Position numbers and translations under genes: made by a program. From Hylemonella gracilis ATCC 19624 (GTDB lineage: Bacteria > Pseudomonadota > Gammaproteobacteria > Burkholderiales > Burkholderiaceae_C), in assembly GCF_000211835.1 (NCBI RefSeq), contig NZ_AEGR01000102.1:1-64000 (forward strand): DNA of 64,000 nucleotides. Direction: 5' to 3'. Below the pieces are notes generated by a model, which ran no database searches, was not told where the DNA came from, and saw only the letters and a program-made list of their open reading frames with translations. Positions 1 to 64,000 of the stretch are shown piece by piece; the first letter of the stretch is position 1, and each line of letters starts with the position of its first letter.

Positions 1-172
1 CATCCTGTCTGAACGGAGCGCCGCAGGCGCGCAGTGAGTTATGCCGGACAGGCGTGCGCCGCCCTGACGCTGCGAAGTCGGCAAAGCCGACCGGCCCCGT
101 ATGAGCGACTTGGCGCACAGCCCGGCTTGCGCAACGCCACCCCAGCAAGCACACCAAACGCCAACAAACCCG
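1..172. other. Non-coding left edge, GC-rich intergenic sequence
   Basis: No convincing gene is seen between the window edge and the ybaK stop codon. The short open frames here lack family features and start sites. The segment near 15-45, with a CGCCGCAGGCGCGCAGTGAGT stretch, loosely resembles the GC-rich intergenic repeats near 42.9 and 56.1 kb. Confidence 0.4.
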
Positions 173-664
173 TCAATCCACCAACGCGCAATTCACCGTC
201 TTGGCATTCAGCAATTCCACGCACACCAACGGCGCAATCCCCACCAGATACCCGCGCTGCCCTCCATTGATGGCGATCCTGGGCAAGGCCAGGATGCTTT
301 CCTCGATGTAGACGGGCATCTCGCGCTTCGTCCCGAAAGGCGAGGTGCCGCCCACCAAGTAACCGCTGTGCCGGTTCGCCACCTCGGGCTTGCAGGGTTC
401 GACCGACTTAGCGCCGATTTGCCGCGCGAGGTTCTTGGTGGACACCTTGCGGTCGCCATGCATCAGCACGATCAAGGGCTTGGCGTCCTGGTCCTGCATG
501 ACCAGCGTCTTCACCACCTCGTGCTCCGGAAACCCAAGCTGCCGCGACGATTCCGCCGTGCCGCCGTGCTCCACGTAGTCGTACAGATGCTCGGTGAACA
601 CCACGCCGCGCGCCTTGAGCAAGGCCGTCGCAGGGGTTTCTGAAACGTGCTCTTTCTTCGCCAT
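173..664 (-). CDS. ybaK: Cys-tRNA(Pro)/Cys-tRNA(Cys) deacylase YbaK
   Basis: A 163-residue member of the YbaK/ProX-like aminoacyl-tRNA editing family, which hydrolyses tRNA charged with the wrong amino acid (YbaK clears Cys-tRNA(Pro)) in the cytoplasm. Family signatures seen are EVVKTLVMQD around residues 49-58, with the conserved lysine at 52, the SPFGTKREMPVYIEES block, and INGGQRGYLV near the C-terminus. Full length for the family. The start MAKKEHVSE is chosen because the open frame upstream only shadows the aldo/keto reductase gene, which ends 14 bases upstream on the same strand, so the two are probably co-transcribed. Confidence 0.93.
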   Translation of the reverse strand: MAKKEHVSETPATALLKARGVVFTEHLYDYVEHGGTAESSRQLGFPEHEVVKTLVMQDQDAKPLIVLMHGDRKVSTKNLARQIGAKSVEPCKPEVANRHSGYLVGGTSPFGTKREMPVYIEESILALPRIAINGGQRGYLVGIAPLVCVELLNAKTVNCALVD

Positions 665-678
665 GCACGAACGCCCGC

Positions 679-1767
679 TCAGACCGCCGGGTCGCGGATC
701 TCCTTGCGAATCTGGTCGATCGCCTGCAGCAACTCGGGCGACAGCGTCGTGCCCCAGGCGTCCAGGTCCTCGTCCAGCTGCGCCACCGAGGTCACGCCGA
801 TGATGGTGCTCGCCACCTGCCACTTGGTGTAGCAAAACGCCAGCGCCATGCGCGTCGGCGTCAGGCCATGCGCGCGGGCCAGCGCGTTGTAACGGCGCGC
901 GGCTTCCAGCGCCTCGGGGCGCCCCCAGCGCTGCTTGCGCGAAGACTCGAACTTGGTCAGACGAGCCTGCTCCGGCGCGCCGGGGCCGATGAAGCCGCTC
1001 GCGTCGTACTTGCCCGTCAAGGCGCCAAAGCCCAGCGGGGAATAGGCCAGCAATCCCACGTTCAGACGGTGCAGCGTTTCGTCCAGCCCGTTCTCCACCG
1101 TGCGGTTGCTCAGGCAATAGGGGTTCTGCACCGTGGCCACGCGCGGCAGGCCATGTTGCTCGGCCAGGCGCACGAACTCGTGCACGCCGTAAGGCGTTTC
1201 GTTGGACAGACCGATGGCACGCACCTTGCCGGCCTTCACCAGCTTGTCCATCGCCTCCAGCTGAGCGAGGATGGGCGTGAGCTTCGCGTCTTCCTTCTTG
1301 GATTTCTCCACGTCGAAATACATGGCGCCGAAAGCCGGCACGTGGCGCACCGGCCAGTGGATCTGGTAGAGATCGATGACGTCCGTCTTCATCCGCTTGA
1401 GGCTGCCTTCGCAGGCCGCGATGATGTCGGCGGGCGTAACGTCCGTCGCGCCATTGCGCACCCAAGGCATGCCCCGCGAGGGCCCGGCCACCTTGGTCGC
1501 CAGCACCATCTTCTTGCGGGCGTCGGGGCGCTTGGCGAGCCAATTGCCGATGATTTTCTCGGTGGCGTTGAAGGTTTCAGCCCGCGCGGGCACCGAGTAC
1601 ATCTCGGCGGTGTCCAGGAAGTTCACGCCACGGTCCAGGGAACGGTCCAGGATGGCGTGCGCGTCCGCCTCACTCACCTGCTCGCCAAAGGTCATCGTGC
1701 CCAGACAGATGGGCGTGACGCGCAGGTCGCTGGTGCCAAGCGGGACGAGGTTCATCGCAGGGGTCAT
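679..1767 (-). CDS. tas: Tas-like NADP(H)-dependent aldo/keto reductase
   Basis: A 362-residue soluble aldo/keto reductase that reduces carbonyl substrates with NADPH in a TIM barrel. It starts MTPAMNLVPLGTSDLRV and shows LGTMTFGEQVSEADAH, DTAEMYSVP (catalytic Asp and Tyr), ATKVAGPSRG (catalytic Lys) and YQIHWP (catalytic His), a pattern close to Escherichia coli Tas. Family length is about 346 residues. A second in-frame Met four codons downstream (1755) is an equally possible start; a purine-rich GAAAGA lies just before the first. Physiological substrate unknown. Lies upstream of ybaK on the same strand and divergent from the alpha/beta hydrolase. Confidence 0.92.
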   Translation of the reverse strand: MTPAMNLVPLGTSDLRVTPICLGTMTFGEQVSEADAHAILDRSLDRGVNFLDTAEMYSVPARAETFNATEKIIGNWLAKRPDARKKMVLATKVAGPSRGMPWVRNGATDVTPADIIAACEGSLKRMKTDVIDLYQIHWPVRHVPAFGAMYFDVEKSKKEDAKLTPILAQLEAMDKLVKAGKVRAIGLSNETPYGVHEFVRLAEQHGLPRVATVQNPYCLSNRTVENGLDETLHRLNVGLLAYSPLGFGALTGKYDASGFIGPGAPEQARLTKFESSRKQRWGRPEALEAARRYNALARAHGLTPTRMALAFCYTKWQVASTIIGVTSVAQLDEDLDAWGTTLSPELLQAIDQIRKEIRDPAV

Positions 1768-1884
1768 GGTGTCTTTCTTTCTCGGGTTCGAAGGAATGCC
1801 CGGCGAGTTTACGGCCAGCCACGGCGCGGCGCCGGAGTCACGCCATTGACTGAGCGCGTCGGCAGGCCTTCGTATGATCAGGCC

Positions 1885-2850
1885 ATGTACCAGCCTCGTC
1901 GCGTTGCCCACAGCGGCCATGTCCCCGTCCGTACCCTGAACTACCACGTGCTGCGCTGGGGACCCGAAGGAACACACGCGGGCGCGCAGGCCGGCGCCCA
2001 ACCACCCCTGGTGCTGATGCACGGCTGGATGGACGTGGCCGCGTCCTTCCAGTTCGTGGTGGACGCCTTTAGTGAGTCCTTCGTGCAGGGTCGTCCCATC
2101 ATCGCGGCGGACTGGCGCGGCTTTGGCCTGACCCAAGGTCCCGTGCAAGACCACTACGGGTTCCCCGACTACCTGGCCGACCTGGACTTCCTGCTGGACC
2201 AGATCGCCCCCGGCCAGCCGGTGGACTTGCTGGGCCACAGCATGGGCGGCAACGTAGTCATGCTGTACGCGGGTGCTCGGCCCCAACGCATCCGCCGCCT
2301 CATCAACCTCGAAGGCTTTGGCCTGCCCGCCACCCAGCCCGAGCAGGCCCCCGCGCGTCACGCCACGTGGATGGATGAACTGAAGCAATTTCATCGCGGT
2401 GAGTTGGCGCTCAAAACCTATGCCGACGCTGACGGCGTGGCTCGTCGGCTCATAAAGACCAACCCGCGCCTGCCCGAGGACAAGGCGCAATGGCTGGCGC
2501 GGCAATGGGCTCGGCCCATCACGCAGGGGCCGAACCAGGGCTCGTGGGAAATCCTGGGCGACGCCGCGCACAAGATTGTCAACCCCCAGCTCTACCGGGT
2601 GGAGGAAGTGCGGGCCGCCTACGCCGCCATCACTGCCCCGGTGCTGGTCGTCGAGGCCTCCGAGACACAAATGGAACAGTGGTGGCAAGGCCGCTACAGC
2701 CTGGCGGAATTCCATGAGCGGCTGCAGTCCGTGCCTCGCTTGCACCGCGAAGTGATCCAAGACGCCGCGCACATGCTGCATCACGATCAACCCGAACAGC
2801 TGGCCAGCTTGATCGAAGATTTCCTCACGGCGGAAGCTCCGCTGCCCTGA
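1885..2850 (+). CDS. Alpha/beta-fold hydrolase
   Basis: A 321-residue alpha/beta hydrolase of unknown substrate. Seen: an oxyanion-hole type HGWMD motif near residue 50, the nucleophile elbow GHSMGG with Ser119, and a C-terminal His in the segment QDAAHMLHHDQP consistent with the catalytic triad. No signal peptide, so probably cytoplasmic. The start MYQPRRVAHSG is taken because it is the first Met clear of the divergent aldo/keto reductase promoter region. The gene stands alone between that reductase and a small exported protein. Could be an esterase, epoxide hydrolase or C-C hydrolase; the sequence alone does not decide. Confidence 0.88.
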   Translation: MYQPRRVAHSGHVPVRTLNYHVLRWGPEGTHAGAQAGAQPPLVLMHGWMDVAASFQFVVDAFSESFVQGRPIIAADWRGFGLTQGPVQDHYGFPDYLADLDFLLDQIAPGQPVDLLGHSMGGNVVMLYAGARPQRIRRLINLEGFGLPATQPEQAPARHATWMDELKQFHRGELALKTYADADGVARRLIKTNPRLPEDKAQWLARQWARPITQGPNQGSWEILGDAAHKIVNPQLYRVEEVRAAYAAITAPVLVVEASETQMEQWWQGRYSLAEFHERLQSVPRLHREVIQDAAHMLHHDQPEQLASLIEDFLTAEAPLP

Positions 2851-2922
2851 AGCGCTGCGAAGTGCCCTGAGAATACGGCCCTCACCTGCTCTCGGACGCC
2901 CCTGTCCGCCCCGATCCGGTCC

Positions 2923-3453
2923 ATGCACGCTCTCTTGTCTCGTCTCGCCCTTGCCGCCCTGATGCTGGGCGCCCTCCACAGTCACAGTCATGCGCGGGAT
3001 TTGCCCCCGCAAGACAGCGCGGTGCCCTCTGACGCCACCGATGAGCCCCTGGAATTTCCGTGGAAGCTCACCGCCGTGCCCTATGCCTACCACTGGCATC
3101 ACAACCCGGAGCATCGGGAAGTCTTCATCCTCTCCCTGGAAAAGCAGCAAGACACCCAGCAGTTGCTCGGTCTGGCCGTGTTCCGCAACTCCTTTGGCCA
3201 GCCCTCGGCCTATGCTTACGCGGGCTACCAGCAACAGGACTTTTTGGACACGCCCCGGCTGTCGGCCAAGGTCACCGCGGGCATCATCTACGGCTACACA
3301 GGCCAATACGCCGACAAAGTGCCGCTGAACCACAACGGCTTTTCCCCCGGCATCGTCCCAGCCTTGGGCTACCAGGTCAGCACCCGCGACAGCGTGCAGT
3401 TGATGGTGCTGGGCACCGCGGGTTTTGCCCTGGGCTTCGACCACAGCTTCTGA
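2923..3453 (+). CDS. Small exported protein, probably outer-membrane beta-barrel
   Basis: 176 residues beginning with a clear signal peptide (charged start, hydrophobic [13 protein letters not shown], cleavage near HSHA-RD). The mature part is rich in aromatic residues and alternating patterns ([35 protein letters not shown]) and ends in Phe, the typical last residue of outer-membrane barrels. About 150 mature residues would suit a small barrel such as PagP, but I see no PagP catalytic signature. Its place just before prfB, with a 129-base gap, gives no functional hint. Function unknown. Confidence 0.7.
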
Positions 3454-3582
3454 AACATCCCTGGCCGGTCCGGGGTGTCCGGCGGGCGTCCTTGGGAACC
3501 TAAAATACGGGGTTTTCGGAATCGGAACGCTGCCGTCGGCAGCCCGCTCAGAACACCTCGGAACACGACAGGACTCCCCACC

Positions 3583-4687
3583 ATGGACGCAGAACAGATC
3601 AACGCCATCGGCGCTCAACTGGCCGACCTCAGCCAGCGCACGGTCGAACTTCGGGGGTATCTTTGACTACGATGCCAAGGCTGAACGGCTGAGGACGGTC
3701 AACGCCTCCTTGGAAGACCCCACGGTCTGGAACGACCCCAAGAAGGCGCAGGAACTCGGCAAGGAGAAAAAGTCGCTGGACGAAGTGGTCGTCACGCTCA
3801 ACCGGCTGACCAGCGAACTGGCCGACAACTCCGAGCTCTTCGAGATGAGCAAGGAAGACGGTGACGAAGCGGGCCTGCGGACCATCCAGGCCGAGGCTGG
3901 CAAGCTCGCGGAAATCGTTGAGAAGCTCGAATTCCGCCGCATGTTCAACAACCCGGCCGACCCCCTGCCCGCCTTCCTGGACATCCAGGCCGGCGCGGGC
4001 GGCACCGAGGCCTGCGACTGGGCCAGCATGCTGCTGCGCCAGTACCTCAAGTACGCCGAGCGCAAGGGCTTCAAGGCCACGGTGGAAGACGAAACCCCGG
4101 GCGACACGGCTGGCATCAAGAGCGCGACCATCAAGATCGAGGGCGACTACGCCTTCGGCCTGCTGCGCACCGAAACGGGCGTGCACCGCCTGGTGCGCAA
4201 GTCGCCCTTCGACAGTTCGGGCGGGCGCCACACCAGCTTCGCGTCGATCTTCGTCTACCCGGAAATCGACGACACCATCGAGATCGAAATCAACCCGGCC
4301 GACGTGCGCACCGACACCTTCCGCGCCAGCGGCGCGGGCGGCCAGCACATCAACAAGACCGACTCGGCCGTGCGCCTGACCCACATCCCCACCGGCATCG
4401 TGGTGCAGTGCCAGGACGGCCGCAGCCAGCACAGCAACCGCGACGTGGCCTGGAAACGCCTGCGCAGCCGTCTCTACGACTTTGAAATGCGCAAGCGCAT
4501 GGAAGAGCAGCAGAAGCTCGAGGACACCAAGACCGACGTGGGCTGGGGCCACCAGATCCGCAGCTACGTGCTGGACCAGAGCCGCATCAAGGACCTGCGC
4601 ACCAACTACGAGACCTCGGCCACCCAGAAGGTTCTGGATGGCGATCTCGACCCATTCATCGAAGCCTCACTGAAGCAGGGAGTCTGA
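3583..4687 (+). CDS. prfB: Peptide chain release factor 2 (programmed +1 frameshift)
   Basis: RF2 recognises UGA and UAA stop codons and triggers peptide release on the ribosome. The gene has two frames: 27 codons from ATG at 3583 end at an in-frame TGA (3664-3666), and the protein continues in the +1 frame from GAC at 3665-3667, giving 367 residues (E. coli 365). Seen: the SPF tripeptide in KSPFDSSGG that reads the stop codon, and the catalytic GGQ at about 252-254 in [13 protein letters not shown]. The next gene, pepN, starts 4 bases after the stop and is probably co-transcribed. The frameshift lets RF2 control its own level. Confidence 0.97.
3652..3667 (+). promoter_or_regulatory. RF2 programmed +1 frameshift site
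   Basis: Reads CGG GGG TAT CTT TGA C: an internal Shine-Dalgarno-like G-run, the CTT slippery codon and a weak in-frame UGA followed by C, the classical autoregulatory site of prfB. Slippage by one base at CTT gives LRGYL-DYDAK. When RF2 is scarce the ribosome pauses at UGA and shifts; when RF2 is plentiful it terminates. Confidence 0.95.
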
Positions 4688-4691
4688 AATC

Positions 4692-7346
4692 ATGCGTGAA
4701 GGACAAACCACCGTCATCCGGCGCGAGGACTACGCGGCCCCCGCCTACTGGATCGACAGCGTCGAGCTGACTTTCGACCTGGACCCGGCCAAGACCCGCG
4801 TGCTCAACAAGATGCGCCTGCGCCGCAACCCCGAGGTCGCGGCCCAGGCCCTGAAGCTCGATGGCGAGGAACTCAACTTGGCGCGCGTGCTGGTCAACGG
4901 CCAGGGCACGAGCTTCAAGACCGAGGGCGACCAGCTGGTGCTGGAGAACCTGCCCACGGTTACAGACGCCTTCGACCTCGAAATCTTCACGACCTGCGCG
5001 CCCGAGAAAAACAGCAAGCTCATGGGCCTGTACGTGAGCCAGGGCACGTTCTTCACGCAATGCGAAGCCGAGGGCTTTCGCCGCATCACCTACTTCTTGG
5101 ACCGCCCGGACGTGATGGCCAGCTACACCGTCACCCTGCGAGCGGACAAGAAGAAGTACCCCGTGCTGCTGTCCAACGGCAACCTGGTCGAGCAAGGCGA
5201 TCTGGACGGCGGCCGTCACTACGCCAAGTGGGTCGATCCGCACAAGAAGCCCTGCTACCTCTTCGCCCTGGTGGCGGGCCAGCTGGTCGCGCGCGAGCAG
5301 CGCATCAAGGCGCGCAACGGCCGCGAGCACCTGTTGCAGGTCTACGTGCGCCCGGGCGACCTGGACAAGACCGAGCACGCGATGAACTCGCTGATGGCTT
5401 CCATCGCCTGGGACGAAGCACGCTTCAAGCTGCCGCTGGACCTGGACCGCTTCATGATCGTCGCGACGAGCGACTTCAACATGGGCGCGATGGAGAACAA
5501 GGGCCTCAACGTCTTCAACACCAAGTTCGTGCTGGCCAGCCAGGCCACCGCCACCGATGTCGATTACGCCAACATCGAAAGCGTGGTGGGCCACGAATAC
5601 TTCCACAACTGGACCGGCAACCGCGTGACCTGCCGCGACTGGTTTCAGCTTTCGCTCAAGGAAGGCCTGACCGTCTTCCGCGATCAGGAGTTCAGCATGG
5701 ACCTGGCCGGCGAGGCCAGCGCCCGCGCGGTCAAGCGCATCGAGGACGTGCGCGTGCTGCGCACCGCCCAGTTCCCCGAGGACGCGGGCCCCATGGCCCA
5801 CCCGGTGCGGCCCGACAGCTACATCGAGATCAACAATTTTTACACCGTCACGGTGTACGAAAAGGGTTCGGAAGTCGTGCGCATGCAGCAGACGCTGACG
5901 TCACGCGAAGGCTTCGCCAAGGGCATGGCCCTGTACTTCCAGCGCCACGACGGCCAGGCCGTGACCTGCGACGACTTCGCCCAAGCCATAGCCGACGCGA
6001 ACCCCAGCTCTGAGCTGGCGCGCCTGCTGCCTCAATTCAAGCGCTGGTACAGCCAGGCGGGCACGCCCCAGGTCGCGGCACGCGGCCACTACGACGCGGC
6101 GGCGCAGCGCTACACGCTGACGCTCACGCAAAGCTGCCCGCCGACGCCCGGCCAGGCCGAGAAGCTGCCCTTCGTCATCCCCGTGGCCCTGGGCCTGCTG
6201 TACGCCGACGGCCTTGAAATCCCCGGCAGCGCTCGCACCGTGGTGCTCAGCGACGCGCAGACCGAGGTGGTGTTCGAGGGCGTGGCGTCCGAGCCCGTGC
6301 CCTCGCTGCTGCGCGGCTTCAGCGCGCCGGTGGTGCTGCGCTACGACTACAGCGATGCCGAGCTGCTGACGCTGCTCGCCCACGACAGCGATCCCTTCAA
6401 CCGCTGGGAAGCCGGCCAGCGCTTGGCGCTCAAGCGCGCCCTGGCGACCATCGCCAGCGGCGCCACCGAGCAGCCCTTGGACGCGGCCTACCTGGACGCG
6501 ATGCGCGCCGTGCTGCGCCACCCGCAGCTGGACGCGGCCTTCAAGGAACTCGTCCTCACCCTGCCCTCGGAGACCTACATCGCCGAGCAGCTGGAGGTCG
6601 TCGACCCGCAACGCGTGCATGCCGTGCGCGAGGCCATGCGCGGCCAGCTGGCGCTGGAGCTGCGCGAGGACTGGGCCTGGGCCTACGAGCAGCACCACGA
6701 CACCGGCGCCTATCGGCCCGATGCCGTCTCCTCGGGCCGGCGCGCGCTGGCGGGCCTGGCGCTGGCCATGCTCTGCCTGGCCGCGCGCGAAACCGGCGAC
6801 GTGGTCTGGCCCGGCAAGACCTACCAGCGCTTCAAGGACGCGGGCAACATGACGGACCGCTTCAACGCCCTGGCCGCGCTGGTGCAAAGCGGCCACGCCC
6901 TGGCTCGTGACGCCCTGCAGCGCTTCCACGCCCTCTTCAAGAACGAGGCGCTGGTGCTGGACAAGTGGTTCGCCCTGCAAGCTGGCGCATCGGACCGCGG
7001 TGGCGACGTGCTGCCCGCCGTCAAGCAACTCATGAAGCACCCGGACTTCACGCTCAAGAACCCCAACCGCGCCCGCAGCCTGATCTTCAGCTACTGCAGC
7101 GCCAACCCCGGCGCCTTCCACCGCGCCGACGCGGCCGGTTATGTGTACTGGAGCGAGCGCGTGCTGGAGCTCGACGCCCTCAACCCGCAGGTCGCCGCGC
7201 GTCTGGCGCGCGCTCTCGACCGCTGGAAGAAGCTGGCCGAGCCCTACCGCCACGCCGCCCGCGAAGCCATCGCCCGCGTGGCCGCCAAGCCGGACCTGAG
7301 CAACGACGTGCGTGAAGTCGTGAGCCGCGCACTCGCCGAAGAATGA
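4692..7346 (+). CDS. pepN: Aminopeptidase N (M1 family)
   Basis: An 884-residue cytoplasmic zinc aminopeptidase that removes N-terminal residues from peptides (E. coli PepN 870). Seen: the substrate-anchoring GAMEN motif at about 265-269, the HEYFH zinc motif at 301-305 with catalytic Glu302, and the third ligand Glu324 in [13 protein letters not shown], the exact HExxH-x18-E spacing of family M1. A DUF3458-type middle and helical C-terminal part follow. Starts 4 bases after prfB and is followed 13 bases later by fbp, so the three form a probable operon. Confidence 0.97.
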
Positions 7347-7359
7347 ACGAGACCCGAAC

Positions 7360-8376
7360 ATGAGCCAGAAAATTTCCCTCAGCCGCTACCTCGTTGAACA
7401 GCAGCGCGTGCACGGCCACATCCCGTCCGAGCTGCGCCTGCTGCTCGAGGTGGTGGCGCGCGCCTGCAAGAGCATCAGCCACGCGGTCAACAAGGGCGCA
7501 CTCGGCGGCGTGCTGGGCAGCGCCGACAGCGAGAACGTGCAGGGCGAGGTGCAGAAGAAGCTGGACATCATCGCCAACGAGGTGCTGATCGAGGCCAATG
7601 AATGGGGCGGTCACCTGGCCGCCATGGCCAGCGAGGAGATGGACAGCATCTACGCCGTGCCCAACCGCTACCCGCAGGGCGAGTACCTGCTGCTGTTCGA
7701 CCCCCTGGACGGCAGCAGCAACATCGACGTGAATGTGAGCATCGGCACCATCTTCAGCGTGCTCAAGAAGCCGAACGATGACCCGCGCAAGGTTGAGGCG
7801 GTCAGCGAAGCCGACTTCCTGCAGGCCGGCAAGCAGCAGGTCGCGGCGGGCTACTGCGTCTACGGCCCTCAGACCACGCTGGTGCTGACCGTGGGTGACG
7901 GTGTGGCCATGTTCACGCTGGACCGCGAGCAAGGCTCCTTTGTGCTCACGCAGGAGAACGTGCGCATTCCCGAGGACACGAAGGAATTCGCCATCAATAT
8001 GTCGAACATGCGCCACTGGGATGCGCCGGTGAAACGCTACATCGACGAATGCCTGCAGGGCAAGGAAGGCCCGCGCGGCAAGGACTTCAACATGCGCTGG
8101 ATCGCCAGCATGGTGGCCGATGTGCACCGCATCCTCACGCGCGGCGGCGTCTTCATGTACCCCTGGGACAAGCGCGAGCCGGACAAGCCGGGCAAGCTGC
8201 GCCTGATGTACGAGGCCAACCCCATGAGCTGGCTGGTTGAGCAGGCCGGCGGCGCGTCCACCAACGGCCGCCAGCGCATCTTGGACATCCAACCCCAGAA
8301 GCTGCACGAACGCGTGAGCGTCATCCTCGGCAGCAAGAACGAAGTGGAACGGGTGACGGCTTACCACCAGGCCTGA
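7360..8376 (+). CDS. fbp: Class I fructose-1,6-bisphosphatase
   Basis: 338 residues, full length for FBPase class I. Hydrolyses fructose 1,6-bisphosphate to fructose 6-phosphate in gluconeogenesis. The metal-binding signature [18 protein letters not shown] and the upstream acidic pair in ASEEMDSIY are present, as are the sugar-phosphate-binding [14 protein letters not shown] and GGVFMYPWD segments. It lies 13 bases after pepN and ends before a strong intrinsic terminator at 8412-8446, which closes this operon. Confidence 0.97.
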
Positions 8377-8411
8377 GCCCAAGCGAGGCGCACAAGCACG
8401 GCGCACAAAGG

Positions 8412-8446
8412 CCGATGCCCGGACAAGCCGGGCATCGGTTTTTTTT
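8412..8446 (+). terminator. Rho-independent terminator after fbp
   Basis: A perfect 11-base-pair stem (8412-8422 with 8428-8438), a 5-base loop and a run of eight T. The best intrinsic terminator in the window; it ends the prfB-pepN-fbp transcript. Confidence 0.95.
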
Positions 8447-8535
8447 ATGGAACCCAGGGAGCCACTGCCCGCTCAGGTTCCCCCATCGACGTCGCCTCTC
8501 TCTGTCTCTCTCACAGTTTTGGCTGTATTCCTCAC

Positions 8536-8554
8536 GCGGTGCCTGCGGCACCGC
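8536..8554 (-). terminator. Stem-loop downstream of the first Bug gene (possible weak terminator)
   Basis: An 8-base-pair perfect GC-rich stem (8536-8543 with 8547-8554) with a 3-base loop, directly after the minus-strand Bug receptor stop codon. No T-run follows, so termination would have to be weak or Rho-assisted. Confidence 0.4.
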
Positions 8555-8558
8555 TTGC

Positions 8559-9545
8559 TCATTCAGGCGTGATGTTGTTGCGCTTGATGAACTGGCCCCA
8601 GTGCTCACGCTCCTTGCGCAGTTCGACTGCGAAGGCCTCGGGCGTGTCCAGCACGGGGATCAGGGCCTGCTGCTCCAGCCGTTGGCGCACGGCCGGATTG
8701 TGGAAAGCCTTGCTGATTTCCGCGCTGAGCTTCTTGATGATGGGCGCGGGTGTCTTGGCCGGCGCCATGATGCTGAAGGACGTCCAGGCACGCACGTTCA
8801 GACCCGCTTCCTGCAAGGTCGGCACGTTGGGCAGCAGCGGGGTTTTTTCGTTCACCGCCAGCGCGACGACTTTGCCCGCCTTGATGTACTGGTCGATCGT
8901 GGCCAGGTCGGTGTACATGAAATGGAGCTGACCGCCCAAGAGGTCCTGGTAGGCGGGCGCCACACCCTTGTAAGGCACATGCGTGAAGCGCGCGCCCGAG
9001 GCTTCTTCCAGCATGCGCACGCCGATGTAGGGCGGGCTGCCCACGCCAGCGGAGCCATAAAAGTACTTGGCGCTTTCTTGCTTGCCGGCCGCGATCAGGT
9101 CCTTCACCGTCTTCCAACCCGTGGACGGCGACGCGACCAGCACCATGGGCGCCATCACGCCCCGGCTCACCGGCATCAGGTCACGCTCGGCGTCGAAGGG
9201 CATGCTCTTCATGATCACCGGGTTGATGCCCAGCGAGGAATTGGACGCGATGAGCAAGGTGTAGCCATCGGGCGTGGACTTGGCCGCCAGATCGGCGCCA
9301 ATGTTGCCGCTAGCGCCCGGCTTGTTGTCCACCACGAAGGACTGCTTGAGCTGCTCCGACAGCGCCTGCGTCAGCAGTCGCGCGAAGGCATCGGTGCCGC
9401 CGCCTGGTGAGGAGGGCACGATGACACGCACCGGACGCGAGGGCCAGTCCTGCTGCGCCTGCGCCGCGAACGGCAACCCCACCGCCGCGGCCAACAGGAC
9501 CGCTGCGGCCGCGTGGCGGCGTGCGAGGGAAAACAAAGTCTGCAT
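8559..9545 (-). CDS. Bug/TctC-family tripartite tricarboxylate transporter substrate-binding protein
   Basis: A 328-residue periplasmic solute receptor of the Bordetella uptake gene (Bug/TctC) family. The signal peptide has a basic start and hydrophobic AAAAVLLAAAVGLPFAAQA before cleavage at about residue 30. The mature start WPSRPVRVIVPSSPGGGTD is the hallmark of the family; the carboxylate-binding loop follows. Last gene of a four-gene minus-strand set with an aldolase, a decarboxylase-like protein and a citrate-synthase fusion, 45 bases after the aldolase, so its ligand is probably a carboxylic acid handled by them. No TctA/TctB genes are adjacent. Confidence 0.93.
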   Translation of the reverse strand: MQTLFSLARRHAAAAVLLAAAVGLPFAAQAQQDWPSRPVRVIVPSSPGGGTDAFARLLTQALSEQLKQSFVVDNKPGASGNIGADLAAKSTPDGYTLLIASNSSLGINPVIMKSMPFDAERDLMPVSRGVMAPMVLVASPSTGWKTVKDLIAAGKQESAKYFYGSAGVGSPPYIGVRMLEEASGARFTHVPYKGVAPAYQDLLGGQLHFMYTDLATIDQYIKAGKVVALAVNEKTPLLPNVPTLQEAGLNVRAWTSFSIMAPAKTPAPIIKKLSAEISKAFHNPAVRQRLEQQALIPVLDTPEAFAVELRKEREHWGQFIKRNNITPE

Positions 9546-9590
9546 GGTGATCTCCTGGTGTGGTTGTGATGTGAATCGCCGCCGCCCTCG

Positions 9591-10328
9591 TCACGAACGC
9601 CGGCGTTCGGCCGCTTGTTTCCAGAGGTTCCAGGGGCGCTCGACCTGCCCCTCCGTGCTGTCCATGGACGCCTGGCATTCGCCCGGCGTCAGAAACTCGG
9701 GGTCGCCCAGCTGCGTGGCCTGCAGTTGCAGGCGCGCGTTGATCTCCGCGTAGACCGCGCGGTACACGGCCAGCTTGAGCGAGGGCGCCACCACGGTGGA
9801 GCCATGGCCGCGCATCAGCACGATGTGCGCGCTGCCCAGGCGCTCGGCCAGCGCGCTGCCCAAACGGTCGTCACGCACCAGCAGGTCGCTCGCGTCGCCC
9901 GCGGTCTCGCGGATTTCAAACAAGGGTGTGCCCGCGCCCAGGAAACCGCTCATGTGGCAGACCGGCGCCAGCCGAGTGCGGCGCGACACGGTGAAGGGCA
10001 CGACCGAGGCCGAGTGACTGTGCACGACGGCGATCACGTCCGGACGGGCGCGGTAGATCGCGCCATGGATGAAGCGCTCCAAGTAGACGCGCCGGTCGCC
10101 GGCGTCCAGGGGCGTGCCGTCCAGCGCGAACTGCACGATGTCCTCGGCCTGCACCTGCCCAGGCGCCATGTTGCGCGCCAGCAGGAAGCGCTGGGGATGC
10201 ACGTCGTGGCGCACACTGACGTGGCCGAAGGCATCCACCACGCCCTGGTCAAACAGGATGTGGTTGGCGGACACGAGGTCCGCGACCAGCGAGGCAGAGG
10301 GAGACTGGGCCGTCATGTGCGCGGTCAT
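9591..10328 (-). CDS. Class II aldolase/adducin family protein
   Basis: 245 residues. A cytoplasmic zinc-dependent class II aldolase-type fold (relatives include fuculose-1-phosphate aldolase, ribulose-phosphate epimerase and aromatic hydroxy-acid decarboxylases). Metal-ligand candidates are His103 and His105 in VVHSHSAS and His175 in MRGHGS; an acidic catalytic candidate is Glu84 in YLERFIHG. It starts 14 bases after the decarboxylase-like gene and is followed by the Bug receptor, so it probably acts in the same catabolic step series. Whether it works as an aldolase or a decarboxylase cannot be told from sequence. Confidence 0.88.
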   Translation of the reverse strand: MTAHMTAQSPSASLVADLVSANHILFDQGVVDAFGHVSVRHDVHPQRFLLARNMAPGQVQAEDIVQFALDGTPLDAGDRRVYLERFIHGAIYRARPDVIAVVHSHSASVVPFTVSRRTRLAPVCHMSGFLGAGTPLFEIRETAGDASDLLVRDDRLGSALAERLGSAHIVLMRGHGSTVVAPSLKLAVYRAVYAEINARLQLQATQLGDPEFLTPGECQASMDSTEGQVERPWNLWKQAAERRRS

Positions 10329-10342
10329 GGTGTCGTTGTCCT

Positions 10343-11329
10343 TCAGATCTTGGCCATTTCGTAGGTGGTCGGCGCGAACAGCTCCTCCACCGCCACCCTG
10401 CGTTTCGACAGGCCCTGGTCATGATGGTGAGCCAGGAAGGCCTCCAGCGTGTGGCGGTTGGCGGCCACGCCGTTGGGCCAGTAGTCCGGCCCCATCAGTT
10501 GTTGCGCCGCCGCGATCTGCTCTTCCAGGAAAGGCAGGGACGTCTTGGGCGCGGAGGGATCGGCCAGCCGTTCCAGCGCCAGGTTCTTGGCCGCGTCGAA
10601 GGCCTTGTACAGCGCCACCGGCAACCAGGGGTGCTGCGCCACCAGCGTCTTGCGCACACCCAGCACGTGCATGATCGGAAAGACACGGGTGCGGCGGTAA
10701 TAGTCATGGGCCGCGGCGGTCGGGTCCGGGTAGAGCCAGACCACTTCCGGATTGCGGCCGAAGCACGAGGGCGCGCGCGGGCCGACGAAAGCATCGATGT
10801 CACCGCGGTCCAGCATGGCCGACAAGGTGTCGGTCTCGTCGGCGGCTTCCAGCTTCACCCCCGAGGGCAATTCGATGCGCAGCTTCTCGGGACGCCCCGG
10901 TGTTTCGATGCCGCCACGCACCCAGGTCACGTCGCTGGGCAAGATGCCGAAGTCCTCCTTCAACAGCGCGCGCGCCCAGACATTGGCCGAGAGTTGGTAC
11001 TCGGGCAGGCCCACGCGCTTGCCACGCAAGTCGGACGCCTGGCGGATGCGGTCGCGCCGCACGTAGATCGCGGTGTGACGAAAGGCGCGCGACATGAAGA
11101 TGGGCACCGCGACATAAGCGCAGTCACCTTGCGAGACCTTGAGCGTGTAGCTGGACAAGGACAGTTCGCTGACGTCGAACTCGGCGCCCCGGAAGGCACG
11201 GAAGAAGGCCTCTTCCGGCGACAGGGTCATGAAGAGAGGATCGACGGCGTCGATCAGGACCGCGCCATCCAGCAGCGCACGCGTGCGGTCGTAGTCGCCC
11301 ATGGCGACGGAAAGGGTCAGCCTGCTCAC
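10343..11329 (-). CDS. 4,5-dihydroxyphthalate decarboxylase-like protein
   Basis: About 328 residues resembling Pht5-type 4,5-dihydroxyphthalate decarboxylases, whose fold is that of periplasmic-binding-protein-like (NMT1/THI5) domains. Seen: LTLSVAMGDYDRTRAL at the start, RGKRVGLPEYQLSANVWAR in the middle and a final HHHDQGLSKRRVAVEELF, all typical of the group. I chose the GTG start at 11329 because GGAGAC precedes it by a few bases and it leaves the family N-terminus; ATG codons at 11350 and 11383 would add 7 or 18 residues. No signal peptide, so cytoplasmic. Context: between an HTH-citrate synthase fusion and an aldolase. Confidence 0.82.
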   Translation of the reverse strand: MSRLTLSVAMGDYDRTRALLDGAVLIDAVDPLFMTLSPEEAFFRAFRGAEFDVSELSLSSYTLKVSQGDCAYVAVPIFMSRAFRHTAIYVRRDRIRQASDLRGKRVGLPEYQLSANVWARALLKEDFGILPSDVTWVRGGIETPGRPEKLRIELPSGVKLEAADETDTLSAMLDRGDIDAFVGPRAPSCFGRNPEVVWLYPDPTAAAHDYYRRTRVFPIMHVLGVRKTLVAQHPWLPVALYKAFDAAKNLALERLADPSAPKTSLPFLEEQIAAAQQLMGPDYWPNGVAANRHTLEAFLAHHHDQGLSKRRVAVEELFAPTTYEMAKI

Positions 11330-11410
11330 GAAGTCTCCGAGGTGTTCCATGCCCCGGGCGCGCTGGGCGAACCGGGGACACACGCACGGTAAGCGGCCCG
11401 CGCGGCAGGG

Positions 11411-12733
11411 TCAAGATTGATTGTTCAATCCAGCATTCGGCACCGTCCTCGGCGCGATGGGGGACGCTGAGTCGTGCGCAACAGGCGTAACAAAACGTGC
11501 GCGCGGTCGCATCAGCTGACCGCTGCGGCGCTGCTCCTCGATGTGCGCCACCCACCCCGCCACGCGCGCGACGACGAAGATCGCGCTGGCCGCCTCCTGG
11601 CCCAGGCCCATGGCGCGGGTCAGCGCCACCATCGGCAACTCGTGCCGCACGCGCAGGCCGGTGGCACGCTCGATCTCTTCGATGGCCTCGCAAACCGCTA
11701 GCAGGGGCCGCTGCGGGTAGTGCGAGCGCATGAATGCCAGCAGCACGCGGCCCCGCGGATCGCCCTGCGGGTACAAGGCGTGGCCAAACCCCGGCAAGGG
11801 CCGGCCCGAGGCATGCCGTTCCAAGGCGCGCCGCAGCAAGGCGGCTTTGCCGCCGCCGCCCAGGAAGGCGTGGGCATCGTCGTACAGGTGCGCCACGTTC
11901 ATGCCCGAGCTGCTGCACAGGGCCGCGGCGATGCATGCATGCAAAGTCGCCCCGCTGGAGGCGGCCACCCGCACCGCCAACGTTCCCGGCATCAGCTCAT
12001 GGTCGGCCAGCAAGGTCAACATCAAGCCGATGGCCGCGCGGTTGCTCGGGCTGGGTTCGCCGCCCAAGGCCCTCAGCAGGGCATCGGCGATGCGCTCGCC
12101 CCGCACCATGGGCACGTAATGCGGATCGCGCGAGGCCAGGCCGCAACAGCCGACCAGGACTTGCAAGATCTCGCGCGCGTGGTCGTGCACGCTCTCCTGC
12201 GCGTTTCGCGGCGCACGCCGCTGCAAACCCAGCTGCAGCACCACCAAGGCGAACACCTCCAGCAGGGAGTCCCGCCCCGCCGCGTCGCGCAGCGCCTCGA
12301 CCATGCCCACCAGCATGCGCGGCGTGGCCGCCACCGGCCAGACTGGCGCCTGAGGCTCCCACTGCCCGCGCCAGAGCAGCTCGGCCACGGCCTCGAAAGA
12401 CGCGGCTTCGTCCACGAGTTCCGTCGCGAGGCGCCCCCGGTAGCGCGGCCCCTGGGGCGTGATCTCCGTGATCGAGGTCGAGATGATCGCCTGCCCATGG
12501 TTCATGGCATCGGCCGCCACTGCGCCATGCCCGGCGCGGGCCAGCGCCCGGGCGTGCACCCGCTCCACGTCGGCGCGCAGATAAAGGCGCGCCTTCTGAC
12601 CCGGGCGGATGACGCTGCGGATCAGGCCACGGCTCACGTAGGCGTAGAGCGTTTGGCGTTGCACGTCGAGCCATTGCACGGCCTCGCGCGCCGTCAGGTA
12701 CTCGCCAGAAGGTGGGTTCGGGTTCGCTCGCAT
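11411..12733 (-). CDS. Citrate synthase-family protein with N-terminal helix-turn-helix domain
   Basis: 440 residues in two parts. Residues about 10-60 form a MerR/excisionase-like DNA-binding domain (YLTAREAVQWLDVQRQTLYAYV, RPGQKARLYLRADVERV). From about 80 onward it is a citrate-synthase fold: ADHELMPGT with His245, GFGHALYPQGDPRG with His318, and AGWVAHIEEQ near the end. Citrate synthases use two His and an Asp; by eye the Asp position falls on Glu365 in RHELP. It may be an enzyme (citrate/2-methylcitrate synthase or citryl-CoA lyase-like) or an acyl-CoA-sensing regulator. First gene of the decarboxylase-aldolase-Bug set. An upstream Met would add 10 residues. Confidence 0.85.
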   Translation of the reverse strand: MRANPNPPSGEYLTAREAVQWLDVQRQTLYAYVSRGLIRSVIRPGQKARLYLRADVERVHARALARAGHGAVAADAMNHGQAIISTSITEITPQGPRYRGRLATELVDEAASFEAVAELLWRGQWEPQAPVWPVAATPRMLVGMVEALRDAAGRDSLLEVFALVVLQLGLQRRAPRNAQESVHDHAREILQVLVGCCGLASRDPHYVPMVRGERIADALLRALGGEPSPSNRAAIGLMLTLLADHELMPGTLAVRVAASSGATLHACIAAALCSSSGMNVAHLYDDAHAFLGGGGKAALLRRALERHASGRPLPGFGHALYPQGDPRGRVLLAFMRSHYPQRPLLAVCEAIEEIERATGLRVRHELPMVALTRAMGLGQEAASAIFVVARVAGWVAHIEEQRRSGQLMRPRARFVTPVAHDSASPIAPRTVPNAGLNNQS

Positions 12734-12869
12734 GGGCGCAAGCTTAGCCAAGACGCCCAACACGACCCTTGCGCCGGGACCACCGGGAGAGCCCGCCGGA
12801 CTTGGCCCAGCGCCCCTGCCCCGACGCCGCAGCCCAGCCGGGGCGGGTCGAAAGCCATCCCAAATACCC

Positions 12870-12875
12870 TATAAT
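12870..12875 (+). promoter_or_regulatory. Minus-10 box of the tRNA-Thr promoter
   Basis: A perfect TATAAT, 10 bases before the mature tRNA 5' end, followed by a GC-rich CCGAG typical of a stringently controlled discriminator. The minus-35 region 17 bases upstream (GTCGAA) is a poor match. Confidence 0.7.
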
Positions 12876-12885
12876 CCGAGGCTTC

Positions 12886-12961
12886 GCCGGTGTAGCTCAG
12901 TTGGTAGAGCAGCTCATTCGTAATGAGAAGGTCGAGGGTTCGATTCCTTTCTCCGGCACCA
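12886..12961 (+). tRNA. tRNA-Thr(CGU)
   Basis: A complete 76-base cloverleaf: acceptor GCCGGTG pairing with CTCCGGC, D-arm GCTCAGTTGGTAGAGC, anticodon loop TTCGTAA with anticodon CGT (reads ACG, threonine), T-loop TTCGATT, and an encoded CCA tail. It stands alone between convergent gene ends with its own minus-10 box and terminator. Confidence 0.96.
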
Positions 12962-12971
12962 AGAAAACAGG

Positions 12972-13005
12972 AAGCCCGCTATCCAAAAGATAGCGGGCTT
13001 TTTTT
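12972..13005 (+). terminator. Rho-independent terminator after tRNA-Thr
   Basis: An 11-base-pair stem AAGCCCGCTAT/ATAGCGGGCTT (12972-12982 with 12990-13000), a 7-base loop and a continuing T-run to 13005. Ends the tRNA transcript. Confidence 0.95.
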
Positions 13006-13088
13006 GCGCCCTGAGCACAGTTCCTAGTATTCCACGGGTGCTTGTCACCCCATGACTGCGCATCCGCAGCATGCATTCCTGCCCTTGA

Positions 13089-13685
13089 TCAGCGTTTTCT
13101 GGACCGAGGAATTCCGCCCACGGGCACAAGCGCGGTCAATATCTGACGGCGGCAGACATCGAGAATTTCGTCGGACAGTGGCGAATCGTCCGGGCAGGCA
13201 CGAGACAACACCAGCGCCCCGAGCATCTGCGAGAAAAGGCTGATCGCCTTCGCGCGGGCTGCGCCTTGATCCGCACCCGCCGCCATCGCACCGCGTTCAA
13301 CCGCCGCCAGCATGCTGGCGATTCCTGACGCGAACGCCGCCTGGACCGCCGGGGGTTGACGCGCGGCGTCACCGCTCAAGGCCGCCATCGTGCAGCCATC
13401 GCCCCGTTCGTCCCGGTGTTCCCTGGACAAATAGCGGGCAATGAACTCGGCGGTGTCCAGATCCTGGTACTCGCTCATCTTGGCGACAAGTCCCTGCGCG
13501 GTCGCCTCGGTCATCAAGTCTGCCTTCGATCCGAAATGCTTGTAGAAGCCACCATGCGTGAGCCCCGCGGCGACCATCAGGTCCGCCACGCTCACGCCGT
13601 CGAAACCACGCTCACGGAATAGCGTGGAAGCCGTTTCGACGATGCGCGCACGATTCTCTTGCGACTGCGCCTTGGTGATCTTCAT
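13089..13685 (-). CDS. TetR/AcrR-family transcriptional regulator
   Basis: 198 residues. An N-terminal TetR helix-turn-helix at about 10-55 (ARIVETASTLFRERGFDGVSVADLMVAAGLTHGGFYKHFGSKADL), followed by a helical ligand-binding part with the TetR_C GDGCTMAALSGDAAR motif. The start MKITKAQSQENRAR gives a normal family N-terminus; longer open frames upstream enter the shared promoter region. Divergent from two SDR genes and an oxidoreductase, with a 127-base intergenic region containing repeated TGAAATCA boxes, so it probably represses that operon and itself in response to a small electrophile or xenobiotic. Confidence 0.93.
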   Translation of the reverse strand: MKITKAQSQENRARIVETASTLFRERGFDGVSVADLMVAAGLTHGGFYKHFGSKADLMTEATAQGLVAKMSEYQDLDTAEFIARYLSREHRDERGDGCTMAALSGDAARQPPAVQAAFASGIASMLAAVERGAMAAGADQGAARAKAISLFSQMLGALVLSRACPDDSPLSDEILDVCRRQILTALVPVGGIPRSRKR

Positions 13686-13730
13686 CCTGTACCTCGTCCA
13701 ACAACAGCGCCGCACTATACATTGATGTCG

Positions 13731-13774
13731 TTTGAAATCAAAACTATTGACTTTTTTGATTATGAGTGAAATCA
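13731..13774 (+). promoter_or_regulatory. Putative TetR operator and SDR-operon promoter
   Basis: The octamer TGAAATCA occurs twice in direct orientation (13733-13740 and 13767-13774). The first is nested in the palindrome TTTGAAATCAAA (13731-13742), and a TTGACT minus-35 candidate lies at 13747-13752 between them. The spot, in the divergent promoter of a tetR gene, makes it a plausible operator; this is inference. Confidence 0.5.
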
Positions 13775-13812
13775 TAAGGCCAGGTTCAACTTCCTTCCAC
13801 GAAAGTCCCACC

Positions 13813-14601
13813 ATGGCAAACACCCCTACCGTCCTCATCACCGGCGCCTCCACCGGCATTGGCGCCACCTATGCCGAACGTTTCGCGCAACGCGGCCACG
13901 ACTTGGTCCTGGTCGCGCGGGACATCACCCGCCTGAATGCGCTCGCCGCGAAGCTGCGCGCCGCCCACAAGGTCGAAGTCACCGCGCTGCAAGCCGACCT
14001 CACGGCCCCATCCGACCTGTCCACCATCGAAGAGCGCCTGCGCGACGATGCCCGCATCGGCATCCTGATCAACAACGCCGGCATGGCCCAGTCAGGCGGC
14101 ATCCTGCAACAGAAGCCCGAGAGCATCGAACGCCTGATCGCGCTCAACATCACCGCGCTGACCCGGCTCGCGGCCGCCGTCGCGCCACGGTTCGCCCAAG
14201 CGGGTGCAGGCGCGATCGTCAACATCGGCTCGGTGGTCGGCCTCGCACCCGAGTTCGGGATGTCCATCTATGGCGCGACCAAGGCCTATGTGCAGTTCCT
14301 GTCCCAAGGGCTGCGCGTGGAGCTCGCGCCCAAGGGCGTGTACGTCCAGGCCGTGCTGCCAGCCGGCACGCGCACCGAGATCTGGGAACGCGCCGGCATC
14401 GACATCAACACCATGCGCGATCTGATGGACGTTGGTGAACTGGTTGACGCGGCCCTGGTCGGTTTTGACCGTCGCGAACCGGTGACGATTCCACCGCTGT
14501 CCGACGCCGGGCGCTGGGACGCGCTGGAAGCAGCGCGGCAAGGTCTGCTGTCGGACCTGCACCAGGCCCATGCGGCCACGCGTTACCAGCGCGCCGCTTG
14601 A
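13813..14601 (+). CDS. SDR-family NAD(P)-dependent oxidoreductase
   Basis: A 262-residue classical short-chain dehydrogenase/reductase. The cofactor motif TGASTGIG is at 10-17, NNAG at 87-90, and the catalytic set Ser140, Tyr153, Lys157 (YGATK) is intact. The start MANTPTVLITG fits the Rossmann fold; the open frame upstream runs into the operator. First gene of a TetR-controlled set, followed 55 bases later by a second SDR and then a quinone-oxidoreductase-like gene. Substrate unknown; the context suggests detoxification of reactive carbonyl compounds. Confidence 0.92.
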   Translation: MANTPTVLITGASTGIGATYAERFAQRGHDLVLVARDITRLNALAAKLRAAHKVEVTALQADLTAPSDLSTIEERLRDDARIGILINNAGMAQSGGILQQKPESIERLIALNITALTRLAAAVAPRFAQAGAGAIVNIGSVVGLAPEFGMSIYGATKAYVQFLSQGLRVELAPKGVYVQAVLPAGTRTEIWERAGIDINTMRDLMDVGELVDAALVGFDRREPVTIPPLSDAGRWDALEAARQGLLSDLHQAHAATRYQRAA

Positions 14602-14656
14602 GCGTGCGTGCCCATTTCGACGCAGCCCGAACACACCCCATCCACCAGGACATTCC

Positions 14657-15475
14657 ATGAACCACTCCAAAACGACTCGGCGCGTGGCGCTGGTGACCGG
14701 CGCCTCCTCGGGCATCGGCGAGGCCACCGCACTGCAGCTCATCGCCGCAGGCTTCACGGTCTACGGAACCAGTCGGCGCGGCGCGGCAGGCGCTCACCGG
14801 GCCTTTCCCCTGCTGGCCCTGGACGTCACGAATGATGCGTCCGTGCAGGCCGCGATCGCCGAGCTGGTGCGGCGGGAGGGACGCATCGACCTGCTGGTCA
14901 ACAATGCCGGCATCGGCATCACGGGTGCCGCCGAAGAAAGCTCCATCGAACAGGTGCGGGCGCTCTTCGAGACCAATTTCCATGGCGTCGTGCGCGTGAC
15001 CAACGCGGTGCTGCCACTGATGCGCAAACAACGCAGCGGGCGCATCCTCAACGTCGGGTCGGGCCTCGGGTTGATTCCGTCGCCGTTCAGTGCCTATTAC
15101 TCGGCGACCAAGCACGCCCTGGAGGGCTACTCCGAATCGCTCGATCACGAGGTGCGGGGCTTCGGCATTCGCATTGCGGTGATCGAGCCCGGCGCGACCA
15201 GAACCTCGTTCGAGTCGAGCACCGCAGCCGCAGACCAGCCACTGCCCGCCTACGACACCCTCCGCGCCAACTACCTCGCGGCCTATGAGCGCGCCATGGC
15301 GGAGGCGGATACGCCGGAAAGCGTGGCCGAGACCATCGTGAAGGCAGCGCTCAACACGAGCCCGTTGCTCCGATACCCCTCCGGCAAGTCCGCACGGCAA
15401 GCGGCTTTCGCGCGTCGCTTTCTTCCGCGTTCGCTGTTCGACAAGTCGCTGCACAAGATGTTCGGGATGGCGTAA
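14657..15475 (+). CDS. SDR-family oxidoreductase (second copy)
   Basis: A 272-residue classical SDR. TGASSGIGEA at 14-23, NNAG at 82-85, Ser135, Tyr148 and Lys152 (YSATK). It differs considerably from the SDR before it and has a longer C-terminus with an FARRFLPRSLFDKSLHKMFG tail like the retinol-dehydrogenase-like group. Starts MNHSKTTRRVALVTG, preceded by CAGGACATT. Middle gene of the TetR-linked set. Substrate unknown. Confidence 0.92.
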   Translation: MNHSKTTRRVALVTGASSGIGEATALQLIAAGFTVYGTSRRGAAGAHRAFPLLALDVTNDASVQAAIAELVRREGRIDLLVNNAGIGITGAAEESSIEQVRALFETNFHGVVRVTNAVLPLMRKQRSGRILNVGSGLGLIPSPFSAYYSATKHALEGYSESLDHEVRGFGIRIAVIEPGATRTSFESSTAAADQPLPAYDTLRANYLAAYERAMAEADTPESVAETIVKAALNTSPLLRYPSGKSARQAAFARRFLPRSLFDKSLHKMFGMA

Positions 15476-15559
15476 ACCGAAACGACATCCAACAGCCCGT
15501 CATAGGATCCAGCACGCACCCGAACCCGTCGTCGACCCAGCGGACCCCAGGAGACTCTC

Positions 15560-16561
15560 ATGAAAGCCCTCACCTTCAAGCGCTACGGCAAATCACCCGA
15601 GATCGGGTTGTCCGAGCTTCCCCGCCCCAGCTTGCGGGATGACGAAATGTTGGTCGAAGTCCACGCGGTGGGTTTGAACCCGATCGACAACATGATCACG
15701 ACGGGCATGTTCAAGCCCGTGCTGAAGTTTCAAATGCCCGCCACGATGGGGAGTGACTTGTCTGGCGTGGTGAAAGAGGTCGGCCGCCGCGTGACGCGGT
15801 TCAAGTCGGGTGACGCCGTCTTCGCCAGTCTGTTTGACTTGGGTATCGGCTCACTGGCGGAGTTCGCCGTGGTGCCTGAGCATGTGGCGGCGCCCAAGCC
15901 CGAGAACCTCGACTTCGTGCAGGCGGCCTCGATTCCCATGGTCGGCCTCACGTCATGGCAAGCCATGAAGGAGCGCGCAGGCATTCAATCGGGTCAGAAG
16001 GTCTTCATCCCGGCCGGCTCCGGCGGCATCGGCAGCTTCGCCATCCAGTTGGCCAAGCACTTTGGCGCCAAGGTCGGCACGACCACCAGCACCGGCAACG
16101 TCTCATTGGTGCGCGGCCTGGGCGCAGACGAAGTGATCGACTACAAGAAGCAACAATTCGAAAAGGAGCTTCGCGGCTACGACATGGTGCTGGGCACGCT
16201 CAGGGGCGACGAGATCGAAAAATCCATCGGCATCCTCAAGCCCGGCGGCAAGATCGTTTCCCTGGTTGGACCGCTGGACGCCGCGTTTGCTACCACGCGC
16301 GGACTGAACGTCGTGCTGAAGTTGGTCTTCGGTCTGATGAGTCGCAAGATCATGCGGCTCGCGGCCCAGCGCGAGGTGGATTACTCATTTCTCTTCGTGC
16401 GCCCGGACGGCGCCCAATTGGCGGAGATCGGCCAGCTGCTCGCGTCCGAACGAATCCGCCCCGTGATCGACCAGGTTTTCCCCTTCGAGCACGCACGCGA
16501 AGCGCTCGGGTACCTGGCCCAGGGACGCGCCAAGGGCAAGGTTGTTGTCCAGATCAAGTAG
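15560..16561 (+). CDS. NADP-dependent zinc-free alcohol dehydrogenase/quinone oxidoreductase-like protein
   Basis: A 333-residue medium-chain dehydrogenase/reductase. A GroES-like N-terminal domain is followed by a Rossmann domain with IPAGSGGIGSFAIQLAKHFGA (nucleotide loop around residue 155). The zinc ligands of true alcohol dehydrogenases are absent, placing it in the quinone oxidoreductase/enoyl reductase branch. Preceded by AGGAGACTCTC. Third gene of the TetR-linked set and followed by a terminator at 16601. Likely reduces quinones or activated double bonds using NADPH. Confidence 0.92.
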   Translation: MKALTFKRYGKSPEIGLSELPRPSLRDDEMLVEVHAVGLNPIDNMITTGMFKPVLKFQMPATMGSDLSGVVKEVGRRVTRFKSGDAVFASLFDLGIGSLAEFAVVPEHVAAPKPENLDFVQAASIPMVGLTSWQAMKERAGIQSGQKVFIPAGSGGIGSFAIQLAKHFGAKVGTTTSTGNVSLVRGLGADEVIDYKKQQFEKELRGYDMVLGTLRGDEIEKSIGILKPGGKIVSLVGPLDAAFATTRGLNVVLKLVFGLMSRKIMRLAAQREVDYSFLFVRPDGAQLAEIGQLLASERIRPVIDQVFPFEHAREALGYLAQGRAKGKVVVQIK

Positions 16562-16600
16562 ACGACAGTGGAACGGGCCAACGCCGATGGCCCGAAACAG

Positions 16601-16633
16601 AAAGCCCGCGATCTTTTGGATCGCGGGCTTTTT
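16601..16633. terminator. Terminator between convergent genes
   Basis: A 13-base-pair perfect stem AAAGCCCGCGATC/GATCGCGGGCTTT (16601-16613 with 16619-16631), a 5-base loop and a T-run to 16633. It serves the plus-strand oxidoreductase operon and, less strongly, the minus-strand siderophore-interacting gene. Confidence 0.93.
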
Positions 16634-16639
16634 GCTTCC

Positions 16640-17380
16640 TCAGCCCTCCAACCGCTCGTGGAAATCGCTCGCGCCCTGCTTCCAGTAGACCGCGATCCGG
16701 GCGGCTTCCTTGGGCAGGCCTTTGTCCTGCAGAAGCACCTGACGCAGGGAGGCCATGCTCGCGGCCTCGCCAGCGCACCAGGCGAAGCCCTCACCGGCGG
16801 GCACCGTCCAAGCGCGCACGGCGTCCACCAGCGCGTCGGCACTGGCGCACCAGTGCACGCGCACCTGGGCAGCGCTGGTCAGCTCGCGCTGGTCCGCCAC
16901 GTCGTCCAGGTGGACGAACACCTCCACCCGCGCATTCGCCGGCAGTTCCTCCAGCCGCCGGGCGATGGCGGGCAGGGCCGTCGCGTCGCCCACGAGCAGA
17001 TGCCAGTCGTAGTCCAGCGGCACGATCATGGAGCCGCGGGGGCCACCGATGAGCGCCGTCTGGCCGACACGGGCCTGGCGCGCCCAGTCGGACGCGGCAC
17101 CGTGGCCGTGCAAGGCGAATTCCAGTGTCAGCTCGCCCGTGCGACGGTCGAAAGCGCGCGGCGTGTAGTCACGGCGAACGGGTTCCGCGCCACCCGGCGC
17201 GAGCATGAATTTGACGTGGTCGTCAAAGGAGTCCGAAACGAAATCGTGCAGGGACTCGCCCGCGAAGGTGACGCTGACGAAATTCGGGCTGGGGGATTCG
17301 ATGCGCGCGACGGTCAGCTCGCGCACCTTGAGTTCGTGCCGCACGCGTTGAACGCGGCGTGTCTGTGCATGCAATTCCAT
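16640..17380 (-). CDS. Siderophore-interacting protein (ViuB/YqjH-type ferric reductase)
   Basis: 246 residues, full length for the SIP family of FAD-binding NADPH-dependent ferric-siderophore reductases, which release iron from siderophores in the cytoplasm. The N-terminal FAD-binding barrel includes RRDYTPRAFDRRTGELTLEF; the C-terminal SIP domain includes DYDWHLLVGDATALPAIARRLEE and GEGFAWCAGEAASM. It ends near the terminator at 16601 and is divergent from a MarR gene only 20 bases away, whose promoter region carries repeated operator-like sites, so iron-related or MarR control is likely. Confidence 0.92.
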   Translation of the reverse strand: MELHAQTRRVQRVRHELKVRELTVARIESPSPNFVSVTFAGESLHDFVSDSFDDHVKFMLAPGGAEPVRRDYTPRAFDRRTGELTLEFALHGHGAASDWARQARVGQTALIGGPRGSMIVPLDYDWHLLVGDATALPAIARRLEELPANARVEVFVHLDDVADQRELTSAAQVRVHWCASADALVDAVRAWTVPAGEGFAWCAGEAASMASLRQVLLQDKGLPKEAARIAVYWKQGASDFHERLEG

Positions 17381-17393
17381 GGGGCTTCCATTG

Positions 17394-17439
17394 GTTGATA
17401 ATGTCCACCATCATGTCAAAACAAGTTGATAATGTCAAC
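17394..17439. promoter_or_regulatory. Pair of MarR-type operator-like palindromes
   Basis: GTTGATAATGTCAAC (17425-17439) is an inverted repeat with arms GTTGA/TCAAC, and a near-identical GTTGATAATGTCCAC lies at 17394-17408. Their 31-base separation is close to three helical turns. They flank the MarR start codon and sit beside the divergent siderophore-interacting gene, fitting co-regulation of both. Binding is inferred, not shown. Confidence 0.6.
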
Positions 17440-17898
17440 CGAAAGGATTTGCCGCCGGCCGAGCAGGCTTTTGAGCTGATCCACGCGATCATGCATTTGC
17501 ATCGCGCTCAGCAGTTGCGCGGGTTGCCCGAGGGTCCATCCGAGTTGTCGCACATGGAAGGCAAGGCGCTGGGGTTCATCGCCCGTCATCCAGGCGCGAC
17601 CCAAAGTGAACTGGTGACGCGCAGCCGGCGCGACAAGGCGCAGATCGCGCGGCTGATCGGCCACCTGCGCGAGCGCGGCCTGATTGAAACCCAGGTCGAT
17701 GCGCAGGACCGCCGCAGCCAGCGCCTGCAACTGAGCGCCGCTGGCCAGCGCCTGCACGAAACGCAGCAGGAGCGATGGCGCAAGCTGGCGCGCCAGGGCA
17801 TGGCGAGCCTGAGCGCCGAGGAAAACCGCTTGCTGGTGGCGCTGCTACAGAAAGTGGAGCAAAGCCTGCGTGAGGACGCGGACACGGGCAACGCCTGA
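17401..17898 (+). CDS. MarR-family transcriptional regulator
   Basis: 165 residues with a central winged helix-turn-helix: LGFIARHPGATQSELVTRSRRDKAQIARLIGHLRERGLIETQ, then the wing DAQDRRSQRLQLSAAGQ, the classic MarR pattern. The start is uncertain: ATG at 17401 or 17413, both lying between or within the operator-like repeats, so repressor bound there would block its own translation region. Divergent from the siderophore-interacting protein gene, which it probably controls. Ends before a GC-rich stem-loop. Confidence 0.9.
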   Translation: MSTIMSKQVDNVNRKDLPPAEQAFELIHAIMHLHRAQQLRGLPEGPSELSHMEGKALGFIARHPGATQSELVTRSRRDKAQIARLIGHLRERGLIETQVDAQDRRSQRLQLSAAGQRLHETQQERWRKLARQGMASLSAEENRLLVALLQKVEQSLREDADTGNA

Positions 17899-17901
17899 GC
17901 G

Positions 17902-17923
17902 CGCGGCTGCTGCTGCAGCCGCG
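17902..17923. terminator. GC-rich stem-loop between convergent genes
   Basis: A perfect 9-base-pair stem CGCGGCTGC/GCAGCCGCG (17902-17910 with 17915-17923) with a 4-base loop, between the marR stop and the gallate dioxygenase stop. There is no T-run, so only a weak bidirectional terminator is likely. Confidence 0.45.
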
Positions 17924-17929
17924 GAGTCC

Positions 17930-19213
17930 TCAGGTCCCAGCCCAGTCCTTCTTGCTGGCGTCGGTGCTGGCCACCGAGTACAGCACCTGGGCGTTGCGCG
18001 TCTTCTGGAACTCTTCCAGGCTCTGGCCCCGCATGGCCGCGTAGATGTGCAGGTTGGACACGCCCACCACTGCCCCCAGTTTCTCCAGGCCAAAGAAGAT
18101 GCAGCCGTAATGGATCAAGCCGCGCCAATCGCGCCGGCGCACCAGGTCACGTTCCTCTTCTGTCAGTCCAGCCCGGGCGTAGGCCGCCTCCGGATCCTGC
18201 AGGAACAGTTCGCGGTGCGCGGGGATCACCATGTCACGCAAGAAGCGGTTGAGGCGGTACGTCTTCACGCTGCGCTCCAGCGTGAAGGGGTAGGTGCCCT
18301 TGAGCCGCTCGGCGCCAGCGAGTTGCTCGCCCATGCGGGCGCGATGACGGTACACCTCCCCCGCCACGGGGGGCGCCGCCTCGTTCTCGAGGATCAGGGT
18401 GGCGATGCCGGTCATGGACGGCAGATAGTAGGACTGGTGCAAGCGGCGCACGCAAGCTGAGAGCGCGCCGCGCATGATCAGCCACATGATGATTTCAGCG
18501 CCCTCCACGCCGCCCAGCTCGGCCAGTTCCGCGATGGTCAGCTCGGTCACACGCACCGGGTCCTTCTCGATCAGCTCCAGGAACTGCCGGTCCCAGGGGG
18601 TGTTGTTGAAGCCCGCGCGCTCGCCATGCACCTGGTGCGACAAGCCTCCGGTGGCGACGATCACGACCTTGAGGTCCTCCGGATAGCTCTCGATGGCGCG
18701 CCGCAGCGCCTGCCCCATCTTGTAGCAACGCTGGGCCGTGGGCACGGGCAACTGCAGCACGCCGACTTGCAGCGGCACGATGGGCACGGGCCAGTCCTGC
18801 CCCGGCGTGCACAGCATGGACATGGGCGAGAAGCAGCCATGGTCCAACGGCTTGCCCTGGAAGAAGGACAGGTCGAACTCCTCGCAGGCGAGCGACTGGC
18901 CGATGTGCCGCGCCAAGGCGGGATGCCCTGGCAGGGGTGGCAGGGCGCGCGCGCCGCCGCCCTCGTCGGCCACCGGGTAACTGTCCCCCACGCCCAGCAC
19001 GAAGGGCGAGTAGTGATCGAAGAAAAACGACGTGATGTGGTCGTTGTAGATGACGAACATCACGTCGGGCTTCTTCTCGTCCAGCCAGGCGCGGATGGGA
19101 TCGAAGGCCTGGAAGATCGGGCCCCAGACCGGGTCGTCCTTCTGGTTCTTGTCGTAGGCGAAGCCGATGGTGGGCGTGTGGGACGTGGCGATCGCGCCAA
19201 TGATCCGGGCCAT
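17930..19213 (-). CDS. galA: Gallate dioxygenase (fused LigB-LigA type extradiol dioxygenase)
   Basis: 427 residues. A class III (LigB-type) extradiol dioxygenase with the small LigA-like domain fused at the C-terminus, the arrangement of gallate dioxygenases DesB and GalA (about 420 residues). It opens the gallate ring at the 4,5 bond to give oxalomesaconate, using Fe(II). Metal ligands His12 (ATSHTPTIG), His59 (YNDHI) and Glu240 (VEGAEI), and acid-base His125 and His193, fall almost exactly where known for DesB. The LigA-like part includes RLNRFLRDM and VSNLHIYAAMRG. A fused protocatechuate 4,5-dioxygenase is the alternative. It follows a Bug receptor by 78 bases. Confidence 0.87.
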   Translation of the reverse strand: MARIIGAIATSHTPTIGFAYDKNQKDDPVWGPIFQAFDPIRAWLDEKKPDVMFVIYNDHITSFFFDHYSPFVLGVGDSYPVADEGGGARALPPLPGHPALARHIGQSLACEEFDLSFFQGKPLDHGCFSPMSMLCTPGQDWPVPIVPLQVGVLQLPVPTAQRCYKMGQALRRAIESYPEDLKVVIVATGGLSHQVHGERAGFNNTPWDRQFLELIEKDPVRVTELTIAELAELGGVEGAEIIMWLIMRGALSACVRRLHQSYYLPSMTGIATLILENEAAPPVAGEVYRHRARMGEQLAGAERLKGTYPFTLERSVKTYRLNRFLRDMVIPAHRELFLQDPEAAYARAGLTEEERDLVRRRDWRGLIHYGCIFFGLEKLGAVVGVSNLHIYAAMRGQSLEEFQKTRNAQVLYSVASTDASKKDWAGT

Positions 19214-19291
19214 GGTGTTCCTCTCAGGCAGGCGGTGAGGACGAGAACGCGCGGACGGCGCCGCCGCGCCGCCATCCGCGCACGGGAAAGG

Positions 19292-20281
19292 TCAGTCCAG
19301 GGCGGCCTGGGTTTTCTGGATCACGGCCGCGAGCCGGGTCGACTCGGCCTGCACGTATTGGACGAACTGTTCTCGCGTGGCGGGGAAGGGTTCGTACCCC
19401 AGGGCCAGGAACTTGTCGCGGACGTCGGCTTCGGCCAACACCTTCTCGATGTCGCGGGTGATTTTGTCCGCCACCGCGCGCGGCAGCCCCTTGGGCGCGG
19501 CGATGGTGGTCCAGCCGCTGACCTCGAAGCCCGAGGGCCCGCCCGCCTCGGCCACGGTGGGCACGTCCTTGTACGCCGGGATGCGGCGGGGCGCAGCCAC
19601 GGCCATGAACTTGAGCTTGCCCGCGCGGTAGAGCGGCCCGGCGGTGGCGCTGGAGCCGAAGGCGAAATCCAGATCGCCCTGGGCCACCGAGGTGTAGAGC
19701 TGCGAGGTCTCCTTGAAGATCACGTGCTGCATCTCCGTGCCGGTGATGGTCTCGAACAAGGCCGAGCCCAGGTGCACGGGATTGCCCACGGACCAGGAGC
19801 CGTAGTAGCGCTTGCCAGGATTGGCCTTGGCATCGGCGATCAGGTCCGCCACATTCGCGTGCTTGCTGTTGACCGATGTGGTCAGGAAGAAATAGGTCTT
19901 GAACAGGGGCAGCAAGGGCTCGAAGTCCGCCTTGGGGTCGTAGGGCAGCTTCTTGAACAGATGCGGGTAGGCCGTGAGGTGCACGTTGTCGAGCTGGATC
20001 AGGTCATGCCCATCGCTGGCCCCGCGCTTGAACGCATCGATGGCGATGAAGCCGTTGCCGCCGGGGCGGTTTTCCACCACCACGGGTTGGCCCCACAGTC
20101 GGGACAGCTTGTCGGCGACGAGACGCGCCACGCCCTCGGGGCCGCTGCCCACGGGAAAGGGCGTGAGGATGCGCACCGGTTTGGTGGGAAAGACGGGTGC
20201 CGGGGCCTGGGCCCAGGACGCACCCAAGGCCAGCGCGAGGCCCAGACTGGTCAGCAACTTGGGGAAGATCGATGAACGCAT
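19292..20281 (-). CDS. Bug/TctC-family substrate-binding protein (gallate cluster)
   Basis: A 329-residue periplasmic receptor. Signal peptide MRSSIFPKLLTSLGLALALGASWAQA cut before APAPVFPTKPVRILTPFP; then the Bug-family ENRPGGNGFIAIDAF segment. It differs from the usual PFxxGGxxD loop (here PFPVGSGPEG), so its ligand may be unusual. Upstream of the gallate dioxygenase in the same transcript and divergent from a LysR regulator, which suggests an aromatic acid such as gallate or a related compound as ligand; this is inference. Confidence 0.92.
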   Translation of the reverse strand: MRSSIFPKLLTSLGLALALGASWAQAPAPVFPTKPVRILTPFPVGSGPEGVARLVADKLSRLWGQPVVVENRPGGNGFIAIDAFKRGASDGHDLIQLDNVHLTAYPHLFKKLPYDPKADFEPLLPLFKTYFFLTTSVNSKHANVADLIADAKANPGKRYYGSWSVGNPVHLGSALFETITGTEMQHVIFKETSQLYTSVAQGDLDFAFGSSATAGPLYRAGKLKFMAVAAPRRIPAYKDVPTVAEAGGPSGFEVSGWTTIAAPKGLPRAVADKITRDIEKVLAEADVRDKFLALGYEPFPATREQFVQYVQAESTRLAAVIQKTQAALD

Positions 20282-20410
20282 GAAGATTCCTTCTTGGGGT
20301 GTTGAAACACTTGTCTCCTGAAAGAGCCCCGCGATTCTGGGAAGCGGCCCGGCTTTTGCCCAGATGGCAGAATCGGCCCCGCGATAACTTCTGGTTATCA
20401 CCCCTCCCCC

Positions 20411-21328
20411 ATGAAACTCCACGCCTTGCAAGCCCTGGTCGCCGCCGTCGAGGACGGCAGCCTGCGCAACGCCGCGCGGCGGCTGGGCTTGTCGCAACCC
20501 GCGCTGACCAAAGTCATCCGGGAACTCGAGATCGAACTCGCGGCGCCGCTGCTGGTGCGCACCACGCAAGGCGTGCTGCCCACGGCCCAGGGCCAGGTGC
20601 TGTTCGAACACGCGCGCAAGGTGGCCCGCGAGTTGCAGACCGCGACCGAGCAGATCAGCCAACTCGGCGGCGACATGCGCGGGGAACTCACCATCGGCGC
20701 GGTGCCGGTGGCCGTGATGCTGCTGATCCCCGAGACGCTGCGCACCTATGGCAGCGCGTTTCCCGCCATCAAGCTGCGCGTGAGCGAGGAGCTCTACCTC
20801 GCCCAGCTTCAGCGCCTGCGCTCGGGCCTGGTGGACGTGGCCGTGGGCGGCATCCCCGGCGATCTCGCCAGCGGTGAGTTCGTCACCGAGGAGCTGATGA
20901 GCACGACCATGGTGGTCGTCGTGCGCAAGGGCCATCCCCGTGCCAAGGCTCGGCACTTGGCGCAACTGGCCGACGCCAAATGGGTGTACACCGGTGGCTT
21001 CGACGCCAGCGCCGCGACGGTCACGGGTTACGCCTTGCAGTTGTTCGAGCGGCACGGGCTGCCCGCGCCGCCCGCGGGGGCCGTGGTCAATTCCACGCTG
21101 GCGCTCATCTCACTGGTGGGCACGGGCGACCACGTGGGATTGCTCCCGCGCCAAATCGCGGAGCATCCGCTCGCCGCGCAGCACCTGAGCATCTTGCGCC
21201 TGGCGGAAGATGGTCTGCCGTTGACCATCGGCGCGATGATTCGCCGCGACTCCGTGATTTCTCCAGCCATACGCCACTTCATCGCGCACTTGCACCGCGC
21301 GGCGCACCAGGTCCGCGCGCTACCCTGA
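20411..21328 (+). CDS. LysR-family regulator of the gallate dioxygenase cluster
   Basis: A 305-residue LysR-type regulator. N-terminal winged helix-turn-helix (MKLHALQALVAAVEDGSLRNAARRLGLSQPALTKVIRELE) and a C-terminal periplasmic-binding-protein-like effector domain (GELTIGAVPVAVMLLIPETL onward). Divergent from the Bug-dioxygenase pair with 129 bases between, the standard layout for LysR activators, so it likely switches that pair on when the aromatic substrate is present. Confidence 0.93.
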   Translation: MKLHALQALVAAVEDGSLRNAARRLGLSQPALTKVIRELEIELAAPLLVRTTQGVLPTAQGQVLFEHARKVARELQTATEQISQLGGDMRGELTIGAVPVAVMLLIPETLRTYGSAFPAIKLRVSEELYLAQLQRLRSGLVDVAVGGIPGDLASGEFVTEELMSTTMVVVVRKGHPRAKARHLAQLADAKWVYTGGFDASAATVTGYALQLFERHGLPAPPAGAVVNSTLALISLVGTGDHVGLLPRQIAEHPLAAQHLSILRLAEDGLPLTIGAMIRRDSVISPAIRHFIAHLHRAAHQVRALP

Positions 21329-21411
21329 AGCGCGGCGCGGCCAGGCCGGTTGCGCCACAAGCAAGCGGCCCGCGCACTCCCCCGCGCGACGCCGCCCGGC
21401 AACGTCGGGGC

Positions 21412-22392
21412 TCACTCGGGGGTGATGCCCGCCGCTTTGATGACCTTGCCCCACTTCGCGGTCTCGGCCGCCTGGAAGCGCGCCAGTTCGGCGGGGGTGC
21501 TGGTCCAGGCTTCGCCGCCGCTGGCTTCGAAGAAGGACTTGCTGGCCTCGCTCTTGACCGCGGTCACCAGCAACTGGTTCAGCTTGGACACCACGGCAGC
21601 CGGCGTGCCGGCCGGCGCATAAGCGGCGAACCAGTAACCCATGTCGTAGCCCTTCACGCCAGCCTCGGCGATGGTGGGCACCTCGGGCAGCAGCGGGCTG
21701 CGGGCGGGGGTGGAGTAGCCCAGCGCGCGCAGCTTGCCCGCCTTGACCTGGGGCACGCCGGTGGAGGCGTCGGTGATCATCAGGTCAATCATGCCGCTCA
21801 AGAGGTCGGTGATGGCCAAGGGGTTGCTCTTGTAGGGGATGTGCAGCAGGTCAATGCCCGCCATCTGCTTGAGCATTTCCCCGGCCACGCGGCTGGACGA
21901 GCTGCCGCTGCCGAAGGTCAGCTTGCCAGGCGACTGGCGCGCCGCGGCCAACAAGTCACCCAGGCTCTGGTAGGGCGAGTTGGCGTTGACCACCAACACT
22001 TGACCGCCCTTGCCCAGACCGGTGAGGGGCGCGAAGTCCTTGACGGGGTCATAGGGCAACTTCTTGTAGAGGTGCTCGTTGGCGGCGTGCGTGGTGTTGG
22101 TCGTGATCAGCACGGTGTAACCATCGGGCGCGGCGCGCGCCGCGCCCGCCGCCGCGGGCATGCCACTGGCGCCCGCCTTGTTCTCGACCACCACCGCCTG
22201 GCCGGTCTGCTCGGTGATGGACTTGCCCAGCGCGCGCGCCAACAGGTCGGTCGCGCTGCCGGCGGCGAAGGGCACCACGAAGGTGATGGGCTTGCTCGGG
22301 TAGTTTTGCGCCTGGGTCTGGGTGTGTGCCAGGCACAGCAGCAGGGTGCTCGCGGCCAGCGCGAATCGTCGGGTCCAAGGGGTCATGTTCAT
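21412..22392 (-). CDS. Bug/TctC-family substrate-binding protein (AtuA cluster)
   Basis: A 326-residue periplasmic receptor. Signal peptide with RRFALAASTLLLCLAHTQTQA, then NYPSKPITFVVPFAAGSATD, the Bug-family start, and VVENKAGASG. Third gene of a set with two AtuA-like genes, 33 bases after the smaller one, so its ligand is likely the branched acid handled by them. No permease genes are adjacent. Confidence 0.92.
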   Translation of the reverse strand: MNMTPWTRRFALAASTLLLCLAHTQTQAQNYPSKPITFVVPFAAGSATDLLARALGKSITEQTGQAVVVENKAGASGMPAAAGAARAAPDGYTVLITTNTTHAANEHLYKKLPYDPVKDFAPLTGLGKGGQVLVVNANSPYQSLGDLLAAARQSPGKLTFGSGSSSSRVAGEMLKQMAGIDLLHIPYKSNPLAITDLLSGMIDLMITDASTGVPQVKAGKLRALGYSTPARSPLLPEVPTIAEAGVKGYDMGYWFAAYAPAGTPAAVVSKLNQLLVTAVKSEASKSFFEASGGEAWTSTPAELARFQAAETAKWGKVIKAAGITPE

Positions 22393-22425
22393 GTCTGTCT
22401 CCTTCAGGTGGATGGTTTGAAAAAC

Positions 22426-22788
22426 TCAATCGGGTCCGATCAACAGGGCGGCGTGCTGCGCCGGCACGTCGATCAACAAATCCAGCAGCAGATAGGACAA
22501 GGCCTTGCCGTGGCTGTCGAGGTTGAGCGCGTCGTTGACACCGCCATCGAGCACGGCGTCGATCACGAAGTTCATGGCCTGCAGACGCGGCAACAGATGG
22601 CGCCGCACCGACGCCGGGCGACGGTGGGCGAACTGGCGCGCCACGGCCGCTTCGGTGACCTGCTCGACCAGCAGCGGCCAGAGCGCCGGGTGCCAGGCGA
22701 TCACGCTGATGTTGGAACGGTCGCCCTTGTCACCTGTGCGCCCGTGGGCCAGGCGGTAAAGGGGCACGCGGAGCATGGGCGCGCTCAT
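22426..22788 (-). CDS. Small AtuA-associated protein (AtuA C-terminal-like domain)
   Basis: 120 residues. It resembles the short ferredoxin-fold domain found at the end of, or next to, AtuA/DUF1446 proteins: LYRLAHGRTGDKGDRSNISVIAWHP is the conserved start. The ATG overlaps the TGA of the preceding AtuA-like gene by 4 bases (ATGA), so translation is coupled and the two products probably form one complex. In other species the two parts are fused in one chain. Biochemical role unknown. Confidence 0.85.
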   Translation of the reverse strand: MSAPMLRVPLYRLAHGRTGDKGDRSNISVIAWHPALWPLLVEQVTEAAVARQFAHRRPASVRRHLLPRLQAMNFVIDAVLDGGVNDALNLDSHGKALSYLLLDLLIDVPAQHAALLIGPD

Positions 22789-24131
22789 GCGGCCTCCTCG
22801 ATGAAGCGGTGGGTGGCCCACACCTGCTCGCGCGGCACCAGGCAAGACACCGTGCCCAGGCGGGGCCGCAAGGCCGTGCGCACGCCGCCGCCGCCCGCCG
22901 GTCCGCAGGTGTACAGCGCCGTCACCTCGCGCGGCAAGCGCTCGGCGCTGGCCTGGTCGGCCTGGCGCCAGGCCACGCGCAGGCGCACGTCGCGCGCCTC
23001 ACCCATGGCTTGCGCCTCCAGCCAGCGGCCGTCGTCATCGCCAAAGAGGCTGCTCACGCCGATCAGGTCCACGCGCATCGGCCCCAGCCCTTGCAGGCGC
23101 TCCCGCAGCACCTGCGCGGCCAGCCGCGCGCGCGCCTCGGCCCGGGCGCCCGCGTAGGACATCTCCCCTTCGGCCAGCCAGCCGGTCTCGTGGCAGATGT
23201 TGACTTTCAAGGTGGCTGGACGGGGATGGCCGCGCACGCCCGTCAAACGCACGCAGTCTGGCCCGATCTGCGTGACCTCGGCCTCGCCCAGGTCGGCCAC
23301 CACGTCGGGCGACAGGTAGGCCAGCGGGTCGTGCACCTCGTAGAGCAGCTGTTCCTTGACGGTGTGGGCATCGATGCGCCCGCCGGTGCCCGGCGGCTTG
23401 GTGATCGTGCAATCGCCCTCGGCGTCGATCTCCGCGATGGGGTAGCCCAGGTTCGCCAGGCCAGGCACATCCTTGAAACCGGGGTCGGCGTAATACCCGC
23501 CGCTGACCTGGGCACCGCATTCCAGCAAGTGGCCGGCCATGGTGGCGCGGGCCAGGCGGTCCCAGTCGTCGCGACGCCAGCCGTAGTGGGCCAGGGCCGG
23601 TCCGACGGTGAGCGAGGGGTCCGCGACGCGGCCGCAGACCACGATCTGCGCGCCGTCCAGCAGGGCGTCGGCGATGGCCTCGGCACCCAGGTACGCATTG
23701 GCCGAGACCACCCGCAAGCCGGTGGCGGCGTCGGCCCACAGGGCGCGCCGGTCCGGCAGGTTCAGGTCGTCCCCCTCGACCACGGCGATGCGCGGGCTCG
23801 GCAAGCCCAGTTCACGCGCCAGGGCGTGGATGCGCCGGGCGGCGCCAACCGGGTTGGCCGCGCCAAAGTTGCTGACGATGCGCACGCCCGCCTGCAGGCA
23901 GCGCGCGAGCACGGGTCGCAGAAGCTCGACGAGCAAAGGCTCGTAGCCGCCCTCGGGCTGGTTGCGGCGCGCCAATTGCGCCAGCGCCAGGGTGCGCTCG
24001 GCGAGGGTCTCGAAGATGAGAACGGCGGGGCCGCCGGCGGCGATCAGGGCTTCCACCACGGGGCCGGCGGCGTCCACGCGGTCGCCGGAAAAGCCGGCGG
24101 CACAGCCGATGCGCAACAGGGGTTCTTTCAT
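22785..24131 (-). CDS. Acyclic terpene utilisation AtuA-family protein (DUF1446)
   Basis: A 448-residue member of the AtuA/DUF1446 family, first named from the Pseudomonas citronellol/geranyl-CoA pathway, whose exact reaction is not established. Seen: RIGCAAGFSGDRVDAAGP at the start, SNFGAANPVGAARRIH, VVCGRVADPSLTVGP and the YYADPGFKDVPGLANLG region. The start MKEPLLRIG is preferred over a Met 4 codons upstream. Here it lacks geranyl-CoA carboxylase genes as neighbours and instead sits with a Bug receptor and a divergent LysR regulator, suggesting use in catabolism of another branched or hydroxylated acid. Confidence 0.87.
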   Translation of the reverse strand: MKEPLLRIGCAAGFSGDRVDAAGPVVEALIAAGGPAVLIFETLAERTLALAQLARRNQPEGGYEPLLVELLRPVLARCLQAGVRIVSNFGAANPVGAARRIHALARELGLPSPRIAVVEGDDLNLPDRRALWADAATGLRVVSANAYLGAEAIADALLDGAQIVVCGRVADPSLTVGPALAHYGWRRDDWDRLARATMAGHLLECGAQVSGGYYADPGFKDVPGLANLGYPIAEIDAEGDCTITKPPGTGGRIDAHTVKEQLLYEVHDPLAYLSPDVVADLGEAEVTQIGPDCVRLTGVRGHPRPATLKVNICHETGWLAEGEMSYAGARAEARARLAAQVLRERLQGLGPMRVDLIGVSSLFGDDDGRWLEAQAMGEARDVRLRVAWRQADQASAERLPREVTALYTCGPAGGGGVRTALRPRLGTVSCLVPREQVWATHRFIEEAA

Positions 24132-24357
24132 GTCTCCTCGCAAGCAACGCCAAACACTGAACGCTGGACTGGCGGGAGCGGGACTTGTGCCACCTGCCCG
24201 CCGGGCCGCGCCAGGGCAAAAAGCAGCCCCACCTGAGGGGCGGCGCCCCGCGCAGCGGTGCGGCGCCGGGGTTTTGATGCCTTGTCGAAGGAGGACTCTA
24301 GGCGCTACGCTGTCATCCGTGAAATCGAATATTCAAATTAATTCATCTGCACATCAA

Positions 24358-25266
24358 ATGAATGTCTCATCCCGGGACCTGCGGGCCTTCCTGGCCTTGG
24401 CCACCGAACGCAACTTCACCCGCGCCGCGGCGGCCTGTCACCTCTCGCAACCGGCGTTCAGTGCCTTGGTGCGGCAGTTGGAAGACAGCCTGGGCGTGCG
24501 CCTCTTCGACCGCAGCACCCGCCATGTGGAGCTGAGCCAGGAAGGGGTGGAGTTCGAGCGCTCGGCGCGCCGCGTGCTGGGCGAACTCGATGCCTTGGTG
24601 CTGGGCATGCGCGAGCGGGCCGCGCGCGAACGCGGCCGAGTGTCGATCGCGCTGCTGCCCTCCCTGGCGGCGGACTGGCTGCCGCCGGTGCTCGCGGGTT
24701 TTCATGCCGCCCACCCGGGCATCGAGATCGACGTGGCCGATGTGCTGTCCGAACCCTGCATCGAGCGGGTGCGCGGCGGGCGCTTCGATTTCGCGCTCGC
24801 GGCCACGCGCGCGGAAACACCCGAGCTGCGCGCCGAGCCCTTCTGCAGCGACAGCTTTCATCTGGTGTGCCCGACCGGGCATCCGCTGTCCCAGCTGCGT
24901 GATCCGCGCCCGCGCGACGTCACGGCCTGGCCCTTCATCCACCTCTCACGCACGTCCAGCGTGCGCCAGTACCTGGACGCGGCGACCCACCCGCAGCCTT
25001 TGCGCTCGATCCTGGAAGTCGATCAACTGGCCACGGTGGCGGGCATGGTGCGGGCGGGTCTGGGCGTGAGCATCGTGCCCGCGCTGACGCTCTACCAGTT
25101 CAGGTCGGCCGAACTGGACATCCGCCCCCTGCGTTGGCCCGGCTTGAACCGGCGGATCTACCTGGTGCGCCGCCGCGACCGCGGCCTCTCCCCAGCCGCG
25201 CAAGGCCTGTACGACTGGGTCATGGCGCACCGGCCTCAGAAGGAACAACCAACGCGGCGAGGCTGA
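24358..25266 (+). CDS. LysR-family regulator of the AtuA cluster
   Basis: 302 residues. LysR-type winged helix-turn-helix at the start (RDLRAFLALATERNFTRAAAACHLSQPAFSALVRQLEDSLGVRLFDRSTRHVELS), then an effector domain with LLPSLAADWLPPVLAGFHAAHPGIEIDVAD. Divergent from the AtuA-like genes with about 226 bases between. AT-rich sequence just upstream, including ATTCAAATTAATTCAT, is an obvious place for its binding site. It ends 14 bases from the convergent sapC-like gene. Confidence 0.92.
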   Translation: MNVSSRDLRAFLALATERNFTRAAAACHLSQPAFSALVRQLEDSLGVRLFDRSTRHVELSQEGVEFERSARRVLGELDALVLGMRERAARERGRVSIALLPSLAADWLPPVLAGFHAAHPGIEIDVADVLSEPCIERVRGGRFDFALAATRAETPELRAEPFCSDSFHLVCPTGHPLSQLRDPRPRDVTAWPFIHLSRTSSVRQYLDAATHPQPLRSILEVDQLATVAGMVRAGLGVSIVPALTLYQFRSAELDIRPLRWPGLNRRIYLVRRRDRGLSPAAQGLYDWVMAHRPQKEQPTRRG

Positions 25267-25280
25267 GCGGCGGATCGCCC

Positions 25281-26000
25281 TCAGTGCGGCAGGGACGACG
25301 GCGCCTTGTCGGACGCGAGCTTGCCCAGCGCACCGATGGAATGCAGGTGGGCGTAAATCCAGGCCACCCAGCTCTTGGTGAACCAGAGTTCCAGCGTGTC
25401 GCCGCGCAATTCGGAGAACTTCTGCGTGTTCACGGCGAACAGACCTTGCAGGCGCACGGCGCGTCCACCATCCCGGGGCCGCACTTCCACCTCGAACGGC
25501 GCGAGCAAACCCTTTTGTGAGAGTCCATCGCAGAAGTCACGCGTGCGTCGCATCTCGGTGTCGAACTGGCGCAGAAAGGCCAGCGCCGTGTCCAAGGCCG
25601 GGGCGTGGCCGCTCTCCGTGAACAGCAGCTCACCCTCCGTTTCGGAGAAGGCGTGACTCTTTTCGTCGATGCAGACGGTGCCATCCGACGCCAAGGCAAA
25701 GGGATACCGGCGGATGAAGGCGGGCACGTAACTGCCCTGCCATCGGCCTTGGGGGTCCACCAGCGCGTGGCCGCTGTTGGAGAGCGACATCATCACCACG
25801 GGAAAGAAGTGCCCATCCGCCCCTTTCTGGAACAGCACCGTCATGTCACGGCTGGCCTCGAAGAATTCGATGCCCGCCAGGGGCACGGAGTTCACGCCCG
25901 CCGAAAACGCGAAGCCATCGTCCATCGCCTTGAGGCGCAGGTTCTTGTGCCGCTCGCGGTTCAGGGCCACGGGCTTGTCATAAAACAGCAGTTCACTCAT
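25281..26000 (-). CDS. SapC-family protein
   Basis: 239 residues of the SapC family, named after an S-layer-associated Campylobacter protein; its role in other bacteria is unclear. Seen: ALNRERHKNLRL at the start, VPLAGIEFFEASRDMTVLF, and GSYVPAFIRRYPFAL, the typical conserved core. No signal peptide. Lies 38 bases downstream of polA on the same strand, though the two roles look unrelated. Confidence 0.88.
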   Translation of the reverse strand: MSELLFYDKPVALNRERHKNLRLKAMDDGFAFSAGVNSVPLAGIEFFEASRDMTVLFQKGADGHFFPVVMMSLSNSGHALVDPQGRWQGSYVPAFIRRYPFALASDGTVCIDEKSHAFSETEGELLFTESGHAPALDTALAFLRQFDTEMRRTRDFCDGLSQKGLLAPFEVEVRPRDGGRAVRLQGLFAVNTQKFSELRGDTLELWFTKSWVAWIYAHLHSIGALGKLASDKAPSSLPH

Positions 26001-26038
26001 CGTCTCTTCCTCTTTTCTTCCTCATCTTTTCCAAGTTC

Positions 26039-28813
26039 TCAATGTGCCTTGTCCCAGTTCACCCCGACGCCGACTTCGGCCAGCAGCGGCACCCTGAGTT
26101 GGGCCACTCCGGCCATCAGCTTGGGGACTTCGCGCTTGAGCCAGTCCACCTCGTTCTCGGGCACCTCGAACACCAGTTCATCGTGCACCTGCATGATCAT
26201 CTTGGTCTTGCGGCCCTCGGCGTCGAGCACGCGCTGCACGGCGTTCATGCTGAGCTTGATGAGGTCGGCCGCCGTGCCCTGCATCGGCGCGTTGATGGCG
26301 GCGCGCTCGGCGCCGCCTCGGCGCGGGCCATTGGGGGAGTTGATCTCGGGGAGGTAGAGACGGCGGCCGAACACGGTTTCCACATACCCCTTGGCCTTGG
26401 CCGAAGCACGGGTTTCGTCCATGTAGCGCTTGACGCCCGCGAAGCGGTCGAAGTAGCGCTCGATGTAGTTCTTGGCCGCGGTGTTGTCGATGCCCAGACT
26501 CTTGGCCAGGCCGTAGCTGCTCATGCCGTAGATCAGGCCGAAGTTGATGGTCTTGGCGTAACGGCGCTGCTCGCTGGTCACGGCGCTGGTCGGCACGCCG
26601 AACACCTCCGACGCCGTGGCGCGGTGCACGTCCATGCCGTCGTGGAAAGCCAGCAGTAGCGCCGCGTCACCGCTGAGGTGGGCCATGATGCGCAGCTCGA
26701 TCTGCGAATAGTCCGCGCTGGCGATCAAGCAGCCCGGCGGCGCGATGAAGGCCTCACGCACGCGGCGACCTTCGGGCGTGCGGATGGGGATGTTCTGCAG
26801 GTTGGGGTCGTTGCTGGACAGCCGCCCCGTCACGGCCACGGCCTGGGCGTAGTGCGTGTGCACGCGCCCGGTGCCCGGCAGGGCCATCTGCGCCAGCTTG
26901 TCGGTGTAGGTGCCCTTGAGCTTGGACAGGCCGCGGTGTTCGAGGATCTTGGCCGGCAGCGGGTAGTCGTCGGCCAATTTCTCCAACACCTCTTCGTCGG
27001 TGCTGGGCGCGCCGGTGGCGGTCTTCTTGACGATGGGCAAGCCCAGCTTGCCGAAGAAGATTTCGCCGATCTGCTTGGGACTGCCCAGGTTGAAGGGCTG
27101 GCCAGCCAACTCATAGGCTTCCTGCTCCAACTGCAAAATGCGCTGCCCCAGCTCGTGGCTTTGCTGCGCCAGCGTGGGCGCGTCGATCAGCACACCGTTG
27201 CGCTCGATGCGGTAGAGCGTCTCGCTGCTGGCGATTTCCAGCTCGTAGATGAATCTGAGCTTGCCGCCCTCCTGGGCATCTTTTTCCAGGCGGGGCCAGA
27301 GGGTTCGGTGCACGTCCAGGGTCTGGTCGCTGTCCTCGCAGGAGTATTCCGCCGCCTTGTCGATGGACACCTGGCTGAAGGGAATCTGCTTGGCGCCCTT
27401 GCCGCAGAGGTCTTCGTAGTTGATGCCCTTGCGGCCCAGGTGGCGTTCGGCCAGGCTGGCCAGGCCATGCGGCTTGTGCACTTCCAGCACATAGCTTTGC
27501 AGCATGGTGTCGTGCACATAACCTTGCACCTCGATGCCATGGTTGGCGAACACGTGGCGGTCATACTTGACGTGCTGACCCAGCTTCTTCTTCGCGGGGT
27601 TCTCGAGCCAGCCCTTCAGCTTCGCCAGCACCTCGTCGCGCGGCAGTTGCGCGGGCGCATCGGGGTAGTCGTGCATCAGCGGAATGTAAGCCGCTTCGCC
27701 GGGCGTGACGCTGAAGCTGATGCCCACGATCTCGGCCACCATCTCGTCGAGCGAGGTGGTTTCGGTGTCCAGGGCCACCAACTCGGCGGCATCGATGCGC
27801 GCCAGCCAGGTGTTGAAGGCCTCCCAATCGAGGATCGTGTCGTAGGCCACCTGCGTGATCGATGGCGTCACCGGCGCGGGCTCGTCGAACAGGCCCGGCG
27901 CTTCGGCGGCAGATGCCGCTGCCGAGGCCTTGTCGGCCAAAGCCTTGGCGAGGCCCTTGAAACCGTACTGTTCGTAAAAGGTTTTCAGCGCCGCGTTGTC
28001 GGGCTCGCCGACACGCACCGCGTCCAGCGCGGGCAGGCCCGGCACCCAGCCGTTCAGGTCGCAGTCGGTCTTGATGGTCAGCAGTTGGCGGCCCGTGGGC
28101 AGCCAGTCCAGCGCCTTGCGCAGGTTCTCGCCCGCCGCGCCCTTGATCTCGGCCGAGCGTGCCACCAGGGCGTCCAAGGAACCGTATTCCGTCAGCCACT
28201 TGGCAGCGGTCTTGGGGCCGACCTTGTCCACGCCCGGCACGTTGTCCACCGCGTCCCCCACCAGGGTCTGGTAGTCCACCATCAAAGCGGGCGGCACGCC
28301 AAACTCCGCCGTCACGCCCGCCACGTCGCGCCGCTTGCCATTCATGGTGTCGACGATGACGATGTGCTCATTAACGAGTTGACTCAGGTCCTTGTCCCCG
28401 CTGCTGATGAACACCTCCACGCCCTGGGCGGCAGCGGCGACGGCCAAGGTGCCGATCACATCGTCGGCCTCCACGCCGGGCACGTCGAGCACGGCCCAGC
28501 CCATCAGGCGCACCACTTGGTGGATGGGTTCGATCTGCGCGCGCAGGTCGTCGGGCATGGGCGCGCGCTGGGCCTTGTACTCGGGGTAAAGCGCATCGCG
28601 GAAGGTGGGGCCCTTGGCGTCAAACACGCAGGCCGCGTAGTCGGCGGTCACCTCCTTGCGCAGGCTTTGCAGCATGTTGATCATGCCGCGGATGGCCCCC
28701 GTCGGCGGGCTGGCCGGATCGCCCGGCACGGCGCGCAAATCCGGCATGGCGTGGAAGGCACGGTAGAGGTAGCTGGAGCCATCCACCAGCAGCAAGGTTT
28801 TCTTTTCGCTCAT
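26039..28813 (-). CDS. polA: DNA polymerase I
   Basis: A 924-residue three-domain enzyme for Okazaki-fragment maturation and repair synthesis. The 5'-3' nuclease starts LLLVDGSSYLYRAFHA and includes YETLVGDAVDNVPGV-like GDAVDNVPGVDKVGPKTA. The 3'-5' exonuclease has an intact LDTETTSLD, so proofreading is likely active. The polymerase has DYSQIELRIMAHLSGD, RRYAKTINFGLIYGMSSYGL and QVHDELVFEV. The start MSEKKTLLLVDG gives the normal N-terminus; a longer frame upstream has no coding character. Divergent from a DUF2782-thrB operon, an order also known in Pseudomonas. Confidence 0.97.
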   Translation of the reverse strand: MSEKKTLLLVDGSSYLYRAFHAMPDLRAVPGDPASPPTGAIRGMINMLQSLRKEVTADYAACVFDAKGPTFRDALYPEYKAQRAPMPDDLRAQIEPIHQVVRLMGWAVLDVPGVEADDVIGTLAVAAAAQGVEVFISSGDKDLSQLVNEHIVIVDTMNGKRRDVAGVTAEFGVPPALMVDYQTLVGDAVDNVPGVDKVGPKTAAKWLTEYGSLDALVARSAEIKGAAGENLRKALDWLPTGRQLLTIKTDCDLNGWVPGLPALDAVRVGEPDNAALKTFYEQYGFKGLAKALADKASAAASAAEAPGLFDEPAPVTPSITQVAYDTILDWEAFNTWLARIDAAELVALDTETTSLDEMVAEIVGISFSVTPGEAAYIPLMHDYPDAPAQLPRDEVLAKLKGWLENPAKKKLGQHVKYDRHVFANHGIEVQGYVHDTMLQSYVLEVHKPHGLASLAERHLGRKGINYEDLCGKGAKQIPFSQVSIDKAAEYSCEDSDQTLDVHRTLWPRLEKDAQEGGKLRFIYELEIASSETLYRIERNGVLIDAPTLAQQSHELGQRILQLEQEAYELAGQPFNLGSPKQIGEIFFGKLGLPIVKKTATGAPSTDEEVLEKLADDYPLPAKILEHRGLSKLKGTYTDKLAQMALPGTGRVHTHYAQAVAVTGRLSSNDPNLQNIPIRTPEGRRVREAFIAPPGCLIASADYSQIELRIMAHLSGDAALLLAFHDGMDVHRATASEVFGVPTSAVTSEQRRYAKTINFGLIYGMSSYGLAKSLGIDNTAAKNYIERYFDRFAGVKRYMDETRASAKAKGYVETVFGRRLYLPEINSPNGPRRGGAERAAINAPMQGTAADLIKLSMNAVQRVLDAEGRKTKMIMQVHDELVFEVPENEVDWLKREVPKLMAGVAQLRVPLLAEVGVGVNWDKAH

Positions 28814-28885
28814 GGGCGGGGATTGTGCCTGCCCGCCAGGGGAAAGCCCCCAGCGCGCCCGGGTGCGGGCTCTACAATCCCCACC

Positions 28886-29224
28886 ATGTTGATCTCCCGC
28901 ATCCTCGTTCCGCTGCTCGCCCTGGGCGTGGTCTGCGCGCAGGCTCAGACCGCCCCCGCCGCGCCCGCGCCAGATTCCGTGAAAAACGGGTCGACCGACC
29001 GGGCCATTGAGCAGCGCGTCGAGCAGATCCAGCACGAGGACCAGGGCTCACGCATCGATGAATTGCGCGTGGGCGGCGAGACGCGCAGCATCACCGTGAA
29101 TCCCAAGATCGGCAAGGGCACGGCCCCGGCCTACGAGGTCACGCCCGAGAGCAACAACCGCAACCCGGCCACCAGCGACGGCAGCGGCGAGGGCCGCGCG
29201 CGCTGGACGATCTTCTCGTATTGA
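28886..29224 (+). CDS. DUF2782-family exported protein
   Basis: 112 residues: a short signal peptide (MLISRILVPLLALGVVCAQA), a Gln/Glu-rich linker, then RIDELRVGGETRSITVNPKIGKGTAPAYEV, the DUF2782 core. The family is often encoded between polA and thrB, as here and in Pseudomonas. Periplasmic or membrane-anchored; function unknown. The polA start is 72 bases away on the other strand and thrB begins 108 bases downstream. Confidence 0.82.
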   Translation: MLISRILVPLLALGVVCAQAQTAPAAPAPDSVKNGSTDRAIEQRVEQIQHEDQGSRIDELRVGGETRSITVNPKIGKGTAPAYEVTPESNNRNPATSDGSGEGRARWTIFSY

Positions 29225-29332
29225 AGACGCTCCTCGCCGGCCCCCCGCTCACGGCACAACTTGCCTGATCCTTCCGTTCCTCTCACCCGCACACGCCCCG
29301 GCGCTCACACCTTTCTTCCCTGACCTTCCAGC

Positions 29333-30412
29333 ATGGCCGTTTTCACCGAAGTCACGCCCGACCAGGCCCGCGAATTGATGCAGCAACTCGGCCTGGGCGA
29401 GTTGCAGGAACTGCGCGGCATTCAAGGCGGCATCGAGAACACCAACTATTTCGTCACCACCGAGCACACCGGTGCGGACGGTGAGACCGTGCGGGGCGAG
29501 CACGTGCTGACCCTGTTCGAGCGCCTGAGCGCCGAGCAACTGCCCTTCTACCTGCATCTGATGAAGCACCTGGCGCGGGCCGGCATCCCCGTGCCGAACC
29601 CCGCGGCCCGCCCGAAGCCGGACGCGGCGCCGGGGACCGAGAGCAACGACATCCTGCACGCGCTGTGCGGCAAACCCGCCGCCGTCGTGAATCGCCTGCG
29701 TGGCGCCAGCGAGCTGGCACCCGGCGTGGCGCACTGCGAGGCGGTGGGGGCCATGCTGGCGCGCATGCACCTGGCGGGGCAGGACTACGCGCGCCACCAA
29801 CCCAATCTGCGCGGCCTGGCCTGGTGGAACGACACCGTGCCCCTGGTGCTGCCGCACCTGGACGCGGCGCAGCAGTCCTTGATCCTGGGTGAACTGGCCT
29901 ACCAGAACCATGTCGCCGCCTCCTCGCAGTACGCGGCCCTGCCGCGCGGCCCCATCCACGCCGACCTGTTCCGCGACAACGTGATGTTCGACGGCCCGCG
30001 CGAGGCGCCCGAACTCACGGGCTTTTTCGATTTCTACTTCGCGGGGGTCGACACCCTGCTGTTCGACGTGGCGGTCTGCCTGAACGACTGGTGCATCGAC
30101 CTGGCCACGGGCGTGACCGACCTGCCACGCAGCGCCGCCTTCTTGCAGGCCTACGCGGCGGTGCGCCCCTTGACCGCCGCCGAACGCGCGCTGTTGCCCG
30201 CGCTGCTGCGCGCGGGAGCCTTGCGCTTCTGGGTCTCGCGCCTGTGGGACTTTTACCTGCCGCGCGAGGCCAGCCTGCTCCAACCCCACGACCCCACCCA
30301 CTTTGAGCGCGTGCTGCGCCAGCGTGTCACGCGCCCCCTGCAGGCTGCCGATCTGCTCGCGGAGCCCACGCCGACGCCAGCGCGCGAACACGCTCCCACC
30401 CCAGCCACATGA
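29333..30412 (+). CDS. thrB: Homoserine kinase (ThrB type II, APH fold)
   Basis: A 359-residue enzyme phosphorylating homoserine in threonine synthesis. It belongs to the aminoglycoside-phosphotransferase-fold branch: IQGGIENTNYFV (ATP-loop region), the catalytic HADLFRDNVMF and the metal-binding GFFDFYFAG. About 30 residues longer at the C-terminus than usual, a Pro/Thr-rich tail (PTPTPAREHAPTPAT) of no known role. Its last codons overlap the next gene's ATG by 4 bases, so translation is coupled. Confidence 0.95.
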   Translation: MAVFTEVTPDQARELMQQLGLGELQELRGIQGGIENTNYFVTTEHTGADGETVRGEHVLTLFERLSAEQLPFYLHLMKHLARAGIPVPNPAARPKPDAAPGTESNDILHALCGKPAAVVNRLRGASELAPGVAHCEAVGAMLARMHLAGQDYARHQPNLRGLAWWNDTVPLVLPHLDAAQQSLILGELAYQNHVAASSQYAALPRGPIHADLFRDNVMFDGPREAPELTGFFDFYFAGVDTLLFDVAVCLNDWCIDLATGVTDLPRSAAFLQAYAAVRPLTAAERALLPALLRAGALRFWVSRLWDFYLPREASLLQPHDPTHFERVLRQRVTRPLQAADLLAEPTPTPAREHAPTPAT

Positions 30413-31206
30413 AACTCAACCTCGTCCCCGCCCGCACCGGCCTCGCCTGGTTCCGCGCCGGCTTGCGCACCTTCTGGCGCCAGCCCCTGGCGTTCTCGGG
30501 CCTGTTCCTGCTCTTCATCGCGATGGTCTCCCTCGTCGGCATGCTGCCCTATGTGGGCGGCGTGCTGGCGCTGACCTTGCTCCCGGCCGCCACCCTCGGT
30601 TTCATGGCGGCCACGCGCGAGGCGGCCTCGGGCAAGTTCCCCATGCCGGCCATCTTGCTGAGCGCCTTTCGCGCGGGGCGGCAACGTGCCCGCGCGATGC
30701 TGGTGCTGGGCGCCGCCTACGCGCTCGGCCTCGTGCTGGTGATGGGCGTGTCCGCCTTGGCCGATGACGGGCAATTCGCCCGCATGTACCTCTTCGGCGG
30801 CCCGATCACGGCGGAACTCGCCAACTCCAGCGCCTTTCGCAACGCCGTGTGGATTTCCATGGCGCTGTCCATTCCGCTCAACATGCTGTTCTGGCATGCA
30901 CCCGCGCTGGTGCACTGGCATGACGTGCCACCCGTGCGCAGCCTGTTCTTCAGCTTCGTGGCCTGCGTGCGCAACTTCTGGGCCTTCACGCTCTACACCC
31001 TGGCCTGGTCCGGCCTGGGCCTGCTGGTGGCCTTCGGTCTGATCCTGCTCACCGCGGTGCTCGGGCAAACGGCAGTGCTGGGCGTGGCGCTGATGCCCGT
31101 CTCCTTGCTGATGGGCGCGATGTTCATCACGTCCATCTGGTTCTCGTTCCAAGACAGTTTCGTGGTGTCAGACCCGGACGCAGGCGCTGCCCCGGCCGAG
31201 GCCTGA
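30409..31206 (+). CDS. BPSS1780-family integral membrane protein
   Basis: 265 residues with about six hydrophobic segments (for example PLAFSGLFLLFIAMVSLVG, VLALTLLPAATLGFMAA, ALGLVLVMGVSAL, GLLVAFGLILLTAVL). The opening LVPARTGLAWFRAGLRTFWRQP is the family signature. An uncharacterised inner-membrane family common in Burkholderiales. Its start overlaps the thrB stop by 4 bases (ATGA), tying it to the threonine gene; a role in transport is possible but unproven. Confidence 0.85.
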   Translation: MKLNLVPARTGLAWFRAGLRTFWRQPLAFSGLFLLFIAMVSLVGMLPYVGGVLALTLLPAATLGFMAATREAASGKFPMPAILLSAFRAGRQRARAMLVLGAAYALGLVLVMGVSALADDGQFARMYLFGGPITAELANSSAFRNAVWISMALSIPLNMLFWHAPALVHWHDVPPVRSLFFSFVACVRNFWAFTLYTLAWSGLGLLVAFGLILLTAVLGQTAVLGVALMPVSLLMGAMFITSIWFSFQDSFVVSDPDAGAAPAEA

Positions 31207-31274
31207 GACCAGGCGCCGAAAAGGCCAAGCAGACCGATCCGACCCATACAGCCCAGAGGACGCAGAGGACCTTC

Positions 31275-31556
31275 ATGTCGGACGACAGCCTGCCCCCGCT
31301 GATCGAGGTTCGGCCCGGCCTCTACCGGCACTACAAGAACCTGCCCTACGAGGTGCTGGGCACCGTGCGCCACAGCGAGACGCTCGAACCCATGACGCTG
31401 TACCGCGCGCTTTACGGCGACCGAGGCCTGTGGGTACGGCCCGCGGCCATGTTCCAGGAAGAGGTGGTGGTGAACGGACAGCGTCAGCCGCGTTTCACCT
31501 GGGTCGGGGAGGCCAGCGACAGCGTCAGCGGCGCGCCCGTGCAGCCCAGGCTCTGA
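31275..31556 (+). CDS. DUF1653-domain protein
   Basis: 93 residues. Nearly the whole protein is the small DUF1653 domain: PGLYRHYKNLPYEVLGTVRHSETLEPMTLYRALYGD, followed by WVRPAAMFQEEV. Cytoplasmic, function unknown. Last gene of the DUF2782-thrB set, 68 bases after the BPSS1780 protein and just before a terminator. Confidence 0.9.
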   Translation: MSDDSLPPLIEVRPGLYRHYKNLPYEVLGTVRHSETLEPMTLYRALYGDRGLWVRPAAMFQEEVVVNGQRQPRFTWVGEASDSVSGAPVQPRL

Positions 31557-31597
31557 ACCGGGCCGTCCCTCACCCCGACGTTCCTCACAGGTCCAAC

Positions 31598-31620
31598 AAA
31601 GCCGCGCGACGCGCGGCTTT
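31598..31620. terminator. Terminator between DUF1653 and pirin genes
   Basis: A 10-base-pair perfect stem AAAGCCGCGC/GCGCGGCTTT (31598-31607 with 31611-31620) with a 3-base loop, between convergent stop codons. The T-run is short (TTTGTTT), so it is moderate in either direction. Confidence 0.7.
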
Positions 31621-31623
31621 GTT

Positions 31624-32646
31624 TCACGCCTGCGCCAATGGCGGCGCCTCGGCGCGGCCGTCGGGATGGCGTGCGAAGCGCGCGGCCTCGGCGCCGTGCA
31701 CCGGATCAGACGCGGGCCACGGCCAGCCCCCAAACTGCGTGCGGCGGTAGTCCGTGAAGGCCTGTTGAATCTCGGCCTGGGTGTTCATCACGAAGGGACC
31801 GTACTGCGCCACCGGTTCGGCGATGGGCCGGCCCTGCAGCACCAGGATGTCCGCTGGCGCGGGGCCATTGACCAGCGCCACGGGCTGCGCCACCGAGGTC
31901 TCGATGCCTGCGCGCCCCTCGACCGTCTCGCCGTTGAGACTCAGGCTGTGCCCCTCGAAGAAGTACAGCACGCGTCGCGTGCCCGGCCGCGCCGGGGGCA
32001 GCGTCAAGCCGGCCCCAGCCGCCAGCTTGAGCGTCCAGATCGCCACGTCGCCCTCGGGCTGCGAGGCCCAAGAATCGGGCGGCGGCGCCAGGGGCTGGCC
32101 CACGTTCGGAAAAGCCCCCGCGATCACGCGCAGGCTCACGCCACCACCTTCGATGCGCGGGATCTGCGGTCCCCAGAACATGGTGAAGTGCGGCGCCACC
32201 ATCTTGTTGCGCGCTGGCAGGTTGAGCCAAATTTGGAACAGCTCGGCGGGGTTCTCACGATCACCGTGCAGCAAGGGGAACATTTCGGAATGGACGATGC
32301 CGCGTCCGGCGGTGAGCCATTGCACGTCGCCCTCGCCAAAACGCGCGGCCGCGCCCAGGGAGTCGGAATGGTCGATCAGGCCGTCACGCACGATGGTGAC
32401 GGTCTCGAAGCCTCGGTGCGGGTGAGCGGGAAAGCCAGGCACGGTCTCGCCGTGGTACATGTTCCAGCCGTCCTTGTTGGCGAAGTCCTGACCGATGGCG
32501 CGGCCCGCCAGCGAAGCGGCAGGACCGAATTCACCATTGCCCTTGGGATACGCGTCCTTGTGGTGGACACAGAAGAGGAAGGGATCCAGGGTCGGCCATG
32601 GCGGCGCACCCAGCGGGAACTGTTGCAGGATGGTGGTCTGGTTCAT
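31624..32646 (-). CDS. Pirin-family protein
   Basis: A 340-residue two-cupin pirin. Metal-site candidates HPHRGFETVTIV and GIVHSEM are intact, and the C-terminal cupin has VLYFFEGHSLSL. Pirins bind Fe(II); bacterial members include quercetin 2,3-dioxygenases and transcription cofactors, so the activity is not certain. Stands alone on the minus strand, downstream of a two-component system. Confidence 0.92.
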   Translation of the reverse strand: MNQTTILQQFPLGAPPWPTLDPFLFCVHHKDAYPKGNGEFGPAASLAGRAIGQDFANKDGWNMYHGETVPGFPAHPHRGFETVTIVRDGLIDHSDSLGAAARFGEGDVQWLTAGRGIVHSEMFPLLHGDRENPAELFQIWLNLPARNKMVAPHFTMFWGPQIPRIEGGGVSLRVIAGAFPNVGQPLAPPPDSWASQPEGDVAIWTLKLAAGAGLTLPPARPGTRRVLYFFEGHSLSLNGETVEGRAGIETSVAQPVALVNGPAPADILVLQGRPIAEPVAQYGPFVMNTQAEIQQAFTDYRRTQFGGWPWPASDPVHGAEAARFARHPDGRAEAPPLAQA

Positions 32647-32871
32647 GCGGATGTCCTCGATGCCAAGCCCAGGGACGGGCTTTTCCTGTAGATGCGGCCT
32701 GAGCCGCCTGCATCAAGCCCGCATTGTCTCCCGCTCGCGCGCGCCCTGCGGCTTGAAGGGTTCTGGCGCTCACACCCCGCCCTACGCCGCCCTGAACCGC
32801 CCCACACCGTCTCGCATCGCGAAGAGCTGCCAGCTGGCCCGGGGCCTGGGGCCAGGGGCCAGGGGCGATGC

Positions 32872-34050
32872 TCAGTCTCGCGGCAGTTCCAGCACCGCCT
32901 GCAAGCCGCCTTGGGGCAGATTGCGCAAACTCAAGCTGCCGCGCTGCCGCCGCACGAGGTCGCGGGCGATGGCCAAACCCAGGCCCACGCCGCCCGTGTG
33001 CCGGTTGCGGGAGGCTTCCAAGCGGTAGAAGGGTTCGAACACCTGCTCCAGTTGATGCGGCGGGATGCCGGGCCCACGGTCTGAAATTTCAATGCGCACG
33101 CACGCTGGCTCGTCGCGCAGCACAACGCGGGCCTGCTCGCCGTAGCGCACCGCGTTGTCGATCAGATTCGCCAACGCGCGCCGCAGCGCCGAGGCCTGAG
33201 CACGCACCGGGCGCGCCGAGCCCTCGACCAAGACGGCCTCTGGGCCTGCGGGATGGTCATCGGCGAGGCTGGTGAGCAAGGCGCCGACATCCAGCCATAC
33301 GACCGGCTCTTCGTCGGCCACGCCGCGCAGGTAGTCCAGCGTGGCGCGGATCATCTCCTCCATGCCGTCGATGTCGTGCTGAAAGGCCTGCCGCTCGCCG
33401 GGGTCGGCCAAGGACTCGGCGCGCAGGCGCAAACGCGTCAGCGGCGTGCGCAGATCGTGCGAGACGGCGGCCACGAAACGGTCGCGCTCCTCCAGCTGCC
33501 GACGCAGCTGGGCCTGCATCTGGTTGAAGCCCCGGCTGGCCTCCCGGAACTCCTGGGCGCCCTCCTCCGGCAACGGGGGCCGGTGCACGTCCTGGCCCAG
33601 CTCGCGCGCGGCCTGGGCCAGCCGACGGATCGGACGGGACAGCCAGCGAGCCCCCACCCAGGCGGCCAGCATCAATGCACCCAGCCGGACACCAATGTCC
33701 AGCAACATGCTCGCGCCCAGGTGCAAAGGCCCGCCGGGCGGTGGGGGTGGCCCCGCCGGTCGAGGCGGCGAGGCCGGCCACGCCCCAGGGGCAGCCCGGT
33801 CAGAGTGAGGAGCGAACTCAGGGCCAAACTCAGGGCGGAATTCAGGAGTGAACTCAGGACCGCCTGGCGGCGGCGCACGCCATTGAGGCGTGGGGCGTAA
33901 CTCAAACATCAGCGTCAACGCCAGCAAATGGCTGGCCAGCACCGCGACGAAGAGCAGCAAGGCCAAACGCCCAAACAGCGTGGCGGGCAGCAAGCGCGAA
34001 GCCAGGGCGGAGATTTTTTTCAGCCAGGCTGGCACGACCACGGCTACCAC
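32872..34050 (-). CDS. Sensor histidine kinase with Pro/Glu repeat in its periplasmic loop
   Basis: 392 residues. Two membrane segments (about 28-48 and 115-133) enclose a periplasmic loop that carries a tandem repeat PEFTPEFRPEFGPEFAP and a Pro-rich stretch. Then HAMP (RPIRRLAQAARELGQDV), HisKA with phospho-His198 in AVSHDLRTPLTRLR, and a HATPase domain with NLIDNAVRYG, DRGPGIP and GVGLGLAIA. EnvZ/RstB-like class. The start overlaps the response-regulator stop by 7 bases, so the pair is translated together. Signal unknown. Confidence 0.93.
   Translation of the reverse strand: MVAVVVPAWLKKISALASRLLPATLFGRLALLLFVAVLASHLLALTLMFELRPTPQWRAPPPGGPEFTPEFRPEFGPEFAPHSDRAAPGAWPASPPRPAGPPPPPGGPLHLGASMLLDIGVRLGALMLAAWVGARWLSRPIRRLAQAARELGQDVHRPPLPEEGAQEFREASRGFNQMQAQLRRQLEERDRFVAAVSHDLRTPLTRLRLRAESLADPGERQAFQHDIDGMEEMIRATLDYLRGVADEEPVVWLDVGALLTSLADDHPAGPEAVLVEGSARPVRAQASALRRALANLIDNAVRYGEQARVVLRDEPACVRIEISDRGPGIPPHQLEQVFEPFYRLEASRNRHTGGVGLGLAIARDLVRRQRGSLSLRNLPQGGLQAVLELPRD
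33813..33860 (-). repeat. Four-fold 12-base tandem repeat in the sensor kinase gene
   Basis: Four imperfect 12-base units encode the PEF-x repeats of the periplasmic loop (unit PEFT/PEFR/PEFG/PEFA). Unit length is a multiple of three, so copy number can change without breaking the frame. Confidence 0.85.
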
Positions 34051-34772
34051 GACGCCATCCCCTGCACCGAATTCACATTGAAGAGGTAGCCCGCCCCGCG
34101 CACGGTCTTGATCAGGGACGGCGCTTCCGTGTCCTCGGCCAGCTTCTGGCGCAGGCGTGACACCAGCAGGTCGATGCTGCGCTCGAAGCTGTCCATCGCC
34201 CGGCCGCGCGCCTGCTCCATCAACTGGTCACGCGTGCAGACCCGCCGCGGCATGCGCAGAAAGGTGCTGAGCAAGCGGAACTCGGCGTTCGACAAGGGCA
34301 CCACGACGCCTCGCGGCGACAGCAGGTTTCTCTCTTGCAAGCGCAGCTCCCAGCCATCGAAGCACACGCGCCCGATCAGCGGCGGCTCGCCCGTGGGCCG
34401 GCTGGCGCGGCGCAGCACCGTGCGGATGCGCGCCACCAACTCGCGCGGCTCAAAAGGCTTGCAGAGGTAATCGTCCGCGCCCATTTCGAGACCGATCACC
34501 CGATCGTAGGCCTCAGCGCGGGCCGTGAGCATGATGATGGGCAAGCGGGCATATTGCCGTCGCAGCTCACGCGACAGCACCAGACCGTCCTCGCCCGGCA
34601 GCATCACATCCAGCACGACCAAGTCCGCCTCGTCTTGCGCCAGCGCCGCGCGCATCGCCGAGCCATCGCTCGCGATGCGCACCTCGAAACCAAAGCCAGC
34701 TAGGTAGTCGGAGAGCAGTCCGGTGATGCTTTCATCGTCGTCGACGAGCAGAACGCGCGGCTTGGAACTCAT
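34044..34772 (-). CDS. OmpR-family response regulator
   Basis: 242 residues. Receiver domain with phospho-acceptor Asp55 in LVVLDVMLPGEDG and the conserved Lys in YLCKPFEP, then a winged-helix OmpR/PhoB output domain (FRLLSTFLRMPRRVCTRDQLMEQARGRAMDSFERSIDLLVSRLRQKL). Preferred start MSSKPRVLLVDDDES; the open frame upstream runs into non-coding sequence. Followed with a 7-base overlap by its sensor kinase. The target genes are not evident; the EF-hand gene is divergent from it with a 266-base gap. Confidence 0.94.
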   Translation of the reverse strand: MSSKPRVLLVDDDESITGLLSDYLAGFGFEVRIASDGSAMRAALAQDEADLVVLDVMLPGEDGLVLSRELRRQYARLPIIMLTARAEAYDRVIGLEMGADDYLCKPFEPRELVARIRTVLRRASRPTGEPPLIGRVCFDGWELRLQERNLLSPRGVVVPLSNAEFRLLSTFLRMPRRVCTRDQLMEQARGRAMDSFERSIDLLVSRLRQKLAEDTEAPSLIKTVRGAGYLFNVNSVQGMASW

Positions 34773-35038
34773 GGCACGGGGAGGCGAAATGGACAAGGGG
34801 ATTCGGGTGACGTTGGAAAACGCAGCAATTGGGCCAAAAGTGTAGGCAGCACGACCCGTCCCGAAACAAAAAACTGGGCGCGGACCTCCCGGCAGTTCGT
34901 CGCTTAGCAAGGGCTTTCGTATCGGCCTCGATACAAGGCGCACAACAGGGCTTTACGACCTCTTCGAACAATGCACTGGTCGCCGTGCGTCCGTTGGGAA
35001 CCGGCGACGCAACCCTCTTGGAACTGAAAGGAATCACC
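34773..35038. promoter_or_regulatory. Divergent promoter region, regulator/EF-hand gene
   Basis: 266 bases between the divergent response-regulator and EF-hand genes. I see an AT-rich patch (CAATTGGGCCAAAAGTG) and GAAACAAAAAACTGGG but no clear sigma-70 or FliA promoter. GAACTGAAAGGAATC supplies a ribosome-binding site for the EF-hand gene. Both genes could respond to the two-component system. Confidence 0.4.
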
Positions 35039-35857
35039 ATGAGTAGCATCAGTGGAATCAGCGGCGCGAGCAGCGCCTGGTCTTCCATGATCGCCATGCG
35101 CGGCAATCGGCCGCCAGGTGGCAAGGACCCCGCCGAAATGTTCGCCAAGGTCGACACCGATGGCAACGGCAGCGTGGACGAAGCCGAGCTGCAGACCATG
35201 CTGGACGACATCTCTGAGAAAACCGGCACGAGCTTCGACGCCAGCGCCGGTGACATGCTCAGCAAGATGGACAGCGACGGCGACGGCAGCCTGAGCCAGA
35301 CCGAACTCGACGAGGGCATGCGCAGCATCATGCCGCCGCCGTCGACGATGGACTTCGCCCAGTCGCGCGGCGCCGAAGGCGGCGGCGACGACCTGTTCGG
35401 CAAGATCGACACGGATGGCGACGGCAAGGTCAGCAGCGACGAACTGCAATCGCTGTTCGACAAGATGGGCGTCGAGGAAGACGCCACCGAGCGCTTCGCC
35501 GAGTTGGACACCGACGGTGACGGCAGCCTGAGCCAGACCGAGTTCGAGGCTGGCCGGCCCCAAGGCGGCATGCCCCCGCCGCCGCCACCGAGCGCGGACG
35601 CCAGCGACAGCAGTGACAGCACGACCGATGCATTGCAAGCGCTGCTCGACGCCCTGGACAGCAATGGCGACCACCAGGTCAGCGACGACGAGGCCCAGAG
35701 CTTTCTGGACCAGCTGAACGAAGAGCAGAAGGCCGCCCAGAGCAGCCAGGGCTCAAGCTCCAGCACGCAGCGCTTGACCCTGCTGGTGCAGCAAGCCTAC
35801 GCCCAACTCAGCGCCACGTTCAGCAGCCAGGGCAGCACGGTGAACGCCACGGCCTGA
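35039..35857 (+). CDS. EF-hand calcium-binding protein, XopAW-like
   Basis: 272 residues with five EF-hand loops at about 39-50, 78-89, 124-135, 157-168 and 207-218 (for example DTDGNGSVDEAE, DSDGDGSLSQTE, DTDGDGKVSSDE; the last, DSNGDHQVSDDE, is degenerate). The N-terminus is Ser-rich and lacks a signal peptide, and there is a GGMPPPPPPS linker, as in proteins annotated as XopAW-family type III secreted calcium-binding effectors. No type III secretion genes are in the window, so it may equally be a cytosolic calcium buffer or flagellar-route export substrate. Preceded by GAAAGGAATC. Confidence 0.85.
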   Translation: MSSISGISGASSAWSSMIAMRGNRPPGGKDPAEMFAKVDTDGNGSVDEAELQTMLDDISEKTGTSFDASAGDMLSKMDSDGDGSLSQTELDEGMRSIMPPPSTMDFAQSRGAEGGGDDLFGKIDTDGDGKVSSDELQSLFDKMGVEEDATERFAELDTDGDGSLSQTEFEAGRPQGGMPPPPPPSADASDSSDSTTDALQALLDALDSNGDHQVSDDEAQSFLDQLNEEQKAAQSSQGSSSSTQRLTLLVQQAYAQLSATFSSQGSTVNATA

Positions 35858-35878
35858 ACGCCTTGAACGAAGGACCGT

Positions 35879-35903
35879 CCGCCGCAACGGCTACTTGCGG
35901 CGG
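35879..35903. terminator. Stem-loop between EF-hand and MFS genes
   Basis: A 9-base-pair perfect stem CCGCCGCAA/TTGCGGCGG (35879-35887 with 35895-35903), with a 7-base loop, between convergent stop codons. No T-run, so termination is uncertain. Confidence 0.45.
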
Positions 35904-35937
35904 CCGTCCGTCCTGATCGGTTCAGCGCAGCTGGGCC

Positions 35938-37191
35938 TCAGCGCGCCGCCGCCACCAGGGTGCGCCGCGTGTGCCGCACGCGCAAGGCCGTCACGACCAA
36001 GGTCAGTTGGACCAGCGCGAGGCCGACGAACACGGCGCGCCAGTCCTGGTGGTCCATCAGCCAGCCAAACACCAGGGGCGACACCGCCTGGCCAATGTCC
36101 AGCCCGGCATACACCACCCCATAGACACGGCCACTGGCGTGTTCCGGCGTCGAGCGCTTGATCAGCAGGTCACGCGCGGGCCCCGCGAAACCCGCCGCCA
36201 GCCCCATGCCAGCGAACAGCACGGGCACCACCGCCGCGAACAGTGGCGCCAAACCCAGCACCAGCGAGATGCCGGCCGCCACGCCGAAGCCCGCGCCCAC
36301 CAGACGCTCGCTGCGCGCCGCATCGGTGGCCAGGAAGCCGCCCACCACCATGCCGCAGGCACTGGCCACCATGTAGGCCGTCAGGCAGATCGCCACCCAA
36401 GCCTGGGGCATGGCATGCAACTGGCGCGCCGCCTCGGGCGCGTAAGCCTGCACCACGCTGAGCGCCGTGGCGAAGATGAAGAAAAAGGCAAAGCACATCC
36501 ACACCGCCGGGATGCGCAGAAAATCCAACGCGCCCTCGGAACGCGCCGCGTGCGCGGCTTGCGCGACCTGCGTGCGCGCAGACGCGGCCGGCGGCGGCGC
36601 GGCCAACCGCCGGCCCTGCCAGACGCAGAGCAGCAGCACCCCCAGCACCACGCAGCCCGCGACGGCCAAGGCCACGCGCCAGGAATGCAGCATGGCCAGC
36701 GGCACCACCAAGGCCGAGGCCACGGCCCAGCCCAGGTTGCCGCTGATGCCATGCACGCTGTAGGCATGGCCCAGGCGCGGCCCGCTGACCTTGCGGTTGA
36801 TCAGGGTGTAGTCCACCGGATGGAAGACACCGTTGCCCAGTCCACCGATGACCACGCAGGCCAGCAGCATCGCGTAACTGGTGCTGGAAGCATAGCCAAA
36901 GGCGGCCATCGCCAACAGCCCCAGACCGGCGTAGAGCACGGGGCGCGGACCGAAGCGGTCCACGAAAAAGCCCGACAGCGTCTGCGCCACGCAGGACACG
37001 ACGAAAAACACCGACATCAGAAAACCCAGCTCGGCGTAACTGACGCCGAACTCGGTGCGCAGCCAAGGGAACAAGGGCGGCAACAGGAGCTGGCTGAAGT
37101 GGCTGATCAGGTGGGCCACGCCGATCAGACCAATCAGGCTGGCGTCTTGGCGCAGGGGAACGGGCGCGGCGGAAACGGTGGCGGTGTTCAT
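35938..37191 (-). CDS. Major facilitator superfamily transporter
   Basis: 417 residues, about 12 hydrophobic segments. An MFS-type loop 2-3 motif is seen in SGFFVDRFGPRPVLYAGLGLLAM. Substrate unknown; the family profile suggests a small organic-compound exporter or organic-acid porter of the inner membrane. It starts 10 bases after purN on the same strand, so they may be co-transcribed although the roles look unrelated. Confidence 0.93.
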   Translation of the reverse strand: MNTATVSAAPVPLRQDASLIGLIGVAHLISHFSQLLLPPLFPWLRTEFGVSYAELGFLMSVFFVVSCVAQTLSGFFVDRFGPRPVLYAGLGLLAMAAFGYASSTSYAMLLACVVIGGLGNGVFHPVDYTLINRKVSGPRLGHAYSVHGISGNLGWAVASALVVPLAMLHSWRVALAVAGCVVLGVLLLCVWQGRRLAAPPPAASARTQVAQAAHAARSEGALDFLRIPAVWMCFAFFFIFATALSVVQAYAPEAARQLHAMPQAWVAICLTAYMVASACGMVVGGFLATDAARSERLVGAGFGVAAGISLVLGLAPLFAAVVPVLFAGMGLAAGFAGPARDLLIKRSTPEHASGRVYGVVYAGLDIGQAVSPLVFGWLMDHQDWRAVFVGLALVQLTLVVTALRVRHTRRTLVAAAR

Positions 37192-37201
37192 GGTGTCGTC
37201 C

Positions 37202-37786
37202 TCACTTCGTGGCGCTCAGAAACTCCGCGACGGCGCGCGGGTAGATAAGGTGCTCTTGCGTGAGCACGCGCGCGGCCAGCGCGTCTTCGTCGTCGTCCGG
37301 CAGCACCGGCACCACGGCCTGGGCCAGGATGGGGCCGTGGTCGAGTTCCGCCGTGACCTGGTGCACCGTGGCCCCGGCGAATTTGCACCCCGCTTCGATG
37401 GCACGGCGGTGCGTGTGCAGGCCCGGAAAGGCCGGCAGCAAGGAGGGGTGGATGTTGAGCAGGCGCCCCGCGTAATGGTCCACGAAGCCGGGTGTGAGGA
37501 TGCGCATGAAACCCGCCAGCACCACGAGCGTGGGCGCATGGGCATCGATGGCCTGCATCAGCGCGGCGTCGAAAGCCTCGCGGCTGGCATAGGCCTTGTG
37601 GTCGAGGACGGCGGTGGCGATGCCCTCCTCCTTCGCGAAGACCAGGCCCTTGGCGTCGGACTTGTTGCTGATCACGGCGGACACCCGGGCCTTGAAGCGC
37701 GCTGCCCAGTCCTCGCGGGCGGCGGCCCGCACGATGGCGGCCATGTTCGAGCCGCCTCCCGAAATCAGGATCACGATGTTTCTCAT
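37202..37786 (-). CDS. purN: Phosphoribosylglycinamide formyltransferase (GART)
   Basis: 194 residues, full length. Transfers formyl from 10-formyltetrahydrofolate to GAR, the third step of purine synthesis, in the cytoplasm. Seen: LISGGGSNMAAI at the start, the catalytic Asn-His pair in LLNIHPSLLPAFPGLHTH, and the catalytic Asp in AELDHGPILAQ. Divergent from the acyl-CoA dehydrogenase pair (96 bases between) and followed by an MFS gene. Confidence 0.96.
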   Translation of the reverse strand: MRNIVILISGGGSNMAAIVRAAAREDWAARFKARVSAVISNKSDAKGLVFAKEEGIATAVLDHKAYASREAFDAALMQAIDAHAPTLVVLAGFMRILTPGFVDHYAGRLLNIHPSLLPAFPGLHTHRRAIEAGCKFAGATVHQVTAELDHGPILAQAVVPVLPDDDEDALAARVLTQEHLIYPRAVAEFLSATK

Positions 37787-37882
37787 GCCCGGGATTATCC
37801 TTGTCGCAGCCTGGACAGACCGAAGCGAACGGTCGTGCTAAAACCGCTGCCCGCGCCAACACGACGATTCAGGAGACAGCCC

Positions 37883-39076
37883 ATGGACTTGGCCTTCACC
37901 CCCGAGGAACAAAAATTCCGCGACGAGATCCGCGCCTGGGTGCGCGCGAACCTGCCCCCCGACATCGCCCACAAGGTGCGCAACGCCCTGCACCTGAGCC
38001 GCGACGATCACCAGCGCTGGGCCCGCACCCTGGGCCAAAAGGGCTGGCTGGGCTACGGCTGGCCCAGGGAATTCGGCGGACCGGGTTGGAACGCGGTGCA
38101 GAAGCACCTGTTCGAGGAAGAGTGCGCGCTGGCGGGCGCACCGCGCATCATCCCCTTCGGACCGGTGATGGTCGCTCCCGTCATCATGGCCTTCGGCTCG
38201 CCCGAGCAGCAGCGGCGCTTTCTGCCCGGCATCGCCAGCGGCGAAGTCTGGTGGAGCCAGGGCTACAGCGAGCCGGGCTCGGGCTCCGACCTGGCCTCCC
38301 TCAAGACCCGCGCCGAGCGCCGAGGCCCGCACTACATCGTGAACGGCCAGAAGACCTGGACCACGCTGGGCCAGCACGGCGACTGGATTTTCTGCCTGGT
38401 GCGCACCAGCACCGAAGGCAAGCCGCAGACCGGCATCTCCTTCCTGCTGATCGACATGAAGAGCCCGGGCGTGACCGTGCGCCCCATCATCATGCTGGAC
38501 GGTGGACACGAGGTGAACGAGGTCTTCTTCGACAACGTGGAAGTGCCGGCCGAGAACCTGATCGGCGAGGAGAACAAGGGCTGGACTTACGCCAAGCACC
38601 TGCTCAGCCACGAGCGCACCAACATCGCCGACGTGAACCGCGCCAAGCGCGAGTTGGAGCGGGTCAAGGCCATCGCCAAGCGCGAGGGCGTGTACGACGA
38701 TGCGCGTTTCCGTGACCAGATCGCCCTGCTCGAGGTGGACGTGGTGGCGCTGGAGATGCTGGTGCTGCGCGTGCTCTCGGCCGAGAAGAGCGGCAAGAAC
38801 TCGCTGGACATCGCGGGCCTGCTCAAGATCAAGGGCAGCGAAATCCAGCAGCGCTACACCGAGCTGATGATGCTGGCCGCCGGCCCCTTCAGCCTGCCCT
38901 TCATCCAGGAAGCGATGGAAGCGGGCTGGCAGGGCGACTTCCCCGGCGGCTATCCCGGCGGCGACGTGGCCAATGCCCCGCTGGCCGCCACCTACCTGAA
39001 CACGCGCAAGACCACCATCTACGGCGGCAGCAACGAAGTGCAGCGCAACATCGTGGCCCAGACCGTCTTGGGTTGA
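37883..39076 (+). CDS. Acyl-CoA dehydrogenase, PimC-like large subunit
   Basis: 397 residues. Alpha-beta-alpha acyl-CoA dehydrogenase fold with FAD, using the acyl-CoA signature YSEPGSGSDLASLKT and NGQKTWTTLGQHGDW, and DGGHEVNEVFFDNVEVP. The C-terminal loop reads IYGGSNEVQRN: the usual catalytic Glu of the IYEG motif is Gly, as in subunits of heteromeric dehydrogenases such as pimeloyl-CoA dehydrogenase large subunit PimC. The next gene is a second, shorter dehydrogenase 26 bases away, so they probably form a two-subunit enzyme for dicarboxylic or bulky acyl-CoA. AGGAGACAGCCC precedes the start. Confidence 0.92.
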   Translation: MDLAFTPEEQKFRDEIRAWVRANLPPDIAHKVRNALHLSRDDHQRWARTLGQKGWLGYGWPREFGGPGWNAVQKHLFEEECALAGAPRIIPFGPVMVAPVIMAFGSPEQQRRFLPGIASGEVWWSQGYSEPGSGSDLASLKTRAERRGPHYIVNGQKTWTTLGQHGDWIFCLVRTSTEGKPQTGISFLLIDMKSPGVTVRPIIMLDGGHEVNEVFFDNVEVPAENLIGEENKGWTYAKHLLSHERTNIADVNRAKRELERVKAIAKREGVYDDARFRDQIALLEVDVVALEMLVLRVLSAEKSGKNSLDIAGLLKIKGSEIQQRYTELMMLAAGPFSLPFIQEAMEAGWQGDFPGGYPGGDVANAPLAATYLNTRKTTIYGGSNEVQRNIVAQTVLG

Positions 39077-39102
39077 TTCGAACAACGAAGCTGGAGACCG
39101 AC

Positions 39103-40218
39103 ATGGATTTTGATTTTTCCGACGAGCAGGAGCAGCTGCGCGACGCCGTGCGCAAATGGGTGGGCCGCGCCTACAACTTTGAGCGCCGCCGCGCCATCGC
39201 CCGCGATGGCGGCTTTTCCGGCGAAGCCTGGGGTGAGCTGGCCGAGCTCGGCCTGATGGGGCTCTACATCCCCGAGGACGAGGGCGGCTTGGGCATGGGC
39301 CCCATCGAGGGCATGGTGGTGATGGAAGAACTCGGGCGCGGCATCGTGCTGGAGCCGCTGGCGCAATCGCTGATCGCGGGCGGCGTCCTGGCCGGGCATG
39401 GACCGGGCGAGCTGCGGCAAGCCTGGCTGCCCGGCATCGCCAGCGGCGAACGCATCGTGGTGCTGGCGCATGTGGAACGCCAGGCACGCTACCGGCTGGA
39501 GGTCTGCGCGGCCTCGGCCACGCAAACCGGTGGCCACTGGGAGATCACCGGCCTCAAGAGTCTCGTGCCCGTGGGGGACCAAGCGGACGCCTTCCTCGTG
39601 CCGGCCCAGGTGCAGGGCAAGATCGCCCTCTTCCTCGTCGAGCGCAATGCCAACGGCGTCACCGCGCAAGGCTACGGCACGGTGGACGGCTCGCGCGCGG
39701 CGGAGGTGAGTTTCAAGTCGGCCCCGGCGCAACTCCTCACGACCGAGGGCCTGAACGCGCTGGCACATGCGGTGGACATCGGCCTCGCCGCGCTCTGCGC
39801 CGAGGCCGTGGGCGTGATGGACCAGACCCTGGCCGCCACGGTGGACTACATGAACACCCGCAAGCAGTTCGGCGTGACGCTGGCCACCTTCCAGGCCCTG
39901 CGCCACCGCGTGGCCGACATGAAGATGCAACTCGAGTTGGCGCGCTCCATGAGTTATTACGCCAGCCTCAAACTCAACGCACCGGCCGACGAGCGCCGCA
40001 GAGCCATGGCGCGTGCCAAGGTGCAACTGGGCCAGAGCATGCGTTTCATCGGTCAGCAGGCCGTGCAATTGCACGGCGGCATTGGCGTGACGGAGGAATT
40101 CATCGTGAGCCACTACTTCAAGAAACTCACGCAACTGGAGCTGAGCTACGGCGACACCCTGCATGCCCTTGGCGAAGTCAGCGCGCGCATGCAGGACACG
40201 GCGGGCGTGTTCGCCTGA
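39103..40218 (+). CDS. Acyl-CoA dehydrogenase, PimD-like small subunit
   Basis: 371 residues. N-terminal DFSDEQEQLRDAVRKWV, a middle domain with weaker conservation, and a C-terminal RKQFGVTLATFQALRHRVADM and QLHGGIGVTEEFIVSHYFKKL, like pimeloyl-CoA dehydrogenase small subunit PimD. It lies 26 bases after its partner, and the lengths (397 plus 371) match such two-subunit enzymes. Likely introduces the 2,3-double bond in a medium-chain, possibly dicarboxylic, acyl-CoA. The start at MDFDFSDEQ is preferred over a Met upstream overlapping the previous gene. Confidence 0.92.
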   Translation: MDFDFSDEQEQLRDAVRKWVGRAYNFERRRAIARDGGFSGEAWGELAELGLMGLYIPEDEGGLGMGPIEGMVVMEELGRGIVLEPLAQSLIAGGVLAGHGPGELRQAWLPGIASGERIVVLAHVERQARYRLEVCAASATQTGGHWEITGLKSLVPVGDQADAFLVPAQVQGKIALFLVERNANGVTAQGYGTVDGSRAAEVSFKSAPAQLLTTEGLNALAHAVDIGLAALCAEAVGVMDQTLAATVDYMNTRKQFGVTLATFQALRHRVADMKMQLELARSMSYYASLKLNAPADERRRAMARAKVQLGQSMRFIGQQAVQLHGGIGVTEEFIVSHYFKKLTQLELSYGDTLHALGEVSARMQDTAGVFA

Positions 40219-40226
40219 GGTCCAGC

Positions 40227-40943
40227 ATGGCGACCGGCGTGGCGTCTGGCATCGCATCGGCTGCCGCGTTGGCGGCCCGGGTGGATCATCTGGTGATCGC
40301 GGCCCACAGCCTGGCCCAGGGCCTGGCCTGGTGCCAGGCCGTGCTGGGCGTCGAGCCTGGACCCGGCGGTGAGCACGTGCTGATGGGCACGCACAACCGG
40401 CTGTTGGCCTTGAAGGACGGCGCGCATCCGGTGGCCTACCTGGAGATCATCGCGATCAACCCGCAGGCGCCCGCACCGGACCGCCGTCGCTGGTTCGATC
40501 TGGACGACCCCACCCTGCAAGCGGCCCTGCGCGAAGCACCCCGGTTGGTCCACTTCGTCGCGCAATGCGATGACGCTGCGCGGGCCTGCGCGGCCTGGTC
40601 AGCGCAAGGGATCGAGCGGGGGCCGCTGCTGCGCGCTTCGCGCCAGACGGCGGATGGCCTGCTGGAATGGCAGATCACGGTGCGCGAGGACGGGCAGCGC
40701 CTGTACCACGGCGCCTTGCCCACGCTGATCCAATGGGGCGAGACCCATCCCAGCGCCTCCTTGCCCGACCGCGGCCTGCGTCTGCGCGCGCTGCAGGCCA
40801 CGCACCCCCAGGCCCAGGAACTGCGCGCCGCGTGCCAGGCCATCGGCTTGAGCCCACTCACCGTGGACGAGGGCCGCCCCAATCTGATCGCCGTGCTGCA
40901 AACGCCGCGCGGCGCGGTCCGGCTGGAATCCGGGGGCATTTGA
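40227..40943 (+). CDS. VOC-family (glyoxalase-like domain) protein
   Basis: 238 residues. A glyoxalase_3-type VOC fold: ARVDHLVIAAHSLAQGLAWCQAVLGVEPGPGGEH at the N-terminus, then MGTHNRLLALKD and YLEIIAINP. A single-domain VOC protein of unknown substrate, starting 8 bases after the small acyl-CoA dehydrogenase subunit and so probably part of that operon. Confidence 0.88.
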   Translation: MATGVASGIASAAALAARVDHLVIAAHSLAQGLAWCQAVLGVEPGPGGEHVLMGTHNRLLALKDGAHPVAYLEIIAINPQAPAPDRRRWFDLDDPTLQAALREAPRLVHFVAQCDDAARACAAWSAQGIERGPLLRASRQTADGLLEWQITVREDGQRLYHGALPTLIQWGETHPSASLPDRGLRLRALQATHPQAQELRAACQAIGLSPLTVDEGRPNLIAVLQTPRGAVRLESGGI

Positions 40944-40992
40944 CCCACCTCATCCCCAGCCATCCCCGCACGCCGACGTGGGCGGGTGAACT

Positions 40993-42276
40993 TCAAAAAC
41001 CCAGTGTGTGCGGCAGCCAGGTCGACAGGGCCGGCACGAAGGTCAGCAACAGCAGGACCGCGAGGTGCGCCCAGAGAAAAGGCGGCAGCTCACGCAGCAA
41101 CGCGTTCATGGGCACGCGGGTCGCAACCGAGGTCACGAAGAGCAGGCTGCCGACCGGCGGGGTGATCATGCCCAGGGTCAGGTTGACGATGACCACCATC
41201 GCGAAATGCGTGGGGTCGATCCCCAGCGCGGCGGCGATGGGGGCCAGGATGGGCACCAGGATCATCACGCCCGGCAGCGGTTCCATGAAGATGCCGAACA
41301 GCAGCAAGAGCAGGTTGACGGCCAGCAGGAACATCCAGGGCGAGAGCTGCCAGTCGATGATGGTCTGCGACAGCGCTTGCGGCACGCCTTCCACCGTGAG
41401 CACCCAGGAAAAGGCCGCCGAGGCCGCCATCACCAGGAGGACCGAGGCCGTGAGCATGGCTGAACGCGCGGCGATGGCGGGCAGCGCCTTCCAGGACAGC
41501 GTGCGGTAGATCCACTTGCCGCAGACCAGGGCGTAGAACACGGCCACCACCGAAGCTTCGGTCGGCGTGAAGACACCGAAACGGATGCCCACGAGGATGA
41601 GCGCGATCAGCAACAGCGCGGGCAGCGCCTTGATGCTCGTCACCAGCATCTCGCGCGCCGGAGGACGCGGGTCGCCAGAACGGTAGTCGCGCGCCTTGCT
41701 GATGCGCCAGTTGACGCCGGCCATGGCCAGGGCGATCAGCAAGCCCGGCACGAATCCCGCCATGAACAGGCCGCCGACCGAGACCTGCTCGTCCTGCATG
41801 GCGTAGATGATCATGATGATGGACGGCGGGATGATGGGGCCGACGATGGCCGTGGCCGAAGTCAGCGCCGCCGCATAGGCCCGGCCGTAACCGGCCTTGT
41901 CCATCATCTTCACCATCATGGAGCCTGGACCGGCTGCATCCGCCAGCGCCGAGCCGGAGATGCCCGAGAACAGCGTGAGCGAGAGCACGTTGGCGTAACC
42001 CAGCCCACCGCGCAAATGGCCGACGAACTGGGCCGCGAAGCGCAGCAATACCGCGGTCAGCGCGCCGCCCGACATCAGCTCCGCCGCCAGGATGAAGAAC
42101 GGCACGGCCATCAGCGGAAAACTGTCGATGCCCGTGAACATTTCCTTGAACACCACGAGCTGCGGGTAACGCCCGCCCACGGCCACCGCCAGGGCCGCCG
42201 AAATGATCAGCGCGAAGGCGACCGGAAAACCCAAGGCCAGCAGCACGACGACGGCGATGAAGAGGGTCAGGGTCAT
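40993..42276 (-). CDS. dctM: TRAP transporter large permease (DctM family)
   Basis: A 427-residue inner-membrane protein of about 12 segments, the ion-coupled translocator of a tripartite ATP-independent periplasmic transporter. Signatures: ALGFPVAFAL, PFFILAAELMSGGAL, FSGISGSALADAAGPGSMM and ATAIVGPIIPPSIIMIIY. The start MTLTLFIAVV gives the normal N-terminus; the open frame upstream is out-of-frame read-through of the small permease region. Encoded after dctQ, with dctP upstream, so the three genes make a complete carboxylate importer. Confidence 0.94.
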   Translation of the reverse strand: MTLTLFIAVVVLLALGFPVAFALIISAALAVAVGGRYPQLVVFKEMFTGIDSFPLMAVPFFILAAELMSGGALTAVLLRFAAQFVGHLRGGLGYANVLSLTLFSGISGSALADAAGPGSMMVKMMDKAGYGRAYAAALTSATAIVGPIIPPSIIMIIYAMQDEQVSVGGLFMAGFVPGLLIALAMAGVNWRISKARDYRSGDPRPPAREMLVTSIKALPALLLIALILVGIRFGVFTPTEASVVAVFYALVCGKWIYRTLSWKALPAIAARSAMLTASVLLVMAASAAFSWVLTVEGVPQALSQTIIDWQLSPWMFLLAVNLLLLLFGIFMEPLPGVMILVPILAPIAAALGIDPTHFAMVVIVNLTLGMITPPVGSLLFVTSVATRVPMNALLRELPPFLWAHLAVLLLLTFVPALSTWLPHTLGF

Positions 42277-42320
42277 GGTGAGAGGCGCTGGAATCGGCGA
42301 GAAACGGCGGAGGCTTCGGA

Positions 42321-42833
42321 TCAGATCGACGCGGCCGCTTCGGCGTCCATCTCGGACGACTCGGCGTGGCGGCCCTCCAGCACATAGGTCCGCGCGATGA
42401 AGAGCAGGTGCAGGAAGAGCAAGACAAAGCCCACGGGCATGGCCGCGTAGATCCACGCGAAGGGAACGCCCGTCGCCGCCGTGGTCTGGAAGCGCGTGGC
42501 CCAGACGTAGAGCGAGGCGTGGTAGGCCATGAGCAGGAAGGACAGGCCCAAGCAGGCGAGCACGAAGGCGCGCAGCCATCGCGCCCCACGGGGACCGACG
42601 GCCTGATGCAGATTGTCGATGGCCACATGCCCGCCAAAACGCAGCACAAGGCCCGCGCCCAGGAAGGTGATCCAGACCATCAGGTGGCGCGCCACCTCCT
42701 CGGCCCAGTAGATCGCGTCGCCCGTGGTGTAGCGCAGCACCACATTGGAGAAGACGATGCAGGCCATGACCAGCAGCAACACGATCAGCAGGCCGCGGTT
42801 GCAGGCGACCAGGGCACGCTCAAGACGCTCCAT
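42321..42833 (-). CDS. dctQ: TRAP transporter small permease (DctQ family)
   Basis: A 170-residue four-segment membrane protein, with VLLLVMACIVFSNVVLRY near the start and the conserved WAEEVARHLMVWITFLGAGLVLRFGGHVAID region, typical of DctQ. Pairs with the DctM permease 44 bases downstream and the DctP receptor upstream. Longer C-terminus (AESSEMDAEAAASI) than the core. Confidence 0.92.
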   Translation of the reverse strand: MERLERALVACNRGLLIVLLLVMACIVFSNVVLRYTTGDAIYWAEEVARHLMVWITFLGAGLVLRFGGHVAIDNLHQAVGPRGARWLRAFVLACLGLSFLLMAYHASLYVWATRFQTTAATGVPFAWIYAAMPVGFVLLFLHLLFIARTYVLEGRHAESSEMDAEAAASI

Positions 42834-42879
42834 AGAACAATCCGCCCCTGGGCTTCGTCACACCATGCCGAACTGGCAC

Positions 42880-42974
42880 GGCCTCAAGGCGCGGACGGCC
42901 AGCCAAGGGCCGCCCCGCAGCCCAGGCCGTCGTCCCACTCAAGGAGGAAGGCGCGCAGCGACTCAGGGGGCGCT
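42880..42974 (-). repeat. Comamonadaceae-type GC-rich intergenic repeat (copy A)
   Basis: On the minus strand this reads AAGCGCCCCCTGAGTCG, then GCGCGCCTTCC and GGGACGACG, matching in order the element at 56074-56125. It lies between the dctP stop and the dctQ start, where the operon is interrupted by 141 bases. Likely a dispersed repeat rather than a gene. Confidence 0.6.
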
Positions 42975-43955
42975 TCATTTCACAGCGGCGATCTGGTCCA
43001 GGGTCTGCTGGCCGAACTTGGCCGCGTACTGCTGGTACGCCGGCGTCAGCGCGGCCTGGAACGGGGCCTTGTTCACCTGGGTCACGACGTTGACGCCGTG
43101 CGACTTGATTTCCGCCACGCCCTTGGCCTCGACGTCGTCGACGAAATCGCGCGAAGCCTTGGCGCCGATCTTGGCGCCTTCGATGAAGGCGGTCTTCTGG
43201 GCGTCCGTCAGCCCGTTGAAAAAGGCCGGCGAGACGATCAAGGCCACCGGCGCGTAGACGTGCCCGGTCAGCGTCAAGTTCTTCTGCACCTGCCAGAGCT
43301 TGGCCGAGACGAAGACCGACAGCGGGTTTTCCTGGCCGTCGATCACGCCCTGCTGGAGCGCGCCGATCACCTCGGGCCAAGCCATGGGCGTGGGCGAAGC
43401 GCCCAGGGTGCGGAAGGCCAGCAGGTGCACCGGGTTCTCCATGGTGCGGATCTTCAGACCCTTGAGATCGGCCGGCGTGTTCACCGGCAGCTTGTTGTTG
43501 CTCAAGTGGCGAAAGCCCTGCTCACCCCAGGCCAGGGCGATCAGGCCACGCTGCTTGAATTTGTCCAGCAGCCCCTGGCCGATGGGGCCGTCAAACACCT
43601 TGCGCGCGTGCGCGGTGTCGCGGAACAGGAAGGGAACGTCCACCACGCCGACCTCGGGCACGAAGTTGCTGAGCGCGCCGGTGGAGACCAGGATGGCTTC
43701 GATGGTGCCGAGCTGCAGACCCTCGATCAGCTCGCGTTCGCCGCCCAAGGCGCTGGCGGGAAACTGCTGGACCTTGAAGGCGTTGTTCGTGGCTTTTTCG
43801 ACATGGGCCGCCCAGGCTTGGGCGCCCGCGCCGTAATGGGAGTTGAGCGCCAAAGCGTAGGCCATCTTGACCGGCTTGGCCGTCTGGGCTTGGGCCAGCC
43901 CCGTGCCGGCCAGCAAGGCCAGGGCGGCGGCGGTGAAGGTACGGCGTGCAAACAT
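42975..43955 (-). CDS. dctP: TRAP transporter substrate-binding protein (DctP family)
   Basis: A 326-residue periplasmic receptor. Signal peptide MFARRTFTAAALALLAGTGLAQA, then TAKPVKMAYALALNSHYGAGAQAWA. The central GLKIRTMENPVHLLAFRTLGASPTPMAWPEV is the DctP signature, including the carboxylate-binding Arg. First gene of the transporter, 141 bases before dctQ. The ligand is probably a small organic acid (C4-dicarboxylate, sugar acid or similar); sequence cannot decide. Confidence 0.95.
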   Translation of the reverse strand: MFARRTFTAAALALLAGTGLAQAQTAKPVKMAYALALNSHYGAGAQAWAAHVEKATNNAFKVQQFPASALGGERELIEGLQLGTIEAILVSTGALSNFVPEVGVVDVPFLFRDTAHARKVFDGPIGQGLLDKFKQRGLIALAWGEQGFRHLSNNKLPVNTPADLKGLKIRTMENPVHLLAFRTLGASPTPMAWPEVIGALQQGVIDGQENPLSVFVSAKLWQVQKNLTLTGHVYAPVALIVSPAFFNGLTDAQKTAFIEGAKIGAKASRDFVDDVEAKGVAEIKSHGVNVVTQVNKAPFQAALTPAYQQYAAKFGQQTLDQIAAVK

Positions 43956-44150
43956 TGGAAGGTCTCCTCGTTCCTGGGTTTTTGTGTGAATGGTCTCGGT
44001 CTCTTGGCGCTTGCTAGCGTGCCAGACAAGGCTTTGTCTCATCGCGGGTTGTTTCCGGGCGTGGGAAAAACAAACGGCCTGTCGCGTCACGCGAAGGCCG
44101 GATTGTAGGGGCCGCCTCGAACGGGGCGGAGCCGATGTCGGGGGGCGCCG

Positions 44151-44711
44151 TCAGGCCAACAAGCGGGAAGATTTGGGCACGTGCGCCATCAGGAACTCCA
44201 TCTGGTCAGCCAAGATGCGGCGGTTGCGCAGGATGAAGTCTTCCCACAGGCTGGGCACGTAGGGCGTGTACAGCAAAGGCATGTCCGCTTGCTCGGGCGT
44301 GCGGCTGCTCTTGCGGTGGTTGCAGGCGCGGCAGGCGGTGACCACGTTCATCCAGGTGTCGATGCCGTTCTGAGCGAAGGGAATGATGTGCTCGCGCGTG
44401 AGCTCGTCTTCATGGAAATGCTCGCCACAGTAGGCGCAGACATTGCGGTCGCGAGCGAAGAGCTTGGAATTGGTCAAGCTCGGACGCAGGTCGAAGGGAT
44501 TGATGTTGGGGACGCCCTTGGTGCCAATGATGCTGTTGACCGTGACCACGGACTGCAGGCCCGTGATGGCGTTGTGCCCGCCGCGGAAGACGGCCACCTC
44601 ACCGCCTGCCTCCCAGCGCACCTCGTCGGCGGCATAGTGCAGCACCGCTTCCTCCAGCGAAATCCAGGACTGGGGCAGTCCCTGGGCCGAGAGCTTAAGA
44701 ACCTTCAACAC
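44151..44711 (-). CDS. HNH endonuclease
   Basis: 186 residues. C-terminal HNH module with a zinc pair CAYCGE and CRACNHRK, catalytic His in TREHIIPFAQNG and the Asn in DTWMNVVTAC. N-terminal half (ISLEEAVLHYAADEVRWEAGG) is a domain of unknown role seen in similar stand-alone HNH genes. An AGGAGG lies just before GTG at 44711 (4 bases) and TTG at 44708 (7 bases); either could be the start and no ATG is nearby. It stands alone, divergent from ribF, with no methylase or toxin partner, so a restriction role is not supported. Confidence 0.87.
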   Translation of the reverse strand: MLKVLKLSAQGLPQSWISLEEAVLHYAADEVRWEAGGEVAVFRGGHNAITGLQSVVTVNSIIGTKGVPNINPFDLRPSLTNSKLFARDRNVCAYCGEHFHEDELTREHIIPFAQNGIDTWMNVVTACRACNHRKSSRTPEQADMPLLYTPYVPSLWEDFILRNRRILADQMEFLMAHVPKSSRLLA

Positions 44712-44881
44712 GTGCCTCCTGATGGTCAAACCAAGCCAGCAAACGGGAATTTCGGGCAATGCGACAATATACCCCCAATTCGTGAACGTGGCGCCACAGA
44801 ACCCTTTGACGGCCCGCCATTGCAAGCCGCGACGCTATCAAAACCGTATCAACCCGCAACGGTCCCACGACCGTCCCCGCC

Positions 44882-46000
44882 TTGAAAATCTTTCGCGGTT
44901 TCCACCATCCAGGCCTGGCCGGCGCGCCAGCGCCCGAGGAATCAGGCGGCCGGCCCATCGGCACCGCCGTCACCATCGGCAACTTCGATGGCGTGCACCG
45001 GGGCCACCAGGCCATGCTGGCATTGCTGCGCAGCGAGGCCGAACAGCGCGGCATGCGCAGTTGCGTGCTGACGTTCGAACCGCACCCGCGTGACTACTTC
45101 GCCGCGCAGGCACGCAAGCCGGAATTGGCGCCCGCGCGCATCTCCACCCTGCGCGACAAACTGGCCGACTTGCGTCGGGCGGGGATCGATCAGGTGGTCG
45201 TGCTGCCGTTTGACTCCCGGCTGTCCACACTCTCGCCCCAGGCCTTCATCGACGACGTGCTGCTGCGCGGCCTCAACACCCGTTACCTGCTGGTGGGCGA
45301 CGACTTCCGCTTCGGCGCCCGGCGCGCGGGCGACTACGCACTGCTCGACGCCGCCGGTCAGGCCCAGGGCTTCGATGTCGCGCGCATGAACAGCTACGAA
45401 GTGCACGTGCCCGGTCCGACGCCCGGCGGCGCCAGCCAACGGGTGTCCAGCTCCCTGGTGCGCGCCGCCCTGGCCGAAGGCCGCATGGACGACGCAGCCA
45501 AGCTGTTGGGCCGGCCCTACCACATCAGTGGTCACGTGCTGCATGGCCGTAAGCTCGGGCGCGAACTGGGCAAGAACCTGGGGCCGAACGCACCGGGCGG
45601 TGGCCAGGGCTTTCGCACGCTCAATCTGCGCTTCGCGCACTGGAAACCCGCCGCCAGCGGCATCTTCGCCGTGCAGGTGCACGGCCTGACCAGCAGCGCA
45701 GAGGCGCCATTGCGGGGCGTGGCCAATCTGGGCGTGCGGCCGTCCCTGGACCCGAGCGACGTGAACGGGGGCCGAGTGCTGCTGGAAACCCATGTCTTCG
45801 ACTGGCCCGCCGAACTGGGCCTCGAAGGGGGCTACGGTAAAATCATTCGCGTGGAACTGCTGCACAAACTGCACGACGAACTGAAGTACGACAGCCTGGA
45901 CGCCCTGCAAGCGGGCATCGCCCAGGACTGTGAGCACGCCCGTGCCTGGTTCGCCACCCACACCCAGACGCGCCGCCAGACCACGCGCGACCGAATTTGA
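44882..46000 (+). CDS. ribF: Bifunctional riboflavin kinase/FAD synthetase
   Basis: 372 residues. N-terminal FMN adenylyltransferase domain ([26 protein letters not shown]), C-terminal riboflavin kinase domain ([27 protein letters not shown]). Makes FMN and FAD in the cytoplasm. The frame opens with TTG at 44882 (product [11 protein letters not shown]); no better in-frame ATG precedes the conserved part, so TTG is likely. Some 50 residues longer than typical, partly from insertions such as APAPEESGG. First gene of ribF-ileS-lspA, the usual bacterial order. Confidence 0.94.
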
Positions 46001-46148
46001 CCGGCGGCCGGTTCCCGGCGAGCCAAAGGCGCACAGGCGCCAGCGCCGCTGGGTCATTCGCCGACTGTCCCGCCAGCCCGATCCATTCTGTCCGCCCGGT
46101 CCCCGTCACGGACGCCGGACCCGCCCTCTGACTTTTCCCCGCCGTCCC

Positions 46149-49010
46149 ATGTCTGAACAAAGCCCCGATCTCCGCAGCACCCTCAACCTGCCCGACACGT
46201 CCTTCCCCATGCGCGGCGACCTGCCCAAGCGCGAACCCGCCTGGGTGGAGGAATGGAACGCCAAGGAAGGTGACGCGGGTCTCTACAAGCGCCTGCGCGT
46301 GGCCCGGGCGGGCAAGCCCAAATTCATCCTGCACGACGGTCCACCCTACGCGAATGGCCAGCTGCACATGGGCCACGCGGTCAACAAAATCCTCAAGGAC
46401 ATGATCACCAAGGCGCGCCAGCTTGAAGGCTATGACGCGCTGTACACGCCGGGCTGGGACTGCCACGGTCTGCCGATCGAAAACGCCATCGAGAAGAAGT
46501 TTGGCCGCAACCTGAGCCGCGACGACATGCAGGCCAAGAGCCGCGCCTTCGCCACCGAGCAGATCGCGCAGCAGATGGCCGACTTCAAGCGCCTGGGCGT
46601 GCTGGGCGAATGGGACCGGCCTTACAAGACCATGAATTACGCCAACGAGGCGGGCGAGATCCGCGCCTTCAAGCGCGTGATCGAGCGCGGCTTCGTCTAT
46701 CGCGGCCTCAAGCCCGTGTACTGGTGCTTCGACTGCGGCTCCTCGCTGGCCGAGTTCGAGATCGAATACGCCGACAAGCAGAGCGAGACCATCGATGTGG
46801 CCTTCAAGGCCCACGACCCGGCCAAGCTCGCGGCGGCCTTCGGCCTGCCGGCCCTGCGCCAGGACGCCTACATCGTCATCTGGACCACCACCGCGTGGAC
46901 CATCCCGGCCAACCAGGCGCTCAACCTCAACCCCGAGTTGCCCTACGCCCTGGTGGACACCGAGCGTGGCCTGTACATCGTGGCCGAGTCCCTGGTCGAG
47001 TCCTGCATGACGCGCTGGGGCCTGCAAGGTCAGGTGCTGGCCGTGGTGCCGGGTGAAAAGCTCGCCGCGCTGGAATTCGAGCATCCGCTGCACGACGTGG
47101 ACGCCGGCTACCGCCGCGTGTCACCGGTCTACCTGGCCGAGTACGCCACCGCCACCGACGGCACGGGTATCGTGCACTCGGCGCCCGCTTATGGCCTGGA
47201 CGACTTCAACTCCTGCGTATCGCACGGCATGAAGTACGAGGACATCCTCAACCCGGTTCAGGGCAACGGCGTCTACGCGGCCGACTTGGCGCTGTTCGGC
47301 GGCCAGCACATCTGGAAGGCCGTTCCGGTGATCATCGAGGCGCTGAAGAACGCGGACCGCCTGCTGCACACCACCACCATCACCCACAGCTACCCGCATT
47401 GCTGGCGGCACAAGACGCCGGTGATCTACCGCGCCGCCGCGCAGTGGTTCATCCGCATGGACGAGGGCGAGGGCGTGTTCACCAAGGCGGGCGACAAGCC
47501 GGTCAAGACCCTGCGCCAGCTCGCGCTGGACGCCATCGAGCAGACCAGCTTCTACCCCGCCAACGGCAAGGCGCGCCTGCACGACATGATCGCCAACCGG
47601 CCCGACTGGTGCATCTCGCGCCAGCGCAGCTGGGGCGTGCCCATCCCCTTCTTCCTGCACAAGGCCACGGGCGAGCTGCACCCGCGCACGATGGAGATCC
47701 TGGACCAGGCCGCGGCCATCGTCGAACAGGGCGGCATCGAGGCCTGGAGCCGCGTGACGACGGCAGAAATTTTGGGCGCCGCCGACGCGCCCCACTACGA
47801 CAAGAGCAGCGACATCCTGGAAGTCTGGTTCGACTCGGGCTCGACCTTCTGGCACGTGCTGCGCGGCACGCACGCGCCGGGTTTCCACGAAACCGGCCCC
47901 GAAGCCGACCTCTACCTCGAAGGCCACGACCAGCACCGCGGCTGGTTCCACAGCTCCCTGCTGCTGGCCTGCGCCATCTACGGCCGCGCGCCCTATAAGG
48001 GGTTGCTGACCCACGGCTTCACCGTCGACGCGCAGGGGCGCAAGATGAGCAAGTCGCTGGGCAACGGCATCGACCCGATGGAGATGAGCAAGAAGCTCGG
48101 GGCGGAAATCATCCGCCTCTGGGTCGCGGCCTCCGACTACTCGGGCGACATCGCGGGCGACGACAAGATCCTGGCGCGCGTGGTGGACGGCTACCGCCGC
48201 ATCCGCAACACCCTGCGCTTCTTGCTGGCCAACATCAGCGATTTCGACCCGGCCAAGGATGCCGTGCCAGCCGATCAACTGCTGGAAATCGACCGCTACG
48301 CGCTGGCGCGGGCGGCCGAGCTGCAGGCGGAAATCCTCGATCACTTCAACAAATACGAGTTCCACCCGGTGGTGGCCAAGCTGCAGCTCTACTGCTCGGA
48401 AGACCTGGGCGGTTTCTACCTGGACGTGCTGAAGGACCGGCTCTACACGACGGCGCCGAAGTCCCTGGCGCGCCGCAGCGCCCAGACCGCGCTGCACCAG
48501 ATCACCCACGCCATGCTGCGCTGGATGGCGCCTTTTCTGTCCTTCACGGCGGAAGAGGCTTGGAAGATCGTTGGACAGCCGGAAACCGGCCATGACTCCA
48601 TCTTTTTCGAGACCTTCCGCAGCTTCCCCGCGCCGGACTCGGCACTGCTGGGCAAGTGGCAGCGACTGCGCGAGATCCGTGATGTGGTGAACAAGGAGAT
48701 CGAAGCGCTGCGCGCTGAAGGCAAGGTGGGTGCCTCGCTGCAAGCCGAAGTCGCGCTGAGCGCGAACGCCGCCGACCATGCGCTGCTGGCCAGTCTGGGC
48801 GAAGACCTGAAGTTCGTCTTCATCAGCTCGGCGGTGACGCTGCAATCTGGTGCCGACTTTGCCGTGCATGTCGCGCCCAGCTCCGCCACCAAATGCGAAC
48901 GCTGCTGGCACTACCGCGATGACGTGGGCCAGGACTCCGCCCACCCCACGCTGTGCGGCCGTTGCACGAGCAACCTCTTTGGCTCGGGTGAAAAACGCCT
49001 GTTTGCCTGA
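46149..49010 (+). CDS. ileS: Isoleucine-tRNA ligase
   Basis: A 953-residue class I aminoacyl-tRNA synthetase charging tRNA-Ile. Seen: HMGH at about 73-76 ([13 protein letters not shown]), KMSKS beginning at 632, the CP1 editing domain between them, and a C-terminal zinc motif with the cysteine pairs CERC and CGRC. Start [10 protein letters not shown] chosen because the longer open frame overlaps the ribF tail. No T-box or other leader is expected in this phylum and none is seen in the 148-base gap. Confidence 0.97.
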
Positions 49011-49050
49011 ACCACTGAACCTGAAACTCAACCTCAACGCGAAAGTACCC

Positions 49051-49539
49051 ATGTCCACCCGTGGAAGCCAAGGCCTGCTGCAGTGGCTCGGCGTCGCCGC
49101 CCTGACCCTGCTGCTCGATCAGTTCACCAAGCTGCTGATCCTGATGAACTACAACTACGGTCAAGCCACCTACGTGACCGACTGGTTGAACATCGTGCGC
49201 GTGCACAACCGCGGCGCGGCCTTCTCCTTCCTCGCCAACGCCGACGGCTGGCAGCGCTGGTTCTTCATCGTGCTGGGCGTCGTCGCCGTGCTGTTCATGG
49301 TCTACCTGCTGCTCAGCCACGCGGGCCAGCGCCTCTTCTGCTTCGCCCTGGCCCTGTTGATGGGCGGTGCCGTGGGCAATGTGCTGGACCGGCTGATCCA
49401 TGGCTACGTGGTGGACATGATCGATTTCCACATCGGACGCTGGCATTTCCCTGCCTTCAACCTCGCTGACTCGGCCTTGACGCTGGGCGTGGTCTTCCTG
49501 CTGATTGACGAACTGCGCCGCGTGCGGCGCACCCGGTAA
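49051..49539 (+). CDS. lspA: Lipoprotein signal peptidase II
   Basis: A 162-residue, four-segment inner-membrane aspartyl protease that cleaves prolipoproteins after lipid attachment. Catalytic Asp pair in [10 protein letters not shown] and [10 protein letters not shown]; the conserved [10 protein letters not shown] block is present. Lies 40 bases after ileS, the usual coupling. Confidence 0.95.
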
Positions 49540-49590
49540 ACCGTGCCCGGGGCGTGCTTCGAAGGCGTATAGTTTCAGGTCCTTCGTCCT

Positions 49591-51249
49591 ATGAAACATC
49601 TGCTGAATTTGCTCGCGGCCATTGCGCTGCTGGTCTGGGGTACGCACCTCGTGCGCACCAACGTGTTGCGCGTCCTTGGCAGCAACCTGCGGCACTTCCT
49701 CGCCGCCAGCATGGGTAACCGCTTCACGGCCATGCTCTCGGGCCTGGGTGTCACGGCGGTCGTGCAGTCCAGCACAGCGACCGCCCTCATCACCTCGGCT
49801 TTCGTCGGCCAAGGCCTGATCGCCCTGCCGGCCGCGCTGGCCGTGATGCTGGGCGCGGACATGGGCACCAGCCTGATGGCGGTGGTTTTTTCCTTCGATC
49901 TGTCCTGGCTGTCGCCGTTGTTCATCTTCCTTGGCGTGACGCTCTTCATCGCGCGCCAAGGCAGCACAACGGGTGACGTCGGCCGTGTGCTGATCGGTCT
50001 GGGCCTGATGCTGCTGGCCCTGCAACTGGTGGGCGAGGCCACGACGACGCTGACCCGCAATCCGGCCGTGCAACTCATACTCGGCCAGCTCGCGAGCGAC
50101 CGACTGCTGGAAATCGTGATCGGTGCGCTGCTCACCGTGCTGGCTTATTCCAGCCTGGCGGTGGTGCTGCTGGTCGCCACCCTGGCGCTGCAGGTCATCA
50201 CGATCGACGTGGCGCTAGGCCTGGTGCTGGGCGCCAACCTGGGCAGCGGCCTGCTGGCGGTGCTGACCACCCTGCGCGCCAGCCCCAGCACGCGCCAGGT
50301 GCCGCTGGGCAACCTCATCTTCAAGGGCCTGGGCGTGCTGGTGGCCATCCCCTTGGTGCCGTATTGGCTGCGCGGCGCGCAATTCCATGTGCAGGACCCG
50401 GCGCTGCTGACCGTGCTGTTCCATCTGAGCTTCAACATCGCCACGGCGCTGATCTTCGTGGGGCTCACCCACCCTGTCGCGCGCTGGGTGGAGCGCCTGC
50501 TGCCGCGCAACAAGGCCTCGGCGCTGGAACGGCCCCAGCACCTGGACCCTTCCGCGCTGGCCACGCCCTCGCTGGCGATCTCCTGCGCGGCGCGCGAGGC
50601 CATGCACCAGGCCGACGTCGTGGAAACCATGCTGCGCGGGGTCCTCGCGGTCATCAAGGACAACGACCTCAAGCTGGCCGAGGAACTGCGCAAGATGGAC
50701 GATACGGTGGACAGCCTGTACTCGTCCATCAAGTACTACCTGACCAAGCTCTCGCGCCAGCAATTGAACGAGGCCGACAGCCGCCGCTGGACCGACATCA
50801 TCAGCTTCACCATCAACATGGAGCAGATCGGTGACATCGTGGAGCGCATCCTGCTCGACATCGAGGACAAGAAGATCCGCAAGGGACGGGCCTTCTCGGA
50901 GGCGGGCATGGCCGAGATCTGCGAGATGCATGAACGCCTGATCGCCAACATGAACCTGGGCATGAGCGTGTTCCTGAACGGCAATGTGCGCGACGCGCAG
51001 CGCCTGCTCGAGGAAAAAATGCGCTTTCGCGACCTGGAACGCGCCTACGCCACCAGTCACCTGGAGCGTCTGAGCGGACAAACCGTGCAGAGCATGGAAA
51101 CCAGCTCCCTGCACCTGGACCTGATCAGCGACCTCAAGCGCATCAACTCGCACATCTGCTCGATCGCCTACCCCATCCTGGATTCGGCCGGCGCGCTCGC
51201 GCCCACGCGGCTGCGCATGCCGCCCGAAGCCCCCTCGCAGAAAAACTGA
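49591..51249 (+). CDS. Na/Pi cotransporter family protein with PhoU-like domain
   Basis: 552 residues. N-terminal Na/Pi cotransporter (NptA/PNaS) with duplicated glutamine-serine motifs such as GVTAVVQSSTATALITSAF, then a C-terminal cytoplasmic helical PhoU-like domain (about 330-535) including EMHERLIANMNLGMSVF. Sodium-coupled phosphate uptake or export, or regulated flux, is likely. Begins 51 bases after lspA. Just upstream of the flagellinolysin gene but separated by a sigma-28-type promoter. Confidence 0.91.
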   Translation: MKHLLNLLAAIALLVWGTHLVRTNVLRVLGSNLRHFLAASMGNRFTAMLSGLGVTAVVQSSTATALITSAFVGQGLIALPAALAVMLGADMGTSLMAVVFSFDLSWLSPLFIFLGVTLFIARQGSTTGDVGRVLIGLGLMLLALQLVGEATTTLTRNPAVQLILGQLASDRLLEIVIGALLTVLAYSSLAVVLLVATLALQVITIDVALGLVLGANLGSGLLAVLTTLRASPSTRQVPLGNLIFKGLGVLVAIPLVPYWLRGAQFHVQDPALLTVLFHLSFNIATALIFVGLTHPVARWVERLLPRNKASALERPQHLDPSALATPSLAISCAAREAMHQADVVETMLRGVLAVIKDNDLKLAEELRKMDDTVDSLYSSIKYYLTKLSRQQLNEADSRRWTDIISFTINMEQIGDIVERILLDIEDKKIRKGRAFSEAGMAEICEMHERLIANMNLGMSVFLNGNVRDAQRLLEEKMRFRDLERAYATSHLERLSGQTVQSMETSSLHLDLISDLKRINSHICSIAYPILDSAGALAPTRLRMPPEAPSQKN

Positions 51250-51335
51250 TCCAGCCCGGAACGCGGCGAGCACGGGTTTACCCGGTGCATCCCGTCGGCG
51301 CGGGCCGGCGTCCTGCTTTTCCGCGGATCAAACCC

Positions 51336-51362
51336 TCAAGTCGCCCTCAGGCGCGCCGAAAA
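51336..51362 (+). promoter_or_regulatory. FliA (sigma-28) promoter of the flagellinolysin gene
   Basis: TCAA at 51336-51339, a 15-base spacer, and GCCGAAAA at 51355-51362. The known sigma-28 consensus is TAAA-N15-GCCGATAA; the spacing is exact and there are two mismatches. It lies about 111 bases before the gene start, where a late flagellar promoter should be. Confidence 0.75.
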
Positions 51363-51473
51363 CGAGGATGAAACCCCGTCTTCTGCCCGCCTGTTTCCAA
51401 CCGGCGGGTTGTGCCGTGGTTGTAGTGATCGAAGAAAACGGTTCCCCCAGGACACCCCTCACCCGGACTGCCC

Positions 51474-53171
51474 GTGGCGCTGACGATCAACACCAACATG
51501 CTGTCGCTGACGGCCCGGAGGAATCTGGCCGGCAGCGATGCGTCGTTCACGACCACGATCCAACGCTTGTCCAGCGGCCTGCGGGTCAACAGCGCCCGCG
51601 ACGACGCCGCCGGCCTGGCCATTTCGGAACGCTTCACCAGCCAGATCCGCGGACAGCAGCAGGCCATGCGCAACGCGAACGACGCGGTATCGCTGCTGCA
51701 GACGGCGGAGGGCGCGATCTCCAACGTCTCGGGGGGCTTGCAGCGCATCCGTGAGCTATCGATCCAGTCCGCCAACGCCACCAACTCGGCGTCGGACCGG
51801 CGCGCCTTGCAGCTTGAAGTCAGCCAGTTGCTGGCCGAGATCGACCGGGTGGGTGTCAGCACGGAGTTCAACACGCTCAAGGTGTTTGATCAGTTCCGCA
51901 ACAAGATGGTCGGCGGCGGCACCACGGGCGACCTGGACAAGGACGCCGTGATCGAGGGGCTGCAGGGCGGCTGGCTGGAAAACACCGAGCAGATGATCCA
52001 GGCCGCATATGGCATCGCGGGCAGCGGCAACACCTTCACCATCGACCTGAGTGTCTTCACCGATGGCGCGGGCGGCACCGCGGCGCGGGTCACTTCGCTC
52101 GCTGGCCCCAGTGGCCCGGGCACCAACATCACGCTGGAAATCGACATGGCGGATTTCGTTCCGCCCAACCTGCCCAACGGAGGCACGGCACCGTTCTACA
52201 GCGATCGCATCATCGCCCATGAAATGGTGCACGCCATCATGGCCACGGGGCAGAGTTGGGGCGAACTGGTCAACGATGGCGGCGCCACTTGGTTCCTGGA
52301 AGGCGTGGCCGAGTTCATCCATGGCGCGGATGAACGGGTCCAGGCCGACGGCGTGCCCGCGACACTGGCCGACAACATCTCCGCCTGGGGCGGCACGAGC
52401 GTGGACTACTCCTCGGCCTACACCGCCGTGCGCTACCTGCACACCATGACCGGCGGCAATGGCGTCAAGGACATGCTGCAGTACCTGCAAGGCACGCCGG
52501 GCCAGACACTGGATGACGCGTTCGCGGCCGTGACGTCTTACGCCAGCACGGCCGCTTTCGTGGCCGACTTCAACGCCAACAAGGCCGCCTTCATCTCGAC
52601 GTTCAACTTCGGCAACGCCGACACCGGGGCAATCGGAGGCGCGGATGTGGATGGTGGTCCTTCCATGAGCGCCGAAGACATCGTGAACGATTCGGGCAGC
52701 ACCATCAGCACCAATGTGCTGTCCGGCTTCAACGAGGTCTGGAAGGAATGGGAAGAAAGCAGCGGGGGCGGCACCGGCAACATCCTGCGCTTTCACATCG
52801 GGGCCAACGCCAAGCAGACCATCGACGCCGCCATCGGTGGGATGAACCTGGGCGCCCTCAACCTCACGGACGTGGACATCAGCGACGTCAACGGCGCCAA
52901 CAAGGCCATCCTGCGCATGGACCAGGCGCTCGAATACACCAGCCGCCTGCGCGCCAACTTGGGGGGGCAGATGTCGCGCCTGGAGCAAACCATCGCCAAC
53001 CTGCAGATTTCCGCCGAGAGCCTGACCGCGAGCCGCTCGCGCATCGTGGACGCGGACTTCGCGCGAGAAACCGCCGCGCTGTCACGCGCGCAAGTGCTGC
53101 AACAGGCGGGCACGGCCATGGTCGCGCAGGCGAACCAAATCCCCCAAGGCGTGCTGGCGCTGCTGCGTTAG
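51474..53171 (+). CDS. fliC: Flagellinolysin: flagellin with inserted zinc metallopeptidase domain
   Basis: 565 residues. Residues 1 to about 140 are the flagellin D0/D1 helices ([33 protein letters not shown]); about 415 to 565 is the matching C-terminal D1/D0 ([30 protein letters not shown]). The hypervariable centre carries a gluzincin-type peptidase: HEMVH at 249-253 (catalytic Glu250) and FLEGVAEF with third-ligand Glu276, aligning with the collagenase M9 pattern WYEEGGAE. Filament subunits with this fold were described as flagellinolysin, including in Hylemonella gracilis. Exported by the flagellar secretion system. Start GTG at 51474 with only a weak ribosome-binding site, odd for a high-expression filament gene; a better start is not visible. 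FliA-type promoter upstream. Confidence 0.93.
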
Positions 53172-53181
53172 CGTCGCGCGC

Positions 53182-53985
53182 TCAGCCCGCAGGCTGAACC
53201 AGGTCCGGCGCGAGTATCAGCGCGGCCTCCAGCGTGTACCGCCCGGCCGCCACGTCCGCGCGCACGCGATCGGGCGAGACGAGCTCGAAACGCTCCACTT
53301 CGCCATCCTGATTGATGGGTTCGATCCCCGCCGGCACCGTGCAACGGTACCAGTCGATGCGCTCCACGGTGTAGCCCACGCCCGAAGCGACATCGCTGGG
53401 CTTGCGGATTTCCAGCACACCCGCGTGAGCCACGTCATGCAAGGCGTCCAGTCTCAACCCAGCTTCTTCCCAGGTCTCGCGGGCCAGCGCCTGTTCCAGC
53501 GTGTCCGCCGCGCTGACCATGCCGCCCATCAGCGTGTCCCACAAGCCGGGGTCATTGGCCTTGTCCAAGGAACGGAGTTGCACCCAGACGCGATGCGGTT
53601 CGTCCTCGCGCAGCGATGCCGATACACCGTGCAAGTGCACCGCGCGCGTGGCGATGCCCAGCGCACGCACGGCGGCACGTTCGATCCGACCCACGGGTTC
53701 GCCCAGTTGCACGCCCTCCGACTCGGCATGCACCGGCAGCAGTTCATCGCGCCAAGCGCCGAGCAGGCCGCGCTCGCGCAAGGTTTGCGCCAGCGTGGCC
53801 AAGGTCGCGTCGGGACGGCTGAAGGCGTGGATGCACCAACCCGCCTCGAAGGAGGCCAAGGCCAGGGCGTGCGCCACCTCCGGCACGACCGAACCGATGC
53901 GCAGAGGTGCTGCCGCGCCGATGCGCAGCCACAGGGGGTCACGCGCTTGCAGCGGCGCGCGCTGATAACGCAGCAGATCAGTCAC
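53182..53985 (-). CDS. NUDIX hydrolase (DUF4743-NUDIX)
   Basis: 267 residues. N-terminal DUF4743-like region, then a NUDIX domain with LMGGMVSAADTLEQALARETWEEAGL. The box is complete except that the first Glu is Asp (GMVSAAD in place of GxxxxxE). Relatives act on thiamine-diphosphate or other nucleoside-diphosphate-type substrates; the exact substrate is unknown. Ends 10 bases after the flagellin stop, convergent with it. Confidence 0.9.
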   Translation of the reverse strand: MTDLLRYQRAPLQARDPLWLRIGAAAPLRIGSVVPEVAHALALASFEAGWCIHAFSRPDATLATLAQTLRERGLLGAWRDELLPVHAESEGVQLGEPVGRIERAAVRALGIATRAVHLHGVSASLREDEPHRVWVQLRSLDKANDPGLWDTLMGGMVSAADTLEQALARETWEEAGLRLDALHDVAHAGVLEIRKPSDVASGVGYTVERIDWYRCTVPAGIEPINQDGEVERFELVSPDRVRADVAAGRYTLEAALILAPDLVQPAG

Positions 53986-54021
53986 CGGCGGAGGCTCCAG
54001 GTCAACATGAGGCGGCCTGAC

Positions 54022-55017
54022 TCACAGCGTGAGGATGGTGCTGCCGGTGGTCTTGCGGGCCTCGAGGTCGCGATGCGCCTGCTGCACGTCTTCCAGCTTG
54101 TAGCGCTGGTCGATGTTGATCTTCACCTTGCCACTGGCCACGACCGCGAACAGCTCATCGGCCATGGCCTGGGTGCTCTCACGGGTCGCGATGTGCGTGA
54201 ACAGGGTTTGGCGTGTCACGTAGATGGACCCCTTGGGGCCCAGCAGCCCCGGGGCAAACGGCGCCGGTGAACCCGAGGAATTGCCGAAACTCGCCATCAG
54301 CCCGAAGGGCCGCAGGCAGTCCAGGGATTTGTCCCAAGTGTCCTTGCCCACGCTGTCGTAGACCACCTTCACGCCCTGGCCCCCAGTGATCTCCTTGACG
54401 CGAACCAAGAAATCCTCGGTGTTGTAGTTGATCACGTGGGCCGCACCGTTGGCCTTGGCCAGGGCGCACTTCGCGTCGGAACCTGCGGTGCCGATCAGTT
54501 GCAGACCCAGTTCGCGCGCCCACTGGCAGGCGATCTGGCCCACGCCGCCCGCGGCCGCGTGGAAGAGCACGAAATCGCCGCGCTGCAGTCCCTCGACCGG
54601 CAACGTCTTCCTGAGCAGGTATTGCGCGGTCAGGCCCTTGAGCATCATGGCCGCACCGGTCTCGAAGGAAATGCCGTCGGGCAGCTTGCACACGCATTTC
54701 GCGGGCATCACGCGCACATCGCAATAGGCACCGGGCGGCTGGCTGGCGTAGGCCGCGCGGTCTCCGATCTTCAGATGCGTGACCCCCGCGCCCACGGCTT
54801 CCACCACGCCCGCGCCCTCCATGCCCAACTGCAGAGGCATGGGAAAAGGGTAAAGACCGGTGCGCTGGTAGACATCGATGAAATTCAGACCGACCGCGTG
54901 GTGGCGGATGCGGATCTCGCCTGGGCCCGGCTCGCCCACCGTCACCTCGACCACCTTCATCTCTTCCGGTCCGCCGCTCTTGTCGATGCGAACGGCGCGG
55001 GAACGAATCTGACTCAT
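54022..55017 (-). CDS. NADPH:quinone oxidoreductase (zinc-free MDR family)
   Basis: 331 residues, QorA-like. The nucleotide loop is FHAAAGGVGQIACQWARELG, preceded by the GroES-like domain with RHHAVGLNFIDVYQRTG and LGMEGAGVV. Reduces quinones with NADPH, one-electron in E. coli QorA. Start at MSQIRSRAVRI; a longer frame upstream is unsupported. 36 bases downstream of the NUDIX gene in position but the two are on the same strand, with nudix after it. Confidence 0.94.
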   Translation of the reverse strand: MSQIRSRAVRIDKSGGPEEMKVVEVTVGEPGPGEIRIRHHAVGLNFIDVYQRTGLYPFPMPLQLGMEGAGVVEAVGAGVTHLKIGDRAAYASQPPGAYCDVRVMPAKCVCKLPDGISFETGAAMMLKGLTAQYLLRKTLPVEGLQRGDFVLFHAAAGGVGQIACQWARELGLQLIGTAGSDAKCALAKANGAAHVINYNTEDFLVRVKEITGGQGVKVVYDSVGKDTWDKSLDCLRPFGLMASFGNSSGSPAPFAPGLLGPKGSIYVTRQTLFTHIATRESTQAMADELFAVVASGKVKINIDQRYKLEDVQQAHRDLEARKTTGSTILTL

Positions 55018-55148
55018 GGAAAACATCTCCTCTGTGCACACGCCGGGGCATTCTAAGGGCCGCCCGCTGTTTCGCGGGCGACAGCCCCCCCCTGCGCGGC
55101 AAGATGGCGCAGGCACGGCGTGTGCCCACGCTTGCTACAGTGCGGACC

Positions 55149-56072
55149 ATGTCAGACACCACAAACCCTCGCTCCCACAGTCTCACCCTCTCCACGCTCG
55201 CGTTACTCACCCTTCCCCAGATCCTCTGGGCGGGCAACGCCATCGTCGGCCGCTTGGTCGTGGACCTGGTGCCCCCCTTGATGTTCAACTTCCTGCGCTG
55301 GTCGCTGGCCAGTCTCGTGCTGCTGCCGCTGGCCGCCTGGGTCTTGCGGCCCGGCAGTGGCTTGTGGGCGCACCGCTGGCGCTTTGCCTGGCTCAGCCTC
55401 TTCAGCGTGGGCGCCTACAACGCGCTGCAGTACATGGCGCTGCAAACCTCATCGCCCATCAACATGACCCTGGTGGGCAGCAGCATGCCGATCTGGATGC
55501 AATTGGTGGGTCGCGTCTTCTTCAAGGAACCGGTCTCGCGCCGCCAGATGGCGGGTTCGCTGCTGTCCATCGCGGGCGTGGTGCTCGTGCTCAGCCGCGG
55601 CAGCCTGGACACGCTGCGCAACTTCCACCTGCTGCCGGGAGACTTCTACATCCTGATGGCGACCATCTGCTGGGCCGTCTACAGCTGGATGCTGGTTCGG
55701 CCTCAGGGTGAGCCGCAGGCCATCCGTGGCGATTGGGCGGCCTTCCTGTTCGCGCAGACCCTGTACGGCTCGGTCTGGGCCGGCATGTTCGCGGCGGGTG
55801 AAACCGCGCTGTCCGACCAGGCCATCGTTTGGGGCTGGCCGCTGGTACTCGCCCTGATCTATGTGGTCATCGGCCCGGCCGTCCTGGCCTACCGTTCCTG
55901 GGGTGCCGCGGTGCGGCGCGCCGGCCCCACCATCGCCAGCTTCTTCATCTGCTTCATCCCCTTCTTCACCGCCCTGCTCTCGGCCCTGCTGCTGGGCGAG
56001 ATGCCGCAGCTCTACCACGGCGCGGCCTTCCTGCTGCTGATCGGCGGAGTCATGGTCGCGTCGAAAAGGTAA
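55149..56072 (+). CDS. EamA/DMT-family transporter
   Basis: 307 residues, ten hydrophobic segments in two EamA repeats (PQILWAGNAIVGRLVVDL at the start of the first, YSWMLVRPQG and IASFFICFIPFFTALL in the second). An inner-membrane metabolite exporter or importer of unknown substrate. Divergent from the quinone oxidoreductase gene. Confidence 0.93.
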   Translation: MSDTTNPRSHSLTLSTLALLTLPQILWAGNAIVGRLVVDLVPPLMFNFLRWSLASLVLLPLAAWVLRPGSGLWAHRWRFAWLSLFSVGAYNALQYMALQTSSPINMTLVGSSMPIWMQLVGRVFFKEPVSRRQMAGSLLSIAGVVLVLSRGSLDTLRNFHLLPGDFYILMATICWAVYSWMLVRPQGEPQAIRGDWAAFLFAQTLYGSVWAGMFAAGETALSDQAIVWGWPLVLALIYVVIGPAVLAYRSWGAAVRRAGPTIASFFICFIPFFTALLSALLLGEMPQLYHGAAFLLLIGGVMVASKR

Positions 56073-56217
56073 GCCCCCCTGAGTCGCCTGCGGCGCCTTC
56101 CCCTAGGGGGACGACACCAGCCGCCCGGCCAAGCCGGTTCGGCGGTGTCCCCGGCCCGATACTGGGCGCATGCCCTGGCTTACCCGCCCAACAAGGCGCG
56201 GCGCCTGGGGGTGAGTC
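56073..56217. repeat. Comamonadaceae-type GC-rich intergenic repeat (copy B)
   Basis: 145 bases between the EamA and SDR genes, made of GC-rich inverted arms: CCCCCCTGAGTCGCCTGCGG, then TTCCCCTAGGGGGACGACA, and GCCGCCCGGCCAAGCCGG. The first half matches, in order, the minus strand of 42880-42974. No gene is seen. Confidence 0.6.
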
Positions 56218-57006
56218 TCAATACGTGCCGGGATACGCACCGCCATCGGCCAGGACGTTCTGGCCATTGATGTAGCCCGCGTGCACGCTGCACAGAAAGG
56301 CGCAGATCGCGCCGAATTCATCGGGGGTGCCGAAACGCTGCGCGGGCACGGTCTGGCGGCGCGCGTCGGCAATGGCTTCGATCGGCTTGCCAGTCTTCTG
56401 GGCCGCGCCGACCATGGTGGCCTTCAGCCTGTCGGTGTCAAAAGCGCCAGGCAACAGGTTGTTGAGCGTCACGCCCTTGCTCGCGATTTGCGGGTTGCGC
56501 GCCAGGCCCGCGACGAACCCCGTCAGGCCGCTGCGCGCGCCATTGGACAGGCCCAGGATGTCGATCGGCGCCTTCACCGCGCTGGAGGTGATGTTGACGA
56601 TGCGCCCGTAGCCCCGCGCGGCCATGCCGTCGATGGTGGCCTTGATCAGCTCGATGGGCGTGAGCATGTTGGCGTCCACGGCCTTGATCCAGGCTTCGCG
56701 ATCCCAGCTGCGGAAGTCGCCAGGCGGCGGACCGCCCGCGTTGGTGACCACGATGTCGTAGTCCTTGCGTTCGGCGAAGATGGCCGCGCGCCCCTCGGGC
56801 GTGGTGATGTCCACCGGCACGGCGATGACTTCCACCCCAGGCGATTCGGCTTTCAGACGCGTGGCGGCGTCCAGCAAGGCATCCTTGCCGCGCGCGACGA
56901 TGACGACGTTCACGCCCTCTTTCGCTAGTGCTTGCGCACAGCCGTAGCCCAGTCCCTTGCTCGCGCCGCCGACCAGCGCCCATTTGCCCTTGATGCCCAA
57001 ATCCAT
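56218..57006 (-). CDS. SDR-family protein lacking the classical Tyr/Lys
   Basis: 262 residues. The cofactor motif GGASKGLG (13-20) and TNAGG (88-92) are intact, and Ser141 is in place, but the YxxxK position reads SNGAR: Ser154 replaces Tyr and Arg158 replaces Lys. The rest is a normal SDR. Either a divergent catalytic solution, as in a known subgroup of SDRs, or a non-catalytic protein. Ends at the repeat region and stands alone. Confidence 0.9.
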   Translation of the reverse strand: MDLGIKGKWALVGGASKGLGYGCAQALAKEGVNVVIVARGKDALLDAATRLKAESPGVEVIAVPVDITTPEGRAAIFAERKDYDIVVTNAGGPPPGDFRSWDREAWIKAVDANMLTPIELIKATIDGMAARGYGRIVNITSSAVKAPIDILGLSNGARSGLTGFVAGLARNPQIASKGVTLNNLLPGAFDTDRLKATMVGAAQKTGKPIEAIADARRQTVPAQRFGTPDEFGAICAFLCSVHAGYINGQNVLADGGAYPGTY

Positions 57007-57059
57007 TTGCTTCCTCTTTAAGAAAATTTCAATAATGAAAAAACACTTGACTGCCTATA

Positions 57060-57174
57060 CCCCACCCAGGGCGCTCGCGGAACCGGCTTTGCCGGGCCGC
57101 TGAGTGCGCCCCCTCCGCGTGCGGGAGGGGGTGGCGAAGCGCCCAGCGGGCGCGCAGCCTGGGGGTAGTCATTT
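57060..57174. repeat. GC-rich intergenic region with inverted repeats
   Basis: Between the SDR and the second EamA gene. It holds hairpins such as GAACCGGCTTTGCCGGGCC and GCCCCCTCCGCGTGCGGGAGGGGG, and ends CGCGCAGCCTGGGGG, which loosely resembles the GGCGCCTGGGGG end of the 56.1 kb repeat. No gene is seen. Confidence 0.5.
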
Positions 57175-58071
57175 CTATTTCTTGCTGAACAGAAAAATTC
57201 CGGTGAGCACCAGCGCCGTGCCCGCCAGCACCCACAAGGTCAATGGCTCATCGAGCAGCAGCGCGCCCATCAGGATGGTGGACAGCGGCCCGACCATGCC
57301 AGCCTGGGCCGCCGCCGCGGGACCGATGCGCTTGATGCCCATCATCACCAGCAGCACGGGCACCGCCGTGCACGCCGTGGCGTTGAGCAGCGAGAGCCAG
57401 AGCACGGGCGGCGCGACCTGCATGGCCGAGATCGGCCGCAGCAGCAGGAACTGCGCGATGCAGAACAGGCAAGCGGCCGAGGTCGCCCATCCCACCAGTC
57501 GCAAGGTGCCCAGGCGCTGCACCATCTGGCCGCTGTAGACCAGGTAGACCGCGTAGCTGATCGCGCTGCCGAAGACCAGCAGCACACCCAGGAGCACATG
57601 GCTGCCCTGCAGGCTGACTTCGTGGCCAAAGACCAGCAGCACGCCCGCGTAGCTGATGGCCATGGCCAGCATCTGCCGCGCGGACACCTCCTTGCGGTAG
57701 AGCAACCAGCCCAACAACATGACAATCGTCGGGTTGAGGTAGAGGATCAGCCGCTCCAGCGAAGCGGTGATGTAGGCCAGGCCGGCGAAGTCGAGAAAGC
57801 TCGCGAGGTAGTAGCCCGTGAGCCCCAGGCCCAGGATGCCCAGCCAGTCCTTGCGGGTCAGCGGGGCCTGCCCCCGGCCGCTCCACCAGGCCATGCCCAG
57901 GAAAATGGGCAGCGCGAACAGCATGCGGTACATCAACAGCGTGACCGCGTCCACGCCGTGTCGGTAGGCCAGCTTGACGATGATCGCCTTGCCGCTGAAG
58001 GCCACCGCACCCACGGTGGCATAGATCAGACCGGTGGCCCGGTCCCCTTTGTGAGTGAGAGCCGCCTGCAT
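57175..58071 (-). CDS. EamA/DMT-family transporter (second copy)
   Basis: 298 residues, ten membrane segments, EamA repeats (IYATVGAVAFSGKAIIVKLAY, LTGYYLASFLDFAGLAYITASLERLILYLNPTIV, and KRIGPAAAAQAGMVGPLSTILMG). Not closely similar to the EamA protein at 55.1 kb. Inner-membrane transporter, substrate unknown. Preceded by its start MQAALTHKG, 25 bases after the gamma-glutamyltransferase-like stop, so possibly co-transcribed. Confidence 0.92.
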   Translation of the reverse strand: MQAALTHKGDRATGLIYATVGAVAFSGKAIIVKLAYRHGVDAVTLLMYRMLFALPIFLGMAWWSGRGQAPLTRKDWLGILGLGLTGYYLASFLDFAGLAYITASLERLILYLNPTIVMLLGWLLYRKEVSARQMLAMAISYAGVLLVFGHEVSLQGSHVLLGVLLVFGSAISYAVYLVYSGQMVQRLGTLRLVGWATSAACLFCIAQFLLLRPISAMQVAPPVLWLSLLNATACTAVPVLLVMMGIKRIGPAAAAQAGMVGPLSTILMGALLLDEPLTLWVLAGTALVLTGIFLFSKK

Positions 58072-58096
58072 CAGCACACTTTCGGCATGCGCTGAC

Positions 58097-59719
58097 TCAG
58101 TAACCCGCGGCCAAGCCGTCGCGCCGCGCGTCGCTGGCGGCCATGTAGCCCTCGACACCCGGATCGCCCATGCGCCAGATGAACTGGCCCGCGCCGAAAT
58201 CCTGGTAGTTGTCGTTGATGATTTCCATGCGGTGGCCCAGAGCGCCCAGGCCGGCCACGGTGTCGGCGCGCATCTGCTGTTCGACGTTGATCTCCAAGCC
58301 CGCGTTGTAGCGCCAGCGCGGCGCGTCACAGGCGGTCTGCGGGTTCTGGCCGTAGTCCAGCATGCGCACCAAGGTCTGCACATGGCCTTGTGGTTGCATG
58401 TTGGCGCCCATGACGCCGTAGCTCATCACGGGCTGGCCGTCTTTGGTCAGGAAGGCCGGGATGATGGTGTGGAAAGGTCGCTGGCCCGGCGCGACCAGGT
58501 TGGCCGCGTTCGCGGCCTTCGCATCCAGTGTGAAGCCGTGGCCACGGTTCTGCAGGCTGACGCCAAAAGTGGGTTCCACGCAGCCCGAGCCGAAGCCCAT
58601 GAAGTTGCTTTGGATGAAGCTGACCATCATGCCGCTCTCGTCCGCCGTGGTCAGGTAGATGGTGCCGCCCTTGACCGGGTTCCCCGCGCCGAAGTCCTGG
58701 GCCTTCTTCATGTCGATCAGCTTGGCGCGCTGAGCCAGGTAGGCCGGGTCCAGCAACTGCGCCGCCGTGACCTCCATCTTGCCCGGCTCGGCCACGTAAC
58801 GGTAGACGTCCGCGAAGGCCAGCTTCATGGCCTCGATCTGCAGGTGCTGCGAGGCTGTGCTGTCCACCGGCAAGCTCTTGAGGTCGAAATGCGAGAGGAT
58901 GCCCAGGGCAATCAGGGCCGTGATGCCTTGCCCGTTGGGAGGAATCTCATGCAAGGTGTGGCCGCGGTAATCCTGGGAGATCGGCTTCACCCATTCCGGC
59001 TTGTAGTTCGCGAAGTCGCTGACCGCGTGGCTGCCACCGTTCTGTGCCGAGAACTTCACGATCGCCTCGGCGATTTCACCGCCGTAGAAGGCCGCGCCTT
59101 TGCTTGCGGCAATGGCACGCAGGCCGCGTGCCGCAGCGGTGAACTTGAACAACTCGCCCACCTCGGGCGCGCGTCCCCAGGGCAGGAAGTTCGCGGCGAA
59201 ACCCGGCAGCCCTTGCAGCTCGGGCGTGGCGGCAGCCCATTTCTGCTGCACCACCACGGGCATCAGGTAGCCGCGCTCGGCAATGTCGATGGCGGGCGCC
59301 AGCACATCGGCGAAGGGCAGCTTGCCGAAGCGTTCGCTCAGCGCCACCCAACCAGCCACCGCGCCAGGCACGGTCACGCTGTCCATGCCGCGTTTGGGTG
59401 GGTTCAGCGCATCGGCGCCGTACTTGCGGCGGAAGTAGTCGGGCGTCCAGGTCTGAGGCGCGCGGCCCGAGGCGTTGAGGCCATGCAATTGCTGACCATC
59501 CCAAAGAATGGCGAACGCATCGCTGCCCAAACCATTGCTCACCGGCTCCACGATGGTCATCGCCGCCGCGGCGGCGATGGCTGCGTCCACGGCGTTGCCG
59601 CCCTGCTGAAGGATGCGCAGGCCAGCCTGTGCCGCCAGCGGGTGCGAGGTGGAAACAATGTTGCGCGCGAACACCGGCAGGCGCGTGCTCGGGTAAGGAT
59701 TGCTGTAGCTGAAGGACAT
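58097..59719 (-). CDS. Gamma-glutamyltransferase-family protein
   Basis: 540 residues of the Ntn-hydrolase GGT family. Autocleavage nucleophile candidate Thr353 in KGGTIYLTTADESG, N-terminal HPLAAQAGLRILQQGGNAVDAAIA and GLGSDAFAIL are typical. Unlike periplasmic E. coli GGT, no signal peptide is seen, so it may be a cytoplasmic acylase-like member. Acts on gamma-glutamyl or other amide bonds. Follows a terminator and precedes an EamA transporter. Confidence 0.92.
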   Translation of the reverse strand: MSFSYSNPYPSTRLPVFARNIVSTSHPLAAQAGLRILQQGGNAVDAAIAAAAAMTIVEPVSNGLGSDAFAILWDGQQLHGLNASGRAPQTWTPDYFRRKYGADALNPPKRGMDSVTVPGAVAGWVALSERFGKLPFADVLAPAIDIAERGYLMPVVVQQKWAAATPELQGLPGFAANFLPWGRAPEVGELFKFTAAARGLRAIAASKGAAFYGGEIAEAIVKFSAQNGGSHAVSDFANYKPEWVKPISQDYRGHTLHEIPPNGQGITALIALGILSHFDLKSLPVDSTASQHLQIEAMKLAFADVYRYVAEPGKMEVTAAQLLDPAYLAQRAKLIDMKKAQDFGAGNPVKGGTIYLTTADESGMMVSFIQSNFMGFGSGCVEPTFGVSLQNRGHGFTLDAKAANAANLVAPGQRPFHTIIPAFLTKDGQPVMSYGVMGANMQPQGHVQTLVRMLDYGQNPQTACDAPRWRYNAGLEINVEQQMRADTVAGLGALGHRMEIINDNYQDFGAGQFIWRMGDPGVEGYMAASDARRDGLAAGY

Positions 59720-59750
59720 GGGGTGACTCTGCGAGGAACTTGGAGAAAGA

Positions 59751-59776
59751 AAAAACGGCGCCGCAGCGCCGTTTTT
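59751..59776 (-). terminator. Terminator of the tctBA transcript
   Basis: A perfect 11-base-pair stem AAAAACGGCGC/GCGCCGTTTTT (59751-59761 with 59766-59776) with a 4-base loop. On the minus strand it ends in a T-run, closing the tctB-tctA transcript before the GGT-like gene. Confidence 0.9.
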
Positions 59777-59804
59777 CAATCTGGGGTCTGCTTGCCCGAG
59801 CTTA

Positions 59805-61316
59805 TCAGTCCTCGACAAACGCCTCTTCGCGCTTGGACTTGACCGCTGGCAAGAGCACGATGATCAGCAGCAAGGCTGCGGCGGCAAGCAAGCCGGCGGA
59901 AATCGGCCGGGTCAGGAGAACGGCCCAGTCCCCCCTGGACAGCAGCAGGGCACGCCGCAAGTTTTCCTCCATCATCGGTCCGAGGATGTAGCCCAAGAGG
60001 AGGGGGGCAGGCTCCACGCCGAGCTTGATGAAGCCATACCCAATCACGCCGAACAAGGCCACCAGCCAGACGTCGAAGGTGTTGTTGTTGGTCGAATACA
60101 CGCCAATCGCGCAGAACAAGACGATGGACGGGAACAGCCACTTGTAGGGCACGGACAGCAGCTTGATCCACATCCCGATCAGCGGCAAGTTCAGAATGAT
60201 CAGCATCAGATTGCCGAGCCACATGGAGGCGATCAGCCCCCAGAACAGTTCCGGGTTGCTCGTCATCACCTGCGGACCGGGCTGGATGTTGTGGATCGTC
60301 ATGGCACCCACCATCAGGGCCATCACCGGGTTGGGGGGGATGCCCAGCGTCAGCAGGGGGATGAAGGACGTCTGCGCGCCTGCGTTGTTGGCCGATTCCG
60401 GCGCGGCCACGCCCCGGATGTTGCCCTGTCCGAACGGCACTTCACCCGGCTTGAGCTTGGTTTTCTTTTCCAGCGTGTACGCCGCGAAGGAGGCCAGCAA
60501 GGCCCCGCCGCCCGGCAAGATGCCCAGGCAGGCACCCAAGGTCGTGCCACGCAACACCGCGGGCGCCATCAACTTCAGGTCTTGAAGCGTCGGGTAGATG
60601 TTCTTGACCTTACCCGTGAACACTTCCCGCTTCTCCTCCGAGTGAGAAAGATTCTGGATGATTTCACCGTAGCCGAACACGCCCATCGCGATCACGATGA
60701 AGTTGATGCCATCGGTCAGCTCAGGAATATCGAAGCTGTAGCGTGCGACGCCGGAGTTCACATCGGTGCCCACCAGACCCAGTAGCAGACCCAGCACGAT
60801 CATCGAAATCGCCTTGAGCAAGGAGCCCGAAGCGAGCACCACGGCGCCGATCATGCCCAGCACCATCAGCGAGAAGTACTCCGCGGGACCGAACTTGAAG
60901 GCCACCTCCGTGAGGGGCAGGGCAAACGCGGCCAGCACCAGGGTGCCCACGCAACCCGCGAAGAAGGAACCCAGACCGGCCGCCGCCAGCGCGGGACCCG
61001 CCCGCCCCTTGCGCGCCATCTGGTAGCCGTCGATGACGGTCACCACCGACGAAGATTCGCCCGGCAAGTTCACCAGAATGGCCGTGGTCGAGCCACCGTA
61101 CTGCGCGCCGTAATAAATACCGGCCAGCATGATGAGCGCGGCCACCGGCGGCAAGGCGTAGGTGGCGGGCAACAGCATGGCGATGGTGGCCACGGGGCCC
61201 ACGCCGGGCAGCACGCCGATCAGGGTGCCCAGAACGCAACCGATCAGGGCGTAGATGAGGTTCTGAAAGGTGAAGGCAACGCCAAAACCCATCGCGAGGT
61301 GATTAAACAATTCCAT
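59805..61316 (-). CDS. tctA: Tripartite tricarboxylate transporter permease TctA
   Basis: 503 residues, about 12 segments, the large permease of the tripartite tricarboxylate transporter. Signatures: GVLPGVGPVATIAMLLPATY, GIYYGAQYGGSTTAILVNLPGE and SGSLLKAISMIVLGLLLGLVGTD, and a PGGGALLASFAAYTLEK block. With TctB next to it, but no TctC receptor gene in the same transcript, it probably works with one or more of the orphan Bug receptors in the genome. Closed by a terminator. Confidence 0.95.
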   Translation of the reverse strand: MELFNHLAMGFGVAFTFQNLIYALIGCVLGTLIGVLPGVGPVATIAMLLPATYALPPVAALIMLAGIYYGAQYGGSTTAILVNLPGESSSVVTVIDGYQMARKGRAGPALAAAGLGSFFAGCVGTLVLAAFALPLTEVAFKFGPAEYFSLMVLGMIGAVVLASGSLLKAISMIVLGLLLGLVGTDVNSGVARYSFDIPELTDGINFIVIAMGVFGYGEIIQNLSHSEEKREVFTGKVKNIYPTLQDLKLMAPAVLRGTTLGACLGILPGGGALLASFAAYTLEKKTKLKPGEVPFGQGNIRGVAAPESANNAGAQTSFIPLLTLGIPPNPVMALMVGAMTIHNIQPGPQVMTSNPELFWGLIASMWLGNLMLIILNLPLIGMWIKLLSVPYKWLFPSIVLFCAIGVYSTNNNTFDVWLVALFGVIGYGFIKLGVEPAPLLLGYILGPMMEENLRRALLLSRGDWAVLLTRPISAGLLAAAALLLIIVLLPAVKSKREEAFVED

Positions 61317-61328
61317 GGTACGGACCCT

Positions 61329-61823
61329 TTAACCGGTGATGAATGCGGGCCAGACCTGGAACTGCAGATTCAGCAGCTTCACGAACGCCACGTAGCTGGC
61401 CGCGGCCAGGATCGTGGACAAAATCAGCGAACCCTTGAGAGAGAACTGCTCGCCCGCCAACCCCGAGACGATGGTCAGCGCATAGATGGCAGCGATCAAG
61501 CCCATGGACGGCAAGCCAATGCTGGGCAAGCCCCCCAGGAAAAGTCCAAACAGCAGGTTGGCGCTGATGATGAAGACCAGCGGCTTCCAGGCCACCTTGC
61601 CCAACTTGTCGCCTGCGCCATCCTGGGATTTGCGCAATCCCTTGAGCATGACAAACACACCCAGAATCGTCAGCAGGATGCCCAACAAGAGCGGGAAGTA
61701 CCCCGGCCCCATGCGAGCACCTGTTCCGACGGTGTATTCAGTCGCGCCTATGGCAAAGGCGCCGCCCACGATGACGAACATCAGGCCCGAGAAGAAATCC
61801 TTCTCGCTCTTGATCACTTTCAC
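61329..61823 (-). CDS. tctB: Tripartite tricarboxylate transporter small subunit TctB
   Basis: A 164-residue four-segment membrane protein: FFSGLMFVIVGGAFAIGA, ARMGPGYFPLLLGILLTILG (the family signature), and two C-terminal segments. Start is GTG at 61823 (MKVIKSEKDFF), preceded 7 bases upstream by AGGAGA; no ATG fits better. 12 bases before tctA, same transcript. Confidence 0.9.
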   Translation of the reverse strand: MKVIKSEKDFFSGLMFVIVGGAFAIGATEYTVGTGARMGPGYFPLLLGILLTILGVFVMLKGLRKSQDGAGDKLGKVAWKPLVFIISANLLFGLFLGGLPSIGLPSMGLIAAIYALTIVSGLAGEQFSLKGSLILSTILAAASYVAFVKLLNLQFQVWPAFITG

Positions 61824-62166
61824 GCACACTTCTCCTGAACCAGCCGGGGATAACCCCCAGCCCAAAAGGGGCACATTCTGCACCTGATTGCCCCAGGGAT
61901 TTGTTCTGGATTCTCCCTATAAACCCTTGCTTCTGGCGTCAAGGCCATTCATTTCACGGGCAAAACGAGTCCCCATGGCGGCATCTTGGCCCATCATGTC
62001 GCTTACTCCGCGATGGAAACAATCCCTCTTTACGCTTCTTTACTGTTTACCATCCGCCGGTGTGGGGCGTTTGCATCGCCGCTGCTGGAACGTCAACAAG
62101 GCCTCCACGGGTGCGGGCCAAGGCTGCGTAGCGCCGTTCACGCCAAGGCCCCTCGGGCTTCACGGG
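61824..62166. promoter_or_regulatory. 343-base region upstream of tctBA
   Basis: No convincing gene; the short plus-strand frame starting MPQGFVLDS lacks family features. On the minus strand a candidate promoter is TTGACG (complement of 61937-61942) with TATAGG (complement of 61916-61921), but the spacing is only 15 bases, so weak. The ribosome-binding site AGGAGA of tctB is at about 61831-61836. It probably carries the tctBA promoter and the end of the spermidine-synthase-like transcript. Confidence 0.45.
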
Positions 62167-62970
62167 CTAGGGGGTCTCGGTGTCGAACACCGGCTCCAAC
62201 CCTTTCAACCATTTCAACGCGGGCAGACCCCAGCGTGCCTCGATGTCCTCGGCGCGGGCGCTCAAGGCAACACGTGACGCGCGCTGGCGCAGCACGGAAC
62301 CCGGGTCACCGCCTTGCGTGGCGCCGTTGAAAGCCAGCACCACGGTATTGCCCTCGCGGGTGGCCTTGAAGCGCCACAGCGCAGAGGGGCCAAAGGCCTC
62401 GGCCATGCGCGCCACGCTCTGGTGAAAACTCGCCCGGCGGCCAAACAGGTTGACCGTCATGCAGCCGTGCTCGGTCAAGAGACGCCGGCACCCGGCATAG
62501 AAGGCCACGCTGTCGAGCACCGGCGCCGCGGCATCGTGGTCATACAGGTCAACCTGCAAAGCATCCACCGTGCCCCACCACTTGGCTTGCTCGATCTCCT
62601 GCTCCGCGTCCGCCAGGACGATTTCCAACAGCGGCCCTGGCTCGGGCAGGTGGAACCAGCCCCGGCAGGCATGCAGCACGCCGGGGTTCAGCTCGATCAC
62701 CGTGGTCGGCATGCGCAGCACCTTGACGCAGAACTTGGTCAGCGAACCAGCGCCCAGGCCGAGTTGCATGGCGCGCCGCCGCGGCACGCCGTCGGGCTCC
62801 ACGAACAGCAGCCAGGCCATCATGCGTTGCACGTACTCGTGCACGAGACGCACCGGGTCGCGCAAGTCCATGGAGCCCTGGATCCAGATGCTGTCCAGGT
62901 GCAGGTGTCGGATGCGCCCTTCGTCGGAAAACTGGACGTCGGGCAGGTGGGGAACGTTTGCTTGTTTCAA
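62167..62970 (-). CDS. Spermidine synthase-like protein
   Basis: 267 residues with the aminopropyltransferase/methyltransferase Rossmann fold: AMQLGLGAGSLTKFCVKVL (cofactor loop), TTVIELNPGVLHACRGWF and DALQVDLYDHDAAAP. The catalytic-site region differs from true SpeE enzymes and the N-terminal sheet is short, so polyamine synthesis is possible but not certain; many such genes are only SpeE-like. Downstream of the deoxyinosine glycosylase on the same strand, probably co-transcribed with it and tatD. Confidence 0.85.
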   Translation of the reverse strand: MKQANVPHLPDVQFSDEGRIRHLHLDSIWIQGSMDLRDPVRLVHEYVQRMMAWLLFVEPDGVPRRRAMQLGLGAGSLTKFCVKVLRMPTTVIELNPGVLHACRGWFHLPEPGPLLEIVLADAEQEIEQAKWWGTVDALQVDLYDHDAAAPVLDSVAFYAGCRRLLTEHGCMTVNLFGRRASFHQSVARMAEAFGPSALWRFKATREGNTVVLAFNGATQGGDPGSVLRQRASRVALSARAEDIEARWGLPALKWLKGLEPVFDTETP

Positions 62971-63021
62971 GGTGCGGGGATTATCTCCGCGGCCCCTCTC
63001 AGTGGCCCTCTCCGCGCTGAC

Positions 63022-63522
63022 TCAGAGCAGACCGGCCTGAACGGCCGCGTCGCGCCAGGCGGCGCGCTTGCGCTCCAGGCTCCAACTCGCGTTGGCGGGA
63101 CTGCTGGACGGCAAGCGCAAAACGGGCAGGCCCAAGCCCGCCGTGTACTTCGCATGCTTGTAACTTTCGCCGCCGTTGTGCGCGATCAGCCGGAGTTGCG
63201 GAAACAAGGCCGGCAGCGCCGAAAAATCATTCACGACCGCATGGCGGATCGCGCTGTCCAAACTGCCCTCACGCTCACAGCTGGCGTACACATCCCAGAT
63301 GCCCAAGCCCCGCGCCAACACCCAGGCGCAACGCGCCTCGTAATCGCTGGCCTCGGGCACGGGAAAGCCGGGCCACAACGCTTGCAAGATGCTCCAAAAA
63401 TGGTTCCGAGGGTGCGCGTAATACCGCTGGTCGCGCAGGGACGCGACGCTGGGGAAGCTGCCCAAGATCAGCAGACGGGTGCCGGGCCCAATGATGGGCG
63501 CCAGACCGGTCAGTCGTGTCAT
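63022..63522 (-). CDS. DNA-deoxyinosine glycosylase
   Basis: 166 residues, full length for the hypoxanthine-DNA glycosylase group of the uracil-DNA glycosylase superfamily. Seen: LILGSFPSVASLRDQRYYAHPRNHFW and GIWDVYASCEREGSLDS. Excises deoxyinosine (deaminated adenine) from DNA. Its ATG overlaps the TatD stop by 4 bases, a coupling of two nucleic-acid enzymes. Confidence 0.9.
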   Translation of the reverse strand: MTRLTGLAPIIGPGTRLLILGSFPSVASLRDQRYYAHPRNHFWSILQALWPGFPVPEASDYEARCAWVLARGLGIWDVYASCEREGSLDSAIRHAVVNDFSALPALFPQLRLIAHNGGESYKHAKYTAGLGLPVLRLPSSSPANASWSLERKRAAWRDAAVQAGLL

Positions 63523-64000
63523 GCCAGGGCAGGGCCGGTCGCCCCTAAAAGGGCGTCCAGGCGCGGCAAGGCCGCCAAGGCATTGGCTCGGGTGTCGCGC
63601 GCCACATGGGCGAGGTCCACGCCACGCAACTCGGCCAGGACCAGCGCGATGCGCGGCAGCTCGCCGGGCTCGTTGCGCCCCTGGGCCAGGCCCTGTTCGC
63701 GTTGCGCTGCCGTGGTGTAGAGCCAGTGTGGGGGGATGTCCGGCGCATCGGTCTCGAGCACCAGCGCCTCCAGAGGCAAGACACGCGCCAACTCGCGCAG
63801 TTTGGTGGCGCGCTCGTAGGTGAGCGCGCCGCCAAAGCCCAGCTTGAAGCCCAGGTCGATGAAGGCCTGGGCCTGCTGCAGGCTGCCATTGAAGGCGTGC
63901 GCGATGCCATGCCAGGCCTCGCCCGGCCCGGCCAGATCCCGCAAGCCCTTGAGCAGCAGGTCGGCCGAACGACGCACATGCAGAATGACCGGCAGACGGT
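63519..64000 (-). CDS. TatD-family hydrolase (partial, runs off the right edge)
   Basis: The C-terminal 160 residues of a TatD-family metal-dependent deoxyribonuclease. Seen: LPVILHVRRSADL (metal ligand His), HAFNGSLQQAQAFIDLGFKLGFGGALTYERA and ALVLETDAPDIPPHW (metal ligand Asp). The N-terminus lies beyond position 64000, so the apparent internal start at 63977 is not real. Coupled by a 4-base overlap to the deoxyinosine glycosylase. Confidence 0.92.
   Translation of the reverse strand, partial: RLPVILHVRRSADLLLKGLRDLAGPGEAWHGIAHAFNGSLQQAQAFIDLGFKLGFGGALTYERATKLRELARVLPLEALVLETDAPDIPPHWLYTTAAQREQGLAQGRNEPGELPRIALVLAELRGVDLAHVARDTRANALAALPRLDALLGATGPALA

Follow-up and report, generated by a model that had tools for sequence, protein, structure and literature searches.

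A flagellin with a collagenase-like zinc peptidase domain in Hylemonella gracilis: a flagellinolysin gene with a likely FliA promoter and evidence of protease-domain exchange

A gene in the window (the whole stretch of 64,000 nucleotides analysed here) encodes a flagellin with a metallopeptidase in its middle. Is such a protein an active enzyme, does it work on the filament, what controls its synthesis and how did the combination arise? The account that we favour, with a probability of about 0.78, is that of a minor filament subunit, expressed under FliA, whose outward-facing gluzincin domain would digest proteins locally and whose protease module is exchangeable. A filament covered with protease sites is remarkable biology, but both the arrangement and, it appears, this same protein are already in print. 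The possible novelty is modest: a FliA-type promoter that would link an orphan gene to flagellar expression, and a clear instance of protease exchange at one locus.

The frame at 51474-53171 on the + strand is read for 565 residues from a GTG codon, with zero internal stops, and its product is almost certainly a flagellinolysin. The gene, its parts and its surroundings are as follows.

49591..51249, + strand: upstream neighbour, a Na/Pi cotransporter gene with a PhoU domain (Pfam scan)
51335..51362, + strand: candidate promoter resembling FliA (sigma-28) sites, CTCAAG-N14-GCCGAAAA; it ends 111 bases 5' of the GTG start
51474..53171, + strand: gene for the flagellinolysin (565 aa, GTG as start codon); 415.5 bits with NF033876, whose cut-off is 205
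51486..51893, + strand: flagellin N-terminal core (D0/D1), residues 5-140; Pfam PF00669 (Flagellin_N), above cut-off
51909..52733, + strand: zinc-peptidase domain as folded, residues 146-420; model pLDDT 84.7, pTM 0.88
52218..52232, + strand: HEMVH (residues 249-253), with two His expected to bind zinc and Glu250 as catalytic residue; 29/29 aligned rows
52299..52310, + strand: EGVA, residues 276-279, the third expected zinc ligand Glu276 and Ala279; 29/29 aligned rows
52620..52640, + strand: DTGAIGG, residues 383-389, end of the domain; D383 in 29/29 rows, G385 and G389 in 28/29
52917..53165, + strand: flagellin C-terminal core, residues 482-564; Pfam PF00700 (Flagellin_C), E 7.1e-21
53182..53985, - strand: neighbouring NUDIX hydrolase gene; Pfam PF00293, E 3.5e-15

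NF033876, the NCBIfam equivalog model for flagellinolysin, spans residues 112-496 with all 384 model positions. The two flagellin domains are intact, score above their Pfam cut-offs and flank the central peptidase domain; about 340 residues lie between them, since the Pfam matches end and resume at residues 140 and 482. The preliminary description had reported intact flagellin ends, HEMVH at 249-253 and a downstream FLEGVAEF (from residue 274) whose first Glu is residue 276, and each of these observations was reproduced. Its identification of the protein as a flagellinolysin also holds, the domain fold and its structural matches agreeing with the family model. The pairing of HExxH with a downstream Glu motif in this protein is more than chance: across the open stretches of 60 residues or more in all six frames of the 64-kb window (92,946 residues), HExxH occurs 10 times, and one occurrence alone is followed within 10-35 residues by E[GSAN]x[AST]E.

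It appears that the protein is HgrFlaMP of the freshwater bacterium Hylemonella gracilis ATCC 19624 (UniProt F3KXG2, WP_006299301; PMC7643111) or the copy of a sister strain, a reading adopted because the published numbers match. Both proteins have 565 residues with Arg565 last, HExxH at 249-253 and no cysteine. The ends of the published construct, Leu163 and Ile450, are the same residues in the window protein, and the masses given (59 kDa for the full length, 30 kDa for the construct) compare with computed values of 59.1 and 29.7 kDa. Both genes lie near a NUDIX gene and outside a flagellar cluster. At the level of published numbers no difference was found. A MarR-type gene, named as another neighbour of HgrFlaMP (PMC7643111), did not turn up in the 15 frames of the window that were scanned. 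Copies from two other strains are described as 97% and 92% identical to HgrFlaMP (PMC7643111), and the window protein could be the third strain's copy (97%) instead of HgrFlaMP itself; the best relative found in genome contigs, in a search from which records of the window's own genome may be left out, comes from H. gracilis Niagara R and is 91% identical to the window protein. The species had been named correctly from the outset. The flagellinolysin is real but, as it appears to be the protein studied in the laboratory in 2020, already known.

The expected active site is complete. Among the 29 rows of an alignment of the peptidase domain with those of 28 relatives, H249, E250, H253, E276, A279, E280, D244, R245, M256, G284, Y312, A318 and D383 are invariant, and M251 and V252 almost so. 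In the domain model HEMVH lies on a helix of residues 243-256 (mean pLDDT 94 over residues 246-255), and Glu276 and Ala279 on a helix of residues 269-283 (mean pLDDT 93-95). Ala279 is the counterpart of the 'basement' Ala265 of the 2017 paper (PMC5595980), so that HExxH, distal Glu and basement Ala are all there (H249, E250, H253, E276, A279). For the calcium-site Asp that the 2017 paper describes in the protein of Clostridium haemolyticum, D224 and D227 are candidates 5' of HExxH, with Asp in 18/29 and 19/29 rows of the alignment of the window protein and its 28 relatives. DTGAIGG, 3' of the catalytic part, is strongly conserved.

The preliminary description had also counted a gap of 23 residues from His253 to Glu276, set it against the 28 of collagenases (a value that agrees with ColG numbering) and concluded that the active-site loop is shorter. 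The count is right. The gap is no peculiarity, because it varies from 17 to 23 across the 29 rows (17 in 7 rows, 18 in 14, 19 in 1, 20 in 2, 21 in 2 and 23 in 3, namely the window protein and its relatives L005 and L006) and is 25 in the C. haemolyticum flagellinolysin (residues 237 and 262; PMC5595980). The short gap was dropped as a special trait of the window protein, being ordinary variation in the 29 rows. In a comparison with the copy of Niagara R, the N-terminal core has a dN/dS of 0.07, the C-terminal core 0.08 and the protease core 0.10. With values of about 0.1 or lower in each part, the flagellin core and the protease are both kept under purifying selection.

The peptidase domain was folded alone because a full-length model (pLDDT 70.9), with flagellins among the matches listed, was uninformative for the protease. 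The domain model matches the peptidase-domain fold of M9 collagenases: of the 50 structural matches listed, M9 collagenases take the first ten places and M1 gluzincins most of the others. Sequence similarity is low. A PDB search with the domain alone gave zero matches at E up to 10, and the 29-row profile gave 4 weak ones, including ColG at E 0.13. Pfam Peptidase_M9 (PF01752) scores 16.5 bits with the full protein and 18 with the domain alone, below its cut-off of 26, while the same model, at E up to 0.1, has a match in 28 of the 29 domains aligned. A profile search proposed earlier to place the domain in M9B or among the flagellinolysins was decided for the latter family alone (415.5 bits against 205, versus 16.5 against 26 for Peptidase_M9). 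The clostridial collagenases ColG, ColT and ColH, whose peptidase domains we take to form subfamily M9B, differ from the window protein in that identity to the collagenase 7zbv is 15% and the Pfam M9 cut-off is not reached. The assignment to M9B falls, since the flagellinolysin family has been placed in MEROPS M101 (PMC7643111). Its specificity, too, is described as nearer to that of matrix metalloproteinases than of clostridial collagenases (PMC7643111, PMC5595980). The closer parallel is FliA(H) of C. haemolyticum, which has the same architecture, HExxH with a Glu ligand and a collagenase-like gluzincin domain (PMC5595980) and is 37% identical to HgrFlaMP (PMC7643111).

The two differ in their setting: the gene for FliA(H) is inside a flagellar cluster (PMC7643111), whereas the window gene is outside one. 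The gene order is ileS, lspA, Na/Pi cotransporter and flagellinolysin, then NUDIX, quinone oxidoreductase-like, EamA and SDR genes, a setting away from flagellar genes. In the same genome, FliA and FlhA are on contig C7 and FliS on C24. An ordinary flagellin, cut by the contig end, is encoded on C53 (G000:C53), and a third, weaker flagellin-type match on C7 may be FlgL. The Niagara R genome (G298) has two divergent ordinary flagellin genes, one of them partly masked. The window protein had been called 'the filament protein'; it is indeed a flagellin with intact ends, but not the sole one, given the ordinary flagellin on C53. In C. haemolyticum, flagellinolysin makes up to 10% of the filament (PMC5595980). 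In a survey with NF033876 of 299 genomes of the family, own genome included, drawn from a larger group, 143 gave a match at E up to 0.001 and 4 a match over the cut-off. Among the weaker matches listed, most covered the model ends only, which are flagellin sequence, and a few lay mid-model, in frames of about 600-970 residues (for example in G297, G154, G233 and G083). Flagellinolysin is rare among the 299 genomes sampled.

How might a gene at this distance from the flagellar genes be expressed with them? When candidates in the 64 kb were scored on both strands against the FliA consensus TAAAGTTT-N11-GCCGATAA, the site at 51335-51362 had 12/16 matches, in a three-way tie for the best of 424, and its -10 half is better than those of the other two. 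This site alone is not beyond chance, because TCAAG-N13-16-GCCGA has 2 matches in the window against 0.93 expected. A strict E. coli-like FliA pattern, TAAAG-N13-17-GCCGATA, has zero matches in the 64-kb window, and a sigma-70 scan of 51200-53400 returned no promoter-like sites. CTCAAG-N13-15-GCCGAWA has 4 matches in the genome and 0 in a reversed control. A related site is found 116-138 bases 5' of the start in all five flagellinolysin genes compared from Hylemonella and its kin (the window gene, L005, L006, L037 and L039), including L037, which is at another locus. A loose pattern, drawn up after these sites were seen, matches 10 times over 304,066 bases (both strands), and half of these matches are the five flagellinolysin sites. 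It has zero sites 5' of the five ordinary flagellin genes examined, three of which carry similar sites by eye, a base or two off the pattern. The word 'promoter' is absent from the main text of PMC7643111 and PMC5595980. FliA control of the flagellinolysin gene is likely, judged from these sequence patterns.

The favoured account can then be set out in steps. The gene lies outside the flagellar cluster, yet it is probably transcribed by FliA together with the late flagellar genes, as the promoter-like site suggests. The flagellin core would direct export through the flagellar apparatus, as others have shown for C. haemolyticum, and by the same precedent the product would become a minor filament subunit alongside ordinary flagellin. 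The central domain is predicted to be a collagenase-like gluzincin, with H249, H253 and E276 as zinc ligands and E250 as the base. Facing outward, it would cleave a broad range of proteins at sites that precede large hydrophobic or aromatic residues; this specificity is that of HgrFlaMP in vitro, where cleavage is broad with such residues at P1', depends on zinc and calcium, is inhibited by EDTA, and degrades casein and the flagellins of another species (PMC7643111). That activity was published for a construct of the HVR (PMC7643111). The most likely use would be the digestion of proteins in the cell's vicinity, either to obtain peptides as food or to attack the proteins and flagella of biofilm neighbours; host matrix is a less likely target. 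Finally, the protease domain would act as an exchangeable module in flagellin genes.

The main competitor, which we consider unlikely, keeps export through the flagellar channel but has the protein act mainly as a free secreted protease, or has its domain freed by self-cleavage. It would suit the position of the gene outside the flagellar cluster. Tagged recombinant HgrFlaMP domain is prone to digest itself, the refolded full-length protein has only minor activity on casein, and release was raised as a possibility by the 2020 authors (PMC7643111). Moreover, relatives in Sporomusa, Lucifera and other Bacillota have the protease but an eroded flagellin core, with intact separate flagellins in 3/3 genomes tested. 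Against it, the flagellin ends are intact here and constrained (dN/dS 0.07 and 0.08), which would hardly be needed without assembly, and the C. haemolyticum flagellinolysin is on the surface of filaments, its activity sedimenting with them (PMC5595980).

Another possibility, that a genuine M9 collagenase sits within the flagellin and has collagen as its substrate, is very improbable. The M9 collagenases at the top of the 50 structural matches listed and the PF01752 matches in 28/29 aligned domains at E up to 0.1 speak for this reading; the PF01752 score of 16.5 bits against a cut-off of 26 and the placement of the family in M101 (PMC7643111) speak against it. H. gracilis does not liquefy gelatin and HgrFlaMP is without the P3 proline preference of matrix metalloproteinases (both PMC7643111), and the 2017 study was unable to show that the C. 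haemolyticum enzyme cleaves collagen I (PMC5595980). The same reports leave unsupported the role in degrading host matrix that had been suggested for H. gracilis. Outer flagellin domains are often structural, and a dead enzyme could have been retained as a variant of the surface structure. This is scarcely credible with the catalytic residues present in 29/29 rows and a dN/dS of 0.10 in the protease core, and the in vitro activity of HgrFlaMP, inhibited by EDTA (PMC7643111), refutes it if the window protein is HgrFlaMP. A filament-borne, active peptidase remains the reading that we prefer.

In most flagellinolysins the core is similar to the flagellins of the lineage to which the host belongs. 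A Clostridia MAG protein, for instance, has an N-terminal core with 64% identity to the MAG's own flagellin and 44% to the core of the window protein, while its protease domain shares 52% identity with that of the window protein. When 38 cores (17 of flagellinolysins, 21 of flagellins) were placed in a tree, the grouping of all flagellinolysins in one clade was rejected (AU p 6.4e-6, or 1.5e-70 once Massilia and L026 are taken out); the Massilia cores, on a long branch, are the exception to the host pattern. The simple spread of one ancestral flagellinolysin gene is rejected for the core by the same test (AU p 6.4e-6).

A local case is provided by L006, from a Hylemonella MAG, and L039, from a genome (G229) of the window's genus, which share ileS, lspA, qor, EamA and SDR neighbours. 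The two proteins are 88% and 80% identical in the core ends and 48% in the protease; their DNA aligns at about 80% on either side of a protease stretch of about 450 bases for which blastn gives no alignment. The protease tree groups L039 with L037, from another genus (G187), with support of 98/94, and holding L006 with L039 is rejected there (p 1.4e-41). Conversely, holding L037 with L039 is rejected in the core tree (p 2.4e-4). We regard this as sequence evidence of protease-domain exchange at the same locus within Hylemonella. A firm source for the exchanged domain is counted against, because holding the window protein, L005, L006 and L039 together is not rejected in the protease tree (p 0.078). 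The difference between L006 and L039 may, alternatively, reflect an assembly error in one or other genome.

Transfer of whole genes and of the protease domain only was already proposed in 2017 (PMC5595980), and the variable regions of flagellins are described as recombining through their conserved ends (PMC7018530). A limited literature search, which proves little, found no earlier report of the shuffling of metallopeptidase domains in flagellins, and as far as it goes it suggests that the L006/L039 case of local exchange is new. A more tentative idea, to which we give somewhat less than an even chance, is that the ileS-lspA-qor region of Hylemonella is a fixed, FliA-controlled slot for an enzymatic flagellin, in which recombination swaps the surface protease while core, promoter and position are kept. 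If so, related strains would show proteases of different lineages on the same flagellum. The promoter and the exchange both make the purpose of the protease easier to study, through a comparison of strains that share a core and differ in the protease.

Some relatives have an altered architecture. Eight Bacillota flagellinolysins, from Sporomusa, Lucifera and others, keep the protease motifs (L018, L019, L020, L021, L023, L024, L025 and L030). In the four of these that were scanned, L018, L020, L021 and L025, the core is eroded: Flagellin_N matches start at residues 41-85, and Flagellin_C is below cut-off or missing. Intact flagellins are also encoded in the genomes of L018, L021 and L025, and none of 10 frames scanned around L019, L021 and L025 is flagellar. 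The eroded-core proteins may be flagellin-derived proteases that have gone from the filament. A Fervidicella flagellinolysin gene (L022:6001-7649) is apparently broken by a frame change in the assembly, and one of its frames was used here. Elsewhere the peptidase domain lies in very long open frames, of 3757 residues in L028:1489-12759 and 2177 in L029:2-6532, the hosts being Cellvibrio and a gammaproteobacterial MAG. A Cellvibrionaceae MAG encodes a giant flagellin of 1078 residues (L026:5659-8892), with the peptidase motifs and three Flagellin_IN stretches.
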